A DNA stretch of 55,725 nucleotides from a virus. The notes beneath the pieces were generated by a model, which worked only from the letters and a program-made list of their open reading frames with translations, had not been told where the DNA came from and made no database searches. The position numbers and the translations under genes are program-made. This document shows, piece by piece, positions 1 through 55,725 of this stretch (position 1 is the first letter of the stretch; every line of letters begins with the position of its first letter). Location of the stretch: the IMG/VR virus record IMGVR_UViG_3300046001_005126, positions 1 to 55,725 of that record. One strand, 5' to 3'.

Positions 1-70
1 GGTGCGCGATGGAGTTGTTCCTGACGAACTGATCAAACGAACTTCCGAGTCTATCGTCATCGTCCACTAA
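1..70 (+). CDS. 3' end of hypothetical early protein (continues from the window end)
   Basis: The first 70 bases are the last 22 codons and stop of the gene at 55279-55668. The same bases recur at the window end, where the reading frame is complete. It is listed separately only because the linear window cuts the circular genome inside this gene. See the entry at 55279 for the protein. Confidence 0.85.
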   Translation, partial: VRDGVVPDELIKRTSESIVIVH

Positions 71-83
71 GAACCCACCACCA

Positions 84-109
84 CCGCGCGGAATTGTCCG
101 CGCGGTTTT
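84..109 (+). terminator. Rho-independent terminator
   Basis: Perfect 8-bp GC stem CCGCGCGG at 84-91 and 98-105 with a 6-base loop, followed by four Ts. It lies between the gene that ends at 70 and the GP88-like gene at 141. It may attenuate rather than stop the transcript, since no separate promoter is obvious before 141. Confidence 0.75.
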
Positions 110-140
110 CCATTTTCAGCATTTGAACAGGATTGAAACC

Positions 141-923
141 ATGAAATTATTGTCCCCAGCATCGGCGAACACGAAGACACGCAAGAGCGCGGAGAAGGCG
201 CGGGAATATCGGATTGTCTCATTGATGTTAGCACCAGCCGACAGCGCCAATGGGAAGACCGTTTGTAGTCACTCGACAAGCGCTTGCGAACGTCTTTGTG
301 TCGGAGGCGACGGAATTGGGCTTGCGCAGGTATTTCAGACAATAGGCCAAAGCCGGCGTGACAAGGTAAATTGGCTGCATGCAGACCGCGCAGCATTCAT
401 GAAGCAACTTGAGACCGAACTGGAAACGGAACAACGTCTGGCAGATCGAGACGGGACTACGCTTGTCGCTCGTTTGAATTGTTTTAGTGACCTGAATTGG
501 TTTTCCCTGATTCGTCGTTTTCCGTCCATGGTCGCCTATGATTACACTAAAAACCTACAGCGCATCACATCACCCGACAAGCCTGAAAACTATTGGCTGA
601 CCGGGAGCTTCACAGAGAACAAAGCAAACCAACGGGAATGCATTGAACTCTTGCGTAGGGGTGAGAATATCGCGATTGCGTTTGCTGATCTCAATGGCCA
701 TTTTGTAGGCAATCGGGCCCTGAATCAGAGAATACCGAAGACGTGGACGCTTGACGGAACCGAGTTCAACGTGCTGGACGGCGACGACTCGGACTTGAGA
801 ATGCTAGACAGACGCGCCAAGCCCGGAAAGCCCGGATATATCGTGGCTCTTCGCCTCAAGAGCGGGACATCGGAACAACGTCGGGAGTCTATTGAATCCG
901 GATTTTGCCAGATTATTGAGTGA
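141..923 (+). CDS. GP88-family conserved phage protein
   Basis: 260 residues. The N-terminus has the pattern I know from the phage Gene-product-88 family: L-S-P-A-S-A-N-T-K near residue 4, a R-I-V-S-L-M-L-A-P stretch, then cysteines in a V-C-S...C-x-x-L-C arrangement (about residues 42-55), which could bind a metal. Family members occur in many phages and planctomycetal genomes; the biochemical function is unknown. The ATG at 141 is chosen over an in-frame TTG at 123 because its leader resembles that of the gene at 55279. It is followed by a strong terminator and is probably the last gene of the operon that starts at 55018. Confidence 0.65.
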   Translation: MKLLSPASANTKTRKSAEKAREYRIVSLMLAPADSANGKTVCSHSTSACERLCVGGDGIGLAQVFQTIGQSRRDKVNWLHADRAAFMKQLETELETEQRLADRDGTTLVARLNCFSDLNWFSLIRRFPSMVAYDYTKNLQRITSPDKPENYWLTGSFTENKANQRECIELLRRGENIAIAFADLNGHFVGNRALNQRIPKTWTLDGTEFNVLDGDDSDLRMLDRRAKPGKPGYIVALRLKSGTSEQRRESIESGFCQIIE

Positions 924-940
924 TACGACCTGAAGACGGA

Positions 941-972
941 AACGCCGAGCACATTGTGCTCGGCGTTTTTTT
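941..972 (+). terminator. Strong rho-independent terminator
   Basis: Perfect 12-bp stem at 941-952 and 956-967 with a 3-base loop, running into a tract of seven Ts. It ends the operon that includes the GP88-like gene. Confidence 0.92.
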
Positions 973-1170
973 GTGCGCCGGATGGCTGCAGCCTCGACTG
1001 TGATCCGGATGTCTGCAGCGCATCGAATTCGAACTATCGACGAAATCGTAGGGGCGGCGAAGGGGGCATTAACGATGTCACTCAACTACTCCAAAAATAA
1101 AAAACAAATTTGCGTTCCATTTCTCCAACATTTCGTCTACACTTCTACTTCCATCAACAAGGATCCCATC

Positions 1171-1395
1171 ATGTCCATCAAGCCAATGGTCCAGTCTCAC
1201 GAGTTCTACGAAAAGATCTCCCCGCTCTTTGGGAGTCTTCCGCCGCACATTACGAAGATGTCAATCTATTTGGACTTTGCCTCTGTTCTTCCGGTTGTCA
1301 TCAAGGCCGAGTTCTTCTGTGACATCGCGGAGAACGGCGATTTCATCAGTGATAAGCAGGAGACAGCGTTCTTCAAGTTAGTGAGGGAAGAATGA
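1171..1395 (+). CDS. Hypothetical protein, 74 aa
   Basis: Small protein of unknown function. The ATG at 1171 is preferred over upstream in-frame starts because AAGGA sits 9 bases before it and the upstream stretch (973-1170) has no coding character. That stretch holds a duplicated motif around two CTGCAGC sites and an AT-rich run near 1090-1110. The C-terminal half is mildly hydrophobic and acidic. Its stop overlaps the next start (ATGA), so it heads a coupled set of four small genes up to 2100. No family recognised. Confidence 0.6.
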   Translation: MSIKPMVQSHEFYEKISPLFGSLPPHITKMSIYLDFASVLPVVIKAEFFCDIAENGDFISDKQETAFFKLVREE

Positions 1396-1565
1396 AGCAA
1401 ATATTACTGACTCGCCTCGAAGCCGAATGGCTCTTAAAGAAAACTTTGGACCGCAAGTCCGAGGTTTTATGCGATGACAACCGTCCGGAGTATTACGATC
1501 GTGAACTGATTGCGTTTTTTGACAGTATTATCAGCAAGCTATGTGCATCGATAGAAATTCCATGA
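1392..1565 (+). CDS. Hypothetical protein, 57 aa
   Basis: Short frame with ATGA overlaps at both ends (with the gene ending at 1395 and the one starting at 1562), which is the main argument that it is real. The protein is charged and helical in look (M-K-Q-I-L-L-T-R-L-E-A-E-W at the start), with no motif I recognise. Function unknown. Confidence 0.55.
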   Translation: MKQILLTRLEAEWLLKKTLDRKSEVLCDDNRPEYYDRELIAFFDSIISKLCASIEIP

Positions 1566-1765
1566 CCCAAACAAACCCCGGTTCCCCCGCAGCAATCGCG
1601 GCAGGTTGTCTCTGCCCGATCTCGATGAACAACCAGGGCAACGGCGTATCGACGAACACGCCGAATCTGCGTCGGTTCATTCATGCGAACGCATGTCCGT
1701 TGCATGGCGTTTACATTCCGCAAAACACCACCATCACAATCGACAGTTCAGGAGTCCAGCGATGA
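1562..1765 (+). CDS. Small conserved phage protein with C-x-C / C-P-L-H motifs
   Basis: 67 residues. It starts M-T-Q-T-N-P-G-S-P-A-A-I-A-A-G-C-L-C-P and ends with a N-A-C-P-L-H-G motif. The same layout (asparagine-proline-glycine start, A-A-G-C-x-C-P, then C-P-L-H) is familiar from many small phage proteins of unknown role; the Cys/His set could bind zinc. The start at 1562 overlaps the previous stop, and the stop overlaps the next start. Confidence 0.65.
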   Translation: MTQTNPGSPAAIAAGCLCPISMNNQGNGVSTNTPNLRRFIHANACPLHGVYIPQNTTITIDSSGVQR

Positions 1766-2100
1766 TCCGTAATTCCATTCTTACCTTGCTCATGATCGCC
1801 ACAAGCCGAATAGCAACTGCCGGCGAATCAGCGAGTGACCGGCATTTTGCGGCGATGGAGGCGAGGGTTTCTGTGCCAGTGGCAGAGAAACAAGAACCGC
1901 CACAGCCAGCGAAGCCTCCCATCAGGAAGATCACAAAGAAGCCGACGCCACGAGAGTTGCACCTTGCGGATCAGGCCCGTCACCTCGCGCAGCGAGTCGC
2001 CCCACCGAAGGTGACCTTCGACGGTGTTTACTACTGGAACGAGGCGGGAGAGTGTGTTGGGATGCGAACGCGGTGTAAGGCGTGTAGAATCGGGCGTTAG
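1762..2100 (+). CDS. Exported hypothetical protein, 112 aa
   Basis: The N-terminus looks like a Sec signal peptide: positive start (M-I-R-N), hydrophobic stretch to about residue 15 and an A-T-A|G site near residue 20. The mature part is Lys/Pro-rich and ends with an aromatic segment (F-D-G-V-Y-Y-W-N-E) and a C-x-x-C (R-C-K-A-C). The start overlaps the previous stop. A short exported or periplasmic protein in an early-type operon could act on the host envelope, but that is only inference. Confidence 0.6.
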   Translation: MIRNSILTLLMIATSRIATAGESASDRHFAAMEARVSVPVAEKQEPPQPAKPPIRKITKKPTPRELHLADQARHLAQRVAPPKVTFDGVYYWNEAGECVGMRTRCKACRIGR

Positions 2101-2156
2101 TTCAACAGGTTTCACAGCGTCGTGAAACACAACAACCATTAGCCGAAGGATCACAA

Positions 2157-2414
2157 ATGTCGAAGCAGTTTCGTTTCAGGATTAACGTCGAGTGTGACGT
2201 TCAGAACGCGGATTCCGAGTCGATTGCACGGACAGCAGCATTTGCACTGCTGACTCAGATGCAGTCGGAGAAGAAGCGGGGTCGTCCGTCCTCGGACGTG
2301 AAGGCGACGATTACGGGGGTAAGCATTGAGGATCAGGAGAAAACAAAGCCTGCACTTCAGGAAATTTGCAGTCGAATCGCGAAGACAATCGACGTAACCG
2401 AACGCGACCAGTAA
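2157..2414 (+). CDS. Hypothetical protein, 85 aa
   Basis: AAGGA lies 8 bases before the ATG. The protein is Gln/Lys/Arg-rich with a K-K-R-G-R-P-S-S basic patch near the middle, a pattern seen in small DNA-associated proteins, but no domain is recognised. It is followed by a hairpin terminator at 2429. Function unknown. Confidence 0.6.
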   Translation: MSKQFRFRINVECDVQNADSESIARTAAFALLTQMQSEKKRGRPSSDVKATITGVSIEDQEKTKPALQEICSRIAKTIDVTERDQ

Positions 2415-2428
2415 GTCTCTCCCCGAAA

Positions 2429-2468
2429 GCAGTCAGCGATTCCCCCGAGTCGCTGGCTGCTTGTTTTG
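2429..2468 (+). terminator. Probable rho-independent terminator
   Basis: An 11-bp stem (GCAGTCAGCGA at 2429-2439 with TCGCTGGCTGC at 2450-2460, one wobble pair), then TTGTTTTG. It closes the transcript of the gene ending at 2414. Confidence 0.7.
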
Positions 2469-2482
2469 TTTGAAGGCCGAAA

Positions 2483-2779
2483 ATGAGATCATCCCGAGCC
2501 TCCCACACTCACGTTCGACACAAGATCGAGCAGATCACGAACGACACGGAGCAGATCAACCAGATTCTGGTGAACCACGCTCCGGATATCATCGACCTGC
2601 TGACCGAGACTCACTCGCTCCGTCAGGTGGCTCGTCGTGTGAAGAGATCACCGACATATTTAAGTCAGGTGAAGAACGGGAAGCAGAGGATCTCGTGGGA
2701 GACGTATTGCCTGTTGGTGATGTTGCTTGAAGAGGGCGAGAACTCTGATAAAATGAAATCATCGTCGCGTGCAAGGTGA
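2483..2779 (+). CDS. HTH (Cro/XRE-like) DNA-binding protein
   Basis: 98 residues. The segment H-S-L-R-Q-V-A-R-R-V-K-R-S-P-T-Y-L-S-Q-V (about 47-66), followed by K-N-G-K-Q-R-I-S, fits a helix-turn-helix of the Cro/C1 type with the recognition helix at S-P-T-Y-L-S-Q-V. It is bounded by terminators on both sides and so is its own unit just before the packaging genes, a suitable place for an early/late switch regulator. The target is not known. Confidence 0.6.
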   Translation: MRSSRASHTHVRHKIEQITNDTEQINQILVNHAPDIIDLLTETHSLRQVARRVKRSPTYLSQVKNGKQRISWETYCLLVMLLEEGENSDKMKSSSRAR

Positions 2780-2811
2780 CAACGAAACATCCGGGTTAAA
2801 CCCTGGACTAA

Positions 2812-2856
2812 AACCGTCGATGAGCTGCTTGCACCAGTTTGTCGGCGGTTTTTTTG
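2812..2856 (+). terminator. Rho-independent terminator before the packaging operon
   Basis: Stem AACCGTCGA (about 2812-2820) with TCGGCGGTT (2842-2850), one wobble pair, a loop of about 21 bases and a run of seven Ts. It ends only 13 bases before the endonuclease start, so it separates the HTH gene from the terminase operon or acts as a readthrough control. Confidence 0.75.
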
Positions 2857-2868
2857 TGGAGATTGGTG

Positions 2869-3384
2869 ATGGAAACTTCGGAACTAAGGCAGAGAATCCT
2901 TTCAATCGTAGAGTATGACTACGAGACAGGATTATTCAGGAGACTTGTTGCGTCGAAGGGGTGCAGCCTTAAAATCGGATGGACAAAAGGATCGTTGAGT
3001 TATCGAGGCTACCGAAAGATGAACCTGCTGAAGAAGTCTTATGAGCTTCATCGAATCGCGTGGCTCATTCATTACGGGGATTGGCCGAAGAAAAACATCG
3101 ACCACATCAACGGAGACAAGTCCGACAACCGAATCTGCAATCTGAGAGATGCGACAGTCGCTGAGAACGCCAGAAACATGAGCAAGAGTAGGGCGAACAC
3201 TTCAGGTCACGTTGGAGTGAGATATTACGAAAAAATCAGGAAATGGCGTGCTGAAATAAAGGTGAATTACAAGAATATTTCCATAGGCCACTTCAGCACA
3301 AAAGAGGAAGCCATTGAAGCAAGAAAGTCTGCTGAAATTGCTCATGGGTTTCATCCTAACCACGGCAGGCAAAAACAGAAATGA
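2869..3384 (+). CDS. HNH-AP2 homing-type endonuclease
   Basis: 171 residues. The N-terminal half carries the HNH_3 signature L-H-R-I-A-W-L-I-H-Y-G-x-W followed by I-D-H-I-N-G-D and D-N-R-x-x-N-L-R (about residues 65-100). The C-terminal half is an AP2-like DNA-binding domain (S-G-H-V-G-V-R-Y...I-S-I-G-H-F-S-T-K-E-E-A). This is the usual architecture of free-standing phage homing endonucleases. The stop overlaps the TerL start (ATGA). HNH proteins next to terminase can also help DNA cleavage in cos-type phages, but the AP2 domain favours a selfish endonuclease. Three other AP2-bearing genes in the window are relatives. Confidence 0.9.
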   Translation: METSELRQRILSIVEYDYETGLFRRLVASKGCSLKIGWTKGSLSYRGYRKMNLLKKSYELHRIAWLIHYGDWPKKNIDHINGDKSDNRICNLRDATVAENARNMSKSRANTSGHVGVRYYEKIRKWRAEIKVNYKNISIGHFSTKEEAIEARKSAEIAHGFHPNHGRQKQK

Positions 3385-4814
3385 AGCTCTCAGATCCACA
3401 ATACAGAGTTTTGGTAACAGAGGCAGAGTGGACCTGCTATGGCGGAGCTGCGGGCTCGGGAAAGTCACATATTGTCACACTTGACATGCTCAGGCACTGT
3501 CAGGGTCCGCATGCGAACCCGATGTTTCGCGGTTTGATCATGCGCCGTACATACCCACAGTTAACGAAGTCTGGCGCACTTTTGGATCACTGCAGGACGA
3601 TGTACGCACCATACGGCGCGATTTACAATCACACTCGCAACGAGTTTGAATTCCCGTGCGGGGCTAAGATTGCATTGGGATCCTGCCAGTTTGAGAAGAA
3701 CCTCGAGGACTATCAGGGAGCCCAGCTTGACGCATTGGCAATTGACGAGGCGACACAGTGGCCGCTGAAGTTCGTGCAGTACCTCTGGGGTCGCGCGAGA
3801 AGCAAGTCCGGGATCAAGCCGAGAATGAAGCTCAGCATGAACCCGGATAATGATTCTTGGTTGTACAGATTCCTGTATTGGTGGCTGAATCCAGAGACAG
3901 GGTTGCCGATCCCCGAGCGATCAGGAGTCATTCGGCACTTCAGGTACGTCGAACCGGATTTTCACTGGTACGACGAACCTCAGTATGAGATCAACGAAGA
4001 GACGGGCGAGAACGAGTGTGTTACGACATCAGCGACATTCATCGGCGCGACGCTGCGAGACAACACGCACCTGATGCAGTCAGACCCTGCCTACCGTCAA
4101 CGACTCGAGCAAATGTCGGATGACGACAGGGATCGTTTCTTGAACGGCTGCTGGCTCGCCTCCTCAAAGACTGGTGCCGAGTGGGACAGAGAGCTCTTTA
4201 CAAATCTCTACATCCCGCTGGAAAAGTTCCCCATCCCGAAACACGCCAACGACATTGTCCGAATGTTCTGCGTCGACCCAAGCAAGGGGCGCTCCGTCAA
4301 GAAGGGGGATTATTCGGCAATTGTTTGCATGGCACAAACGTCAGAACTGGCGTATGTCGATGCGGACTTAAAACGACGATCGCCGTCGGAGATCATCGAG
4401 GACTTATTCCTGTTCTGCGATCAGGATCACCACCGGATCAGATCAGGCGACCTGATTGGGATTGAATCGACGCAGTTTCAGAGTATTTTTCGCGACTTGA
4501 TCATGAACTACGCGGCGAATCATCGGGATTATGCGTTGTCGAAATACCTCATGTCTGGAGGGATAATTATCCCGGTCGAGGACATGCTGAAGAAGGAAAT
4601 GAGGATCCGGAGAGGCCTGGATAAACGACTGACGCAGCGAGAGTTCCGGTTCCTTGAGAATCCGGGGACGACGCTTCTGCTGCAGCAGATTAAGCAGTTC
4701 GACGGCATCCCGGGCGTCGGGAAACACGACGACGGGCCGGATGCATTGGCGATGTGTACTCAGTTGCCGCGATATGAGCAGGAATACTGGGAAAATCTGA
4801 GGAAGGAGAAGTGA
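3381..4814 (+). CDS. terL: Terminase large subunit
   Basis: 477 residues, normal size for TerL. The packaging motor ATPase plus nuclease: Walker A G-G-A-A-G-S-G-K-S at 21-29, Walker B L-D-A-L-A-I-D-E-A-T near 114-123, then a RNase H-like nuclease domain with the first aspartate in F-C-V-D-P-S-K-G near 297, I-G-I-E-S-T near 359 and a closing H-D-D-G-P-D-A-L-A near 449. The start overlaps the HNH gene stop. No small terminase is evident next to it; the gene at 53637 is a weak candidate. Confidence 0.95.
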   Translation: MKLSDPQYRVLVTEAEWTCYGGAAGSGKSHIVTLDMLRHCQGPHANPMFRGLIMRRTYPQLTKSGALLDHCRTMYAPYGAIYNHTRNEFEFPCGAKIALGSCQFEKNLEDYQGAQLDALAIDEATQWPLKFVQYLWGRARSKSGIKPRMKLSMNPDNDSWLYRFLYWWLNPETGLPIPERSGVIRHFRYVEPDFHWYDEPQYEINEETGENECVTTSATFIGATLRDNTHLMQSDPAYRQRLEQMSDDDRDRFLNGCWLASSKTGAEWDRELFTNLYIPLEKFPIPKHANDIVRMFCVDPSKGRSVKKGDYSAIVCMAQTSELAYVDADLKRRSPSEIIEDLFLFCDQDHHRIRSGDLIGIESTQFQSIFRDLIMNYAANHRDYALSKYLMSGGIIIPVEDMLKKEMRIRRGLDKRLTQREFRFLENPGTTLLLQQIKQFDGIPGVGKHDDGPDALAMCTQLPRYEQEYWENLRKEK

Positions 4815-4815
4815 C

Positions 4816-4983
4816 GTGAGTAAACGAGGATGCAATTCATGCCGAGAGAAATCAGATCCGGTCGGTGCTGCGATTCAGACGATCTCGATGGTCGTCGACC
4901 AATCGTTTCAGCAGAACGCGAACGTAGGAATTTACCGGCGTGCAGTGAGATCGACGTTTTGGTGGTGGAGGTTTCTTCGATGA
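4816..4983 (+). CDS. Small C-x-x-C protein, 55 aa (GTG start)
   Basis: A GTG at 4816, preceded by AGGAAGGAG, opens a 55-codon frame whose TGA overlaps the ATG of the nuclease at 4980. The protein has R-G-C-N-S-C-R near its start and a W-W-W-R-F-L-R end. The good Shine-Dalgarno site, one-base gap from the TerL stop and stop-start overlap argue that it is translated. Function unknown; a small zinc- or membrane-associated protein is possible. Confidence 0.6.
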   Translation: MSKRGCNSCREKSDPVGAAIQTISMVVDQSFQQNANVGIYRRAVRSTFWWWRFLR

Positions 4984-5318
4984 TCGCGAAATACCAGTAT
5001 TCGGCGACCGTCATTTCGATTTACGACGGCGACACGATCACTGTGATGGTCGACCTTGGGTTTGGGTCGCACACGAAGCAGAAACTGAGACTGGCGCGGA
5101 TCAACACACCGGAAGTCAGAGGACCGCAGCGAGAACAGGGGATTGCGGCGAGGGACTATTTGATCGCCCTGATGCCGGCGGGATCTGAAATCGACGTGAG
5201 GACGATCAAGGACAGCCAGGAGAAGTACGGCAGATATCTGGCGGAAGTTTTCAAGGGCGATATTTGCGTGAATGACCTGCTCGTTCAGGCCGGAATGGCG
5301 GCATACAAGTCGTACTAA
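4980..5318 (+). CDS. Thermonuclease-like (SNase) protein
   Basis: 112 residues matching the staphylococcal nuclease fold: Y-D-G-D-T-I-T-V near 15, the R-L-A-R-I-N-T-P-E-V-R-G core near 38-49 (catalytic Arg and Glu), and a K-Y-G-R-Y-L-A-E-V segment near 85 that supplies the second Arg. The family cuts DNA/RNA phosphodiesters with calcium. No signal peptide is visible with the start at 4980, which is chosen because it overlaps the previous stop; an upstream in-frame start at 4830 would lie inside the other gene. It sits between terminase and portal, an unusual place, so a role in DNA processing at packaging is possible. Confidence 0.85.
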   Translation: MIAKYQYSATVISIYDGDTITVMVDLGFGSHTKQKLRLARINTPEVRGPQREQGIAARDYLIALMPAGSEIDVRTIKDSQEKYGRYLAEVFKGDICVNDLLVQAGMAAYKSY

Positions 5319-5368
5319 GATTGTTTCGGCGTGTTTTCCTGTGTAATCTGCTGTCGAGGAGACATCAG

Positions 5369-6973
5369 ATGGCATATGCGAACGGTTTACCGACGAGTTG
5401 GGTGATTGAGAACGAGAAACTGGCAATCGAGGCTACGAAGGCTGCTGCGCGGATCTTCGAAGAACTTGGAGTCAGTTGCGGCGGAGTGAATGCTAACGGC
5501 GATCAGCTTCCGTTCGGTGGCGACGAGCCGTTCGAGAACATTCAGGATGTCCGAGAGGCAATTGTTCTCGGGGATCAGCTTGGCAGGTTGCCCTGGGGGA
5601 CAAATGCGAAGGACAATCGCAGTTATTACATCGCTGATACAGGGCACGCAATCACGGTAAAGCCGAGGGACGAGAATCAGCCGAACTCTGATGCGGTGAA
5701 GCGGATTGAGGCGTTCATTGAGCTGTGGACGGCTGAGAATCAGTGGCAAATGCGGCAGTCGGAAGTCAGTCAACGGTGCGATCGGCACGGTGAGGTGTTC
5801 GACCTGCTGAGTTACGACGACGACGGGATGGTCCGGGTTTACTTTGGCGAGCCACAGGATCTCGACGACGACCCGAAGAGCAGTTTCGTGGATCCGGACG
5901 ACGCTTCGAAGGAATACTTTGATTCGCTGGGCGTCCGGAAGACAAATGATCTCCGCGCTCAGCCGGTCGCGTACTTCCTGAAGGATGTTTGGTATCCGGA
6001 CCTGCGATTCGTCACGAAGATGACAAAGGACGGTAGTCTTGCGAATTACCGGGGCGACACGATTCCGCAGATGGAAGAATCTCAGGATCGGATTCTGGTT
6101 CAGCATCGCAAGAGAAACGTGTTGTCGGCGGATCCCCGGGGGCTCACTCTTTACTGGCCGGTACGCGAAGAACTGATCTTCGCGAAGAAGTTGCTGGCGA
6201 ATCTGATGCGAACGAGTTCGTTTCAGGCGGCGTTCGGTGCGATCCGGACAATCATGGGAAATCCGTCGAGCGATTCGGTCAAGAGTTACCTGAATACGCA
6301 GCAAAATGGCGGCGCGAGCAGCGGGCAATCAGAAACATACGACTTTCCGTCGGCAGCGGTTGTCACAATTCCGTCGCAGATCAAGTACGAGTTTCCGGAG
6401 ACAGGCGCCGGTAACAGTAACCACATAGAAACTCTGGTATCGCTGCTTCGGTCGTGCGCTGCGGGCATGAAACTGCCGGAGTTCATGCTGACGGCAAACG
6501 TCAGCGAGGGGAATTTCGCCTCGACGCTGGTTTCGGAGGGGCCGTTCCACAAGTCGATGCGGTTCGAGCAGTCTCTTATGGTGCAGGAAGACCTGCGGAT
6601 TCTGAAGCAGGCTCTGTGGTACGCTGCGGAGTCGGGACAGCATGACATCACAACGGCTGACGTGCTGCAGGTTGTGCTGGAGATCAAGCCGCCACGAGTT
6701 CAGACGAGAAACCGCCAGGAAGATCACGAGGTGATGAAAGACTGGTGGGATCGTGGCCTGCTGGGGAATAAGACGGTTCTGGCTCCGGAAGGGCTGGAAT
6801 CGGTGGCCGAGAATGCTCAGCGGAAGTCAGAACTGGTAACGGAGCTTCCGTTGCCGGCGGGATCGCCGCAATCGCCGCAGAACATGGGCACTCCGGGTCC
6901 AGTTGCGGGCAATAAAGCCGATCCGATGAAAGAAAAGGGTGTTTCGAAGAAAGATCCGACTCGAAACGCTTAA
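5369..6973 (+). CDS. Portal protein
   Basis: 534 residues, starting M-A-Y-A-N-G-L after a clear GAGGAGA site. Assigned as portal from its place between terminase and protease, its size, and portal-like features: acidic Asp-rich loops in the first half, an R-G-L-T-L-Y-W-P-V-R-E-E-L segment followed by a long helical stretch (A-K-K-L-L-A-N-L-M-R-T-S-S-F-Q-A, about 275-295), and a Pro/Gly-rich C-terminal tail. Portals form the dodecameric DNA channel and connect head to tail. There is no single diagnostic motif, so the call rests mostly on context. Confidence 0.8.
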   Translation: MAYANGLPTSWVIENEKLAIEATKAAARIFEELGVSCGGVNANGDQLPFGGDEPFENIQDVREAIVLGDQLGRLPWGTNAKDNRSYYIADTGHAITVKPRDENQPNSDAVKRIEAFIELWTAENQWQMRQSEVSQRCDRHGEVFDLLSYDDDGMVRVYFGEPQDLDDDPKSSFVDPDDASKEYFDSLGVRKTNDLRAQPVAYFLKDVWYPDLRFVTKMTKDGSLANYRGDTIPQMEESQDRILVQHRKRNVLSADPRGLTLYWPVREELIFAKKLLANLMRTSSFQAAFGAIRTIMGNPSSDSVKSYLNTQQNGGASSGQSETYDFPSAAVVTIPSQIKYEFPETGAGNSNHIETLVSLLRSCAAGMKLPEFMLTANVSEGNFASTLVSEGPFHKSMRFEQSLMVQEDLRILKQALWYAAESGQHDITTADVLQVVLEIKPPRVQTRNRQEDHEVMKDWWDRGLLGNKTVLAPEGLESVAENAQRKSELVTELPLPAGSPQSPQNMGTPGPVAGNKADPMKEKGVSKKDPTRNA

Positions 6974-6979
6974 ATTCGG

Positions 6980-7039
6980 TTGCACAGCACTTGTCAAGTT
7001 CGTACAAAATGACTTATTGTCAATTTGGCGATTTGACAA
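6980..7039 (+). promoter_or_regulatory. Possible promoter/operator with three TTGTCAA boxes
   Basis: The gap between the portal and the next gene holds TTGTCAA at 6991-6997 and 7017-7023 and its complement TTGACAA at 7033-7039; the last two form a 7-bp inverted repeat. TTGCAC at 6980 with TACAAA at 7003 (17-base spacing) could be a promoter. This is the only sizeable gap in the head operon, so an internal late promoter or an operator is plausible. Confidence 0.4.
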
Positions 7040-7051
7040 AAGGAGTTTGCC

Positions 7052-7111
7052 ATGGGATGTGGCTGCGGAAATAAGAAGAAACCGAAGGGCGGCAAAGGCG
7101 GAACCAAATGA
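7052..7111 (+). CDS. Micro-protein, 19 aa, M-G-C-G-C-G with basic tail
   Basis: AAAGGAG ends 7 bases before the ATG, and the TGA overlaps the start of the protease gene (ATGA). The peptide begins M-G-C-G-C-G and continues with a Lys/Gly-rich tail. Tiny Cys/Gly/Lys-rich peptides in head operons are something I have seen in other phages, but without known function. It could be a real virion or assembly peptide, or a leader that couples translation into the protease gene. Confidence 0.55.
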   Translation: MGCGCGNKKKPKGGKGGTK

Positions 7112-8088
7112 GTGACATCCTCGTAACAGAAGATGCGTTCGAAGCCATTGCTGAAGATCGAATTGACCGAGAGCGGGGAATTATCCGTGGGGTTAAGTTG
7201 CTGGGGTTGAGAAGCCTCAACAAACGCAACTACGATACACCCGGAGTCCAGAAGTCAGCGATGAAACTGCTGCCGGGAACGTCGATTTACATCGACCACC
7301 CTCCGACAGCAACGACGAATCGCTCTTATCGGGACAAATTCGCTGTTGTTGGCCAGAAGGTTGAGTACCGTCCCGGCGAAGGCTACTTCGGGGACGTGCA
7401 TTTTAACCCGAAACATGCTGTTGCAGAACAGTTCTTGTGGGATGTTGTTAACGCTCCGAAGTCGTTGGGGATGTCGATCAATTCCTCAATCAAGTCCGGA
7501 AAAGTCGGTTCCGACGGGGACGTGATTGTCGAATCCATCGAGGTTCTCCGGTCTGTCGACATTGTTACGAAGCCGGCAACAACTGCTGGCATTTTCGAAT
7601 CAGAGGAAGAAGAGATCATGGACCTGAAGACACTCCGCGACAAGCATCCGGAATTAGTGAAGTCAATTCTCGAAGAATCACAGGCGACTGACGCGACCGA
7701 AGCCGCGCTCGCCCAGGCGAAGAAAGAGAAGGACGAGTTGAAAGCTCGTCTAGACGCACTGGAAGCCGAACGAGCGACTGAGAAGTTGCGAGGCGAAGTG
7801 TCTGCCGAGTTCACGAAGGTCTTCGAAGGCGTGACCATCGAAGCTGACCTGATGAAAGAAATCGTCGAGTGCGCCTGCGAAATGCAGGAAGGGGCTCGCA
7901 AGAAATTTGGTTCGGTTCTGTCCAAGATCAGCCCGATGCTGATCGATGACAATCCGGAAGACACAGAGGAAACCCCTGTCAAGGAAGAGGAAGAGCAGGC
8001 GAAGAAGCCAGCTTACCGTCCGACGCCAGGGAACAAGGCTGGTTACAAGAAGGGTTCTTTGCTTGAAGAACTCGGCCTGAAGAAGTAA
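7108..8088 (+). CDS. Prohead protease fused to scaffold
   Basis: 326 residues. Residues about 1-165 look like a phage prohead serine protease: a His in I-Y-I-D-H-P-P (H64) and a Ser in L-G-M-S-I-N-S-S (S123), spaced as the His-Ser pair of this family. Residues about 171-260 are a charged coiled coil, and the end is Lys/Glu-rich, as in scaffolds. The fused arrangement is common: the protease matures the capsid and degrades the scaffold. An in-frame ATG at 7618 with a purine-rich leader could give the scaffold alone. Confidence 0.8.
   Translation: MSDILVTEDAFEAIAEDRIDRERGIIRGVKLLGLRSLNKRNYDTPGVQKSAMKLLPGTSIYIDHPPTATTNRSYRDKFAVVGQKVEYRPGEGYFGDVHFNPKHAVAEQFLWDVVNAPKSLGMSINSSIKSGKVGSDGDVIVESIEVLRSVDIVTKPATTAGIFESEEEEIMDLKTLRDKHPELVKSILEESQATDATEAALAQAKKEKDELKARLDALEAERATEKLRGEVSAEFTKVFEGVTIEADLMKEIVECACEMQEGARKKFGSVLSKISPMLIDDNPEDTEETPVKEEEEQAKKPAYRPTPGNKAGYKKGSLLEELGLKK
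7602..7620 (+). promoter_or_regulatory. Possible internal start for free scaffold
   Basis: Inside the protease-scaffold gene, GAGGAAGAAGAG lies just before an in-frame ATG (codon 171), exactly where the protease domain ends and the coiled coil begins. Initiation here would give a 156-residue scaffold, as lambda makes Nu3 from within C. The purine run also encodes the Glu-rich linker, so it may be fortuitous. Confidence 0.4.
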
Positions 8089-8129
8089 TCACTGACCGTT
8101 TCGGTTCGTTTGTTTGAAAAGGGCGAGAC

Positions 8130-8663
8130 ATGCCACGCTGTTTGAATGTAATGCACCAGTACGGTCAGGTTCCTGCGGTCACTGACATCCGTCACATGAC
8201 TCCGCCTGACACTCTGGTTGATATGTGTCCTGGCGACTTCCTCGGAAGCGACAGTGCGACTGGAATCCTGAAGGCGGCTCTGATCCAGACGGATCAGGCA
8301 TGGGACACAAACTTGGCAACCACGCAGACTGCTGCGAAAGCCAAGTTTCAGGGTGTGAACCTGCAGGAAATCGATTCCGACGACGGTGTCTGCAACGACG
8401 CTCCGGATTGCATCCCGTTCGCACTTTATCGCGAAGGGTCAACCTTTCAGCGAGCTTACAAGATCGTCGATGTTGACGGGGCTGCTGCTCCGACGACCTG
8501 GACTCGCGGCCAAGGGTTCACGTTCGGCAAAGTTGCCGGATCGAATCTCTTGAGCAACGACACGATCCAGAAGACCGATACTGCCGGCCTGAAAGTGTTT
8601 CAGGCAGTGAATGACAGCGGAGCCGAAAGCCAGGCTTACGCTCTCGTCGAATTCAAGTCGTAA
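8130..8663 (+). CDS. Probable capsid decoration protein
   Basis: 177 residues between the protease-scaffold and the major capsid gene, the position of decoration/stabilisation proteins in many phages. The sequence is Ala/Thr/Gly-rich with beta-like alternation (F-T-F-G-K-V-A-G, A-Y-A-L-V-E-F) and an I-D-S-D-D-G-V-C-N-D-A-P-D loop. No motif proves the function. RBS AAAGGG lies upstream. Another minor head protein is the alternative. Confidence 0.55.
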   Translation: MPRCLNVMHQYGQVPAVTDIRHMTPPDTLVDMCPGDFLGSDSATGILKAALIQTDQAWDTNLATTQTAAKAKFQGVNLQEIDSDDGVCNDAPDCIPFALYREGSTFQRAYKIVDVDGAAAPTTWTRGQGFTFGKVAGSNLLSNDTIQKTDTAGLKVFQAVNDSGAESQAYALVEFKS

Positions 8664-8702
8664 TTTGTGTGGTGATTCCAAGGTTCAGACAAGGACAGTA
8701 AA

Positions 8703-9923
8703 ATGGCGAATCGCCAACTCACGAAAAAGGTTGTTGACGCTTACAAGAAGCACGGCGAGCAGGTCTTCGAAGAGTTCGACGAGGCTCTTGAGTCAAAGCA
8801 GGTCAAGCCTTTCGACATCGACTTGAACTACTGCGTTGAGCAGGATTTCGGGCCAAACTTCAAAGAGAAGATCCTGAACATGGATGCTGATGCGATGGAA
8901 GCCATCGTGACCAGCGGCACGTTCAACAAGATGGTTCAGCGAACCATCCGCTACTCGCTGCAGGAAAACCCTCGTGAAGAGTACAAGCTCTCAGCGATTA
9001 CTCCTGTCGAGACTCGTGGTGAGTGCGAAGAGTCGTTCAAGGACTGGGGTGTCTTCAGCGACATGAAGGCCCACGAGTTGTGCGAACTTGAAGCCAGCCC
9101 GCTGTACGGTGTTGCCAGTGATTATCTGGAGCATCCGAACGGCAAGACTGTTGGTCTGGGCCTTGCGTTCACTCGTGAAGCACTCTGCAAAGATCCGAAT
9201 GGATTCGCATTGCAGCAGGTTCCGAAGATCGCTGACGCTCACAACCTGTACCGCGAAGAAAAGTTGGTTGACGCTCTGATCGGCTACAACGTGACCTACG
9301 ATCGCAGCGGAACTCTGTACGACATCTTCTACGAAGATGGCGCGACAGGCACTCCGTTCGACGACGGTTCAGGTGGACCTTGGATCAACGCAGCTTCACT
9401 GACTTTGACCTGCGGCGAAGACCTGCAGACTGTCAAGAACCTGTTCTACGACATGACGGACTTGGTTCACGGTCGCCCGATGTCGGTCGACGTGACGAAT
9501 CTGAACGTGTTCACGAGTCAGCGAACTCGAGACCGGATTCTGCCATTGCTGAACGCGACCAGCGTTGAGCGAGAATCAACCTGCCCGGGATCAGGCGACC
9601 TGACTCACTTCTTCATGACTCCGGAAGTCGCCAATGGGATGACTTTCGCTCCTGTCGAATATCAGCGACTGACTTCTGCAATCGCGGCTCGGTACAGCTT
9701 GACGCTGGCTCAGGCTCGTGAATGGATCTTCTTCGGCAAGATTCCTGAGTTCATGGCGTGGGTCTTCCAGATCCGCCCGACGGTCACACGACTGAACCTG
9801 AGCGAAGAGTCTCAACGTCGTCGAATCGTGGCTCAGTACGACAGCATCAGCAAGGGATACGCTTACATCAAGGAGCCACAAAAGGCTGTTTGGCTGACCG
9901 GCGATTCCAGCGAATCAACATAG
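8703..9923 (+). CDS. Major capsid protein
   Basis: 406 residues, the expected size and place for an HK97-fold capsid protein. The N-terminus is Lys-rich and helical (about 1-30), which can be a delta-like segment removed by the protease. Later parts alternate charged helices and loops, with an R-P-M-S-V-D-V-T-N-L-N-V-F-T segment and a C-terminal F-Q-I-R-P-T-V-T-R-L strand. The codon use looks strongly ordered (repeated GAC, CTG, GTC), in keeping with high expression. A strong terminator follows. The call rests on size and context. Confidence 0.75.
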   Translation: MANRQLTKKVVDAYKKHGEQVFEEFDEALESKQVKPFDIDLNYCVEQDFGPNFKEKILNMDADAMEAIVTSGTFNKMVQRTIRYSLQENPREEYKLSAITPVETRGECEESFKDWGVFSDMKAHELCELEASPLYGVASDYLEHPNGKTVGLGLAFTREALCKDPNGFALQQVPKIADAHNLYREEKLVDALIGYNVTYDRSGTLYDIFYEDGATGTPFDDGSGGPWINAASLTLTCGEDLQTVKNLFYDMTDLVHGRPMSVDVTNLNVFTSQRTRDRILPLLNATSVERESTCPGSGDLTHFFMTPEVANGMTFAPVEYQRLTSAIAARYSLTLAQAREWIFFGKIPEFMAWVFQIRPTVTRLNLSEESQRRRIVAQYDSISKGYAYIKEPQKAVWLTGDSSEST

Positions 9924-9949
9924 TCTGCGGTGAGCAGATGACGCATCGA

Positions 9950-9986
9950 AGAGCGACGGCGAGTGATCGTCGCCGCTCTTTTTGTT
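9950..9986 (+). terminator. Terminator after the capsid gene
   Basis: AGAGCG and CGCTCT pair around an inner GC-rich hairpin (9950-9979, with a small bulge), followed by TTTTTG. It lies 28 bases after the capsid stop, so it can set a high capsid to tail-gene ratio by partial termination. Confidence 0.75.
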
Positions 9987-10011
9987 TCCAGTTCCTGAAG
10001 GAAGGTGTAGA

Positions 10012-10275
10012 ATGGCAAGTAGCACGATGTGGGCTGTTCGTTGTCCTGGCGGGCCAACGAAGGTTGTGAAGTCGAAGAAACCGATCAGCGAGAACACGGT
10101 CAAGGAAGCTTACCTTGAGTCGTTCTCAAAGATTCGGACGGAAGTCGACAAGGACAAAGAGTTGAAGTGGCCAATCCTGAAACCGATTGACGAGACGGAA
10201 TTCCAGAAGGAATTTGCACAGGTTTGTGCCCCGTCTCCGAGCAGTGGTCGGGAATGGCGAATCGTTGAAGTCTAA
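10012..10275 (+). CDS. Hypothetical neck-region protein, 87 aa
   Basis: Starts at the ATG at 10012 after GGAAGG. The protein has a C-P-G-G-P-T-K-V-V-K-S-K-K-P-I-S-E-N-T-V-K-E-A segment and a Lys/Glu-rich middle. Because it follows the capsid gene and precedes the connector genes, a head-completion role or a small structural protein is likely, but nothing diagnostic is seen. Confidence 0.6.
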   Translation: MASSTMWAVRCPGGPTKVVKSKKPISENTVKEAYLESFSKIRTEVDKDKELKWPILKPIDETEFQKEFAQVCAPSPSSGREWRIVEV

Positions 10276-10286
10276 GGAGATCTACG

Positions 10287-10595
10287 GTGGCAAGCTGTCT
10301 TTCGTGTGAAGAGCTAGAGCAGAAGATCTGTGATCTTTCGGAAGAGATCACAGCAGCCTCCTGCACGGCATCGATCACGAAAGAGGGCGACACCTCCGAG
10401 GACAGAACTCCGGGACTGAAGGCCAAGATTGAGGTTCTGAAGACGTACAAGGATTTGTACGCTACGAAGAAGTGCGGCTCATCGAATGACTTGTTCGAGT
10501 TCATTCATGTGCCGTGCGTGACTCCGGTAAGCTGTATCGGTGATGTCTGCATTTCGACTCCGTTGATTCGGAGGAATCGCAGGTATCGCCGATGA
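10287..10595 (+). CDS. Cys-rich neck-region protein, 102 aa (GTG start)
   Basis: GTG start preceded by a full AAGGAGA site. It begins with a C-L-S-C motif, then a helical Glu/Lys-rich segment, then several more cysteines (K-K-C-G, V-P-C-V-T-P-V-S-C-I-G-D-V-C), eight in all. A structural protein with disulfide or metal sites is plausible. It overlaps the next gene by four bases. Confidence 0.6.
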   Translation: MASCLSCEELEQKICDLSEEITAASCTASITKEGDTSEDRTPGLKAKIEVLKTYKDLYATKKCGSSNDLFEFIHVPCVTPVSCIGDVCISTPLIRRNRRYRR

Positions 10596-11275
10596 GCGAG
10601 TCAGAATCTGAATCGTGTTGTCTTGAGATCCCGTGCGGATGCACGAGTTGGCTGACAGCATTCTGTGACTATGTTCCGCTGACTTTCGAGTATTGCGGAG
10701 AGACGACGCAGTTTCTGTCGGCCAGATCGAAGGGCGTGAAGTTCGAGGCGACGAACAATCACACGAACGTGCATATGAGTGATCGGATCTTCCGTGTGTC
10801 AACTCAGGAGAATCCGGTCGAGGTCGGCGCGGGAGCAGTGATTACGGATGCTGATGGTGCGGAGTGGGTCGTTTACGCGACTGAGTATCTGACATCGTTC
10901 TGTGTCTGGAAGTTGTGGGCTCGGTCGGTTGCGGCGTGTTTCCTGCTGACGGAGACGATCGATGTACTCGAAGAAGACTGTGAGGACTGCGACTGCAGTC
11001 AGGAAACGGTTTACCGGCGAGTTGCGAGAGTCAAGGGAAGCATCTACGCAGAGACAGGGCAGATTCAGTCGAGGAACGACGGGCGAGATCTGGTGTACCA
11101 ATATTCCGGAGATCTGGTCAAGTGGCCTCTCAGTGACAAACCCTCGGCCAGACATCGACTGAAGACGAAGACAGGCTCTTATAAGATCACGAGGGTGTCG
11201 GATCAGGGGAAGTTTGTCCCGTTCAAAGTTGGATTGGAGAAGGAAAGTGCTGACTGCTCGGTACGAGGATCATAG
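10592..11275 (+). CDS. Putative head-tail connector, Cys-rich, 227 aa
   Basis: Starts with an acidic S-E-S-E-S-E-S run and C-C-L-E-I-P-C-G-C. A second Cys cluster, E-D-C-E-D-C-D-C, lies near residue 132. The middle has beta-type alternation (G-A-V-I-T-D-A-D-G-A-E-W-V-V-Y-A-T-E-Y). Position after the capsid suggests a connector or neck protein. No family recognised; the number of cysteines is unusual for this class. Confidence 0.55.
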   Translation: MSESESESCCLEIPCGCTSWLTAFCDYVPLTFEYCGETTQFLSARSKGVKFEATNNHTNVHMSDRIFRVSTQENPVEVGAGAVITDADGAEWVVYATEYLTSFCVWKLWARSVAACFLLTETIDVLEEDCEDCDCSQETVYRRVARVKGSIYAETGQIQSRNDGRDLVYQYSGDLVKWPLSDKPSARHRLKTKTGSYKITRVSDQGKFVPFKVGLEKESADCSVRGS

Positions 11276-11750
11276 CGATCGGGTGATCGAGATGCTGAAC
11301 AGGAAGCTGACTGCTTCGATCAGGGCTGCAGCGGAACACTTGGCGGATGCTTACAAATACGGGCTGCAGTTGGATGAGTCTCCGGAGCATTCTCCTCCTA
11401 ATCAGATACCTCATCGATACCTCGGTCACGCGAGAGACGGTTATGGTCCTGTAAACGGAGAAAATGAACCAAACAACACTCCACTTCAGGGATTCAGCGG
11501 GACTCAGACAGACTTTCTTGCAACTTACATTGACGGTGGAGCAGATGATGTTTTCGGGGTGGTTAATGGCTATGTGGGATTCCTTCCAAGTCACGTAACC
11601 AGAAGAGATCAGAACTACCTTCTTCAATGGGACCAAGGTACAATCCCGCGAAAGCTAGGCGTAAGGCGACCATGGGTCGATGAGATTTATGATCGCAATA
11701 AGGGTTACATAAAGGCCGATGCGAAAGCAGCCTTCGAAGGAACGAATTGA
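11247..11750 (+). CDS. Putative neck/tail-completion protein, 167 aa (GTG start)
   Basis: The GTG at 11247, directly after GGAGAAGGA, is the likely start; a longer frame from 11214 would overlap the upstream gene more without a ribosome site. Residues 1-45 are helical and basic (R-V-I-E-M-L-N-R-K-L-T-A-S-I-R-A-A-A-E-H-L-A), as in phage head-tail joining proteins that start with an amphipathic helix; the rest is polar and aromatic, with V-N-G-Y-V-G-F-L-P-S-H-V. Function inferred from place only. Confidence 0.55.
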   Translation: MLTARYEDHSDRVIEMLNRKLTASIRAAAEHLADAYKYGLQLDESPEHSPPNQIPHRYLGHARDGYGPVNGENEPNNTPLQGFSGTQTDFLATYIDGGADDVFGVVNGYVGFLPSHVTRRDQNYLLQWDQGTIPRKLGVRRPWVDEIYDRNKGYIKADAKAAFEGTN

Positions 11751-11911
11751 TGAAGTACATTGTTTACGGCGCAGGATCTCCAATTGAGGTGGAAGCCTTG
11801 AGTCCGGAGATCGCTGAAGCCGTCGTGATCCGAGATCATGGAGTGGCACTTGAGAATTTGGTTGTCGTAAGGAAGTCAGATGTCATGTTGCATCGAAGAC
11901 GCAGTTCTTGA
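11750..11911 (+). CDS. Hypothetical protein, 53 aa
   Basis: Starts at an ATG that overlaps the previous stop (TGATG) and runs 32 bases into the next gene. It is compact (Y-I-V-Y-G-A-G-S-P-I-E-V-E-A-L, then E-N-L-V-V-V) with a basic end. Evidence is the tight coupling and plausible composition only. Confidence 0.45.
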   Translation: MKYIVYGAGSPIEVEALSPEIAEAVVIRDHGVALENLVVVRKSDVMLHRRRSS

Positions 11912-12314
11912 AACCCTCCGGGGTTTGAATTGCACGACCATCAAGAGCGAGAATCACTTTCTGAATGAGAAGCGATGTTCGGATTGTCTTCCGTATGTCG
12001 TGGTCAAGATCGATACCCAGTCTGGGCTGCGGACATCGTCTGCAGTCCAGAAGAGTCACACGGTGGATCTGAAGGCTTACTTTTCTGACACGATGCAGAA
12101 GAAGGCTCAGGAATACCGTGCTCTGGTCGAGGACTGGCTGTTCGCAGCCGGCTGCGTGACTCTTGGGAGTTGCGGGTGTTTTTGCCAGCGAGGGAACGCA
12201 AGTTCATCGATTCGCAGTGGCACTGGTGGCGTAATCGTTTACAGTCTTGTTTTTCGTGGGACGTACAAGCAGTCGGAGTCTTCAGATTCCGTATCCGCGT
12301 CTGAATCTGTTTGA
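11880..12314 (+). CDS. Putative tail terminator / completion protein, 144 aa
   Basis: It lies directly before the presumed tail-tube gene, where tail-terminator proteins are found. The sequence has a helix-strand look typical of them (I-E-D-A-V-L-E-T-L at the start; V-V-V-K-I-D...A-Y-F-S-D; Y-R-A-L-V-E-D-W-L-F). It is Cys-rich (C-C at 3-4, C-S-D-C-L, G-S-C-G-C-F-C). The C-terminus is a Ser/Glu tail (S-E-S-S-D-S-V-S-A-S-E-S-V). Function inferred. Confidence 0.55.
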   Translation: MSCCIEDAVLETLRGLNCTTIKSENHFLNEKRCSDCLPYVVVKIDTQSGLRTSSAVQKSHTVDLKAYFSDTMQKKAQEYRALVEDWLFAAGCVTLGSCGCFCQRGNASSSIRSGTGGVIVYSLVFRGTYKQSESSDSVSASESV

Positions 12315-12326
12315 TGGAGAGTTGAA

Positions 12327-12791
12327 ATGCCATTTTCTGCTGGTGAACTGTGCTGCCCATCGGAAGCCTGCGTGTTGCTGGATACGACTGCTGCCGAGAG
12401 TTCTGCGTCGTGGGACACGATCCCGCACGTAACTCGCGTTTCATTCACGAAAACTTCTGCGGTCAAGAAGCTCGTCACGTCGTCAACCGGCGGCAATGAA
12501 AAGACAGCCTGCGGAACAGTGACCAGCGCTGGCAACCTTGCGATTGCCTGTCACGACGGGACTGCTCCGCTTCCGTTTGCGATCAACGGCATCTACCACA
12601 TCATGTGGTCGGTGAACTGCGACAACATTCTGGAGTCACCGTCAGATCCGTACTACGAAGCGAACATTCGCATCGTGTCGGTTCCGGTTGACTTTGACAT
12701 CGCTGGGAATTCTCCGGTGGTTTACAACTATGGGTTTGAAGTGGATGAGTGGCTGCACGAGCCAACGACACAAACTCAGGAAAATCAGTAA
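12327..12791 (+). CDS. Probable major tail (tube) protein
   Basis: 154 residues, directly upstream of the frameshifted tail chaperones, the normal place of the tube protein of a siphovirus. Beta-rich composition with T-R-V-S-F-T-K-T-S and N-I-R-I-V-S-V-P-V-D-F-D segments. Good RBS (GGAGAG). The cysteines near the start (E-L-C-C-P-S-E-A-C) again mark the unusual Cys content of this virion. No direct motif. Confidence 0.65.
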   Translation: MPFSAGELCCPSEACVLLDTTAAESSASWDTIPHVTRVSFTKTSAVKKLVTSSTGGNEKTACGTVTSAGNLAIACHDGTAPLPFAINGIYHIMWSVNCDNILESPSDPYYEANIRIVSVPVDFDIAGNSPVVYNYGFEVDEWLHEPTTQTQENQ

Positions 12792-12805
12792 TTGAGGAGT
12801 GAGGC

Positions 12806-13300
12806 ATGATCTCAGTCGTTCTTGGCGGAACAACGATTGAGGTGAGGCCGAAGAGATTATTGAACTACGTTGAGAAGCTCGAGCACATCAAGTCTCGTCG
12901 CGACAAACCGTGGAATCTGATCTCCGGCTTCCCCAAGGATATGACCGAGGAGAATTACAAAATTCTCGTCGGGATAGCGATGAAACAGGTTTACTGCAAT
13001 TCTTCAGCGGTTTCGATCGAGGAAGAATTGCAGTACGACCGATCGCTGGAAGGCTTTTTCTTCGACGTTTGGCGATGCAACAAGCGGAAGATCAAGACCG
13101 GCAAGGGACTGCGTGACGAGACGTGGGAGGAAGGGATCCAGCGAATCAAGGATCTCTGGGACCGCGCGACTCCGGAGGCACAGGCCCAGTTGAAACTGGC
13201 GTTGTTTGCGACGGACGAGTCGAACACGCTGGGAAACTCAGATGGCCCGAGCGAACAAAGCCAGACGCTGGGGCCACAAAATCCACAACCATCACCGTAG
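12806..13300 (+). CDS. Tail assembly chaperone, short form (G-like)
   Basis: 164 residues between tail tube and tape measure. The protein is mixed charged and helical (residues about 15-130), with a Gln/Pro-rich tail. This is the product of normal termination at 13300. At codon 142-144 the ribosome can slip back one base (see 13231) and make a longer G-T fusion that continues to 13452. Such chaperones bind the tape measure during tail assembly. RBS TTGAGGAG is present. Confidence 0.85.
   Translation: MISVVLGGTTIEVRPKRLLNYVEKLEHIKSRRDKPWNLISGFPKDMTEENYKILVGIAMKQVYCNSSAVSIEEELQYDRSLEGFFFDVWRCNKRKIKTGKGLRDETWEEGIQRIKDLWDRATPEAQAQLKLALFATDESNTLGNSDGPSEQSQTLGPQNPQPSP
13231..13276 (+). promoter_or_regulatory. 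-1 programmed ribosomal frameshift signal
   Basis: The heptamer G GGA AAC (13231-13237) is in the correct phase of the chaperone frame to allow a -1 slip. Five bases later a hairpin starts: TGGCCC-g-AGCG (13243-13253) pairs with CGCT-g-GGGCCA (13266-13276) around a 12-base loop. Slippery site, spacer and stem have the textbook geometry; lambda uses GGGAAAG for its G-GT. Confidence 0.9.
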
Positions 13301-13452
13301 AGAAGAAAGCTCCGGTGGATGTGGTTGACGGAAATCGCTATAAGATGCTGGCGCTCGCAGTGACAAAGAACTCCGGGATCGGACTCCGGGAGGCAATGAG
13401 TCTGTCATTGGTTGAGGCTTATCTTGCGTTAGGAGCGACGATCAGTGGCTGA
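13237..13452 (+). CDS. Tail assembly chaperone extension (T part of G-T fusion)
   Basis: Frame -1 relative to the short chaperone, entered by slippage at 13231. It adds 71 residues to the first 144, giving about 215. The added part has a Thr/Lys linker and a helical end (L-R-E-A-M-S-L-S-L-V-E-A-Y-L). It has no start codon with a ribosome site of its own near the overlap, and its stop overlaps the tape-measure start, as expected for a T extension that contacts the tape measure. Confidence 0.82.
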   Translation, partial: LRWPERTKPDAGATKSTTITVEKKAPVDVVDGNRYKMLALAVTKNSGIGLREAMSLSLVEAYLALGATISG

Positions 13453-16021
13453 CGGCGACGAATCACTGCTGGACGTGTTTGTCAACATTCGTCCGGATCC
13501 GAACTTTCAGGACATCATCCGCACGTCAGCGAATGAGGCAATTGCCGAGTACGCTCGCATCTTCTCCACAGCGTCCATCCCATCTCCAAGACTCGGCCCT
13601 CCGAATGTTAGTGGCGGCGGAACGGGAGGCGGAGGTGGGGGGAATGCTGGAGGCGGAGGAACTGGTGGCGGCGGTCGAGGAACGCTCGCCCAGGAATACC
13701 GTGACGCGGCCAGAGCCTTGGAAGATCTCCAGCGAAACCTGCGAACAGTCAGTCGAGAATCATCGCTGAGTGGGATTGTGCAGTTCGACGACGAGGTTAA
13801 GAGACTGCAGGACCAGTTGTCGGACTTGGTGCTGAATGTTCGCAGGCAGACTCAGGACAGAGACCTGCTTGGCATTCAGGCGAGCCTGCAGTACGTCGAA
13901 CCATTGCGGCAGGAGATTCTGCGAGTCTTCCAAGACGTGTCGAATCAAAGGCCGCTGAAGGAGCAGTTTGATCTGGAAGTCGGTCGCGGGCGCGAGGCAA
14001 TTAGCGAAGGCCGAATCACGAACAGGCTTGAGGCATCGCTGGTGCGTGGCTTGCCGTCTGCTGAGATTCGAAGAGCAATTGCGATTGTTCGGTCGGAGAT
14101 TGAACTTGCTGAAGCTGATGTTCGCCGACTGTCTGCAGCGTTCAACGGGACTTCTGAAAGCGTCGAAAACCTTTCTAACGCGACACAGATTCTTGCCCTG
14201 AGAAATCAGGAACTGAAGGAGGTCTATCAGCAGGCCCAGCAAGTATCTCAGTCGATGAATACACTGAGCAACAATGCATACCAGTTGGGGCAAGCATTTG
14301 AGGACTTCTCTGTTGGATTCAGTCTCAATGGGTTTGCTGGTGGTATTCGCGGCGCTGCGAACAACCTCGCATTCCTGCTGAATGATATGTCAAGGCTTGA
14401 GTCGGTCCAGAAAGCACTTCCGGCTGGATGGGCCAAGCAGCTTCCATTGATCGCTGGTATTGGTTCAGCGCTGGCGATTGTTGTTCTGCCGAAAATCGTC
14501 GAGTGGCTCGAGTCGCTGAATGATATCGAAGGCAAATTCGCAGACATTTCGGAAGAGTTAAGAACGTCATTCGAGGACATTGAGTTTGACGTTAAGTTCA
14601 ACACTGATAATGCCGCACTCGAGAGGGCGTTGGCGACATCCAGTTCAGTTCTGGACGTGCTAAGTCAGATTCGAGATCTTGATTTTGAGTCGAAGCAAAA
14701 AGGGAATGCGATCAAGGATTTGTTTGAGGGAATCAATCAGGGCACTCGATTCGAAGAGTCTGGATTGTCTCAGATAAACTCACTCGCAACTCAGTTTGAA
14801 AACGCGATTGCTGCACAAGACGCGATCCTTCAGGAAAAGGCAAGACGCCGCCGACAGCTTCGAAACGCTGACTTTCCGGTTCTGGAACCATTTACAGTTC
14901 TCGGTGAAGGATTTTCTGACTTAATCGGGTTTGGAACTGCTGAAGGAAATCTCGCATTAGTCAAAGAGTTGAAGACAACTCTTTTTACAATGCAGAGAGA
15001 AATAAACGCAGCCTCAGAAGAAGCACTGGGAGGACGAGGAACAGCAGAAACATTTGTGAGAGCCCAGAATTCAATAGCGACGTTCAGGAAGACGATCGCT
15101 GAGAATATTGGACTGCTTGATATGGCAGATGACAAAGCACTTGAGTCGTTCAATAACACAATCGGTGTTCTTGAAGAGGCTTTCAAGAAAAGTGAGGCGA
15201 TCGCCAGAGAGCAGGAGAACATCATTAACAACAGCCTCGAAATCGCATTCGGCGCTGCTACGGTGAAGGTCCGCGAACTTCAGGATCAGCTTGATCTGTC
15301 GAGAGCAGTCGCACTGAAAGTAAATGTCGACTTCGATCTTGATCTTTTGGCGTTGGACGCTCAGATAAACGAAGGCCGAAGCATTCTTACGGATTCGATC
15401 AAGGCAATTCGGGATGCTGTTCCTGCGACACCAGAGAGAGAGGCCGGAATAAAAGTTCTCGAGGAGGAGTTCCGTGTTCGTTCGTTGCTTTCTGTTGAGC
15501 AACTACAATCGACTAATCTCAAGGAGCGTGAGAAGATCGAGGAACGAATCCTTGAGATAAAAGAACGTCAGCGACAGTCGGCGAAGTTCACGAACCTTGA
15601 AGAGTTTGCAAGAAGTCTGCAGATCAACGCATTGTCAGGATCGGACGAAGAGAAGCGTCGAAAGAAAAGGCTCGCGGACCTTCAGGACGAACGAAATCAG
15701 AATCTTGAAGACTTCAAGAGAATCACTGAGGCCCGCGACTTAATCGAGAATGGAAGGGCGTTCGGCGATGTGGCTACTCGACAAAGAACTCTGGAAGGAA
15801 CAGGGACCGGATTCATGCCGTTCTTCCTTGAGATGGCTGCTAAGTATGCAGAGAATGCGATGGATCTGAAAAGAGCCGACGGAGGCCAAGCAAAGCCTGA
15901 AGAGATAAAGAACGCGATCTCAGAAGGAGTCAGAGAAGGTATGAAAGCCATCTCTGATGGTTTCGGAGGAAAGACTGTCGACGCGCTGGGTAAATTGAAG
16001 GGTGTAGCGGTGGCACAATGA
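13445..16021 (+). CDS. Tape measure protein
   Basis: 858 residues, the longest structural gene after the tail chaperones. GTG start, with AGGAG 11 bases before. Residues about 55-80 form a Gly-rich linker, followed by long alpha-helical coiled coil with regular charged heptads. A hydrophobic segment (L-P-L-I-A-G-I-G-S-A-L-A-I-V-V-L-P, about 332-352) fits the membrane segment common in tape measures, which set tail length and help DNA entry. At roughly 0.15 nm per residue it predicts a tail of about 130 nm. No lytic domain recognised. Confidence 0.85.
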   Translation: MADGDESLLDVFVNIRPDPNFQDIIRTSANEAIAEYARIFSTASIPSPRLGPPNVSGGGTGGGGGGNAGGGGTGGGGRGTLAQEYRDAARALEDLQRNLRTVSRESSLSGIVQFDDEVKRLQDQLSDLVLNVRRQTQDRDLLGIQASLQYVEPLRQEILRVFQDVSNQRPLKEQFDLEVGRGREAISEGRITNRLEASLVRGLPSAEIRRAIAIVRSEIELAEADVRRLSAAFNGTSESVENLSNATQILALRNQELKEVYQQAQQVSQSMNTLSNNAYQLGQAFEDFSVGFSLNGFAGGIRGAANNLAFLLNDMSRLESVQKALPAGWAKQLPLIAGIGSALAIVVLPKIVEWLESLNDIEGKFADISEELRTSFEDIEFDVKFNTDNAALERALATSSSVLDVLSQIRDLDFESKQKGNAIKDLFEGINQGTRFEESGLSQINSLATQFENAIAAQDAILQEKARRRRQLRNADFPVLEPFTVLGEGFSDLIGFGTAEGNLALVKELKTTLFTMQREINAASEEALGGRGTAETFVRAQNSIATFRKTIAENIGLLDMADDKALESFNNTIGVLEEAFKKSEAIAREQENIINNSLEIAFGAATVKVRELQDQLDLSRAVALKVNVDFDLDLLALDAQINEGRSILTDSIKAIRDAVPATPEREAGIKVLEEEFRVRSLLSVEQLQSTNLKEREKIEERILEIKERQRQSAKFTNLEEFARSLQINALSGSDEEKRRKKRLADLQDERNQNLEDFKRITEARDLIENGRAFGDVATRQRTLEGTGTGFMPFFLEMAAKYAENAMDLKRADGGQAKPEEIKNAISEGVREGMKAISDGFGGKTVDALGKLKGVAVAQ

Positions 16022-17217
16022 GCATGTACAACGATTACGATTTTGATGTCATCGCAGTTGATCCGTCTGGATTCCTGAGTTACCAGTCTGGTAAGGCATC
16101 ATCATCGCTGAAGTTTGTTATGTCCTGTGAGCATGCCGAGGAGTTCGCACTACGGCAGATGGGCAAATTCTGGACTTCCGCTGCGCCAAGTCCTGTGCTT
16201 CCTGTGCCGTTTCCATTCGACAACCTCACTGATCAGCCGCGAGGCTATGGGCGAATGAACCTTGTCGCAACAGGGTTTTCAATTGAGCCAGTGTCTGCCG
16301 CGTGCTTCGGCAACAATCTTAGCGCCCCGAGGGCTCCTGTTGGAGATCCTGCAGACATCGATACGATGGCTTTGTACTTCACTCCCTCTCCGGAACCAGA
16401 AGAGGAGCAGCCAGACAACTCCTGCTGCGAATGTATGGTGACTCTGACATACGAGGAGAATCCGTGTGACTGCTGCGGGTACGACCAGAATTCTTTGAGC
16501 CCAACGTATCGGCAGTGGGTCGCTAATGATGAGATCTTGCCGGGGACGTGCATTTCCGTTGAGAGAAATCCAGCCTACGAAATGCTGACGCTTCCGAACG
16601 GAAATCTAATCTGGAAAGATCTTCCATCATCGACAGAAGACGAGCAGATCGCAAGGCAGTTGAAATCTGATTCGTATGCGTACAAGATTATTCCAAAGGC
16701 TGACATCATCGTCAGTTGGCACAACGTCCCGGTCAGGAATATTTGTGCAATTGAAAACCACCTGAGAAACTTCAGGGGAACAGTAAACGACTTGGCATGG
16801 GGCGACGTGCTTCAGTGCGATGCGGCTCCAGTTGCTCCAACGGCATGCGGGTGTGGCCAGTACGAGCCAGAGACGATCATGTTCATCGACTATCAGGAAG
16901 ACAGATCAAGGAGGACCGATGCGTTTGGCGGAAACTTCCTGAACTCTGGCGACCCTGCAAATAACATGAATACGACGACTCTCAAGCTGATCTTCAAGCA
17001 GAAGCGAATTGAGATACCCAATTCAGAGACATACTCTGACAGCAACGGCTGTCCTGACGATAATGACGAAGCCTATGGATGGAACCATCTGTTCTTCGAC
17101 AGAAACACTGAAGACGACTCTCCTGGCGAATGGATGCGTGTCGCCGTTGACAACGCAACAGAAGATCCGCTCTTTCCGCTAAAATCATTCTCTGACATAT
17201 TCTACCCAGTCCTATGA
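16018..17217 (+). CDS. Distal tail / tail-tip protein, Cys-rich
   Basis: 399 residues, starting on an ATGA overlap with the tape measure, in the position of the distal tail protein. Beta-rich, with many aromatic residues. It holds unusual cysteine clusters, N-S-C-C-E-C-M near 140 and N-P-C-D-C-C-G-Y near 152, plus A-C-G-C-G later, which could form disulfides or metal sites in the tip. The stop overlaps the next gene. Function from position; no motif recognised. Confidence 0.65.
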   Translation: MSMYNDYDFDVIAVDPSGFLSYQSGKASSSLKFVMSCEHAEEFALRQMGKFWTSAAPSPVLPVPFPFDNLTDQPRGYGRMNLVATGFSIEPVSAACFGNNLSAPRAPVGDPADIDTMALYFTPSPEPEEEQPDNSCCECMVTLTYEENPCDCCGYDQNSLSPTYRQWVANDEILPGTCISVERNPAYEMLTLPNGNLIWKDLPSSTEDEQIARQLKSDSYAYKIIPKADIIVSWHNVPVRNICAIENHLRNFRGTVNDLAWGDVLQCDAAPVAPTACGCGQYEPETIMFIDYQEDRSRRTDAFGGNFLNSGDPANNMNTTTLKLIFKQKRIEIPNSETYSDSNGCPDDNDEAYGWNHLFFDRNTEDDSPGEWMRVAVDNATEDPLFPLKSFSDIFYPVL

Positions 17218-18947
17218 CAACACCAAAGCGATGGACTCCCGGAGATCCGATCACCGCTGAACGCCTAAACGCGACGATCAGCGAATCTGTTCGTCCGCGC
17301 CGAGACATTTCACTTGGTAATGGGTCATCGCTGGTCAATGAAACTCTTGGGAACCAGTCGGCCACTGAGAGGCACCAGCAGATAAAACTGGTTGTCGCTG
17401 TGACGGACTTCGCGATTTCCGGGACTCCGACAGACATCGCAGCATGGCCCGACGACATTCCGTCCGGACTGGTTAAAGAAGTCCGACTGAACCGCAGGTC
17501 AGGAACTCATGGGCAAGACGACTCTAATAAATCCTTCCGCGCCTACGACGCTGTCGGCGGATTAAATGGAGGGATTTGCCAGACGGGGACAACCACAAAC
17601 CCTGCCAGCGAGTCATCGACAACGGCAGCCAGCAAGTTGGCATGTGACGTTTTTTATGTCTTGTTCAATACAGCATCAAAGAGATGGGAAGTCATTGAGG
17701 CTGGCGGGCGCACCCATGAAATCTGGTTCACTATTGACGAGGTGCAGAGAGAACAGGAATGCGAAACAACCCTGATTGTCCGGCCAACTTACTACACAGG
17801 GGGATGCTCTACAGGGATTCCCGGCGAGGATCAGGACGGGCTGATCACTGTCACAGACCCATTCAGAACTCTGGAACAATACTCGGAAGAGTTTCTACTT
17901 GCTGCGACAGGACGTGCAACGTGGATGTATCCACGCACTGGCAACGGTTCCAGTAGTTCATCCGCTGAATCAACGAGCAGTTCTTCAGGTGGTGAGTGCG
18001 ATCCAGTCTGGATCGTGGACATTATCTACGAAGCTGTAATATGTGCTTCGTCGAGTTCATCATCGAGTAGTTCGTCATCCAGCAGCAGTTCGTCCTCAAG
18101 TAGTTCGTCCTCAAGTAGTTCTGCATCCAGTTCTGCATCCAGTTCTGCATCCAGTTCTGCATCCAGTTCTGCATCCAGTTCTGCATCCAGTTCTGCATCC
18201 AGTTCTGCATCCAGTTCTGCATCCAGTTCTGCGTCCAGTTCTGCGTCAAGTTCTGCGTCAAGTTCTGCGTCAAGTTCTGCGTCAAGTTCTGCGTCAAGTT
18301 CTGCGTCTGCTTCTGCGTCTGCGTCTGCATCCGGAAGCAGTTCGTCATCCGGAAGCAGTTCTGCATCCAGTAGCAGTTCGTCATCCAGCAGTTCAGCATC
18401 CAGCAGTTCAGCATCCAGCAGTTCAGCATCTAGCAGTTCAGAATCTGATTCTGTGTCTGGTTCGGTGTCTGGTTCGGTGTCTGGTTCGGCGTCTGGTTCG
18501 GCGTCTGGTTCGGCGTCCAGCAGTAGTTCGGCGTCCAGTAGCAGTTCGTCATCCAGCAGTTCAGCATCCAGCAGTTCAGCATCCAGCAGTTCAGCATCCA
18601 GCAGTTCAGCATCCAGCAGTTCAGCATCCAGCAGTTCAGCATCCAGCAGTTCAGGATCTGATTCGGTGTCTGATTCGGTGTCTGGTTCGGTGTCTGGTTC
18701 GGTGTCTAGTTCGGTGTCTGGTTCGGAGTCCAGCAGTAGTTCGGCATCCAGCAGTAGTTCGGCATCCAGTTCGGCATCCGCATCCAGTTCGGCATCCGCA
18801 TCCAGTTCGGCGTCTTCCGAATCCGGATCATCTGACTCATCGGCAAGTTGCAATCTTGTTTTGATAGACGTAACTTTCGACTCCGTGACGTGTTCGCTGG
18901 TAAAGACGTTCTGCAACCTGACTACAGGCGAAATAACAACAGGGTAG
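17214..18947 (+). CDS. Ser-rich repeat tail protein (fibre/receptor candidate)
   Basis: 577 residues. Residues 1-275 are ordinary polar/beta sequence (starting T-T-P-K-R-W-T-P-G-D-P-I-T-A-E-R-L-N, a start common in phage tail-tip proteins). Residues about 278-540 are almost only Ser, Ala, Gly, Val and Asp/Glu repeats. A short Cys-bearing C-terminus (N-L-V-L-I-D-V-T-F-D-S-V-T-C) follows and mirrors the I-V-D-I-I-Y-E-A-V-I-C stretch before the tract, so the tract may separate two copies of a small beta motif. A Ser-rich stalk is an ideal O-glycosylation target, and the following operon is full of glycosyltransferase-like genes. Inference: a glycosylated tail fibre. Confidence 0.65.
   Translation: MTTPKRWTPGDPITAERLNATISESVRPRRDISLGNGSSLVNETLGNQSATERHQQIKLVVAVTDFAISGTPTDIAAWPDDIPSGLVKEVRLNRRSGTHGQDDSNKSFRAYDAVGGLNGGICQTGTTTNPASESSTTAASKLACDVFYVLFNTASKRWEVIEAGGRTHEIWFTIDEVQREQECETTLIVRPTYYTGGCSTGIPGEDQDGLITVTDPFRTLEQYSEEFLLAATGRATWMYPRTGNGSSSSSAESTSSSSGGECDPVWIVDIIYEAVICASSSSSSSSSSSSSSSSSSSSSSSSSASSSASSSASSSASSSASSSASSSASSSASSSASSSASSSASSSASSSASSSASSSASSSASASASASASGSSSSSGSSSASSSSSSSSSSASSSSASSSSASSSSESDSVSGSVSGSVSGSASGSASGSASSSSSASSSSSSSSSSASSSSASSSSASSSSASSSSASSSSASSSSGSDSVSDSVSGSVSGSVSSSVSGSESSSSSASSSSSASSSASASSSASASSSASSESGSSDSSASCNLVLIDVTFDSVTCSLVKTFCNLTTGEITTG
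18046..18833 (+). repeat. Low-complexity coding repeats (Ser/Ala/Gly stalk)
   Basis: About 790 bp of short direct repeats inside the 577-residue gene: a poly-Ser block (18046-18116); about sixteen 12-bp units encoding S-A-S-S (18117-18310, with a third-base switch from GCATCC to GCGTCA midway); 15-bp S-S-S-A-S units near 18380-18430 and 18550-18650; and 12-bp S-G-S-V or S-G-S-A units near 18440-18510 and 18660-18730. Units of this kind expand and contract by slippage, so stalk length probably varies between isolates. Confidence 0.95.
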
Positions 18948-19442
18948 ATGGATATGAGTTCGGGTTCGAGTTCATCATACTGCCATTGCTGCAACAACTG
19001 TATCTGTGGTCGTCCAGTGGGAGATATCTTGCGGGTGCTGTGGTCATCAGGAAACGGCACGCATGGCTCAGCAGCGAGAGAGTTTCTCATTTACTACGGA
19101 ATGCACGATGAGCCTGGGATCACGTGTTCCCCATTCTCACCAGACCCATTCCCGGGTTACCGTGGGAGTGTTTCTGGGACGTTCCCATTGCCAATGGGCG
19201 GAACAAGAGGCGACACTCTGGAAGTGATTTTAGTGTGTCAATGCATCGGGTGTGAGTTTTGCATATATTATCGGTGGGTAAACGATGATGCTTATCCTAC
19301 CTGGCAAGTGGTTCCTTACACCATTCTCACGTGTGACTGCCCTGCGGTCTTAGACGTGATCGGTGGTTTCACTGAAGGTAACTCTTGGGGGTATCAGGTC
19401 AGCGATGTCACTGTTTACGAGCTTGAAAGCAACTGTTTATGA
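18948..19442 (+). CDS. Cys-rich virion-like protein with Ser-rich start, 164 aa
   Basis: Starts directly after the Ser-rich gene; the N-terminus M-S-S-G-S-S-S-S (the better ATG may be 18954) is followed by Y-C-H-C-C-N-N-C-I-C-G, six cysteines in eleven residues. The rest is beta-like with more cysteines (V-C-Q-C-I-G-C-E-F-C, L-T-C-D-C). Probably a small tail or stalk-cap protein stabilised by disulfides or metal. No family recognised. Confidence 0.55.
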   Translation: MDMSSGSSSSYCHCCNNCICGRPVGDILRVLWSSGNGTHGSAAREFLIYYGMHDEPGITCSPFSPDPFPGYRGSVSGTFPLPMGGTRGDTLEVILVCQCIGCEFCIYYRWVNDDAYPTWQVVPYTILTCDCPAVLDVIGGFTEGNSWGYQVSDVTVYELESNCL

Positions 19443-19594
19443 GACGCCTTCTGCTTGTTCTGTTGATTCCAATTGTGTCGCAATTTGGAGTCCACTATTT
19501 CCGAATATTCGCTAAGGCAATTGGCGAGGCATCGGTCAACCAGTGGAAACAAGTGATGGTCGAAAACATTGAGAAGGAATTCCCTCGTGAGTGA
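19439..19594 (+). CDS. Small membrane-anchored protein, 51 aa
   Basis: Short frame with ATGA overlap to the previous gene and an 8-base overlap with the next. The N-terminus M-R-R-L-L-L-V-L-L-I-P-I-V-S-Q is a signal anchor, and the remainder is amphipathic and charged. It separates the structural genes from the glycosylation cassette. Role unknown; it could tether the following enzymes at the membrane. Confidence 0.5.
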   Translation: MRRLLLVLLIPIVSQFGVHYFRIFAKAIGEASVNQWKQVMVENIEKEFPRE

Positions 19595-22223
19595 TTGCCA
19601 GTGCGAACTGACCGGATTTTGTAAGGTGCGAAACATCGCAATGAAGCGAACGCATCAAATGATTTGCCGGGAGAATAAGCATCGCATGGACGCAATTCTG
19701 GCTGGCGAGCACACTAAAAGTCACGACGAAAACAACCAAGAAAAAGTGAAAGGTGTCGGAACAGTTCTGTCGTCAATCTTCAAAACTATTGGGATTGAAT
19801 CGTCGGAAACTTGTAATTGCAGGCGATATGCAGTGGAGATGGATCGACGAGGGACGAAGTGGTGTCTTGAAAACATAGACACAATCGTAGGATGGCTGCA
19901 AGAAGAAGCTGTCGCAAGAAAACTGGTGTTCTTTCGTGCTGGTGTAAAGATTGCCTTGTATTCATTACTTAAAAGCTATTCGATATTTGAAAAGGTTCGT
20001 CCGGACAGCGGCGAGGACAGCAGGGTCTTCAGCAGGCGAGACGACGAATGGGCAGTCGCAGTCACGGCAGCACCGCGAGCCGGAGAGTACACTCTTGCCA
20101 AATGCCTGCAGTCAATAATTGCGGCTGGCTGGAGCGACCCTATTGTCTTCGCAGAGCCTGGCATCGAGGTGCCTGAAGGAATAACCACATTCCACAACCC
20201 AGAACGTCGAGGCTGCTTTCACAACTGGCTTCACAGTGCAAAATGGGCACTTGAGAATACGCAAGCTGAAATGATCCTGTGCGTTCAGGACGACTCTCTG
20301 TTCCACCCGGACAGCAGGCAGTTCACCGAGGATCACTGCTTGTGGCCCAGTGATGACACTGGGATTGTCAGTCTCTACACTGCCTCGCACTACCAAAGCG
20401 AAAAAGGGGCGATGAAAGCAGTTGGGATTAACGAAGTCTACACGGGCGTATGGTGGGGCACTTGTGCTGTCGTTTGGAGGAGATCAGCACTTGAGGCAGT
20501 GGTCAGCCATGAAATAACAAAGAACTGGCTGGGTATTTCACCACGGAAACAGGCTGATGAAACCCATAACCCTAAACTGCGAGCAAAAAGGGTCGCTGAT
20601 TATTTTGAAGGAAGAAAAAAGCAGCCGCACCTAATCAACAACAGTGACTACGTCGCTGGGCATGTTCTCAACCTGCTTGGCTTCAGGAAGTTCTTTGTAG
20701 ACCCATCCCCAGTATCACACATTGCCAAAGTCTCAACAATAAATCACGGAGGGAATAGCGGCAAGAGGAATTGCGCACGATGTGCAGACCATAAAAAACC
20801 ACTCATGTCTCAGGTTGGGACAGTTATCAACAGGATTGAAAAGGAAGAAGACATTATGGCATCAGGAAGAGGACCAAGGCCAGCAGGAGCGTCGCTAATC
20901 ATAACTCCGGGACCATCAGTTGGCGCTGTGCCGAAACATACGTTTCTGATAAGGACTTCGTTTCGAGATCCAATAGTGTCGGCCTACAGATGGAACGTCA
21001 CTCAGCATACGTTGCTCAAGTCGCTCGCATCTCAAAACAACAAAGACTTTGAGATTCAACTCATCTGTGGAGATGATGACCCGCTGCGTGAAGTGAAGTT
21101 AGCGGCATTCAGTGAAGTTGCCCCGACAACAATTGCCCCGAAGGACTGGTACAACCAGCCACACGACGGGGTGTGGAGAAGAACAACCCGAGTCGATGAC
21201 GACGACATGCTGTCGATCCGGTTCGTAGAGCTTCTGGCAGAGCAGCCGTTTGACGGAACCGAATGTCTATTCAACTTCCCGATCGGATGCCTATGGTCAG
21301 AGGGGGTGTCACATCGCTGGAATTACCCAGTGAATCAGTTCATTACCATTCAGACGAACACGCGACTGACTCCGTATCATTTTGCGCATCAATACTATCA
21401 GCAACTCCTGCCTGTTGTTGTCGTGACCGAGGAGATCCACTGGATGTGGATCAGGCACCACGGGGTACTCAGTGGGGCAACACCGGGAGCAATTCCGAAG
21501 CGGTTTACGCATGGCGTGATACAGACAAACGCAAGTCTGTTTCCGTACGACTTTGCCACCATCAAGACTGCTCTAGTCCATGATCAGTCGGCGGTCGTGA
21601 AGGTTTTGGAGTTGCGGGCGAAGTACGGACGAGTTGACAAAGATGTACTCAACATCTGCGCAAACGCGACGACTGATGAGTTAACAACACTTGCAGCGAC
21701 TTACGGAACTGACAAAGGTGTCACTGGGACTACAGACAAAAACCATCAGTACACGCTGGTCTACGATCGCCTGTTTAAGGGGATGCGAGACCAGGTCGAA
21801 CACGTCCTTGAATTCGGCGTGGGCACCGGCGCAAGTCTTCGAATGTGGGCAGACTATTTCCCTAAAGCGATGATTCACGGGCTGGACGTTAAGCGAAGAA
21901 GTGTGCCACATCCTCGGATCGTAACACACAGGTTTAACTCCATCACCCCGCTTGACACACACTTCAAGTTCTCATTGGTGATTGACGACGCGAGTCACAT
22001 ATCGAGTCACCAAAGAGTCATGTTCGAACTGCACAGCAAACATGTCAAGCCAGGAGGGTTCTATATAATTGAAGACCTTCATGCCTGCAGACTGGGTGGC
22101 AAGTATTTAAACGAATCTCCTTCAATGCTTGAAACATGCCGTCTGTGGGTGTCTACTCCGCCATTCGGATGGACGTGCCAGCTTTACGGCGACCAGTTGT
22201 GCATACTGCAGAAAGATGAATAG
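19587..22223 (+). CDS. Trifunctional glycosyltransferase-glycosyltransferase-methyltransferase
   Basis: 878 residues from a GTG at 19587. Four parts. First, a Cys/His-rich N-terminus (C4, C6, C12, H and C near 24-27, then C-N-C near 76 and M-D-R..W-C-L-E-N-I-D-T-I-V-G-W-L), a domain I associate with planctomycetal phages. Second, a GT-A-like domain (about 154-325) with V-Q-D-D-S-L-F-H-P-D near 234. Third, another GT-like domain (about 451-661) with R-V-D-D-D-D-M-L near 536. Fourth, a class I methyltransferase (about 698-878) with Y-G-T-D-K, then E-F-G-V-G-T-G-A-S near 742, like antibiotic-sugar O-methyltransferases. The two GT parts resemble, in the same order, the separate genes at 29495 and 30267. 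Donor and acceptor unknown. Confidence 0.75.
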   Translation: MSDCQCELTGFCKVRNIAMKRTHQMICRENKHRMDAILAGEHTKSHDENNQEKVKGVGTVLSSIFKTIGIESSETCNCRRYAVEMDRRGTKWCLENIDTIVGWLQEEAVARKLVFFRAGVKIALYSLLKSYSIFEKVRPDSGEDSRVFSRRDDEWAVAVTAAPRAGEYTLAKCLQSIIAAGWSDPIVFAEPGIEVPEGITTFHNPERRGCFHNWLHSAKWALENTQAEMILCVQDDSLFHPDSRQFTEDHCLWPSDDTGIVSLYTASHYQSEKGAMKAVGINEVYTGVWWGTCAVVWRRSALEAVVSHEITKNWLGISPRKQADETHNPKLRAKRVADYFEGRKKQPHLINNSDYVAGHVLNLLGFRKFFVDPSPVSHIAKVSTINHGGNSGKRNCARCADHKKPLMSQVGTVINRIEKEEDIMASGRGPRPAGASLIITPGPSVGAVPKHTFLIRTSFRDPIVSAYRWNVTQHTLLKSLASQNNKDFEIQLICGDDDPLREVKLAAFSEVAPTTIAPKDWYNQPHDGVWRRTTRVDDDDMLSIRFVELLAEQPFDGTECLFNFPIGCLWSEGVSHRWNYPVNQFITIQTNTRLTPYHFAHQYYQQLLPVVVVTEEIHWMWIRHHGVLSGATPGAIPKRFTHGVIQTNASLFPYDFATIKTALVHDQSAVVKVLELRAKYGRVDKDVLNICANATTDELTTLAATYGTDKGVTGTTDKNHQYTLVYDRLFKGMRDQVEHVLEFGVGTGASLRMWADYFPKAMIHGLDVKRRSVPHPRIVTHRFNSITPLDTHFKFSLVIDDASHISSHQRVMFELHSKHVKPGGFYIIEDLHACRLGGKYLNESPSMLETCRLWVSTPPFGWTCQLYGDQLCILQKDE

Positions 22224-22990
22224 TGGAAGACATAAACGCAGTTGCTGCCATGAAGACGTACAGCAGCGACGATAACGCTTCTGATCGCGAAGACATTCAC
22301 AGGGCAATCAACACATACCAGAATACATGTGGCTTGCCGCTGCATGTGTTCGACGATAGTTCATGCCCGACGTATGTCGAGTATTTGATGGGATTCAAGG
22401 GCGTTTTTCTTCACAAACATGGGGAGAATGTCGGGCCAACTGAGAACAGCAATCGCTGTATGAGTCTGTTCAAACAGTATCACGAGATCGATGCGTTAAT
22501 CCTGCTGGATGACGATATCGAGTTCCTGAAGCCTGGCTGGTCAGACCTATACCTCAATGCACTCTCAGACGAAGTTCAGCTACTGTCATTCAATGACAAA
22601 GAAATCACGCAGTCACCCGGTGTCCCGCACGGCAACTACTCACTTTCGCAATGGAGTTGTGGAGTTTGCGTGACATTGACGCGGCAATGCTGGATGAAAG
22701 CTGGAATGTATGGACCATTCCCGGAAAAGTATGGATGGTGCCATATAGAGTACAACTGGCGATGTGCGTTACTGGGGCTCATCCCAATGGATGGGTTCTA
22801 TGACGTACCTGGAATCCATAACTACATTAAGATTTCCTCTTACTTAGGAAGCGAAGAAAAGCTGCGTCAAATCGCAGTCAACTGGTCATCAGAAACAGTT
22901 CAGTTGACTGTAGATAAATACTTCGCAGGAGATCAGGAGAGATGGGATAAATTAAAGAAAATCAATCAACCACTGCGGCCAGTTAGGTAG
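22223..22990 (+). CDS. Glycosyltransferase-like protein (GT-A fold), 255 aa
   Basis: GTG start one base from the previous stop. A nucleotide-sugar type domain: L-L-D-D-D-I-E-F-L-K-P-G-W near 93-105 provides the Asp triad expected to hold the divalent metal, and W-C-H-I-E-Y-N-W-R-C near 175 may hold the catalytic acid region. Similar in pattern to family-2 glycosyltransferases of phage and bacterial surface loci. No signal peptide. Part of the coupled cassette; target unknown. Confidence 0.7.
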   Translation: MEDINAVAAMKTYSSDDNASDREDIHRAINTYQNTCGLPLHVFDDSSCPTYVEYLMGFKGVFLHKHGENVGPTENSNRCMSLFKQYHEIDALILLDDDIEFLKPGWSDLYLNALSDEVQLLSFNDKEITQSPGVPHGNYSLSQWSCGVCVTLTRQCWMKAGMYGPFPEKYGWCHIEYNWRCALLGLIPMDGFYDVPGIHNYIKISSYLGSEEKLRQIAVNWSSETVQLTVDKYFAGDQERWDKLKKINQPLRPVR

Positions 22991-23122
22991 CTACATCAGA
23001 ATCACCTCGCACGATTGCAGGACCGCAGAGAGGGACAGGCAGGCTGGCATCAACGGGTTATCAGAGCAAGTCCAATCATCTCTAAGCAAATACACTGCGA
23101 TGAGGCTGGAGGCAGGCATAGC

Positions 23123-23536
23123 ATGATCAAGGTCTACACGGGCGGAACTTTCGATTTGTTTCATGCGGGGCATGTGCGATTCCTTCGCCGGTGCGCAGAT
23201 ATCGGGTACGTGACGGTTTCAGTAAACACAGATGACTTTGTATTGCGGTATAAAGGGAAAGCCCCTGTCATCAAACTTGAGGACCGCATTGCAGTCCTTG
23301 ACGCATGCCGGTGGGTTTCATGCGTAGTGGTGAATGAAGGTGACGAAGATTCAAAAGTCGCAATTGAAAAGATTTCCCCGGATGTAATCGCGATTGGTTC
23401 TGACTGGCAGGCAAAAGACTACTGCCGACAGATGGGGTTCACATCAGAATGGCTGGAAGCCAGAAACATTGCACTGGTATACCTGCCCTATACGGATGGA
23501 ATTTCATCAACCTTGATTAAAGAGAGAATGCAATGA
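23123..23536 (+). CDS. Glycerol-3-phosphate cytidylyltransferase-like nucleotidyltransferase
   Basis: 137 residues, the usual length of TagD-type enzymes. G-G-T-F-D-L-F-H-A-G-H near 7-17 holds the H-x-G-H nucleotide-binding motif, and the I-S-S-T-L-I motif near 128 completes the family pattern. It activates a phosphorylated alcohol or sugar as a CDP derivative (glycerol-3-phosphate, or the heptose/ADP relatives). The start at 23123 is chosen with GGAGG upstream. It could supply a CDP-activated building block for this cassette, the only donor-making enzyme seen here. Confidence 0.88.
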   Translation: MIKVYTGGTFDLFHAGHVRFLRRCADIGYVTVSVNTDDFVLRYKGKAPVIKLEDRIAVLDACRWVSCVVVNEGDEDSKVAIEKISPDVIAIGSDWQAKDYCRQMGFTSEWLEARNIALVYLPYTDGISSTLIKERMQ

Positions 23537-24195
23537 TTCACATTCTGATGCCGACCAGAAACAAGCCCGAAGAAATCACCAGAGTGTGCAGCGAGTTAAG
23601 CGGATCGGAGTGTCGACTGTGGCTTTACGTGGCAGATGACGACCCTAAACTCGGCGAATACCAATCATTGCGTTTACCGACTGCAGCAACAGTCGTCTTC
23701 GGAACACCACTGGGGTTCAGTCGCGGAGTGAATCATCTTGCGAGCATCGCAGCAAAACAGCCAAACGCGACTATGCTCATGCGTGCCGAGGATGACTTTT
23801 ATTTCAAGCCGGGGTGGGATAAAAAATACAAAGAAGCCATGTGGAAAGACGGCGTCGGAATGGTATGGTGTAATTATGTGATGAAGGGGCCGGAAGCAGA
23901 GCCACACACAGCAGCGATAGGACTTGGGTGGTATCGTGCGCTCGGATGGTTTTCGTTGCCTGGCGTTCAACACCACTACTGCGATAACGTGTTGCGAGAA
24001 ATTGCTGAGGCCGCTGGTCGCAGCAGATACATCCCAGAGCCGATGATTGAGCATCGGCACAACCTCAAAGATCCAAGAAAGTGTGGGCATGGCCAGCAAA
24101 TCTATGATGCAGACAAAAAAAGGTATGATCAGTGGCGGAGTGGCGAAAAAGCAGACGACTGCAGACGAATTTTCGAAGCTCGACATGGAGTCTAG
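23533..24195 (+). CDS. Family-2-like glycosyltransferase, 220 aa
   Basis: Starts on an ATGA overlap. The N-terminus I-H-I-L-M-P-T-R-N-K-P-E-E-I is a typical GT2 start (P-T-x-N), and A-E-D-D-F-Y-F-K-P-G-W near 92-102 is the metal-binding Asp motif. It closely resembles the D-D-D-I-E-F-L-K-P-G-W of the gene at 22223, suggesting a shared origin. No membrane segment. Confidence 0.75.
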   Translation: MIHILMPTRNKPEEITRVCSELSGSECRLWLYVADDDPKLGEYQSLRLPTAATVVFGTPLGFSRGVNHLASIAAKQPNATMLMRAEDDFYFKPGWDKKYKEAMWKDGVGMVWCNYVMKGPEAEPHTAAIGLGWYRALGWFSLPGVQHHYCDNVLREIAEAAGRSRYIPEPMIEHRHNLKDPRKCGHGQQIYDADKKRYDQWRSGEKADDCRRIFEARHGV

Positions 24196-24343
24196 CCTGA
24201 TTGCGGGCGAGATGATGATCAGGGTTCGCGTGACTGACGGGAAAGTGCTGACACGAGTTCAGACAAAAGAATTCCCGAACGCGGACATCGCAATCGCGGC
24301 AAAGTCAATCGAAGAACAATTGGCGACTCTGTACGCCACATAG
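24185..24343 (+). CDS. Hypothetical small protein, 52 aa or longer
   Basis: A frame of at least 52 codons from the ATG at 24185, overlapping the end of the previous gene. Longer in-frame starts exist at 24125 and 24089, but none has a good ribosome site. The visible part (I-R-V-R-V-T-D-G-K-V-L-T-R-V-Q-T-K-E-F-P) has the amphipathic alternation of a small beta protein. Function unknown. Confidence 0.45.
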   Translation: MESSLIAGEMMIRVRVTDGKVLTRVQTKEFPNADIAIAAKSIEEQLATLYAT

Positions 24344-24348
24344 TATTG

Positions 24349-25098
24349 ATGGCGGCGAAATCAATGACCCAGTTCGTCTATCTCAACGTCATCGGTCCCG
24401 ACAACGGCGAAGAACTCCGGCTGTCGATGGCATCCGTGCGGAAGAACTTCACAGGATCGTCGACGTTCACGATCATCGGTGAAAAGCCGAACTGGTACAC
24501 AGGGCATCACATTCCGGCTTCACGCCTGACGAAGATGCGAGAACTGCCAGGTCGCATGGCGTTCCGCGACACACAAGCGAAGATCATGCTGGCAGCGTCT
24601 CATCCGGAGATCGACGAAGAGTTCGTCTGGATGATGGATGACCAGTTCTTCCTGAAGCCAGCGTCGATCGAGGATCTCAGAGTTCTTCGGTACGATCCGT
24701 GGTATCGGACGAATTCGAAGCGTGAATGGCATCGACTGATCAAGATGACGTTCGCCGCGCTGGCTGCAAATGGCAGGTCTAACTTTCAGGCCGGCACTCA
24801 TCTTCCGCATGTCTTCGAGAAGACGAAACTGCAGCAGATGTTCGTCGAATACGGGTTCCCGAATAATTTGTACCTGTTCGAAATACTGTACGAAAATCAT
24901 TGGCAATTGGATCGCACGCCGATACCTTACGGAAGCATTTGGCAGGGTGTTCAGTATCCGCAGTTTCTGAAGAGATTGCTGAGGCCGCTGATGTCTCGCC
25001 AATTGAATGAAATTGATGCCAATGTGCTCAACTACCAGAGCAACGTATGGAGGCCGACTATGCGAGATTGGCTGAGGAACAGGTTTACGGAGGAATGA
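24349..25098 (+). CDS. Stealth-like / GT-A sugar-phosphate transferase candidate, 249 aa
   Basis: The start region, E-E-L-R-L-S-M-A-S-V-R-K-N-F, resembles the opening of stealth capsule phosphotransferases (E-L-R-Y-S-L-R-S-I), and F-V-W-M-M-D-D-Q-F-F-L-K-P near 88-100 resembles their D-D-x-F-F motif. Stealth enzymes move a hexose-1-phosphate onto a sugar. The resemblance is partial, so a plain GT-A glycosyltransferase is the alternative. In-frame starts also occur at 24346 and 24364. Confidence 0.6.
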   Translation: MAAKSMTQFVYLNVIGPDNGEELRLSMASVRKNFTGSSTFTIIGEKPNWYTGHHIPASRLTKMRELPGRMAFRDTQAKIMLAASHPEIDEEFVWMMDDQFFLKPASIEDLRVLRYDPWYRTNSKREWHRLIKMTFAALAANGRSNFQAGTHLPHVFEKTKLQQMFVEYGFPNNLYLFEILYENHWQLDRTPIPYGSIWQGVQYPQFLKRLLRPLMSRQLNEIDANVLNYQSNVWRPTMRDWLRNRFTEE

Positions 25099-25099
25099 G

Positions 25100-26590
25100 A
25101 TGCTCAATGTTTTCACCTACTGGGAGCATGCTCCGAAAGCTCGCAAGTGGCCTTACATTGAATTTTGCCTCGACACTATTCGATCGAAGTGTTTGGACGG
25201 CTGTTTGTTCCACCATATTACTTCAGCGAATATCGAGAAGTACATCCCAGACGGGATCATTCATCCGTCATGGAAGAACATCAAAGAACTCGGTGTGAAG
25301 TCCGATTGCGTCCGCGCTGCTGTGCTGATGCAGTATGGCGGGCTTTACATTGACGCAGATACGCTGATGCTGCGATCGCCAAAGGAACTCGACACAGGGC
25401 ATGAATGCGGATTCATGACGTGGTCTACTCCGCCGCGACGGGTAATCGCTGGTTACATCTACTGCTTCCCAGGCAGCGAAGTCGCGAAGAAGTGGGTTGC
25501 GAATATCAATGCAATGCTCGAGCAGGGAAAGCATGGATGGACTGATCTTGGAGAGAGGTGCCTGACTCCTGCCGTTGATTCCAGCGAAAACACGATCAAC
25601 TGGCCTTTGGCGACATTCCTCCCAATAGAGATCGACACGGATGTCCAGCGGTTCTTTAGCAGTTCTCCGTGGAAGGCTCCGGATCAGTCAGTCGCGATTG
25701 GATTGAATCATTCTCTTATGACGAGGAAGTATGCTGGAGAAATGAGGTCTGCAGGTCACGAGAATGCGTCGTTTAAGAAAAGATCGAAGGACTCAAAGCT
25801 AACGATTCACAAGATCTTCAGCAAAAGCAGATCATCTCAGAGTCAAATGAGGATCGGAGTTTGCGTTCCAACATTCCGCAGGCCGAAACTGCTTGGGCAT
25901 TTGATCTCCTGCTTCGAAAGCCAAAAGTACGAAGACAGGCTCCTGATCGCATATGACGACCATGGAGAGATCGCTGAGTCGTCCGGCGATCGCTGGAAGA
26001 TCGTAAGTCGCAACGATCCACATGCCTCTCTAGGAGATAAGAGAAACGCGATCGCTGAGATGTTCGGCGATTCCGTCGATGCATTCGTGTTCTGGGATGA
26101 CGACGACATCTTCCTTCCTGATGCATTGTCTGCCGTGGAGAACGCACTGAGCCGATCAGACTGGTGCAGGGCGAGTCAGGTACTTGTTCGTGGAACTCGG
26201 GATCTGTCGCGGTGCAAGACTTACTGGCGCGAAGACAAGTCTGACAAAGCGTTTCAGTGTACCTGGGGGGTGACTCGTTCTGCGTTCTGGAGTGTCGGCG
26301 GGTTCGATTCTGTTTCTCTGGGAGAAGACCTTCGACTTGCAAAGAAACTGCGAGACGCGAAGATCAGCGAGGCTGACCCGATTGCAATGGGATGGAGTCC
26401 TTATGCTGTTTCATCGCCATACGGAAATGAACACTTTTCGTGGACTGTTAAGGATTACGAGAAGTGGAAGGATGTCGCAAAGTCTGACGGCGAATTCAGG
26501 GTTGCGGATCATCCATTCAGTTTGAAGATTGCAGATCATGTCAATGATCGATCTTGGAAGGGAGATTGGTATGACGACGAAGTACGATGA
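25100..26590 (+). CDS. Bifunctional GT32-GT2 glycosyltransferase
   Basis: 496 residues. N-terminal half: the family-32 (DXD sugar-binding) signature S-D-C-V-R-A-A-V-L-M-Q-Y-G-G-L-Y-I-D-A-D near 68-87. C-terminal half from about residue 250: a family-2 enzyme starting M-R-I-G-V-C-V-P-T-F-R-R-P, with F-W-D-D-D-D-I-F-L-P-D-A near 330 and a W-G-V-T-R-S-A-F-W-S-V-G-G-F-D acceptor region. The two domains are joined by a Ser/Lys linker. Two transfers in one polypeptide suggest sequential addition of sugars. Confidence 0.82.
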   Translation: MLNVFTYWEHAPKARKWPYIEFCLDTIRSKCLDGCLFHHITSANIEKYIPDGIIHPSWKNIKELGVKSDCVRAAVLMQYGGLYIDADTLMLRSPKELDTGHECGFMTWSTPPRRVIAGYIYCFPGSEVAKKWVANINAMLEQGKHGWTDLGERCLTPAVDSSENTINWPLATFLPIEIDTDVQRFFSSSPWKAPDQSVAIGLNHSLMTRKYAGEMRSAGHENASFKKRSKDSKLTIHKIFSKSRSSQSQMRIGVCVPTFRRPKLLGHLISCFESQKYEDRLLIAYDDHGEIAESSGDRWKIVSRNDPHASLGDKRNAIAEMFGDSVDAFVFWDDDDIFLPDALSAVENALSRSDWCRASQVLVRGTRDLSRCKTYWREDKSDKAFQCTWGVTRSAFWSVGGFDSVSLGEDLRLAKKLRDAKISEADPIAMGWSPYAVSSPYGNEHFSWTVKDYEKWKDVAKSDGEFRVADHPFSLKIADHVNDRSWKGDWYDDEVR

Positions 26591-27278
26591 AGAGAAGCGA
26601 TTCTGGAAGGATGAGATCTCTTTTTACGTCCGATGGTTCCACGGAAGAATCAAGGAACTGTACGGCATTCCCTGTCCGAAGCAGCATGAGAAGATTCAGC
26701 GTTTCTCTTCGGAAGAACTGAATGCGATCGAGACGTGGATCAATGCCGACAAATGGCGATACTGCAAGAGACTGCATGTTGAGCCAACGTACTTCTCGGG
26801 CAAGAAAGTTCTGGAAGTTGGCTCTGGTCCGCTGGGGTTGAGTCGGTTCTTTGCTGGCGCGGAAGTGCATTATCTCGATCCACTTCATGCATGGTACTGG
26901 CAGTGCGGATACCGCAAGGTTGGATATTCAATCGAGGCGAGAATAGAAGACTGCATGCACCATCGATATGACGCTGTAATTTCAGTGAATGCAATCGATC
27001 ATGTCGATCAGTTTGAAGACGCAATCGATGCCTGTGAAATGATGTGCGACATGGACGGCGAAATCCGCATGGACATCCACTACCACGCACCAACAGTCAC
27101 AGAACCACACGTCCTGAATGACGAGATCGTCGCTGCGGCATTTAAGAGATTCGACATGAAGAAGATAGCGGAGAATCCGTCGCGAGTCTTCTATCCACGC
27201 GGTACGCATCCAGACTCCGATCGATTCGCTGTGTGGAGCAATCGCGACTACGTTTATGACGCAGTGAGGTCGCTGTGA
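26571..27278 (+). CDS. Class I SAM-dependent methyltransferase, 235 aa
   Basis: Start at the ATG 26571 after AAGGGAG. The SAM site is K-V-L-E-V-G-S-G-P-L-G-L-S near 76-88, with an acidic residue at the end of the next strand (H-Y-L-D-P) and a later D-A-V-I-S-V-N-A-I-D-H-V. Typical of O- or C-methyltransferases acting on small molecules or sugars. It overlaps the GT gene before it by 20 bases and the radical SAM gene after it by four. Confidence 0.82.
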   Translation: MTTKYDEEKRFWKDEISFYVRWFHGRIKELYGIPCPKQHEKIQRFSSEELNAIETWINADKWRYCKRLHVEPTYFSGKKVLEVGSGPLGLSRFFAGAEVHYLDPLHAWYWQCGYRKVGYSIEARIEDCMHHRYDAVISVNAIDHVDQFEDAIDACEMMCDMDGEIRMDIHYHAPTVTEPHVLNDEIVAAAFKRFDMKKIAENPSRVFYPRGTHPDSDRFAVWSNRDYVYDAVRSL

Positions 27279-28195
27279 ACCGAGAACAAGCACTTGCAAA
27301 GATGGTCGCCCCTGTCAAGAAGCGAAAGACTGCCTGGCTGAAAGGAATCATCCAGATCCACGTCACCCGCGCCTGTGATTTGGCATGCTCCAATTGCACG
27401 CAAGGATCTCAGTTCGGAGGCAAGGCCTCGTTCATTACCGAAGAAAACTTCGAGGCGGCTGTCATCAGTCTGAAGGACTATTTCGGCGTTGTGGGGATCT
27501 TCGGCGGGAATGCCGCTCTTGCTCCAAACTTCGAAGCACTCTGCCTAATCCTTGAAAAGCATATCCCGAAGAATCGTCGAGGACTCTGGTGCAACAATCC
27601 ACGAGGACACGGCAAGCTGATGCGACGGGTGTTTAACCCGAAAGTTTCGAACCTGAATGTGCATTTGGTTAAGGACGCCTACGACGAATTTAAGCGTGAC
27701 TGGCCAGAGTCAGAACCGTTCGGACTTCACCACGACTCACGTCATTCTCCCGTCTACGGATCACTGGAGAAACTGGTTCCGGACGAGTCGCAGCGATGGG
27801 ATCTCATCGGCAACTGTGCGATCAACCAGAACTGGTCGGCGATGATCTGTCAGTTCCGTGGCGAACTTCGCGGATACTTCTGCGAGATTGCTGGCGGGCA
27901 GGCGATGCTGAACCAAGAGAATCCGGAATACCCTGATACCGGAGTGAGAATCGAGGCAGGATGGTGGAAGAAGGCGATGCCGGAATACGGCGCACAAGTC
28001 GACTTTCATTGCCATCGATGTCTCGTTCCGTTGAACGGTCACGGGGCGCTGGCTCAGGCCGACAAGAAGACACAGGTCACGGAAGAGTATTCTCACCTGA
28101 AGTTAAAGTCTGGAGGAACATTCCAGATCGTCGACAGTGTCAATGACATTCTTCCCGAAGAAAATCGCATCGTGACGGAGTACCTTGGAACATGA
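27275..28195 (+). CDS. Radical SAM enzyme, 306 aa
   Basis: GTG start. The 4Fe-4S motif C-D-L-A-C-S-N-C (C34, C38, C41) is the canonical C-x3-C-x2-C. Other cysteines near the C-terminal half (N-C-A-I, I-C-Q-F, Y-F-C-E-I-A-G-G, F-H-C-H-R-C) recall auxiliary-cluster domains. Radical SAM enzymes in sugar loci do difficult C-C or C-H chemistry such as sugar epimerisation, deoxygenation or methylation, often with a B12 domain, which is not evident here. The specific reaction cannot be told. Confidence 0.85.
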   Translation: MNREQALAKMVAPVKKRKTAWLKGIIQIHVTRACDLACSNCTQGSQFGGKASFITEENFEAAVISLKDYFGVVGIFGGNAALAPNFEALCLILEKHIPKNRRGLWCNNPRGHGKLMRRVFNPKVSNLNVHLVKDAYDEFKRDWPESEPFGLHHDSRHSPVYGSLEKLVPDESQRWDLIGNCAINQNWSAMICQFRGELRGYFCEIAGGQAMLNQENPEYPDTGVRIEAGWWKKAMPEYGAQVDFHCHRCLVPLNGHGALAQADKKTQVTEEYSHLKLKSGGTFQIVDSVNDILPEENRIVTEYLGT

Positions 28196-28734
28196 GAATA
28201 CAAACTCGTGACTGCTTGGGTGATGTTGCGAACGCTTTGGGCCTTAGAACTGCTGTCGAGGTAGGGACTCATCAGGCAGTATTTGCCCGCTCATTCATGA
28301 AGAGATTCAGGGGATCGATCACGCTTGTCGATCCTTGGCTCGACTACGAGCAGGGCAAGGATGCGTTTTATCCTTCTGTCGACCCAACAAGCAAGACTCG
28401 ATCGAAGGACATGCAGATCGCCGTCGGGATCATGACGGAATTCTACGGACGGGTGACTTTTATGCAGACGACGGGTGAGCAGGCGTCTCATTCGTTTGCC
28501 GATTCATCAGTCGGCATTGTCTACATCGACGCACTTCACGAGTATCAAGACGTGATCAGCGATATCAACACATGGTTTCCGAAAGTTGCCAGTGGAGGGA
28601 TCATTGCAGGTCACGACTTTAGTTACATGCTTCCCGGAGTTGTTGCTGCTGTGGAAGAATTCAGGATCAAGAGCGGACTTCAGGTCAACCTGACTTGCGA
28701 CGATATGCCGTCATGGTGGGCGATCAAGAGATAG
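28192..28734 (+). CDS. Class I methyltransferase (Methyltransf_24 type), 180 aa
   Basis: Starts on an ATGA overlap. T-A-V-E-V-G-T-H-Q-A near 20-29 is the SAM loop; L-V-D-P-W near 44 carries the adenosine-binding acid; I-V-Y-I-D-A-L-H-E-Y near 116 and G-G-I-I-A-G-H-D-F near 137 match the Methyltransf_24 pattern I know from sugar and capsule loci. It probably methylates a hydroxyl on the glycan. Confidence 0.8.
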   Translation: MRIQTRDCLGDVANALGLRTAVEVGTHQAVFARSFMKRFRGSITLVDPWLDYEQGKDAFYPSVDPTSKTRSKDMQIAVGIMTEFYGRVTFMQTTGEQASHSFADSSVGIVYIDALHEYQDVISDINTWFPKVASGGIIAGHDFSYMLPGVVAAVEEFRIKSGLQVNLTCDDMPSWWAIKR

Positions 28735-28754
28735 TTCCAAGGAAGAGGCGTTTT

Positions 28755-29498
28755 ATGACAGCAATCAAGCCCCGAGGCATCACTGTCTGCGTCGACTACG
28801 CCGACATCCTCGCACTGACGCTTCCGTACAACCGGGAGTTCTTCAGCGAGTTCATGGTGGTCACGACGGTCAAGGATCATCAGACAATCCACCTCGCGCA
28901 GGAGAACGACTGTCATGTCCATCTCAGCGATGCTTTCTATCGTGGCGGCGCTGTGTTCAATAAGTTTGCAGCGATGGAAGAAGGGCTTGACGTTTTCGGT
29001 CGGCACGACTGGATGTGCATCATTGATGCTGACATCGTCATCCCGAAGAACAAGCTCGCCTGGGTGCCGAAGGTCGGGAAGATCTACACTCCGCATCGCA
29101 GAATTCTCCACCAGATCCCGGCGGAAATCCCGGAACATCGCCTATGGCGACAGTCGAAGAGGCCGATGAACAACGAAGAGTTCGCAGGCTACTTCCAGTT
29201 GTTCCATGCGAGCGAACCGTTCCTTCAGAAAACTCCGTGGCATGGGACGGACTGGACGTGGGCCGGTGGCGCTGACTCGTTCTTCCATCAGAAGTGGTCA
29301 GAGTCGAATAAGGTTCGGCCACCGTTCGAAGTTCTGCATCTCGGGCCACCGTTCATCAACTGGTGCGGACGAGTCACTCCGTTCGCTGATGGGACGACAC
29401 CCGAGAAGGCGATGCTTCGCAACGAGCATAGGATGATGCTGCTGAAGAATCGGCGGGAGAACAAGCAGGACAAGTACAAGGCGGAGAAACTGAAGTGA
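28755..29498 (+). CDS. GT-A-like glycosyltransferase, 247 aa
   Basis: The ATG at 28755 follows GGAAGAGG. It has a nucleotide-binding start (I-T-V-C-V-D-Y-A-D), I-I-D-A-D-I-V-I-P near 96-104 as the D-x-D motif, and a W-A-G-G-A-D-S-F-F region near 176. No membrane segment. The stop overlaps the next GTG start. Confidence 0.7.
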   Translation: MTAIKPRGITVCVDYADILALTLPYNREFFSEFMVVTTVKDHQTIHLAQENDCHVHLSDAFYRGGAVFNKFAAMEEGLDVFGRHDWMCIIDADIVIPKNKLAWVPKVGKIYTPHRRILHQIPAEIPEHRLWRQSKRPMNNEEFAGYFQLFHASEPFLQKTPWHGTDWTWAGGADSFFHQKWSESNKVRPPFEVLHLGPPFINWCGRVTPFADGTTPEKAMLRNEHRMMLLKNRRENKQDKYKAEKLK

Positions 29499-30298
29499 GA
29501 ATCTCCGTCGGAATTCTGTCAGCGCCGAGGCCAGAGCCGACGCTTCTCAAGTGTTCGAGTGCGATCGCTGAGTCTGGATTCAGCCTGATCCATCACGCGA
29601 CGGAATCAGAGAGCAGGCATTTTCTGTCGCCGTGTGAGTTTGAGCGATCGCCGACGGGATCTCTCGGGAACTTCCAGAATTGGCTGCAGACTGCCAGGGA
29701 TCTGCTCACGATGGACCACGACGCAATCCTGATCGCCGAGGATGATGCTTTGTTCTGCCGGGACGTGCATGCACTTCTGCAGCGGGATCTCTGGCCTTCC
29801 CGGGACTGTGGTTGCGTCTCGCTGTACTGCCCTGCAATGTCGCACTATTCCCAGACATCGTTCGGGCTCGGTAGAACTCGAGTCGTCATGCGGGAACCGC
29901 TGTCAAGCAGCAACAATCTGGTCGGCGCGCTCGCTCTTGTATTTCCGGCTGCTGTTCTGCGAGAACTCGTTTATCACGAATCGATCGGACTCTGGAAGGG
30001 ATCGCACTCGCAGGCGAGGAATCCCGGAACACCACCTTATGAGCGAAAGGCGGTCGACACATGGATTGGCAGAACTCTGGTTTCGATGGGTCTGTCGATT
30101 TGGAACTATTCGCCGAGCCTCGTTCAGCATTATGTCCCGAATCCAAAAGCGGCCAATTCTTCGCTTGGGCATGGTTTGGCCAACGGAAACCGCCAGTCGC
30201 GGTCGTGGGCTGGAAATTCAAGGCAGAGTGTGCTGGAAATGATTCCGGCGCGAAGGGAGAGATTTGATGGTGCCGGTGTACCTGAACATTCGGTCTGA
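29495..30298 (+). CDS. Glycosyltransferase-like protein, 267 aa
   Basis: GTG start. I-A-E-D-D-A-L-F-C-R-D near 85-95, with G-N-F-Q-N-W-L before it and V-S-L-Y-C-P-A after, matches point by point the first GT domain of the 878-residue protein at 19587 (V-Q-D-D-S-L-F-H-P-D, G-C-F-H-N-W-L, V-S-L-Y-T-A-S). The two are paralogues. It overlaps the next gene by 32 bases. Confidence 0.75.
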   Translation: MRISVGILSAPRPEPTLLKCSSAIAESGFSLIHHATESESRHFLSPCEFERSPTGSLGNFQNWLQTARDLLTMDHDAILIAEDDALFCRDVHALLQRDLWPSRDCGCVSLYCPAMSHYSQTSFGLGRTRVVMREPLSSSNNLVGALALVFPAAVLRELVYHESIGLWKGSHSQARNPGTPPYERKAVDTWIGRTLVSMGLSIWNYSPSLVQHYVPNPKAANSSLGHGLANGNRQSRSWAGNSRQSVLEMIPARRERFDGAGVPEHSV

Positions 30299-30977
30299 GT
30301 ATGCGGAGGCGGACAGTTCGCGGTATCGGTTCTCGCTGACCGAGAACATTCTGATCCCGAGCCTCAAGAATCAGGTCGCTCGAGGAGCGATCATCTTCCT
30401 GGAGCAGTCTCCGATGGATCCGTACTTCAAGCGGCGGGAGAAAGCCTTTAGGTCAGTCACTGATCGCGTTATTCCGATGCACGAGAAGGAAGGCATAGAA
30501 TTGCCGGCTAGAGTTGAGGCGACAGTTGGCGACGACGACTTCCTCGGGCCGGAGTTTGTCCAGAAAATGCGGATGGGGTTTACGCCGGAACGCGGAAACG
30601 TCCAGATGTTCATGCCGCATGGGTACATTTTCTTCGAGGGAGCCCTGCATCCGTGGCGGAACAAAGCGGATTTCATTGAGATCACTCAGTACGGAAACCC
30701 GGGTTCGCCGGTCGTTCGGCACGAAGGATTCGACATTGCCAGCACTCCGCAGTGGATTTACTGCAGGCATCAGATGAATTTTAACCCGCTTTCGGCTTCA
30801 GAAGTAGATGCTCCTGAGATAAAACTGGCTGCGTGGAAGGGTTGGCATCAAGGAATAGTGGCTCGCTATTGCCAAACCCAAGTCCTCACGGCGACTGCGA
30901 ATGGGTGTACTTTGCACCCAACAAAAAGCAAGTCGATGATGTACGCTAAGGGTTCTGCCCGTAGTCGAAGGAAATGA
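30267..30977 (+). CDS. Glycosyltransferase-like protein (second paralogue), 236 aa
   Basis: Start at the ATG 30267 after GGGAGAG. E-A-T-V-G-D-D-D-F-L-G-P-E-F near 88-101 and a later P-H-G-Y-I-F-F-E-G match the second GT domain of the 878-residue protein (R-V-D-D-D-D-M-L, P-I-G-C-L-W-S-E-G). This and the gene at 29495 lie side by side in the same order as the fused domains. The C-terminus is basic (S-A-R-S-R-R-K). Confidence 0.72.
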   Translation: MVPVYLNIRSEYAEADSSRYRFSLTENILIPSLKNQVARGAIIFLEQSPMDPYFKRREKAFRSVTDRVIPMHEKEGIELPARVEATVGDDDFLGPEFVQKMRMGFTPERGNVQMFMPHGYIFFEGALHPWRNKADFIEITQYGNPGSPVVRHEGFDIASTPQWIYCRHQMNFNPLSASEVDAPEIKLAAWKGWHQGIVARYCQTQVLTATANGCTLHPTKSKSMMYAKGSARSRRK

Positions 30978-31249
30978 TCATGGACTGTCTGGTTTGCTGG
31001 CTAGCAACATTTGGATTCGCTTTTACCATCGCGTTGACGCATGGTCCGCTGGGCTTATTCAAGACGATGCGGGAGAAAGTGAAGGCTCGCTTCGGCGAAA
31101 AACACTGGGTGACAATCGGAATTGGGTGCCCCGTCTGTATCAGCATGTGGGTTGCAATTCTGTTCACAATAGCCTCCGGTGGGGGCATCCTGATGTGGGC
31201 GTCGAGCGTGGGGTTCACCTGCGCTGTGACAAGCATCAGTCCCGATTAA
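30974..31249 (+). CDS. Small membrane protein with C-x-x-C motifs, 91 aa
   Basis: Two hydrophobic segments (about 5-22 and 57-80) with a charged loop between, and paired cysteines (D-C-L-V-C-W, G-C-P-V-C-I-S-M-W). The layout recalls DUF1360-type inner-membrane proteins; the C-P-V-C-x-S-x-W motif in particular is typical there. The start may be 30974 (overlap) or 30980 (better spacing from AAGGA). It could be a holin-class or host-membrane protein. Confidence 0.6.
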   Translation: MIMDCLVCWLATFGFAFTIALTHGPLGLFKTMREKVKARFGEKHWVTIGIGCPVCISMWVAILFTIASGGGILMWASSVGFTCAVTSISPD

Positions 31250-31251
31250 GT

Positions 31252-31312
31252 CCACTGCCCGGGCCATGGTGTGATTCCTTCGCACTTCCATGGAGACGCC
31301 CCCGGGCAGTGG
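31252..31312. other. Long perfect inverted repeat with inner hairpins
   Basis: CCACTGCCCGGG (31252-31263) and its exact complement (31301-31312) enclose a second pair, CCATGG at 31264-31269 and 31288-31293, and a third short stem around GTGTGA/TCGCAC with a 5-base loop. No T-run follows, so it is not a standard terminator. It sits between the membrane protein and the holin-like gene and may be a structured RNA that times lysis gene expression. Confidence 0.6.
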
Positions 31313-31337
31313 CAACCACATTTTCAGGAGATCTGTC

Positions 31338-31541
31338 GTGAATAACGCGAGCTGGAAAACAACCGCCGCCGGCATCGTCGCGGCGTTAAGCATTCTCCTT
31401 CATCAGGCGAATGCATATCTGGACACAGACCCGAAGACAGTCTTCGACCTGACTCAGGTCATTGCTGCGTTTGGGATGCTGTGGATGGGAATCTCTGCTC
31501 GGGACAACAACGTCACGAGCGAAAAGGCAAAGGCAAAGTAG
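31338..31541 (+). CDS. Holin-like small membrane protein, 67 aa (GTG start)
   Basis: RBS AGGAG. One or two hydrophobic stretches (T-A-A-G-I-V-A-A-L-S-I-L-L near 8-21, and V-I-A-A-F-G-M-L-W-M-G-I near 41-52), then a polar end S-A-R-D-N-N-V-T-S-E-K. This W-K-T-T...G and A-R-D-N-N-x-T-S-E ending is very common in small phage membrane proteins annotated as holin or holin-adjacent. It lies next to the exported genes. Confidence 0.65.
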   Translation: MNNASWKTTAAGIVAALSILLHQANAYLDTDPKTVFDLTQVIAAFGMLWMGISARDNNVTSEKAKAK

Positions 31542-31565
31542 TTTCACAGTTCAGAAAGGCGTCTC

Positions 31566-31922
31566 ATGAACAATTTGAACAAGCAAGCTCGGCTTGCAGC
31601 GGATCGCGTCGACTCTTCAGTCGGGCTCGATCCAATTACGATCCTCACGATCATCACTCAGGTTCTTCCGTTCCTGACTTCGTGCTGGAACAGGAATGAT
31701 TCTCCGGATCCGGCGGAATCGAAGAAGAAGTTGCAGGCGTATGCTGAGAAAAGTCCGCAGGCACTGCTGAAACGAACGGCACGACGTGTTCGTTCGGAAG
31801 CCGACGAGAAACTGACCAAACTGGAATCCTTTGATATCGCCAGGGCGATTATCGAGCAGGCGTTGTCTGCAGACGAAGAGACGGTCGCAGCCTGCTGCGC
31901 GGAAGCACCGGAGGGGCTATGA
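31566..31922 (+). CDS. Hypothetical protein with one membrane segment, 118 aa
   Basis: A hydrophobic segment (I-T-I-L-T-I-I-T-Q-V-L-P-F-L near 24-37) is followed by a Lys/Glu/Ala-rich helical tail. It lies between the holin-like gene and an exported protein, which it overlaps by four bases. Could be a spanin-like or lysis accessory protein; no motif recognised. Confidence 0.55.
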   Translation: MNNLNKQARLAADRVDSSVGLDPITILTIITQVLPFLTSCWNRNDSPDPAESKKKLQAYAEKSPQALLKRTARRVRSEADEKLTKLESFDIARAIIEQALSADEETVAACCAEAPEGL

Positions 31923-32788
31923 GAGAGTCATTTGCAGTCTTGGCTGCTTTTATGGGCTTGCTCCTCGCTACAGTTCAGGACGAACCCGCAGTTCTGAAGC
32001 CTGCTCCCGACAAGATCAGCGAAGCCCCACAGATTATTTTCCCGACGATCCCGGTGATCGACGAGAAAGACATCCCTGAAGAAGACCTGCCAGTTCCGGT
32101 TCCGCGCCCGAAGCGAGGCCCAGAATTCGTCTCGAAACTGAATGAAGAGACGTGGCTTGTTATTGAATCACCGGGACCGCTGATGATCTTTGACTTTCCG
32201 GAAGGACTGGTCGAGATTGATTCCGACGACGGCGCACGACCGATGAAAGTCAAAGGGAAGTTCGCCGACGGCACTGGCAAGGTCGAGACACGCACATTCA
32301 CGAGCAAGCATCTGTACTTCGTTAATGCGGTGAAGTCGGGCCAGATGGAAATGCTGATCATCCCAGAGGGAGCGATCAGTAAGACGCAGTCCCAGCGACA
32401 TAAGATCGTCGTCATGGGGCAAGGTCCGATTCCTCCGCCGGATCCCGATCCAATACCAGATCCCGATCCTGTACCTGTTCCGACAGGCAATGTGGTCATC
32501 GCGATTGTCGAGGACGCGCAGAATAGAAAGCCTGATACGGCGATTCTTTTGAATGCGATGGCGAGTTGGAATTCCCTGAAAGACGCTGGTAACGACTGGC
32601 GTCTTTATGACGTTGCAACCAGCGAGTCAAAAGGGAAGCAGGCAGTTGAAGATGCGAAGTCTTCCGAGTTGCCGGCGATGATCATTCGCGACAAGGAGAC
32701 GGATAAGATCCTACGAGTGATTCCGTTGCCGAAAGATTTCGACTCGCTCAAAAGAATTCTTTCTGAACTGGGGGTGAAAGGTGTCTGA
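31919..32788 (+). CDS. Exported protein with Pro-Asp linker, 289 aa
   Basis: The N-terminus (M-R-E-S-F-A-V-L-A-A-F-M-G-L-L-L-A-T-V-Q) is a signal peptide. A Pro-rich stretch follows, then a beta domain (about 65-170), then a P-x-P-D-P-D repeat linker (about 175-193), and a C-terminal alpha/beta domain (about 196-289) with a P-A-M-I-I-R-D strand in thioredoxin-like order. Not recognised. Coupled to a cysteine protease and a thioredoxin. Confidence 0.55.
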   Translation: MRESFAVLAAFMGLLLATVQDEPAVLKPAPDKISEAPQIIFPTIPVIDEKDIPEEDLPVPVPRPKRGPEFVSKLNEETWLVIESPGPLMIFDFPEGLVEIDSDDGARPMKVKGKFADGTGKVETRTFTSKHLYFVNAVKSGQMEMLIIPEGAISKTQSQRHKIVVMGQGPIPPPDPDPIPDPDPVPVPTGNVVIAIVEDAQNRKPDTAILLNAMASWNSLKDAGNDWRLYDVATSESKGKQAVEDAKSSELPAMIIRDKETDKILRVIPLPKDFDSLKRILSELGVKGV

Positions 32789-33587
32789 GGAAATCGAACA
32801 GATCATTGATGAGACTGGCGAAACACGCCGACTCGGATCTCTGGCTCCTCAGGAGGGATTCGTATCGGCGTTCAACACGTTTGAGCAGGAACATCCTGTC
32901 TGGGACGACGCTGATATCAAACGAGTCGTGACGAACTCAGACAGAACTCCGCGCCGAGTCCTGTTTGCAAAAGAGTGGATTCAGAACCAGAAAAGCCACG
33001 GATCCTGCAACGGATACGCGGCTTCTGGCGCTTTGGCGAAAGCTCGCTTCCTGCGAGGGATTCAGGATAAGCTGAAGCTCTCTGGAGCGTTCATCTACTC
33101 GCTCATCAACGGTGGGCAGGATAACGGTTCTGCTCTGGAGAGCGGACTGAAGGTTATTGGCACTCACGGAGCCCCACCAGAGGCTCTGGTTCCGTGGAAC
33201 ATGATTTACCCCAAGCAGCAGCCATCAAACGCCAAGGCAGAAGCCCTGAAGCACCGTGGGCTGAAGTGCTACGCTGTACAGACGAAGCAGGGATTCCGAA
33301 CGGCTCTAGCCGCTGGGTTCCCTGTGATCGTGGCTGTTCAGGCCGGATCGAAGTTTCAGCGACTGAATGCCCAGGGGATTGCCTCGGCGGATTCAGGCGG
33401 CGGCAACCATGCGATCCACTGCGACGACATCCGGATTGTTGGCGGGCAGGAAGTTTACGACTCCTGCAATTCATGGGACGTGACTTACGGAGACCAAGGG
33501 CGAGCATTCCTGACGTGGGATTCGTTTGCCCAGACCTTCGGTCGGCATACGTTTTACGCCGTCGCGAGTACCGAAGAAAAGGATTAG
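32781..33587 (+). CDS. Papain-like (C1A) cysteine peptidase
   Basis: 268 residues, GTG start. Catalytic set visible: oxyanion Gln near Q70, nucleophile C76 in S-H-G-S-C-N-G-Y-A, His H210 in G-G-G-N-H-A-I-H, and N230 in S-C-N-S-W-D. All four in order is strong evidence for an active C1 fold. No signal peptide. In phages such proteases may trim virion proteins, act in the tail, or attack host proteins; here it lies in the exported/lysis-like block. Confidence 0.88.
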   Translation: MSEEIEQIIDETGETRRLGSLAPQEGFVSAFNTFEQEHPVWDDADIKRVVTNSDRTPRRVLFAKEWIQNQKSHGSCNGYAASGALAKARFLRGIQDKLKLSGAFIYSLINGGQDNGSALESGLKVIGTHGAPPEALVPWNMIYPKQQPSNAKAEALKHRGLKCYAVQTKQGFRTALAAGFPVIVAVQAGSKFQRLNAQGIASADSGGGNHAIHCDDIRIVGGQEVYDSCNSWDVTYGDQGRAFLTWDSFAQTFGRHTFYAVASTEEKD

Positions 33588-33589
33588 TC

Positions 33590-34186
33590 ATGCAAAACGT
33601 CGTCTTCCTGCTTCTGTGCTGTCTTTCCGGGCCTCCGGAGATCTTCTCAGCCACCGGCGTTTACGCTGAAAAACCGAAAGCGACTCCTGCTCCGTACCTG
33701 CTCATGTTCACCGCAGAATGGTGCGGACCATGTCAGGCGTGGAAAAAGTCCGGGAAGAAAAAGCAGATCGAGGAAGCCGGCGTTTCCGTGACTTTCGTCG
33801 ACATCGACAAGAATCCAGAGTACCGGATCGTGGGAGGACCGCTTCCAGCAGTGGATCGGTTCCCGACGTTCTGGCTTATGATCCCGCCCAACCAGAAGCC
33901 GGTCAAGGTGTGGGTCGGAACAGTTTCGCACTTGGATGTGCGGGCGAATTTGCGAATCCGCAGGTCAAAGGAAGATCTGGACAAATGGGTTCGCAGTAAT
34001 TACACCGAGCAAACCACGTTAAAGATGGGTATGAAAAACAATTCGGAAGTCTGGAATCATCTTACAGATGGGACGGAAGGGACGCATGTTTTCACAAAAG
34101 AGCAGATTTCAGGGCTTGATTTATGGGTTGCCTTAGCACTTCATGACGCTTTGCATTCCGGAAAGCTGACTCCGTTTGTAGACTGA
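33590..34186 (+). CDS. Exported thioredoxin-fold protein
   Basis: 198 residues with a signal peptide (M-Q-N-V-V-F-L-L-L-C-C-L-S, possibly a lipobox-like Cys). The redox site W-C-G-P-C (C45, C48) is the canonical thioredoxin motif; D-I-D-K-N-P-E follows and F-P-T-F-W supplies the cis-Pro. The C-terminal 60 residues are extra. Oxidoreductase outside the cytoplasm: it could form or repair disulfides in the many Cys-rich tail proteins. Confidence 0.85.
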   Translation: MQNVVFLLLCCLSGPPEIFSATGVYAEKPKATPAPYLLMFTAEWCGPCQAWKKSGKKKQIEEAGVSVTFVDIDKNPEYRIVGGPLPAVDRFPTFWLMIPPNQKPVKVWVGTVSHLDVRANLRIRRSKEDLDKWVRSNYTEQTTLKMGMKNNSEVWNHLTDGTEGTHVFTKEQISGLDLWVALALHDALHSGKLTPFVD

Positions 34187-34199
34187 GCAGGGTTCCGCC

Positions 34200-34820
34200 A
34201 TGGCAATGCTGGCTTTTTGCTCAGGAAATGGAATCCAAGATGTGGATGAACTTGAAAACCTTTTCAATAAACTGGTTGGGCTTTGGGGAATCCTGCTTGG
34301 TTGTGGTGGTGCCCTTCTTGCCGGTCACAAGTGGATCCGCCAGTGGTGCCGTACTGTCAGTCGTGCTATGCGGTTTTCTGTCGCTATGCATACTCATTTC
34401 GGTGCTAACCCCGCAGCTTCAGTTATTGAGTCACTCCGCGAGCATACACGCGACGGCGCTATTCGAGAGATCCGTCTCACACTTCTCGAAGAAAGCCTGG
34501 GAGCGGGAATCTACCTCTGCCATCCCGACACAGGTTCCTGCTTTAAGTGCAACACAGCCCTCTCTGAGTTGTGGGGAGTCGACCAAGTGTCTTTCTGTGA
34601 GTTTGGTTGGCTTTCCGCAGTTATGCCAGACGACCGGCTTGCCGTCCACGAGCGTTGGATTTCGAGCGTTAGAAATAAAATCCCGTATGAATGTGAGTAC
34701 CGAATCAGAAACCAAAGGACAGGACGAGAGTTCCGAGTCGTAACTCGGGCATATCCGGCGGTATTGAAAGATGGTACGATTCTGTGCTACGTTGGGACTG
34801 TGGAAGAGATGAGGCACTGA
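34200..34820 (+). CDS. Membrane-anchored PAS-domain protein
   Basis: 206 residues. A hydrophobic segment (L-V-G-L-W-G-I-L-L-G-C-G-G-A-L-L-A-G, about 25-42) is followed by a PAS domain (about 100-203) of the PAS_3 kind: I-Y-L-C-H-P-D-T-G, N-T-A-L-S-E-L-W-G, P-D-D-R-L-A-V-H-E-R-W, then Y-E-C-E-Y-R-I-R-N and a Y-V-G-T-V-E-E-M ending. No kinase, GGDEF or HTH domain is attached, so it is a free sensor or adaptor. PAS proteins are rare in phages. Confidence 0.8.
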   Translation: MAMLAFCSGNGIQDVDELENLFNKLVGLWGILLGCGGALLAGHKWIRQWCRTVSRAMRFSVAMHTHFGANPAASVIESLREHTRDGAIREIRLTLLEESLGAGIYLCHPDTGSCFKCNTALSELWGVDQVSFCEFGWLSAVMPDDRLAVHERWISSVRNKIPYECEYRIRNQRTGREFRVVTRAYPAVLKDGTILCYVGTVEEMRH

Positions 34821-34832
34821 GGATAAGTAAAC

Positions 34833-34849
34833 GCGGATCGTTGATCCGC
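34833..34849. other. Short perfect hairpin
   Basis: GCGGATC and GATCCGC (7 bp) with a 3-base loop, 12 bases after the PAS gene stop. No T-run follows, so it is a weak terminator at best; it could protect a processed 3' end. Confidence 0.4.
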
Positions 34850-34922
34850 TCACATTCGGGTAAGTTCGAAAAACACAGGAAAGACAGTCGAAAACCGACT
34901 CCGCTGCTCATTGAGAGAAATC

Positions 34923-35777
34923 ATGTCTGATCCAGTACCATCATCAGCAATTTATGACGCGACCACCGGCGGACGGTCTGTGATCGTAGTGGCCGGAGGC
35001 TCTGATGGTGACGTGCTGACGCGACAGTCGGATGGCACGTATCTGCCGCAGGCTCCAAGTGCAGGCGGTGGAAATTCGTTTGAGACGATACGACCAGCAA
35101 TCGGAGGCACGAACGGTACAGCAGTCGTGGCGGAGTCGGGCACTGATACACTGACTCTCGATACCGGCTGCGGAATGACGATCACTGGAGACGCGGCGAG
35201 TGACAAAATCACACTGAATGCGTTTGGTGAAGAAGAACCAATTGCTGCGTTTCTCGGTTCGATTTACGAAACAATGCCGGGGATCATCGCAACAGGTACT
35301 GCATTGGGAATAACGGCTAACCGAAAGTATTTAATTCCTTGGAAATGCACTAAGCGCAGGACGATTACAGAAATTGGCGTTAGTGTCACGGCAGGAACAG
35401 CATCAAATATTCGACTAGGAATCAGAAATCGAAACGCCGCGACCGGAGAACCAACTACACTCGTCAGTGATTGCGGAGTCGTGTCTGGAGCGACAAACGG
35501 AAACAAGATTATTTCCAGTCTGTCTATTACTTTAGATCCCGGCTGGTACTACCTCGAAATGGTGTCTGACGCTGGCCCAGCGTTGCGAGCTGTTGCAAGT
35601 GCAACACTGCAATCGACAAACATGGGATTCCAGTTGGTATCAACGAACACCCACACGATGGTGAGCGGGCTTTATCGAGCTTTTACCTACGGATCGTTGC
35701 CGTCGGACGAAACCGGCCAAACTCAAACCAATCACCTTTCTGCGGCTGGTACACTGCCAGTGATTTTTGTGAGGTAG
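34923..35777 (+). CDS. Tail fibre-like protein, 284 aa
   Basis: Start at the ATG 34923. The first 100 residues are Gly/Thr/Ser-rich, with the T-L-T-L-D-T-G-C-G-M-T-I-T-G-D-A-A-S-D-K-like repeats seen in phage fibre stalks. The C-terminal 170 residues look like a compact beta domain (R-R-T-I-T-E-I-G-V-S-V-T-A-G-T; G-W-Y-Y-L-E-M-V) suitable for receptor binding. It begins a second fibre-type cluster far from the tail genes. Confidence 0.6.
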   Translation: MSDPVPSSAIYDATTGGRSVIVVAGGSDGDVLTRQSDGTYLPQAPSAGGGNSFETIRPAIGGTNGTAVVAESGTDTLTLDTGCGMTITGDAASDKITLNAFGEEEPIAAFLGSIYETMPGIIATGTALGITANRKYLIPWKCTKRRTITEIGVSVTAGTASNIRLGIRNRNAATGEPTTLVSDCGVVSGATNGNKIISSLSITLDPGWYYLEMVSDAGPALRAVASATLQSTNMGFQLVSTNTHTMVSGLYRAFTYGSLPSDETGQTQTNHLSAAGTLPVIFVR

Positions 35778-35780
35778 CAC

Positions 35781-36218
35781 ATGCCAGCAGCGATCCATGA
35801 AAAAACCGATGCAGTCACCGGAGAGACATCTCAATTCGTGATTCCGTGGACTGCGGAAACGGCAAAAGAGCGACTGAAGGAATTGCGATTTGCACGCGAA
35901 ACCGCAGGCGTGGTTGTCGATGGCGTTCCGATCAGCACGGAGCGAGGAGACCACAGGAACACAATGCTTTCGCTGGCTCTGGCTGGCTCACAAAGCCCAT
36001 CAATGCAAGTGCCGTTTAAACTCGCTGACGGTTCGTTCATAGTCATGTCAGGTGCTTTTGCATCAGCCGCATGGCAGTTCGGTCAGTCGTACGTGGCTCA
36101 ATGTTTCTCTGTCGAAGGGGCCGCCTCAGCAGCGATTGACGCAGCACAATCTGACGCAGAGATCGACGCGATTTTTGGCGGTCTGGAATGGCCTGGGCAG
36201 GAGTTTAGCACGACATGA
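35781..36218 (+). CDS. DUF4376-like fibre-associated protein, 145 aa
   Basis: The order R-E-T-A-G-V-V-V-D-G-V-P-I-S-T-E-R (residues about 38-54), followed by an F-K-L-A-D-G-S-F strand, a helical A-S-A-A-W-Q-F-G-Q-S-Y-V-A-Q-C-F and an A-I-D-A-A-Q-S-D-A-E-I-D-A-I-F end, fits the DUF4376 domain often found in or beside phage tail-fibre proteins. Function: fibre structure or assembly, inferred. Confidence 0.7.
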   Translation: MPAAIHEKTDAVTGETSQFVIPWTAETAKERLKELRFARETAGVVVDGVPISTERGDHRNTMLSLALAGSQSPSMQVPFKLADGSFIVMSGAFASAAWQFGQSYVAQCFSVEGAASAAIDAAQSDAEIDAIFGGLEWPGQEFSTT

Positions 36219-36985
36219 CGACTCAGACGGTACAAATCCACACTTTTGACTACGGGGCTTCGCTGAGCAGTGCGACGCTTCGCAACGTGGCTGATGATAC
36301 CCTCGAAGCGACTGCGGACAGCGTCAATGAGGTGACTGCTGATTCAGGGCTATACGCTGCGGTATTCAGTGAAGTGTCAGTGATCGCAGCCGGTGAGTAT
36401 CGGTTGCGGGCAGTCGTCGGCGGTCAACCGATAAATCGCTACGTGACTCTCTCAGGGACCGATGGCGAAGTTGTTCAAGCCAGATCGGAAAGACTAGCGG
36501 TACTGGACTCCGCTGCTCGTGTTACATTAGCTGCGTCACAACCGGATTACGACCTGCCAACCAACGCGGAACTCAATGCGGCTTTGGCAGCATCAGACGA
36601 CGCAACTTTGGCGGCAATCGCTGCCGAAGCGGTCAAGACATCAGCGATCAAAGCGAAAACTGACAATCTCCCGACAGATCCGGCTGACCAATCCCTCCTT
36701 GAGGCAGCAATCACAGCAGCAACTTCTCCGCTGGCGACCCCGGCTCAGGTGAATGCTCAGGTGCTGGATGTTCTGTCGGTCGACACATTCTCCGAGTTGA
36801 CTGCTCCTCCGGCGGCAACGAGTAGCCTGAAGGACAAGATCACTTGGTTGTTCATGTACGCTCGCAACAAGGTTACACAGACGGCGATCGCAAGAACCCT
36901 GTACCGCGACGACACGACCACCGTTGCAGGAACCTCAACGACTTCCGATAACGGGACGACATTCACGAAGGGTGAGGACGCATGA
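36215..36985 (+). CDS. Virion-associated fibre/baseplate-type protein, 256 aa
   Basis: ATGA overlap. Beta-type N-terminus, then an Ala/Asp helical middle with I-K-A-K-T-D-N-L-P near 151, and a L-F-M-Y-A-R-N-K-V-T-Q-T segment near the end, followed by a Thr-rich tail with D-N-G-T-T-F-T-K-G. The I-K-A-K-T-D-N-L-P element and this ending are familiar from phage minor-tail and fibre-base proteins. No exact family recalled. Confidence 0.6.
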   Translation: MTTQTVQIHTFDYGASLSSATLRNVADDTLEATADSVNEVTADSGLYAAVFSEVSVIAAGEYRLRAVVGGQPINRYVTLSGTDGEVVQARSERLAVLDSAARVTLAASQPDYDLPTNAELNAALAASDDATLAAIAAEAVKTSAIKAKTDNLPTDPADQSLLEAAITAATSPLATPAQVNAQVLDVLSVDTFSELTAPPAATSSLKDKITWLFMYARNKVTQTAIARTLYRDDTTTVAGTSTTSDNGTTFTKGEDA

Positions 36986-37248
36986 CGACCACAGCAGCAA
37001 AACGCAGCGCTGCCGCTGGGGTTGCGCTGCCGGGATTCGTTACGATCCCATTCGCGAATGGAACTGACGACCAAACATCTCGATGGCACGGAGCATTCTG
37101 TTACTTCCTTGGTTCGGAACAGACTGCAGTCCCAGCGGTCGGCTGGACGGTGTCTGGACGCGAGCGAGTCTTTAGTGCAGAATCTGTGTCTCGAGTATTC
37201 GCGGCGTCTCGCAATCCTCGGGTATGGCGATTCAGGGAGAGAACGTGA
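36982..37248 (+). CDS. Hypothetical fibre-region protein, 88 aa
   Basis: ATGA overlap with the previous gene and one-base overlap with the next. Sequence is Ala/Val/Arg-rich, with G-F-V-T-I-P-F-A-N-G-T in the middle and an Arg-rich end. Function unknown; the setting points to the virion. Confidence 0.5.
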   Translation: MTTTAAKRSAAAGVALPGFVTIPFANGTDDQTSRWHGAFCYFLGSEQTAVPAVGWTVSGRERVFSAESVSRVFAASRNPRVWRFRERT

Positions 37249-37616
37249 TGTCGGAATATCCGGATTGCTACGAGTCCAGCAACGTGCTGTGCAAGCACAG
37301 TCGCGCGACGATCACAGTTTACCTCGACCTGAACAAGAGACTGCCGCCTGACGTAACGGTGTCGAATCCTACGGCAGATCCTGTCGACGCGACACTGACC
37401 ATTACTAATGTGGACACGATCGACGTGGACACAGTTGTCGAATCAGATTCGGGATGCAGTGGGCTCACCCTGATCGCAGGCCGAGCGATTCAAATGACGA
37501 TCGCCGGCGGAGCCTCCTCAGACGACGAATCAATCGTGACGGTCGGCTTCGACATCAGTAACGGCGACGAGGATTATCTGGACTGCCGGATTCTGGTGGG
37601 TGGAGTCGGCGCATAA
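37248..37616 (+). CDS. Hypothetical fibre-region protein, 122 aa
   Basis: The ATG at 37248 after GGGAGA is preferred over 37224. Beta-rich, Asp/Thr/Val repeats (V-D-T-I-D-V-D-T-V-V-E-S-D-S) and several cysteines. Last gene of the plus-strand late block, facing the minus-strand block across a terminator. Confidence 0.55.
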   Translation: MSEYPDCYESSNVLCKHSRATITVYLDLNKRLPPDVTVSNPTADPVDATLTITNVDTIDVDTVVESDSGCSGLTLIAGRAIQMTIAGGASSDDESIVTVGFDISNGDEDYLDCRILVGGVGA

Positions 37617-37640
37617 AAACGGAGCCATCCTTGGCTCCGC
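37616..37640. terminator. Terminator between converging operons
   Basis: CGGAGCC (37620-37626) and GGCTCCG (37633-37639) pair around a 6-base loop. AAAA on the left gives a T-run when read leftward, so it ends the minus-strand operon; it may also slow the plus-strand transcript. Confidence 0.75.
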
Positions 37641-37657
37641 CGGACTCCGTTCGCGGA

Positions 37658-38488
37658 TTACTCTGCAGCAGAGTCGACGATGTTCAATCGCCCTGCATCA
37701 TGCATCCGCTGCAGTTCTTCCTTGTACTTCTCTTTGATCACGGAAGCCGTCGCAGGATCCAGAGTGCCCGTTCGCTGTGGAACAACGACCGAGTAATCCT
37801 TTCCTGATGCAGACTTCTCAACCTTCAATCCCAATGATACATACGCCATTGTGTGGGGGACGTTAAGCTGCCGGAAAAACTTCCGGATCGGCATGATCGA
37901 CGTTGGCCCAAGCTGGATCCGCAGCGGGAGAGCCTCAGCCTTTCGAAGAACGTAGAGGATCTGATAGTCCTTCGCCTTCTTGCCCTTCGATCCGGCCTTC
38001 GTTGAACTCCCGAACTCGCAGTAAGGCAGTTTGTTCGGGCCATCCCAGTAAAAGTACCGGACGGGATTCCCTTCCGCATCCTCACGCAGGGCTCCGGCTT
38101 CCCGGAGAACGTCTGCCGGCACTTCGTGATTTGGGAGAACATCCTGCATGTCCGCAGGAACTTCCGCCCAGGGGATATTCAGCCGAGCGTACTTCATGTC
38201 GTCAGAGACAAGCACAGGCTTGTCATCGGACGTTTCGTCGGCCTTCCAGAGAATCCCCTTCTGGCAACGGAACACGATCACGCCTTCGATCGCTGCCGTG
38301 GATTCCATCCCGTTAGCGCCGTTGATGGTCCAGAACATTCCACCACCGGACGGAGTTTTGACTCGGGGAAAGTCGGACTCCAGAAATCCTCCGCCATCGC
38401 CGTTTTCCAGCATTGCTGCTGCCAATTCGCTGCCATCGGCAAGAACTGAGAAATCGGACTTCTGATACTGCACGAGTGCTGTGGACAT
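37658..38488 (-). CDS. Conserved phage replication-region protein (P-S-G-G-G family)
   Basis: 276 residues from the ATG at 38488, preceded by GAAAGG. The N-terminal F-P-R-V-K-T-P-S-G-G-G, followed by I-E-G-V-I-V-F-R-C-Q-K-G and a middle section with L-R-I-Q-L-G-P-T-S-I-M-P-I-R-K-F-F-R-Q-L, matches a widespread phage and mobile-element family that I know only as a conserved protein of unknown function, found near replication or recombination genes. Members often carry a Cys cluster that is missing here. Confidence 0.7.
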   Translation of the reverse strand: MSTALVQYQKSDFSVLADGSELAAAMLENGDGGGFLESDFPRVKTPSGGGMFWTINGANGMESTAAIEGVIVFRCQKGILWKADETSDDKPVLVSDDMKYARLNIPWAEVPADMQDVLPNHEVPADVLREAGALREDAEGNPVRYFYWDGPNKLPYCEFGSSTKAGSKGKKAKDYQILYVLRKAEALPLRIQLGPTSIMPIRKFFRQLNVPHTMAYVSLGLKVEKSASGKDYSVVVPQRTGTLDPATASVIKEKYKEELQRMHDAGRLNIVDSAAE

Positions 38489-38535
38489 TGAACACCTTTC
38501 GAAAGGAAACATTGGGTACTGGCGATTTGCCAGAA

Positions 38536-38600
38536 TTGCGAGCGAGGATTCGAACCTCATTTAGCTTCAAGTCTGCCACCACGCAGAAGTCGACTCGCAA
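38536..38600 (-). other. tRNA-like element lacking a normal anticodon arm (65 nt)
   Basis: Read on the minus strand, TTGCGAG at the 5' end pairs with CTCGCAA at the 3' end (7 bp), and a T-arm with the consensus T-loop TTCGAAT sits in a 5-bp stem (one wobble). T follows at position 8 as in tRNAs. Only 34 bases lie between, folding into TCTGC/GCAGA with a 6-base loop, so D- and anticodon arms are not normal. No CCA follows. Remnant, tRNA mimic or chance; not annotated as a working tRNA. Confidence 0.4.
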
Positions 38601-38773
38601 AACAAGATCTGATGTTGAATCGAACAGCAATCCACAGTCTGCTTCATGGTCTGTGAATGACGCACCACGTCTCAGATCGATCCCGCAGAAACACGGCAGG
38701 GTACTCTCCTGCATACTGAAATTGCCGTCAGCGTCCTGTAGTTTGAACGACGTGTTTCTTTGGAAGACTAACG

Positions 38774-39019
38774 TCAGGCTGTTCTCCAGACCCTGACTTT
38801 CTTTTCGGACTTACCAATCTTCTCGATGCGGAACGACCAGTCTTTGTACTCGTCGTTCTTCTTGAACTGGCGAATGCAGGCATAGACTGTCTGGTACGAC
38901 GCATTGATATCGGCGGCATCGTCAACTTCCATCTGCTGGAAATTGTACTCGCGCGGACGACCGACACGAGCGGGATCCGGAGGAGTCAGCCCTTTGGTAA
39001 TCTTCATTTCAGAACTCAC
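38774..39019 (-). CDS. Small HTH-like DNA-binding protein, 81 aa
   Basis: GTG start overlapping the previous stop (GTGA); an ATG five codons in is an alternative. G-R-P-R-E-Y-N-F near 20 and the helix pair A-D-I-N-A-S-Y-Q-T-V-Y-A-C-I-R-Q-F, then a V-R-V-W-R-T-A end, fit a small winged-type DNA-binding protein of the sort phages carry near replication genes. Exact family not recalled. Confidence 0.55.
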   Translation of the reverse strand: MSSEMKITKGLTPPDPARVGRPREYNFQQMEVDDAADINASYQTVYACIRQFKKNDEYKDWSFRIEKIGKSEKKVRVWRTA

Positions 39020-39450
39020 GATCTATAAGAGATTCTCGGTTTCTCAATCACCGAGATCAGGTTCAAAACTGAAGGGTCAAGCTGCTCGCCATTCTCTTCG
39101 ATTTCCTTGATCCGCGACCGCAGGGTTGCTGCGTTGTAATCGCGTTTCACAATGTCAGACGTATCAGGGCATTCCGCCAGAGCCTGGATGAATGCCTGCT
39201 TCGCCTCGGCCTTCTGTTCTTCCGTCGCATCCATCGGATACCGGATCGCGTAGAACTTGTCGACTCTGGTGTAAAGAGTCTTCCCGGACTCCAACTTTAT
39301 GCATGGAAGAGTCTCGTCTGCCATCTTATCCAGAAGTTCCTGCTCGAGACTTTCGATCTCGGCAGAGACTTCTTTTGTGTCAGCAGCCGCCTTGTTCTTT
39401 CGATCAAGCAACTTCTCAAACTTTCGAGCCAACTCACCAATACTCGGCAT
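39016..39450 (-). CDS. Coiled-coil phage protein, 144 aa
   Basis: Residues about 1-45 form a charged coiled coil (L-A-R-K-F-E-K-L-L-D-R-K-N-K-A-A...I-E-S-L-E-Q-E-L-L-D-K-M). The rest is a compact domain with R-V-D-K-F-Y-A-I-R-Y-P and an R-D-Y-N-A-A-T-L-R-S-R-I helix. Similar small coiled-coil proteins are common in phage replication blocks; function unknown. Confidence 0.65.
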   Translation of the reverse strand: MPSIGELARKFEKLLDRKNKAAADTKEVSAEIESLEQELLDKMADETLPCIKLESGKTLYTRVDKFYAIRYPMDATEEQKAEAKQAFIQALAECPDTSDIVKRDYNAATLRSRIKEIEENGEQLDPSVLNLISVIEKPRISYRS

Positions 39451-39513
39451 AAGGTATCCATTTCTAAAACGAAGTCAAGAAAAACTGTAGGTTATTTTAT
39501 TATCGGAATGGTT

Positions 39514-39540
39514 ATCCGCTGCTCACAATGAACAGCGGAT
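39514..39540. other. Intergenic hairpin between helicase and coiled-coil gene
   Basis: ATCCGCTG (39514-39521) pairs with CAGCGGAT (39533-39540). The 110-base gap also has an AT-rich stretch and TTGACT on the minus strand near 39478. No T-run; possibly an RNA processing site or operator. Confidence 0.4.
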
Positions 39541-39560
39541 GTTCCACACCTCTGTTCAAT

Positions 39561-40976
39561 TCAGAACACATCCTCATCAAACAGGTCCATCAGTAACGCA
39601 TCCACGATGTCCCGCTTTTCCTGCCGAGCCTTGATCAGTTTCTCTTCGACAGTCTTCTTCGCCACAAGGTGGTAATAGATTACGTCCCTCGTTTGCCCAG
39701 GCCGATACTGGCGAGCCATCATCTGATCATAGTCGCCAGGCGACATCAGGCCGGAGTTCAGCGTGATGCCAATGCGAGCGCGAGTCAGGTCGATCCCGGA
39801 ACTCCCGGACTTACACTGCACGCCCATGATGTCGATGTCTTCCGGGTACGTCGCATGCTCGGTGAGATCCTTCCGTGCGCCGGAGATCTCTCCGTATCGT
39901 CGACCGAGTATCTCGCAGCATCGTTTGACGATCGCAAGATCATTCTTAAACCACCCGTAAACACAGACCGGCTCGTCGATGTCCTCGAGCAGATCCAGCA
40001 GCACCTTGCGCTTCTCGGTATCCGTGTCGAGTTCTTCGCCTTCCGTGTCCTTGATGAACCCCTGTGAAAGCTGGAGCAGTCGCAGGAACTGCACAGCGCC
40101 GTTCGATCCGACGGCTGTGCGGATTTCTTCGTGTGTTTCTCCGTTCGCGTTCTCGATGGATCGCTTGATGTCGACCATCGATTCCTTTCTCATCTCGTCA
40201 TACAGCTTCCTGCCTTTTGCGCTGAGGGTAACTTCAATGACGATGTCCTGCTTGTCGGGCAGGACCAGAACCTCTGGGCCGATGTAGTACCGGAAGGTAG
40301 AGATCTTTGCGTTCATCCGGTCGAGGTTGACCCATCGGTCGACCTTCTGCGGAATGTACGGATTCATGATCGCGTATTCGTTCTTGAATGCGCCCCAGTA
40401 TTTGCCGAAGATCTGGTCGTTCAGGAAGCGGGCCTGGCCGAAGATGTTGCCGGGATTGTTTGGCATCGGCGTTCCGGTAAGACCCGTCTTCGACCCAGCG
40501 CGAGACCCGAGTTTCCATGCATGCTTGCTGCAGGCCGCTGAAGCCGACATCAGTCGATGCGACTCGTCAGCAACGATCTTCTCCCATGTGAACGACGAGA
40601 ACACTTTCAGAAGTTCTGGTCGCCAGAAGGATTCGTAGGTCACGACGAACACGATCGGTCTTTGATGCGATCGCTGGAGGTTAATGGACGTTGCGACAAG
40701 CAATGCTTTGTCCTTGGACGAACCTTTGTCCAGTACGATTACGTCGAACTCTTCAGGGGCATGCTTGAAGAACTCTCTTCTCCAAACCCCGAGGACCGCT
40801 GAGGGGCAGAGGATGATGGTACGCTTCGTTCCAGTCGTGGAAATCTTGCGCATGTGGGAGACTGCCATGTAGCTCTTTCCGCCCCCCATAATACAATCAA
40901 GAAGACTGTACCTAGTGTGGTCAAGGAATTCTATCGCTTTTGGTTGGTGATTCCAAGTCTGCTTTTGATCAATCAT
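39561..40976 (-). CDS. SNF2-type superfamily 2 helicase
   Basis: 471 residues. Motifs in order: M-G-G-G-K-S-Y near 30-36 (I), D-E-S-H at 137-140 (II), L-T-G-T-P-M near 166-171 (III), and G-I-D-L-T-R-A (V) then M-A-R-Q-Y-R-P-G-Q (VI) toward the end, typical of SNF2-like translocases in phage replication/recombination regions. It moves on DNA and remodels forks or recombination intermediates. Preceded by an HNH gene with stop-start overlap. Confidence 0.92.
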   Translation of the reverse strand: MIDQKQTWNHQPKAIEFLDHTRYSLLDCIMGGGKSYMAVSHMRKISTTGTKRTIILCPSAVLGVWRREFFKHAPEEFDVIVLDKGSSKDKALLVATSINLQRSHQRPIVFVVTYESFWRPELLKVFSSFTWEKIVADESHRLMSASAACSKHAWKLGSRAGSKTGLTGTPMPNNPGNIFGQARFLNDQIFGKYWGAFKNEYAIMNPYIPQKVDRWVNLDRMNAKISTFRYYIGPEVLVLPDKQDIVIEVTLSAKGRKLYDEMRKESMVDIKRSIENANGETHEEIRTAVGSNGAVQFLRLLQLSQGFIKDTEGEELDTDTEKRKVLLDLLEDIDEPVCVYGWFKNDLAIVKRCCEILGRRYGEISGARKDLTEHATYPEDIDIMGVQCKSGSSGIDLTRARIGITLNSGLMSPGDYDQMMARQYRPGQTRDVIYYHLVAKKTVEEKLIKARQEKRDIVDALLMDLFDEDVF

Positions 40977-41506
40977 CGATTCTCACCATGCATATCAGAA
41001 AAACCATACTTCTTTTCAGCGGATTTCCTCGCGGCTACTGCATCATTTATATCTCGATACAAGCCGAGGCCGATTTCTTTTCCGTCGATATGAATTCTAG
41101 CTTGCCACATCTTCCCAGCCTTATGCCACCGAACACCAGTGTGTCCGCTCTTAGGATTCCTCTTCTTCAGGTTCATTGCGTTCTGCTGGTTGGTAACCTC
41201 CCGGAGATTGTCAATCCTGTTGTTCAATCCGTTTCCGTCCTTGTGGTCTATTTGCATTGCAGGCCAACGACCGTAATGCAGAAGCCAAGCAACGCGATGG
41301 GACATAAATGGCGTGTGCTTAATAGACAGAGATCTATAAGTCATCCCATCAGAATCAGTTCTTTCTGCTCCAGCTTCTTCTCCGACATTCTTTCCCATCC
41401 AATAACATCGACGAAGAATCAACCCAGTCTCCGCATGGTAAAAGAAAAGCCTTCTCGCCTCTTCAGCGACTTCTTCGGTCTCTCTTTCCGCCGGTGTCTT
41501 TCTCAT
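40973..41506 (-). CDS. HNH-AP2 homing-type endonuclease
   Basis: 177 residues. S-H-R-V-A-W-L-L-H-Y-G-R-W, then I-D-H-K-D-G-N-G-L-N-N-R-I-D-N-L-R (HNH_3) near 70-100, and an AP2 domain with S-G-H-T-G-V-R-W-H and L-G-L-Y-R-D-I-N-D-A. It sits between two genes on the minus strand with 4-base overlaps at both ends, so its arrival kept the translational coupling. Closest relatives in the window are at 2869 and 54243. Confidence 0.9.
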   Translation of the reverse strand: MRKTPAERETEEVAEEARRLFFYHAETGLILRRCYWMGKNVGEEAGAERTDSDGMTYRSLSIKHTPFMSHRVAWLLHYGRWPAMQIDHKDGNGLNNRIDNLREVTNQQNAMNLKKRNPKSGHTGVRWHKAGKMWQARIHIDGKEIGLGLYRDINDAVAARKSAEKKYGFSDMHGENR

Positions 41507-41751
41507 CCCTTCCTCCTCTTCCCCTGTTCAATAATCCGGTCCTTCTTACTCTTCGCGGCCCTCTTCTTGGCCTGCGCCAACATGCGATCCAACTGGCCGA
41601 CGAACTCCGGGTTGCGATCGACCGCCCATTTGCGGACGTTCAGATTCACTTCCGGATGAACTCCGCCAGCGCAGGAGTTCAGTCCATAAATGAAAACCCG
41701 GATAATGTCGTCAACATGCTCATCCGGCACTGCAAAGACTTCACTGCCCAT
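41503..41751 (-). CDS. Hypothetical protein with basic tail, 82 aa
   Basis: Start taken at the ATG 41751 after AGAGG, overlapping the CsrA stop. A helical N-terminal half (V-D-D-I-I-R-V-F-I-Y-G-L-N) and an extremely Lys/Arg-rich C-terminus (A-K-K-R-A-A-K-S-K-K-D-R, then K-R-R-K-G) suggest nucleic-acid contact. Function unknown. Confidence 0.55.
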   Translation of the reverse strand: MGSEVFAVPDEHVDDIIRVFIYGLNSCAGGVHPEVNLNVRKWAVDRNPEFVGQLDRMLAQAKKRAAKSKKDRIIEQGKRRKG

Positions 41752-41920
41752 CTTCAGCCTCTTTCTTAATTGCGTCCCAAACTTCCTGCCGATGCACAGC
41801 AATCTCTGCTGGTGCATCAATCCCGATGACGACTTTTCCGGGACTTACTTCGACAACAGTTATGACGATGTTGTCGCCAATCAGAATCTTCTGGTTTTTC
41901 TTCCGTGCAAGTATCAGCAT
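41741..41920 (-). CDS. csrA: CsrA/RsmA-type RNA-binding regulator
   Basis: 59 residues, the full length of the family. M-L-I-L-A-R-K, I-L-I-G-D-N-I-V-I-T-V, V-V-I-G-I-D-A-P-A-E-I-A-V-H-R-Q-E-V follow the CsrA pattern throughout, including L4, R6 and R44, which contact RNA. CsrA dimers bind GGA motifs in leaders and change translation or mRNA decay. AAAGGG precedes the ATG. A phage-borne copy could reset host metabolism or motility or control phage mRNAs. Confidence 0.93.
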   Translation of the reverse strand: MLILARKKNQKILIGDNIVITVVEVSPGKVVIGIDAPAEIAVHRQEVWDAIKKEAEDGQ

Positions 41921-41930
41921 GAAATCCCTT

Positions 41931-42032
41931 TCATCCCAAAAAAGAATCCGGATCCACTCCGTAAACCAGCAGGTTCAGGAACTCAATGAATCCGACCAGT
42001 AAAATCACAGCGATGATCCACATGCGAGGCAT
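41931..42032 (-). CDS. Micro-membrane protein, 33 aa
   Basis: M-P-R-M-W-I-I-A-V-I-L-L-V-G-F-I-E-F-L-N-like single membrane helix followed by a short polar end. A second ATG at 42023 (30 residues) has better distance from TAGGA. A promoter predicted at 42031-42058 would put the first ATG inside its -10 box, so either the shorter form is made, nearly leaderless, or the frame is not a gene. Confidence 0.4.
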   Translation of the reverse strand: MPRMWIIAVILLVGFIEFLNLLVYGVDPDSFLG

Positions 42033-42058
42033 CCTACAAAAGTCAAGAGTCGTGTCAA
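42031..42058 (-). promoter_or_regulatory. Promoter for the minus-strand block (TTGACA-16-TAGGAT)
   Basis: TTGACA (42058-42053) and TAGGAT (42036-42031) with 16 bases between. It shares a TAGRNT -10 box with three other predicted promoters in the window and drives the csrA, HNH and helicase genes leftward. Confidence 0.6.
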
Positions 42059-42089
42059 GAAATATTATCGAAAAATTCTAGGACAAGAC

Positions 42090-42118
42090 TTTACTGATTT
42101 TCTGTCGATGGATAGGCT
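42090..42118 (+). promoter_or_regulatory. Promoter for the primase block (TTTACT-17-TAGGCT)
   Basis: TTTACT (42090-42095) and TAGGCT (42113-42118) with 17 bases between, 36 bases before the primase GTG. It diverges from the promoter at 42058, so the gap 42033-42153 is a two-way control region. Confidence 0.5.
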
Positions 42119-42153
42119 ACCATGCCGGAAAACTTTGTTTGAGGAGAATCTCT

Positions 42154-43884
42154 GTGAGTGTTGCGTCCGTTGATGTGCTGCAGTTGGTGGAATTTGGCTT
42201 GTATCCGGTGCGTCTGCATTATCCGGTGTTCGAGCAGGACAGGGTTCTTTGTTCGTGTGGACGCGAGGACTGCAAAGCCCAGGGCAAGCATCCTGTCGGC
42301 AATCAGTGGGGGAAATCCGCCACGCAGGATCCGGAAGTTATCTCGGAACAGTGGGGCGAGAAACCGTGGAACTGCGGGATCATTCTGGGACTGTGCCACG
42401 GCATCCCCGAAGAACAGGCTGTCATCGACATCGAAGATGATACGCTCGAAGGTCGAGCGATGGCAGACGCTCTCCTAGCCGATTACCCAGCGCCGACGTA
42501 TACCTCTGGCAAAAGCCTGCACAGAATTTATCGCTGGTGTTCCGGACTGCCGCCTGTCGCCAATATGACCATCAGCGGTCTCGAGTTTCGCTTCGGAGGC
42601 AAGGGCAAAGAGACTCAGTCCGTCGCGCCGCCATCAATACACCCGAGCGGGAAAACTTACCAGTGGTTGGAGGGTAAATCGCCGTCCGACATCCCGATCG
42701 GGAAGTTGCCGCAGCATGTCGTCGATTACCTGTGCGAGGAGTACGCTCGTCAGGGCTCCGTGGCTCCTCGCGGGGCGTCGACGACGGACGCGACGAAGTT
42801 CCGGTCGCCCATGGGAAAGATCGGGCCTGGCGCTCGTCACCACAGCCTCCTGAAGTATGCGAACAGTTGCTGGCGGGATGCCCTGCTGAAGTACGGGATC
42901 AATGGGCTGGAAGAGCAGGAGGCAATTGATCAGGTGTGGATGTGGCTGGCAGGGGCGAACCTGTTGGTCTGCGATCCGCCGAAGACCGAGGCGGAACTGC
43001 ACGTCATCTTCCAGAGTTCTCAGCGGTTTATGCTGGGCGAGTTCCAGAAGGAAATCGAGGCGAATACGGATCTGACTGACCCGCAGCCGGCAGACAATTC
43101 TGATCGAACGCTGGGCGGGTGGTTGCATCGGCACGGGATCCGGATGGTTGCCGATCCCCGGGTGGAGTCTGGTGCGAAGAGCATCGACCGGATCGACGAG
43201 TGGCAGAGTAACTGGTCGATGAAGTTCGTCACGAAGGCCGACGAGGAACTGGTCGCATTGAAACTCCCGGACATCGACAAGGAGATCCTGATGAAACAGT
43301 TGGAGTTCGAGTCGCCGATGGCAGTGGCGAGGAAGATTCAGACGGAGACGAACGGGAAGTGGCAGTTGTCGCGGACGTTCCCGGTGTGGGAATGGGATTC
43401 GATCTGGAAGGGACGCGCAAACGACAAGAAGCGGGAGAACGGAATCACCCGAGGACTCCGGGAATACCTGTCGAACTCGGCGAAGGTCGAAGAGAAAGTC
43501 GAGAACAGCCTGGCCGAACAGACCGAGTCGCTGATTGCCGGAATGGTCGGGCCAGTCAGTCCGGTGATGGACAAGCTGGACGAAGCCGTCGAACGCGGAC
43601 ACGGGATTCACACATGGACAAGCCGGCTGAAACTCACTCCGATGGGAGACCTCGCAAGCCACAAGGCTCCGGAGGATCCGACGAGTGGCCTGTACGTTCA
43701 CGAGGAGAAAGTGTGGAAGCTGATCAAGTTCGACGAACTCATGAAGCGATACCGAGGCAGTTATGGATCTGGCGTTCCGAGCCGAATGCTGACCGAATGT
43801 ATGGAAAAACTGCGATACCAGAAGAAACACATCAGGTCCGGACCACTCGAAGGACGATGGTATGGGAAAATTGTAGATAAATAG
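42154..43884 (+). CDS. Prim-pol (AEP) type primase
   Basis: 576 residues from a GTG after GAGGAG. The N-terminal 230 residues match bifunctional primase-polymerase domains: L-C-S-C-G-R-E-D-C near 32-40 then K-H-P, N-C-G-I-I-L-G near 73, V-I-D-I-E-D-D near 90-96 (metal ligands) and S-G-K-S-L-H-R-I-Y-R-W near 124. The C-terminal half lacks Walker motifs, so no helicase is fused; it has helical K/E-rich segments. It makes primers, and perhaps DNA, for phage replication; no other polymerase is seen in the genome. Confidence 0.8.
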   Translation: MSVASVDVLQLVEFGLYPVRLHYPVFEQDRVLCSCGREDCKAQGKHPVGNQWGKSATQDPEVISEQWGEKPWNCGIILGLCHGIPEEQAVIDIEDDTLEGRAMADALLADYPAPTYTSGKSLHRIYRWCSGLPPVANMTISGLEFRFGGKGKETQSVAPPSIHPSGKTYQWLEGKSPSDIPIGKLPQHVVDYLCEEYARQGSVAPRGASTTDATKFRSPMGKIGPGARHHSLLKYANSCWRDALLKYGINGLEEQEAIDQVWMWLAGANLLVCDPPKTEAELHVIFQSSQRFMLGEFQKEIEANTDLTDPQPADNSDRTLGGWLHRHGIRMVADPRVESGAKSIDRIDEWQSNWSMKFVTKADEELVALKLPDIDKEILMKQLEFESPMAVARKIQTETNGKWQLSRTFPVWEWDSIWKGRANDKKRENGITRGLREYLSNSAKVEEKVENSLAEQTESLIAGMVGPVSPVMDKLDEAVERGHGIHTWTSRLKLTPMGDLASHKAPEDPTSGLYVHEEKVWKLIKFDELMKRYRGSYGSGVPSRMLTECMEKLRYQKKHIRSGPLEGRWYGKIVDK

Positions 43885-43913
43885 TTGACAAAGTATTTGG
43901 TGGTGGTTAGAGT
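43885..43913 (+). promoter_or_regulatory. Promoter (TTGACA-17-TAGAGT)
   Basis: Perfect TTGACA one base after the primase stop, 17 bases, then TAGAGT, and an AGGAGG site 20 bases before the next ATG. Strong promoter for the small-gene block that follows. Confidence 0.7.
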
Positions 43914-43932
43914 GTGCCGAAGGAGGTGCTTT

Positions 43933-44289
43933 ATGAATGAGACAGAAGTTGATCCAGAGATTGTTTCTCTGGCCGCACATGCGTTGAGTTGCGAGTTCAA
44001 GCGGCAGTATGTGAATCTCGTGCAGAAGTTCATTGCTGCTTCTAAGTGCTTTGACGATGACACGCAGCAAGAAGTCGAATGCCGGATCGCAGATGATTCG
44101 AACTGGGCATCAGCCTGCTTTGTTGGGAATGGTCGTACTCCAGAATGCACAGTGAAGATAACTGGAGAGTCCGGCAAAGAATACGAGAGCATGATGGAGG
44201 CTGTTTCTGCAGATCCTCCAGAGCCGATCATGGTTGATGGGGTTAAGTATTTCACATTGAAGAATGGCGAGCTTTACTGGGCTCAATAA
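43933..44289 (+). CDS. Hypothetical protein, 118 aa
   Basis: Starts after a perfect AGGAGG. Acidic start (M-N-E-T-E-V-D-P-E), helical first half, then a short beta end (P-I-M-V-D-G-V-K-Y-F-T-L-K-N-G-E-L-Y-W). First gene of the block after the promoter at 43885. No family recognised. Confidence 0.6.
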   Translation: MNETEVDPEIVSLAAHALSCEFKRQYVNLVQKFIAASKCFDDDTQQEVECRIADDSNWASACFVGNGRTPECTVKITGESGKEYESMMEAVSADPPEPIMVDGVKYFTLKNGELYWAQ

Positions 44290-44305
44290 CGAAGGAGAGT
44301 TACCG

Positions 44306-44656
44306 ATGTTCGCAGTGAACCGAAAAGTGGCGTGTACGGGATGTGGTCTTCAGTCTGGTCAGTGGATCTTCGAGGAGTTCATGTTTACCGACGGGATTCT
44401 CGGTGAGGCTGTTGTCAGTTACGAGTGCAAGTACCACCGTCCGGATAAGCGAGACGATGCATTCTTCAGCCTCGGACAGAACACTGGCGAGTTCGAAATC
44501 TGGGACGCGAAGGTCTTCAGCGTCAAGGTTTTCAACGATGACGGCGACGAAATGCCGTTGACCGAGGACGATGTTCTTGCCTGCTCCAAGATGGTCCTGG
44601 GGCGATTCGCGGAGATTGAACGCGATGTTCAGGACTTTGAGATGGGATTGCTGTGA
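44306..44656 (+). CDS. Hypothetical protein with C-x-x-C, 116 aa
   Basis: ATG at 44306 after AAGGAGAG. C-T-G-C-G near residue 9 and a C-K-Y-H later may hold zinc. Acidic middle (D-D-G-D-E-M-P-L-T-E-D-D) and a helical end. Function unknown. Confidence 0.55.
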   Translation: MFAVNRKVACTGCGLQSGQWIFEEFMFTDGILGEAVVSYECKYHRPDKRDDAFFSLGQNTGEFEIWDAKVFSVKVFNDDGDEMPLTEDDVLACSKMVLGRFAEIERDVQDFEMGLL

Positions 44657-45093
44657 CATCCCTCGCCAAACGAAAGATCTTCGACTCGCTGGATCTCACG
44701 CTCGACACGAACGGCGTCGTCTGGGATGGCTCCAAACGCTATCCCTCGACGACGTTCGTCTCGAAGAGACACTCGCTGCCTTACTCTGCTGTTGTCGTCG
44801 AAGGGCAGACGTGGATGATCTGGAAACTCCTGTCAAAGATCTGGTACGAGAACCGGCTGATCCTGACTCGCAGTGGTTCTGTGGCTGCGTGGAAGGCCGA
44901 CGAGACGTTTGTGTTGACAGCCGTCAGTTCGGGAGCGATCACAGATCCCGAAGAGATTCATTTGATTTGGTGCAGATACTGCGCGGGCGTTCCGTGCAGG
45001 GATATGGCACGAGTGACCGGATTGGTCGCGTACTGCCGAGAAGACTTTTACAGCATCGTGAAGGATGTTGTTATGGGAGGAATCAGGGGATGA
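44653..45093 (+). CDS. Hypothetical protein, 146 aa (GTG start)
   Basis: GTG start overlapping the previous stop. The sequence is Trp/Tyr/Val-rich, like a compact mixed domain (T-W-M-I-W-K-L-L-S-K-I-W-Y-E-N-R), with a late W-C-R-Y-C-A-G-V-P-C-R and a helical end. No motif I can place. Confidence 0.5.
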   Translation: MTSLAKRKIFDSLDLTLDTNGVVWDGSKRYPSTTFVSKRHSLPYSAVVVEGQTWMIWKLLSKIWYENRLILTRSGSVAAWKADETFVLTAVSSGAITDPEEIHLIWCRYCAGVPCRDMARVTGLVAYCREDFYSIVKDVVMGGIRG

Positions 45094-45302
45094 CCGAGAA
45101 AATTAAGTGCAACTTTTCGGATGCGTTTGAGCTTGTCACTGCAACGATCACGATCATTGAACTGGAAGCCATCAGATCGATGATGGATGACGACAAGAAT
45201 AAGATCTTCGAGATCCTCACGGAAGCTTTTGATGACATGAAGAAGCATCTGAAGCGAATCGATCCGATCATGAAGCGTAATCTGAACGCAGGAAACAACT
45301 AA
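45090..45302 (+). CDS. Small helical protein, 70 aa
   Basis: ATG overlapping the previous stop. Almost entirely helical and charged (A-F-E-L-V-T-A-T-I-T-I-I-E-L-E-A-I, then D-D-D-K-N-K-I-F-E-I-L). Function unknown. Confidence 0.5.
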   Translation: MTEKIKCNFSDAFELVTATITIIELEAIRSMMDDDKNKIFEILTEAFDDMKKHLKRIDPIMKRNLNAGNN

Positions 45303-45316
45303 CGGAGTCCCTCGCG

Positions 45317-45577
45317 ATGGATGCGCAGCCAGTACAAACAGCCGAAGAATTCGCTACCGAACTGCATGCTCAGTGGGTTCGTGAATTCGCCCAGAGTCAC
45401 ATGGGCTTCTACGGCGAGCCCGACGATTACTACTACGTCCGCCTCGGAAAACTCGCCAGACTGGCGGGGACGTTTTATCTTTACAGGGATCAGGACGGAG
45501 GCTTCGAAAATGGTATCAAAAACCGTGACCGCGAACTGGAGGTTCCGGGATACGAAGACTTCCGGGATCAAAGCTAA
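45317..45577 (+). CDS. Hypothetical protein, 86 aa
   Basis: Acidic and aromatic (F-Y-G-E-P-D-D-Y-Y-Y-V-R-L-G-K-L). Its last 68 bases are shared with the zinc-ribbon gene in another frame. Function unknown. Confidence 0.5.
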   Translation: MDAQPVQTAEEFATELHAQWVREFAQSHMGFYGEPDDYYYVRLGKLARLAGTFYLYRDQDGGFENGIKNRDRELEVPGYEDFRDQS

Positions 45578-45845
45578 AAATCCAAAGGGTGCCTGCAAGC
45601 AGGTCAAAGTTGGCGACGAATTCGGGATGCTGACAATCGTAAAAGAACCATGGAGTGAGCCGCAGAAAAGCGGCGGAACGAACTGGTTCTGCCTGGCCGA
45701 CTGCTCATGCGGAACCAAGGCAAAGAGAATCTGGGTAAAGCAGTTATCGATCAACAAGACAAAAAGCTGCGGGTGCCTGAAGATGCGGAAACATTGGTCC
45801 ATTATGAACGGGAAATCAGGGAGAAAGGAGAAACCGAATGGTTAA
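45510..45845 (+). CDS. Zinc-ribbon phage protein (S-C-G-C-L family), 111 aa
   Basis: ATG with GGAGG upstream. G-M-L-T-I-V-K-E-P then W-F-C-L-A-D-C-S-C-G-T and T-K-S-C-G-C-L is the pattern of a very common small phage protein with a predicted zinc ribbon; function unknown, sometimes guessed to be regulatory. It nests out of frame in the end of the previous gene. Confidence 0.75.
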   Translation: MVSKTVTANWRFRDTKTSGIKAKNPKGACKQVKVGDEFGMLTIVKEPWSEPQKSGGTNWFCLADCSCGTKAKRIWVKQLSINKTKSCGCLKMRKHWSIMNGKSGRKEKPNG

Positions 45846-46167
45846 AATCAACCCGGAATGGCTGAACTATTCGCCGGATGACTTCAGCGGATTGCCCGTT
45901 ATTATTCTGCTGAAACAGGCTGGCGTGTTCGGTCGAGACTGGCGGGAATTCTGGATCACACTGTACACCGAGGATGTTCTTGTGGATGCCGAAGAAGTCA
46001 AACTGATGGACCGGCTCCATCATGCGTATGTCGTCGCCATCAGGTCGCGGCGCGATGAAGTGATGACTGAACTGCATCGCGTGGATGTTCCTGTCGGCAA
46101 TATCGACGATCCCGGGAATGCCCTGATTGCTGCGTCACTTTATGAAAAACGAATGAGGGGGGTTTGA
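45838..46167 (+). CDS. Hypothetical protein, 109 aa
   Basis: ATG after AAAGGAG, overlapping the previous stop. Hydrophobic/aromatic first half (V-I-I-L-L-K-Q-A-G-V-F-G) and a charged second half. No family recognised. Confidence 0.5.
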   Translation: MVKINPEWLNYSPDDFSGLPVIILLKQAGVFGRDWREFWITLYTEDVLVDAEEVKLMDRLHHAYVVAIRSRRDEVMTELHRVDVPVGNIDDPGNALIAASLYEKRMRGV

Positions 46168-46409
46168 TGTCCAACACCAGAGTAATCGTCACCGAAGAAG
46201 CCGGCGTCTTCCGGCTCCGAACTGAACGCGGATTCGTCCTGGGGCCGAGGTTGTACTCGGCAAATCCAGAGGACGGAAAGGTTCTGCCGGGACTGCAGGA
46301 CGAGTTCCCAAATAAACTGGCGGCGACTCGCGCTGCTATGGACTGGAATGTTTACCTGCTCTACGCATGGCAAAAACGCTCAAAAAAACGCGAGAGATCC
46401 GCCGACTAA
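46167..46409 (+). CDS. Hypothetical protein, 80 aa
   Basis: ATG overlapping the previous stop (TGATG-like). Beta-type first half (V-I-V-T-E-E-A-G-V-F-R-L-R-T-E), helical basic end (K-R-S-K-K-R-E-R). Function unknown. Confidence 0.5.
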   Translation: MSNTRVIVTEEAGVFRLRTERGFVLGPRLYSANPEDGKVLPGLQDEFPNKLAATRAAMDWNVYLLYAWQKRSKKRERSAD

Positions 46410-46450
46410 CCAAAAACAACTTTTCCAGAATAATTTTACTACTGTTGTTC

Positions 46451-46478
46451 TTGACATTGTGTTAGGAATGACGATGAT
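46451..46478 (+). promoter_or_regulatory. Possible promoter (TTGACA-16-GATGAT)
   Basis: Perfect TTGACA in the 111-base gap before the gene at 46521, with GATGAT 16 bases downstream. The -10 box does not fit the TAGRNT pattern of the others, so it is weaker. Confidence 0.35.
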
Positions 46479-46520
46479 GTGCGTGCGTCATGTGTTTTTG
46501 AACTTTGAAGGAGATTGGTT

Positions 46521-46934
46521 ATGGGAATTCGATTGGAAGCTGGCAAGCGTTATGTGACTCGCAGTGGCTGGATTACTCCGCCGCTGTGCGAAGACATGGA
46601 AGCTGATTCCGACAGCAGCATGCGGTTCTACGCCGGGGCTGATTCGTGGAATGTTGATGGTGGGGTATTTCAGGTACTGGAAGATGACGGCGATCTGATC
46701 TCCGAGTTCACTGTCGTCGCGCCAGTTGTCAACGTGCCGGACGATCACGAGTCTCTGATCCTGGCGAAGATGACTCTCTACGGAGGATCATTCGTAAAGG
46801 CTCTGGCCGCTGCGTATCCGCTTGCAGGTGCCGACAATCGCCAGATCATCCGTAACTCATTCGCAGATTACTGGGTGAGATACGCTGAACTCGCTGAAGT
46901 CGAAGTCGAACTTTCAAATGGGGATTCACTATGA
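46521..46934 (+). CDS. Hypothetical protein, 137 aa
   Basis: ATG after GAAGGAG. Gly/Trp/Val-rich first half (G-I-R-L-E-A-G-K-R-Y-V-T-R-S-G) suggestive of a beta barrel, helical second half. Possibly a small ligand-binding or regulatory protein; unrecognised. Confidence 0.5.
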   Translation: MGIRLEAGKRYVTRSGWITPPLCEDMEADSDSSMRFYAGADSWNVDGGVFQVLEDDGDLISEFTVVAPVVNVPDDHESLILAKMTLYGGSFVKALAAAYPLAGADNRQIIRNSFADYWVRYAELAEVEVELSNGDSL

Positions 46935-47161
46935 ACACAATCACCTGGGAATTTCTCTCGTCCATCGGGTTCTCCGTCGAGCCCAACAACACTCTCTTCC
47001 ATTGGCCTTCGTCGCCTGATGTGAAGATCGAGATCGTCGGCAAGGGTGCTGACCAGCGTGTCGTCTGCCTGATTGGTCGGAAGACACAGTTGCACCTGAG
47101 TCGCCGTGAAGATGTGGTAGATCTGGTTCGCCTGCTGAAGAAGGGGGTCGCTGATGATTGA
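46931..47161 (+). CDS. Hypothetical protein, 76 aa
   Basis: ATGA overlap. Alternates short strands (K-I-E-I-V-G, R-V-V-C-L-I-G-R-K) and ends with a helix. Function unknown. Confidence 0.5.
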   Translation: MNTITWEFLSSIGFSVEPNNTLFHWPSSPDVKIEIVGKGADQRVVCLIGRKTQLHLSRREDVVDLVRLLKKGVADD

Positions 47162-47369
47162 GATTTATCGGGGATGGGAGATTCGGGAAGCCGACGTGTA
47201 CTACTTCGACTTCCAGCGTTTTCAGGCAACACAGGTGGGATACGGCGCCTCCTACGAAGGACCAGAGGACGGTTGGGTCGGTTCTGGGCCTGTACTGAAC
47301 GACTCCACGGTGGAGAATCTGAAGAAAGAAATTGACTGCTGGATTGAGGAGAATTCTGATGCTGAATGA
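47154..47369 (+). CDS. Hypothetical protein, 71 aa
   Basis: Eight-base overlap with the previous gene. Tyr/Trp/Glu-rich start (I-E-I-Y-R-G-W-E-I-R-E-A-D-V-Y-Y), acidic end. Unrecognised. Confidence 0.5.
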   Translation: MIEIYRGWEIREADVYYFDFQRFQATQVGYGASYEGPEDGWVGSGPVLNDSTVENLKKEIDCWIEENSDAE

Positions 47370-47583
47370 ACATGATGAATCCGCGTTTCCCGTGGAAGTC
47401 GGACAGACTTGTGATGATCTGCGGGGGATGAGTTTGCTCGATTGGTTTGCAGGACAGGCTTTAACAGGGCTTCTTTCTGATGGCGACCCTGATCCGAGCC
47501 ATTCGGAGTTTGCAACTGGTGCTTATCAAATCGCTGACGCAATGATGAACGAAAGGAAACGACGCAATGACGAACGAAAATAA
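47359..47583 (+). CDS. Small phage protein of the M-S-L-x-D-x-F-A-x-Q-A-L type, 74 aa
   Basis: ATG after GAGGAG. The G-M-S-L-L-D-W-F-A-G-Q-A-L-T-G-L-L motif with a following A-Y-Q-I-A-D-A-M-M helix is common in short phage proteins of unknown function. Overlaps both neighbours. Confidence 0.6.
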   Translation: MLNEHDESAFPVEVGQTCDDLRGMSLLDWFAGQALTGLLSDGDPDPSHSEFATGAYQIADAMMNERKRRNDERK

Positions 47584-48193
47584 GCCGGTATTCACCGGAG
47601 AAGTCGAGGACTGGGTTACGCAGGATGTCCTGCCGCGACGTGTTTCCATCGATGAATATCGGTGGATAATGAGAACAGGAACTGTTTCGTCATGGGGTAT
47701 GACTCTGATTGAACCGAAGATGAGAGACGATATCTCTCACGGGTATATCGACTGCCACGGCGCACGACTGGAAGTCCGCTGCAAACGCAAAGATCACCCT
47801 GTTCTCGGAAAGGTCGGAAGCCGGTTCATCTCACAGCACGAACTGAACGCCGAGCCACGAACTCGTGCATGGACATTCGGGACTCCGGCGCAGACGGGGC
47901 ACTTCCTGATTTCGTTTCTGGATCCTGCTCTTGGAAGTCAGGAAATAGCTGCAACGTCAATCTGGAACGTCAATGAACAGTTCGGAGAAACCAGATTCTG
48001 GTTCATCTACCTCGGGCAAACCTCTGACTTCGCTGATCCTGTTGTCCAGAAGGCTAAGTACACTCTGCTCAGTCACACCGCTGAGCCGTTCTCGAAGTGG
48101 TGCAAAGATCCCGCTGATGTTCAGGAAAAACTGGATCTCGGCTGGATCATCGTCAAAGAACAGGAAATGCAAGTACCGGAGTGGGACCGATGA
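47567..48193 (+). CDS. Hypothetical protein, 208 aa
   Basis: AAGGA precedes the ATG. Mixed alpha/beta composition (R-L-E-V-R-C-K-R-K-D; F-W-F-I-Y-L-G-Q-T-S-D-F), no signal or membrane segment, no motif I recognise. Nothing points to its role beyond the small-gene block. Confidence 0.5.
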   Translation: MTNENKPVFTGEVEDWVTQDVLPRRVSIDEYRWIMRTGTVSSWGMTLIEPKMRDDISHGYIDCHGARLEVRCKRKDHPVLGKVGSRFISQHELNAEPRTRAWTFGTPAQTGHFLISFLDPALGSQEIAATSIWNVNEQFGETRFWFIYLGQTSDFADPVVQKAKYTLLSHTAEPFSKWCKDPADVQEKLDLGWIIVKEQEMQVPEWDR

Positions 48194-48396
48194 GCGTACC
48201 TGATGTCGACAAAGCGTTTGTTGCCGGGATCCTCTTCGGAGGTTTCATCTTTCTGGCCTTCGGTACGATCATCGTTGGTGCAATCAACAGCCAATGGAAA
48301 TCCGAAGCCATCGAACATCAGGCGGCTCGCTACAACGAGTCGTCCGGTGAATTCGAATGGATCGACCCAGAAGTGAAAACGAAGGCCAAGCCATGA
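48190..48396 (+). CDS. Small membrane protein, 68 aa
   Basis: ATG overlapping the previous stop. One membrane segment (F-V-A-G-I-L-F-G-G-F-I-F-L-A-F-G-T-I-I-V, about 10-30), acidic cytoplasmic-type end. Function unknown. Confidence 0.55.
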   Translation: MSVPDVDKAFVAGILFGGFIFLAFGTIIVGAINSQWKSEAIEHQAARYNESSGEFEWIDPEVKTKAKP

Positions 48397-48602
48397 GTCT
48401 CCACGATGCCTCTGAGTGCCCAGCGACCGGAAAACGTCGCTGGGGTACTCGTCCCAAAGCTGTCACCGAACTCCGGCTCATTCAGGGACGATCCCGACGC
48501 GGATGCGTCCCGCAACGAGTCTACTTCTGCAAAATGTGTAACGGGTGGCATCTCACCCACGAAGCCAAACATCGGCCTCTGAAGGATCTGGAAAATGACT
48601 GA
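48393..48602 (+). CDS. Hypothetical C-x-x-C protein, 69 aa
   Basis: ATG overlapping the previous stop. Two Cys pairs (S-E-C-P, then F-C-K-M-C-N-G-W-H-L-T-H) suggest a zinc knuckle. Basic. Function unknown. Confidence 0.55.
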   Translation: MSLHDASECPATGKRRWGTRPKAVTELRLIQGRSRRGCVPQRVYFCKMCNGWHLTHEAKHRPLKDLEND

Positions 48603-48873
48603 GAAACAGTTTCCTCATGACAATTTCGAACACGCAGACAACAGAATCATGAAAGACCTTCACAGGTCGCCTCGAGTGATTGTTGTGGAGGAATGGCGAG
48701 ACGGGCAGTGTTCGTTCGGTGAGCTTAGTTCGGACGGACATGTCGAAGATACGACACTCATCGGCAAAGTGCTGGAATACGCAGAACGGCGACTCAAGCT
48801 GGATATTCTCGCCGGTCAGTTTGAAGTCGACGGCATCAAGTATGTGTTTGTTGGGCAAAGAGCGAAGGAGTAA
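48595..48873 (+). CDS. Hypothetical protein, 92 aa
   Basis: Eight-base overlap with the previous gene. Charged N-terminus, then a beta-alpha-beta-like segment (R-V-I-V-V-E-E-W, then Y-V-F-V-G-Q-R). Next to a DNA methylase; no motif recognised. Confidence 0.5.
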   Translation: MTEKQFPHDNFEHADNRIMKDLHRSPRVIVVEEWRDGQCSFGELSSDGHVEDTTLIGKVLEYAERRLKLDILAGQFEVDGIKYVFVGQRAKE

Positions 48874-48877
48874 TCTG

Positions 48878-49693
48878 ATGGGCGATTTAACTCAACCGCT
48901 GAAGTGGCATGGAGGCAAGGGTGCCTTCAATGGCAAACTTGCCAAGTGGATTATCTCACTCATGCCGTCTCACCTGCACTACGTCGAACCATACTTTGGC
49001 GGAGGCGCTGTCCTCCTGCACAAAGACCCTGAAGGAGTTTCGGAAGTCGTCAATGATCTCGATAAAGATCTCACCAACTTCTGGCGTGTGCTGGCGCAGA
49101 CTCCTGACCGAATGCTGCGGGCTCTCTGGGGGGCTCCGTTCTCCGAAGTGGAATTCGACAATGCCGTCAAAGATCTCGCCGATTCTGATGCTGTGCGAAG
49201 GGCGACAGCGTTCTTTATCCGCTGCCGACAGTCCCGCCAAGGACTCCAGAAGGACTTCGCAACTCTCAGCCGCAACCGGACGCGAGGTGGCATGAACGAA
49301 CAAGTCTCCGCCTGGTTGACTGCAGTCGACGGATTACCAGATGTGCATGAGCGACTGAAGCGGGTCGTTGTCCTGAACCGCGATGCACTGGATGTGATTA
49401 AGCAGCAGGATAGCGAGAATACCTGCTTCTACCTCGATCCTCCGTACCTTCATGGCACGAGAGTCACCACGAAGGACTATAAGCATGAGATGACGATTCA
49501 CGACCATGCCGACTTGCACCGATGCCTCTTCAAGATCAAAGGAAAGTTCCTGCTGAGCGGATATCCGCACGAATTGTACGACAAAGGCGCAATTGCCGGT
49601 GGCTGGAAGCGTCATGAGTTCAAAATCGCGAACAATGCCAGTGGAGCCGACGTAAAAGAGATCAAAACTGAGTGCGTTTGGACAAACTTCTGA
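48878..49693 (+). CDS. Dam-type DNA adenine methyltransferase
   Basis: 271 residues. L-K-W-H-G-G-K-G near 8-15 and Y-F-G-G-G-A-V-L near 39-46 are the SAM-binding end of Dam-like (D12 class) enzymes, and D-P-P-Y near 187 is the catalytic motif. The ATG at 48878 follows AAGGAG. N6-adenine methylation protects phage DNA from host restriction or marks it for repair. No matching endonuclease lies next to it. Confidence 0.9.
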   Translation: MGDLTQPLKWHGGKGAFNGKLAKWIISLMPSHLHYVEPYFGGGAVLLHKDPEGVSEVVNDLDKDLTNFWRVLAQTPDRMLRALWGAPFSEVEFDNAVKDLADSDAVRRATAFFIRCRQSRQGLQKDFATLSRNRTRGGMNEQVSAWLTAVDGLPDVHERLKRVVVLNRDALDVIKQQDSENTCFYLDPPYLHGTRVTTKDYKHEMTIHDHADLHRCLFKIKGKFLLSGYPHELYDKGAIAGGWKRHEFKIANNASGADVKEIKTECVWTNF

Positions 49694-49704
49694 AGGAAAT
49701 GACC

Positions 49705-50268
49705 ATGGGCGAAATGACGTACAACAAACTCTCCGGATGGGTCAAAGTCGACGGAGTTCGCGTTGGACAAAACCGACCGACGGGCAGAGTGCTTCGTATT
49801 CCGATGGAACAGAAGTATCAGGGACTTCCGGCACACAAAGTCGTGAAGGAAGAACTCTGGATCTGGGAAAACGAAACCGCAATGGCGCCCGTCGGTGATA
49901 TTGTGCATCTGAATGGCGATCCGTTCGATAATCGATGGCGGAACCTGCGGGATCAGGACGGGTTGGAGGTTGAGGCGAAGGATGAACAGTGGCTCCGGTT
50001 CTTCCTGAGGTTGGCGTCCGGAGCGATGGCTGTCGAGTATCTGCAGAAGACCGGACAGCTCGTCGATAACTCCGACGGCGAAGAGCGTGGGCGGAATGTT
50101 GTGAAGATGGTCGATGACAGGCCGGTCGTCTTCTGGGCCGGTGAATGGTTCGCTGCGGAGGATGTCGCGTATTTTTTGGCGACTGGCGTTTGGCCGGAAC
50201 GCGGGGTTCGGCAGGTTAACGGAGAGTTTTGCGATCTTAGGTTGGCGAATTTGAGGAGGATTGTGTGA
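49705..50268 (+). CDS. Protein with HNH_3-like repeats, 187 aa
   Basis: Two copies of the N-x-D-x-x-D-N-R-x-x-N-L-R type element: V-H-L-N-G-D-P-F-D-N-R-W-R-N-L-R near 72-87 and V-N-G-E-F-C-D-L-R-L-A-N-L-R near 171-184. The first keeps His and the Asn/Asp set, the second has lost the His. No AP2 domain. Start at 49705 rather than 49699 from spacing to AAGGA. It may be a DNA-binding or degenerate endonuclease protein. Confidence 0.55.
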   Translation: MGEMTYNKLSGWVKVDGVRVGQNRPTGRVLRIPMEQKYQGLPAHKVVKEELWIWENETAMAPVGDIVHLNGDPFDNRWRNLRDQDGLEVEAKDEQWLRFFLRLASGAMAVEYLQKTGQLVDNSDGEERGRNVVKMVDDRPVVFWAGEWFAAEDVAYFLATGVWPERGVRQVNGEFCDLRLANLRRIV

Positions 50269-50423
50269 TGAAGTGGCTCCTTCGGGAACTCGCTATCCTT
50301 GTCATCAGCGTTGTTATTCTTGTGCCGCTGCTGCTCGTCATCGCTGCCTGTGTTCCTTTTGCGGCGATGTGGGCGATGATGTTCGATTGGGATCTGAAGG
50401 AGGAGATTATCCGTGAGAAATAG
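50268..50423 (+). CDS. Small membrane protein, 51 aa
   Basis: ATG one base into the previous stop (TGATG). A single strong membrane helix (L-A-I-L-V-I-S-V-V-I-L-V-P-L-L-L-V-I-A-A) and a charged end D-L-K-E-E-I-I-R-E-K. Function unknown. Confidence 0.55.
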   Translation: MKWLLRELAILVISVVILVPLLLVIAACVPFAAMWAMMFDWDLKEEIIREK

Positions 50424-50724
50424 TTCCATGAACTCTTCTGCTGCCTCGATATCAGCGGAGGTCGCTGGCGTGACTCTTAGCGATTGGCTCCGGGTGCAGT
50501 GTGGCAGCGAAGGAATGCTGTGGCAGGAACTGATCTACTGCTCCTGGCCTGAGTCGTTTGCGAATACCTCCGGGCCGTTCTTTGGGATCGGAGGACAATC
50601 GATAACAACCTTCCGCATGGAAGCGTGGTGCTGGGAACAGTGGGCTGTGATCTTTTGTAATGGTCGGTTTGTGAAGTGTGGTGAATTTCAGATTCAGGCT
50701 GAATGGGAAGGGAGAGGGAAATGA
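50413..50724 (+). CDS. Hypothetical protein, 103 aa (GTG start)
   Basis: GTG start overlapping the membrane-protein gene by eleven bases, with AAGGAGGAG upstream. Trp/Cys-rich (W-C-W-E-Q-W-A-V-I-F-C). Unrecognised. Confidence 0.5.
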   Translation: MRNSSMNSSAASISAEVAGVTLSDWLRVQCGSEGMLWQELIYCSWPESFANTSGPFFGIGGQSITTFRMEAWCWEQWAVIFCNGRFVKCGEFQIQAEWEGRGK

Positions 50725-50969
50725 CGGTTTATTACGTTGAACTTTACGCAGAATTCAAAGAACAAGTGATTACCGCTCTTGTGCAAAAACACATGATTCA
50801 GCAAGTGACGTTCGATCGGGATGGCTACATGACAATCAGTGACCTGATCCCGAAGTCACTGAATAAGAAAATTATTCTCGCCGCAGTAACGTGGAATGAG
50901 GCAATCGGCGATGCCAGAGACAAACTACAAAAACTTGTGATCGAACTCGGAAAGAATGAGTCACCCTAA
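50721..50969 (+). CDS. Hypothetical protein, 82 aa
   Basis: ATGA overlap. Starts with M-T-V-Y-Y-V-E-L-Y-A-E-F-K-E, a compact alpha/beta look, and ends in a helix. The stop overlaps the helicase start. Unknown function. Confidence 0.5.
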   Translation: MTVYYVELYAEFKEQVITALVQKHMIQQVTFDRDGYMTISDLIPKSLNKKIILAAVTWNEAIGDARDKLQKLVIELGKNESP

Positions 50970-53185
50970 TGGTAGAGACGCATGTTGTAGTAGGTATAGC
51001 AGGCGCTGGAAAGACACAAAAAGGAATGGAAGTCCTTGAGGAGCGTCTTCGTGGCGGTCTGAAGTGGCATCAGGTGGGATATAGTAGTTTCAGTCGATCC
51101 GCGTGTCTCGAAGCGGCTCAGAGGGCCTCTCGGCTCACTGGCGTCGATTGTGATCGATTGCAGAAGGAAGGTTTCTTCAGAACGATACATTCTTCGGTTC
51201 TACGCTTGTTGGGACTGGATCCAAAGTGTATCTTGGATCACGACTCGGCTGAAGGCCGGAAGTTTATGACGGAAGTTCTCGGGGCTCCCAGAGGTGGTGA
51301 GACTGGAACTCTGTCGGCAAAAATTGATGATGCATTGAACTGGTGGGATCTGACGCGGGCTCGACTGACCCGTCTAAAACAGATCGATGACCCCGTAGGG
51401 GTATACAAAACCAGCGATCACCCTGATCACCCAAGATCAGCCTCCGTGCGCCCGCATTTTGGGGTGGGCGCACGCACTTTTTCCAATGAAAACACAGGGT
51501 TTTCTGAAGCTCCGAATAATATTCTACCTATAGGAGGTATTTTTAATTCAGAATTATCCCTACATGCTCCTATACGCGAAATTGTTTTTCCGGGTGAGCG
51601 AGGTGTAACATGTGATAAAAAATGGCCTTATATGCAGGATATTTTACGTTCAGGCACTGGGTGGCGGTTGGGTGGCGGTGGGTCTGCAGGTGAGCGCAAA
51701 AACGGCGAAATAAGGCCAGATTGCGATAAGATGCGTAGCTTTGGAGAGATAGTGACAAAATACGAGACTCAGAAGCGAGTCTGGGGGAAGCTGGACTTTT
51801 GTGACCTGCTGTTCAAGTATGCAGGTCTTCGAGTCGACGAGAACCTCGAGTTTCAGGAAACGTACCCGGAAGGATCTGTTCCGGCTGAAATTGATTTGTG
51901 GATCATCGACGAGTTTCAGGATTGCTCGAGCATCTTGGATCGCTGCTGCCAGAGGCTCGCAGAGGCTGCTAGAGAGCTTTGGCTGCTCGGGGACGTATAT
52001 CAGTCCGTCTACGGATTCAGTGGCTCTGAGTGGCAAATAATGCGATCAAGGGAGTTGCAGGCCAAAGAAGAAGGAAAACGTGTAGTTCTGAACAGGTCTT
52101 GGAGGAATCCGGAACCAGTGATTGAGTGGGGCGAAGACATCCTGAGGAGAGATCCGCAGTATGAGTCAAGGGAGGCGGTTAGCGAGACTGGAGAAGGAAC
52201 CACTGGTTTGGTGGAATGGAAGGAATTAGTAAGATTACTGCCGCTGCTGGTGAATTCAGACACGATGGTCCTGAGTCGCACATGGTTTAACCTTGGGAAG
52301 GTTACGCAGTTTCTGGACTCTGCGGGGATTCCGTGGAAGTCGATTCAGGAGAAGATGAAGTCTCGATGGGAATCGCCGGTCCAGATTGCCTTCGTGCTGG
52401 TGATGAGGGATTTGAGGGACGGGAAGAGGATCTCAGAACAGGACTGGCGGAGAGTCACCGAGGAACTCCCTCAGAAGATGGATGGGAAGGAATTGTTCGT
52501 CCGTGGGGCGAAGGCGAAGTGGAAGAAGACCGAATGCAGCCAGGAGTTGAAGCGGACGTTGGATGAACTCGAGGAGTGGGGCGCTGGGCCGGAGTTTGCA
52601 GAGTTCATCAGGAGTGAGCGATGGCGAGTCGACAAGGTACTGCTGCTGGATCAGGCAATCGACCGATTCGGAATCGACTGCGTCAGAGATCCCGGGCTGC
52701 GACTGGGATCCTGTCACTCAGCGAAAGGACTCGGCGCTCGAAATGTGTTCGTGCTTGCCTCGAGTACTGAGAAGGCATCAGGGGCTGCAGTGGACTTCTA
52801 TGAAGACCTGTTCCTGAAGTATGTTGCCATTACCAGAACCAGAGAGAACTACAGACTGGTGGTCGACCAGATGGACTTGGCGCGAGGAAAGCCGATGTTC
52901 TGGGCGGCTCCAAAGGGATTCAGAGAGTTCATCAGCTTGCCGGAAGGAGCGTTTCGTGAAAGAGAGCGACATACAGACGAAGATTTTGAGATGGGCGGAG
53001 AAGTTGCCGGAAGTCTGGATCGTGAAGTATCCGGGGGGAACCTACGGTCGGAAGGGAGTCCCGGATCTGCTGCTGTCAGTGAAGGGGAAGTTCCTCGCGA
53101 TCGAGGTGAAAAAACCCGGAGGAAAACCGACTCAGATGCAGTTGATGGAGCAGGAGAAGATTCGTATGACTGGATCTCGATCTGA
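50969..53185 (+). CDS. UvrD-like superfamily 1 helicase with in-frame insertion
   Basis: 738 residues. Motif I G-I-A-G-A-G-K-T (9-16), F-F-R-T-I-H-S (Ia) near 68, motif II I-I-D-E-F-Q-D near 312, motif III V-Y-G-F-S-G-S near 349, and late H-S-A-K-G-L-G (V) near 582 and V-A-I-T-R-T-R-E-N (VI) near 618. It unwinds DNA in replication or repair. Residues about 142-252 are an AT-rich insertion unlike helicases of this class. The last 77 codons overlap the VRR-NUC gene in another frame and have a noncoding-like composition. Confidence 0.88.
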   Translation: MVETHVVVGIAGAGKTQKGMEVLEERLRGGLKWHQVGYSSFSRSACLEAAQRASRLTGVDCDRLQKEGFFRTIHSSVLRLLGLDPKCILDHDSAEGRKFMTEVLGAPRGGETGTLSAKIDDALNWWDLTRARLTRLKQIDDPVGVYKTSDHPDHPRSASVRPHFGVGARTFSNENTGFSEAPNNILPIGGIFNSELSLHAPIREIVFPGERGVTCDKKWPYMQDILRSGTGWRLGGGGSAGERKNGEIRPDCDKMRSFGEIVTKYETQKRVWGKLDFCDLLFKYAGLRVDENLEFQETYPEGSVPAEIDLWIIDEFQDCSSILDRCCQRLAEAARELWLLGDVYQSVYGFSGSEWQIMRSRELQAKEEGKRVVLNRSWRNPEPVIEWGEDILRRDPQYESREAVSETGEGTTGLVEWKELVRLLPLLVNSDTMVLSRTWFNLGKVTQFLDSAGIPWKSIQEKMKSRWESPVQIAFVLVMRDLRDGKRISEQDWRRVTEELPQKMDGKELFVRGAKAKWKKTECSQELKRTLDELEEWGAGPEFAEFIRSERWRVDKVLLLDQAIDRFGIDCVRDPGLRLGSCHSAKGLGARNVFVLASSTEKASGAAVDFYEDLFLKYVAITRTRENYRLVVDQMDLARGKPMFWAAPKGFREFISLPEGAFRERERHTDEDFEMGGEVAGSLDREVSGGNLRSEGSPGSAAVSEGEVPRDRGEKTRRKTDSDAVDGAGEDSYDWISI
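51390..51735 (+). other. AT-rich in-frame insertion inside the helicase gene
   Basis: Codon use and base make-up change abruptly here. It holds an 8-bp GC stem (GTGCGCCC about 51446-51453, GGGCGCAC about 51467-51474) soon followed by CTTTTTCC, and an AT-rich half with no regular codon pattern, yet no stop over about 110 codons. It separates L-T-R-L-K-Q-I-D-D from the F-G-E-I-V helix, which are near neighbours in related helicases. Edges approximate. Might be a mobile palindromic element or an intron-like sequence. Confidence 0.6.
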
Positions 53186-53246
53186 GATCGTTGAGAGCTT
53201 TGTTGAGGCGAAGTTGATTATTTTGGAGGTGTTGAATGGTGAGTAA
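52956..53246 (+). CDS. VRR-NUC domain nuclease
   Basis: 96 residues, GTG start with AAGGAG nine bases before. G-V-P-D-L-L-L near 37, then A-I-E-V-K-K-P-G-G-K-P-T near 52-63, is the restriction-like PD-(D/E)xK core of VRR-NUC proteins. The N-terminus S-D-I-Q-T-K-I-L-R-W also fits. These small enzymes act on branched DNA with phage helicases. It shares 230 bases with the end of the helicase frame. Confidence 0.88.
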   Translation: MKESDIQTKILRWAEKLPEVWIVKYPGGTYGRKGVPDLLLSVKGKFLAIEVKKPGGKPTQMQLMEQEKIRMTGSRSEIVESFVEAKLIILEVLNGE

Positions 53247-53640
53247 ACCAAATGTTCCTGCTGATGGGCTGAAGTGGATTGCATCGCGAAGTCACTTCAA
53301 GGTCTGGATAAAGGTGCTGAATGGGCACAAATTTGTCGGATGCTTCAAAACATTCGAAGATGCTTACGCTGCCAGAAAACAGGCGACTATCGAATATCTT
53401 GAGAAAAGAAGTCTCACTGGAGAGCGTAGGACACTTCAAAAACCAGTAAAAAACAGCAAGAGCGGAGTCACTGGAGTGAGATGGAACGAAAAAAGGCAGA
53501 GATGGCAAGCATTAGTGAAGGTTGACAAGAAACAGATCCATCTCGGGTTCTTCGTCGAGAAGGACGCTGCCATTGCTGCGAGACAAGCAGCCAACGTAAA
53601 GTACGGGTTCTTTCCCAGTGAGAAGACCGGAGAAAAATGA
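53236..53640 (+). CDS. Tandem AP2-domain protein without HNH, 134 aa
   Basis: Two AP2-like units: residues about 13-60 (W-I-K-V-L-N-G-H-K-F-V-G-C-F-K-T-F-E-D-A-Y-A) and 75-128 (G-V-T-G-V-R-W-N, then I-H-L-G-F-F-V-E-K-D-A-A). No I-D-H-x-N-G-D core, so it is a DNA-binding relative of the HNH-AP2 genes that lost or never had the nuclease. Overlaps the genes on both sides. Confidence 0.8.
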   Translation: MVSKPNVPADGLKWIASRSHFKVWIKVLNGHKFVGCFKTFEDAYAARKQATIEYLEKRSLTGERRTLQKPVKNSKSGVTGVRWNEKRQRWQALVKVDKKQIHLGFFVEKDAAIAARQAANVKYGFFPSEKTGEK

Positions 53641-53972
53641 TGGATTCCCTGAACGACCTGTCTAACTATCGAACCGTCGGCTTAATGGGGCGGCTCATGA
53701 AACAGGGGAAACGCTGGGAAACCACGCCGGAGATCAGGAATAAGTCGCTTGAATTGATCGGCGATGTGATTGATGACTCGAGCGAAAACGTCGCAAACCG
53801 CCTGAAAGCCGTCGATCTGCTGCTGAAGTGCGAAGCCCAGAATATGCTGGATGACAAGGTGTCGCTTGAGTTGGCTGGCGGCGGCGGAGAGGTGGAACAG
53901 CCGAAGGTTATTCTTATCTTGCCGCCGAATAATTCGGAGACTTCTGCTACTGTGGGTGAGTTCGGCGCATGA
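53637..53972 (+). CDS. Hypothetical protein, small-terminase-like, 111 aa
   Basis: A helical core (R-W-E-T-T-P-E-I-R-N-K-S-L-E-L-I-G-D-V-I then N-R-L-K-A-V-D-L-L-L-K-C-E-A-Q-N-M) followed by a Gly-rich linker and a beta end. The helix order and the K-x-x-x-L-L-x-x-E-x-Q-N-M end recall proteins near terminases in some planctomycetal phages, but it lies about 5 kb (circular) before TerL, so small terminase is only a guess. Starts 53637 or 53640. Confidence 0.45.
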   Translation: MMDSLNDLSNYRTVGLMGRLMKQGKRWETTPEIRNKSLELIGDVIDDSSENVANRLKAVDLLLKCEAQNMLDDKVSLELAGGGGEVEQPKVILILPPNNSETSATVGEFGA

Positions 53973-53998
53973 AAAAACCCGAGTGATGAGTTCGGGTT
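53972..53998 (-). terminator. Terminator read leftward
   Basis: AACCCGA (53976-53982) and TCGGGTT (53992-53998) pair; six As on the left make a T-run on the minus strand. It is placed to end a minus-strand gene at 54019; in the plus direction it follows the stop at 53972 but lacks a T-run. Confidence 0.6.
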
Positions 53999-54018
53999 CA
54001 GTGAATTCAGTGTGATGA

Positions 54019-54225
54019 CTAACTCAACGAATCAAAGCTAATCCCTGGCGACTCTTGCCTCCGGGGAACAGGGGCATCCCATGGGAATCCGTGGGTCCGG
54101 CGATAGAAGTGCAACAACGCCGTTTTGTCGTTCGGGCATTCTGCCATAACGCCGAAACAATGCAAGCGAAGAATCCGACGTGCCTCTGCTGCTACCTTGC
54201 ACACCGGAGCATCAGGTGGTAGCAT
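54019..54225 (-). CDS. Possible minus-strand small protein, 68 aa
   Basis: The only long frame in the 270-base gap between 53972 and 54243, with a matching leftward terminator just beyond its stop. The protein has C-K-V-A-A-E-A-R-R-I-L-R-L-H-C-F and R-R-T-H-G-F-P-W-D segments. No ribosome site is visible. It may be real or chance. Confidence 0.35.
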   Translation of the reverse strand: MLPPDAPVCKVAAEARRILRLHCFGVMAECPNDKTALLHFYRRTHGFPWDAPVPRRQESPGISFDSLS

Positions 54226-54242
54226 CCCGCAAGGAGGCTACT

Positions 54243-54710
54243 ATGATTTCGATTGAGACACTTCGTGAAAAGTATTCGTACAACCCTGAGACCGGCGAGA
54301 TCAGGAATCGCAAACTGGGATTCGCGATTACGAATCGATGCAAGAACCGCAACACACACTATCAGTATCTGAAGGTTGGCGAATCGATAGTTTCAGCTCA
54401 TCGCGCAGCCTGGGCTATGCATCATGGAGAGTGGCCGAACGGTCAGATTGATCATCGAGACGGCGATGGAATGAACAACCGGATCGACAATCTCAGAGAT
54501 GCTACGCACTCGCAGAACCAGAGGAATCAGCGACTCCACGCAAGGAATAAGACCGGGGTTCGCGGTGTCTGCCTCTGCAAGAGGACTGGCAGATGGCAGG
54601 CACTGATATGGGATGGAAACGGGAAGAGGGTTTTCATCGGTCGCTTCGAGACCATTGAAGCCGCCGCTGCTGCTCGCAAAGAAGCTGAGTTGAAGTATTG
54701 GGTCGAGTGA
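54243..54710 (+). CDS. HNH-AP2 homing-type endonuclease
   Basis: 155 residues, ATG after AAGGAGG. H-R-A-A-W-A-M-H-H-G-E-W near 56, I-D-H-R-D-G-D-G-M-N-N-R-I-D-N-L-R near 75-91 (HNH_3), then T-G-V-R-G-V-C-L and I-G-R-F-E-T-I-E-A-A (AP2) to the end. It is the last gene before the origin-like region and is not coupled to a neighbour, unlike the other copies. Confidence 0.9.
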   Translation: MISIETLREKYSYNPETGEIRNRKLGFAITNRCKNRNTHYQYLKVGESIVSAHRAAWAMHHGEWPNGQIDHRDGDGMNNRIDNLRDATHSQNQRNQRLHARNKTGVRGVCLCKRTGRWQALIWDGNGKRVFIGRFETIEAAAAARKEAELKYWVE

Positions 54711-54779
54711 CCTGCATCTGCTGCCGACCTGCCTCTGCTGGTGACCCGCCTCTGCTGCTGACCCGCCTCTGCTGCTGGG
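54709..54779 (+). repeat. Four 17-bp direct repeats (iteron-like)
   Basis: Four head-to-tail copies of GAC-C-Y-GCMTCTGCTG-plus-two-bases, the last two identical (GACCCGCCTCTGCTGCT). They start at the HNH stop and end 22 bases before the palindrome cluster. Arrays of this size beside an AT-rich segment are typical of initiator-binding iterons. A slippage-born repeat is the alternative. Confidence 0.6.
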
Positions 54780-54800
54780 CCGTGAATCCCGGCCCATACC

Positions 54801-54889
54801 GGACAACCGGATATCCTTGTATTAATACAAACATATCTTTTTGTATTAATACAAAAAGACAAAGATATCCGATTTTCGGCTGTCCTTAT
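54801..54889. other. Nested palindromes in AT-rich DNA (candidate origin or operator)
   Basis: Two copies of the perfect 14-bp palindrome TTGTATTAATACAA (54817-54830, 54841-54854), the second extending to 22 bp (54837-54858). They are enclosed by GGATATC (54809-54815) and GATATCC (54864-54870) and an outer imperfect pair GGACA..CCG / CGG.TGTCC. Together with the 17-bp repeats this resembles a replication origin; a dimeric repressor operator is also possible. The further 50 bases to the promoter are AT-rich with no gene. Confidence 0.6.
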
Positions 54890-54944
54890 TATCTATCCCG
54901 GCAGATCGCTGATCATTATTCCGATAATATTTCTACCAATTGTC

Positions 54945-54972
54945 TTGACGAGTGTTTTCATTGCGTTAGACT
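54945..54972 (+). promoter_or_regulatory. Promoter (TTGACG-16-TAGACT) of the early operon
   Basis: TTGACG (54945-54950), 16 bases, TAGACT (54967-54972), 46 bases before the ATG at 55018. It shares the TAGRNT -10 box with the promoters at 42031, 42090 and 43885 and lies just after the palindrome cluster. Confidence 0.65.
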
Positions 54973-55017
54973 GCCGATAGTTCATTTTGACAATTCAACA
55001 CTTTTGGAGATTGAACC

Positions 55018-55230
55018 ATGCGACTAACAGTAATTCCAGCCTATGGGCGAGACTACAAGAGCGCCAAAGCAGTAAAGGCCGACTTCGATTCAAACAAGGA
55101 CTTCCTGATCTGCGATATGAGTTCACCGGATGACGGACGATACGTTAACGCTGATGACTTGAAAACAGGCGATACGCTTTACATCCGTTACGCTCGCAAC
55201 ACGAAGCAAACGAATTGCACTAAGAAGTAG
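55018..55230 (+). CDS. Small conserved phage protein (Y-G-R-D-Y-K-S family), 70 aa
   Basis: GGAG precedes the ATG. I-P-A-Y-G-R-D-Y-K-S-A-K-A-V-K-A-D-F near 6-23, then D-G-R-Y-V-N-A-D-D-L and Y-I-R-Y-A-R is a pattern shared by many small phage proteins of unknown function. First gene of the operon downstream of the promoter. Confidence 0.7.
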   Translation: MRLTVIPAYGRDYKSAKAVKADFDSNKDFLICDMSSPDDGRYVNADDLKTGDTLYIRYARNTKQTNCTKK

Positions 55231-55278
55231 CCCACGTTTCCCCGTTTTCCATTTTTCACCATTCAAGGAATTCAGACC

Positions 55279-55668
55279 ATGACTCAGAACACTATCAATC
55301 TGCGCAGCACCGCGACCCTGACAGCATACGTCAAGACAACCGACAAGATGCGGACACTCGCCAAGCAATTGAACGAGCTATCGAAGATGGAAGCGAAACT
55401 CCGGCCTGAAGTATTGGAAGCAATCGGCGATCGCAGGGAAATCGCCGTTCGTGGCCAGGTGAGGATTCTAGAGCCGAGCATTAAGGAGAGCATCGGCCAG
55501 GAAGACGCGGAGCGCACCGTAGAAGTATTCCGGGAACTCGGTTTGCCATTGAACACCCGCAGCGCCGAATACGTAGCTCCAGCATCGTTCAGCAAACTGG
55601 TGCGCGATGGAGTTGTTCCTGACGAACTGATCAAACGAACTTCCGAGTCTATCGTCATCGTCCACTAA
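55279..55668 (+). CDS. Hypothetical early protein, 129 aa
   Basis: AAGGAATTC precedes the ATG, as in the GP88-like gene. Mostly helical (T-D-K-M-R-T-L-A-K-Q-L-N-E-L-S-K-M-E-A-K-L), then a V-R-I-L-E-P-S-I-K-E segment and a C-terminal V-P-D-E-L-I-K-R-T-S-E-S. Its last 22 codons reappear at 1-70, so the gene spans the ends of the window. Function unknown. Confidence 0.6.
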   Translation: MTQNTINLRSTATLTAYVKTTDKMRTLAKQLNELSKMEAKLRPEVLEAIGDRREIAVRGQVRILEPSIKESIGQEDAERTVEVFRELGLPLNTRSAEYVAPASFSKLVRDGVVPDELIKRTSESIVIVH

Positions 55669-55724
55669 GAACCCACCACCACCGCGCGGAATTGTCCGCG
55701 CGGTTTTCCATTTTCAGCATTTGA
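55599..55724. repeat. Direct terminal repeat, right copy
   Basis: Identical to bases 1-126. See the left copy for interpretation. Confidence 0.9.
55682..55707 (+). terminator. Rho-independent terminator (right copy)
   Basis: Second copy of the hairpin at 84-109, following the gene ending at 55668; present twice only because of the terminal repeat. Confidence 0.7.
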
Positions 55725-55725
55725 T

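What the first reader, a model, noticed from the sequence alone, without database searches (positions are those of the whole stretch)
51390..51735. AT-rich, hairpin-bearing insertion kept in frame within an SF1 helicase
About 340 bases interrupt the helicase between motif Ia and motif II. The stretch differs in composition from its flanks, carries a terminator-like GC hairpin with a T-run, and an AGGAGG-like sequence, yet has no stop codon in the helicase frame. Possibilities are a palindromic mobile element that inserts in frame (as Rickettsia palindromic elements do), a small self-splicing intron, a translational bypass segment, or a poorly conserved linker.
Basis: partly seen in the sequence, partly recalled or inferred. 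Interest (0 to 1): 0.66.

Follow-up and report, generated by a model that had tools for sequence, protein, structure and literature searches.

The report
Foreign-looking in-frame insert in phage helicase
A phage DNA-unwinding enzyme carries a stretch of about 320 bases that does not look like the rest of the phage genome and is absent from its distant relatives; it is most likely translated as a loose extra loop, and its DNA seems to be exchanged between phages separately from the gene around it.

Summary
The SF1 helicase (50969-53185, 738 aa) carries a ~320-nt insert (about 51405-51724) that eight distant phage helicases and an intermediate one (L037, 30% identical) lack. Two close relatives from other metagenomes (L002, L003) have an insert at the same point (320 and 296 nt). 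The least phage-like windows of all three genomes lie over it, yet it has no stop in the helicase frame, while the other five frames have 2-11. dN/dS is 0.54-0.76 in the insert against 0.08-0.15 in the flanking helicase. W and L002 differ little in the insert (pS 0.16) although their flanks differ much (0.42-0.63); W and L003 inserts are mostly unalignable apart from a 5' block, a 73-nt central block and CCTATA-type sites. I read it as non-coding-type DNA captured in a loop of domain 1B, translated as an unconstrained linker, with alleles exchanged by recombination. No further copy, Rfam match or intron core was found: membership in Rickettsia-type palindromic elements is not met, and splicing is unsupported though not excluded. 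The hairpin is not conserved in L003, and the AGGAGG is not conserved at all. Ordinary in kind; mildly unusual.

The parts
50969..53185 (+). SF1 (UvrD/Rep-type) helicase gene, 738 codons, interrupted by the insert
   Evidence: PF00580 5.8e-15, PHROG 1967 DNA helicase 3.3e-32
51405..51724 (+). In-frame insert, about 107 codons; 5' edge uncertain by about 10 nt
   Evidence: absent from nine divergent homologues; lowest Markov likelihood in the genome; dN/dS 0.54-0.76
51398..51429 (+). 5' edge block; 51405-51429 is identical in W, L002 and L003
   Evidence: alignment; 47-nt 98% match W-L003; found only in these phages in IMG/VR
51445..51474 (+). GC-rich hairpin, 11 pairs, followed by a T-run at 51478-51482
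   Evidence: L003 has a weaker hairpin of different sequence near the same place
51527..51532 (+). CCTATA site 1
51562..51634 (+). Central block, 77% identical between W and L003 while its neighbours are barely alignable; holds CCTATA site 2 (51569-51574) and a degenerate site 3, CCTTATA (51626-51632)
51658..51679 (+). Two tandem copies of TGGGTGGCGGT in W (not exact in L002)
51725..51760 (+). 3' flank where helicase homology resumes, ahead of LDFCDLL
   Evidence: W-L003 91.5% from 51725 on; homologue alignment

Best explanation
A roughly 300-nt piece of non-coding-type DNA entered the helicase gene of an ancestor of these phages, in frame, in a loop of domain 1B ahead of the helix that leads to the LDFxDLL segment (shown: divergent homologues lack it, close relatives share the site; foreign origin inferred from composition). 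The ribosome reads through it (inferred from the stop-free frame in diverged alleles and the kept length modulo 3), adding about 107 residues of unconstrained, probably disordered protein that the helicase tolerates (shown: weak protein constraint beside strongly constrained flanks; disorder inferred). Alleles of the insert are exchanged between phages partly independently of the flanking gene, perhaps by recombination through the conserved 5' block (inferred from discordant divergence).
For: Empty site in nine homologues including L037. Same site occupied in two contigs from other metagenomes, so an assembly error is unlikely. Zero in-frame stops in three sequences against 2-11 in other frames, per-sequence chance 0.01-0.04; lengths 320/320/296 differ by a multiple of three although the alignment needs indels of other sizes. 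dN/dS 0.54-0.76 vs 0.08-0.15. Most atypical composition of the genome in the three phages. W-L002 pS is 0.16 in the insert vs 0.63 upstream and 0.42 downstream, while W-L003 pS is 0.55 in the insert vs 0.32 downstream.
Against: Only three sequences, two of them nearly identical over half the insert. No second copy or donor was found, so foreign origin and mobility are inferred. The helicase-frame codon score in the insert is only slightly better than frame +1. A passively open frame also occurs elsewhere in this gene (tail overlapping the nuclease gene). The structure model was too poor to test disorder.
Confidence: 0.55

Rival explanations
1. Ordinary fast-evolving disordered loop that grew within the protein by small indels and repeats, with no separate element involved.
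For: Weak protein constraint and frame-keeping indels; other homologues vary somewhat in length here.
Against: Sharp edges, most atypical composition of the genome, DNA blocks and CCTATA sites kept without codon-position bias, discordant W-L002 divergence.
Confidence: 0.2
2. A cis-acting DNA site (replication origin, operator cluster or recombination site) lodged in the gene; the CCTATA sites are bound by a phage or host protein, and the protein loop is a by-product.
For: CCTATA counts of 3-4 (both strands) in ~300 nt of insert against 0-3 in the rest of each genome; three sites per insert (the third degenerate in W) kept at similar spacing, 42-46 and about 56-58 nt, where the neighbouring DNA has diverged; conserved 5' block.
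Against: CTATA words are rare in these genomes generally and the Markov expectation is also low, so the cluster may just reflect foreign composition; no GC-skew turn at the insert; L003 keeps little else.
Confidence: 0.15
3. An undescribed small intron removed from the mRNA.
For: The insert-free protein aligns cleanly with homologues; DNA blocks rather than protein are conserved.
Against: No Rfam match to any intron, even at E<=10; the consensus fold has an unfavourable covariation term, and the W insert as a whole folds little better than shuffles, z -1.1; stop-free frame.
Confidence: 0.07
4. Translational bypass of the insert.
For: None beyond the clean fit of the insert-free protein.
Against: Length and open frame; known bypass gaps are far shorter (own knowledge).
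Confidence: 0.03

Closest known systems
Rickettsia palindromic elements (RPEs) and other in-frame intragenic MITEs
   Same: Non-coding-like DNA read in frame inside a conserved gene (review PMC10969869).
   Different: Single copy, no palindrome over the whole, no clear terminal inverted repeats, about twice the ~150 bp length, in a phage.
Group I introns and IStrons of phages and bacteria
   Same: Insertions in conserved genes that can be exchanged between genomes.
   Different: No catalytic core detected; the frame stays open.
PHROG 1967 / UvrD-like phage helicases (e.g. Dinoroseobacter phage R5C, Pseudanabaena phage Pan1, Pelagibacter phage HTVC027P)
   Same: The interrupted gene belongs here.
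   Different: These have no insert and are 475-535 aa long.

Membership tests
Rickettsia palindromic element / MITE | Multiple related copies in the genome or relatives | tested here: not met
   Single copy in G000, G001, G002; none elsewhere in IMG/VR, GTDB, phages or plasmids with the patterns used
Rickettsia palindromic element / MITE | Palindromic structure or terminal inverted repeats | tested here: not met
   Only short inverted repeats; overall fold z -1.1
Rickettsia palindromic element / MITE | In-frame insertion into a coding gene without stop | tested here: met
Group I or group II intron | Conserved catalytic core (Rfam models) | tested here: not met
Group I or group II intron | Precise excision from mRNA | not testable with these tools
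   needs RT-PCR
UvrD/SF1 helicase (interrupted gene) | UvrD-helicase domain match, Walker A and DExQ motifs | tested here: met
Translational bypass (T4 gene 60 type) | Matched take-off and landing codons around a short untranslated gap | not tested
   the stretch is far longer than known gaps; no systematic search made

The most novel reading that the evidence does not exclude
A new kind of small phage mobile cassette or intron that homes into a helicase gene through its conserved 5' block and stays harmless because it is kept in frame or is spliced out.
Probability: 0.1. Interest if true: 0.75.

Novelty: new variant of a known kind. Interest (0 to 1): 0.35.

Why it matters
If the reading is right it is a phage example of non-coding-type DNA being carried as protein inside a conserved replication enzyme, with allele exchange; it bears on how new protein segments arise and how mosaic single phage genes can be.

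Tried and rejected
Rfam scans. Copies of the insert in own and related genomes, in phages and plasmids as DNA (17, 18), as protein in the helicase frame (72, 73; the one plasmid hit, E 0.6, is not meaningful) and in a minus-strand frame (74, phages only). Motif scans of IMG/VR and GTDB (11, 16, 27, 28, 76). Thirty loci with a related terminase (62): 28 records other than those of L002 and L003 were searched and are mostly fragments; one reaches only the helicase 3' end (64). A possibly covarying hairpin at the 5' edge (columns 8-25 of A3) was looked at: two double changes in L002, but one pair breaks in L003, so it was not counted. A separate ORF inside the insert is not supported: frame +1 has stops in all three sequences (22). 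The AlphaFold model is unusable, mean pLDDT 32 (75). A recollection of TATAGG repeat arrays in plasmids could not be confirmed and was dropped.

Full report
Observation. The helicase gene runs from 50969 to 53185 and matches PF00580 and PHROG 1967. The named stretch is there. Two IMG/VR contigs from other metagenomes, L002 (87% identical helicase) and L003 (83%), carry an insert at the same point, which makes an assembly error unlikely.

Edges. Eight divergent phage helicases of 475-535 aa and the closer L037 (30% identical over the C-terminal part) were aligned with the window protein. With residues 147-252 taken out, the window protein aligns through from '...DDPVGVY' to 'DKMRSFGEIV', so the extra residues are about 146-252. 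In DNA the 3' edge is sharp at 51724/51725, where W-L003 identity resumes at 91.5%; the 5' edge lies near 51398-51405 inside a block shared by all three phages.

Coding status. The helicase frame has no stop in any of the three; the other five frames have 2-11. Markov simulation gives 0.009-0.019 for W and L002 and 0.03-0.04 for L003; W and L002 are not independent. Mismatches lose their third-position bias in the insert and dN/dS is 0.54-0.76 there against 0.08-0.15 in the flanks, so the peptide is weakly constrained at most. Together: probably translated, and tolerated.

Foreign look. Under an order-3 Markov model of each genome the least likely windows overlap the insert in all three (in L002's genome one unrelated window near 40.76 kb scores about as low as the exact insert). 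GC is only slightly lower (0.48 vs 0.52 in W), so 'AT-rich' overstates it. CTATA-type words, almost missing from these genomes, cluster in the insert.

Allele history. W and L002 differ little in the insert (pS 0.16) but much in the flanks (0.63 and 0.42); W and L003 show the reverse against the downstream flank (0.55 in the insert, 0.32 downstream). The W-L002 similarity is strongest in the 5' half and the last ~25-45 nt of the insert. Windows as similar as this occur elsewhere in the W-L002 comparison (about the top 1-2%), so it is the contrast with the immediate flanks that matters. The discordance suggests exchange of the insert apart from the gene. Constraint on the DNA alone would not explain why L003, the closer relative downstream, differs most. 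That the 5' block is where exchange happens is a guess.

Mechanism and rivals. The best-supported reading is capture of non-coding-type DNA in a domain 1B loop, read through by the ribosome. Placement in domain 1B rests on the position between motif Ia and motif II and on general knowledge of UvrD-type helicases, not on a model. Splicing has no support from Rfam or from covariation, but no RNA data exist. A DNA site role is possible because the CCTATA sites stay in place while their surroundings diverge; the low genome-wide expectation of these words weakens this.

Known kinds. The behaviour is like Rickettsia palindromic elements (about 150 bp, in-frame; PMC10969869), but repetition and palindromy were tested and not met, so it is not filed there.

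Limits. The structure model is unusable.

Noticed in passing
52956-53246: A VRR-NUC-like nuclease gene overlaps the last ~75 helicase codons in another frame; in the overlap substitutions fall mostly on the nuclease's third positions, so the helicase tail looks passively overprinted (helicase-frame dN/dS 1.75-3.95; the PF08774 hit is below its curated cut-off).
   Followed up: partly
48827-49693: D12-class adenine methyltransferase gene in W; no blastn match to the L002 or L003 contigs over this stretch.
   Followed up: no
53236-53640 and 54180-54710: AP2 and HNH-AP2 genes, homing-endonuclease-like; blastn aligns this stretch with L002's contig but most of it not with L003's, which also has the divergent insert allele (n=3).
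   Followed up: partly
49672-50268: HNH_3 endonuclease-like gene about 1.1 kb upstream of the insert.
   Followed up: no
L034 about 5700-6080 (G002:C1 25700-26080): Tandem array of 27-nt units containing GGTGATC in the L003 phage.
   Followed up: no
40840-41040: Second most atypical stretch of W by composition, around the divergent start of the SF2 helicase gene; the matching place in L002's genome is also atypical.
   Followed up: no
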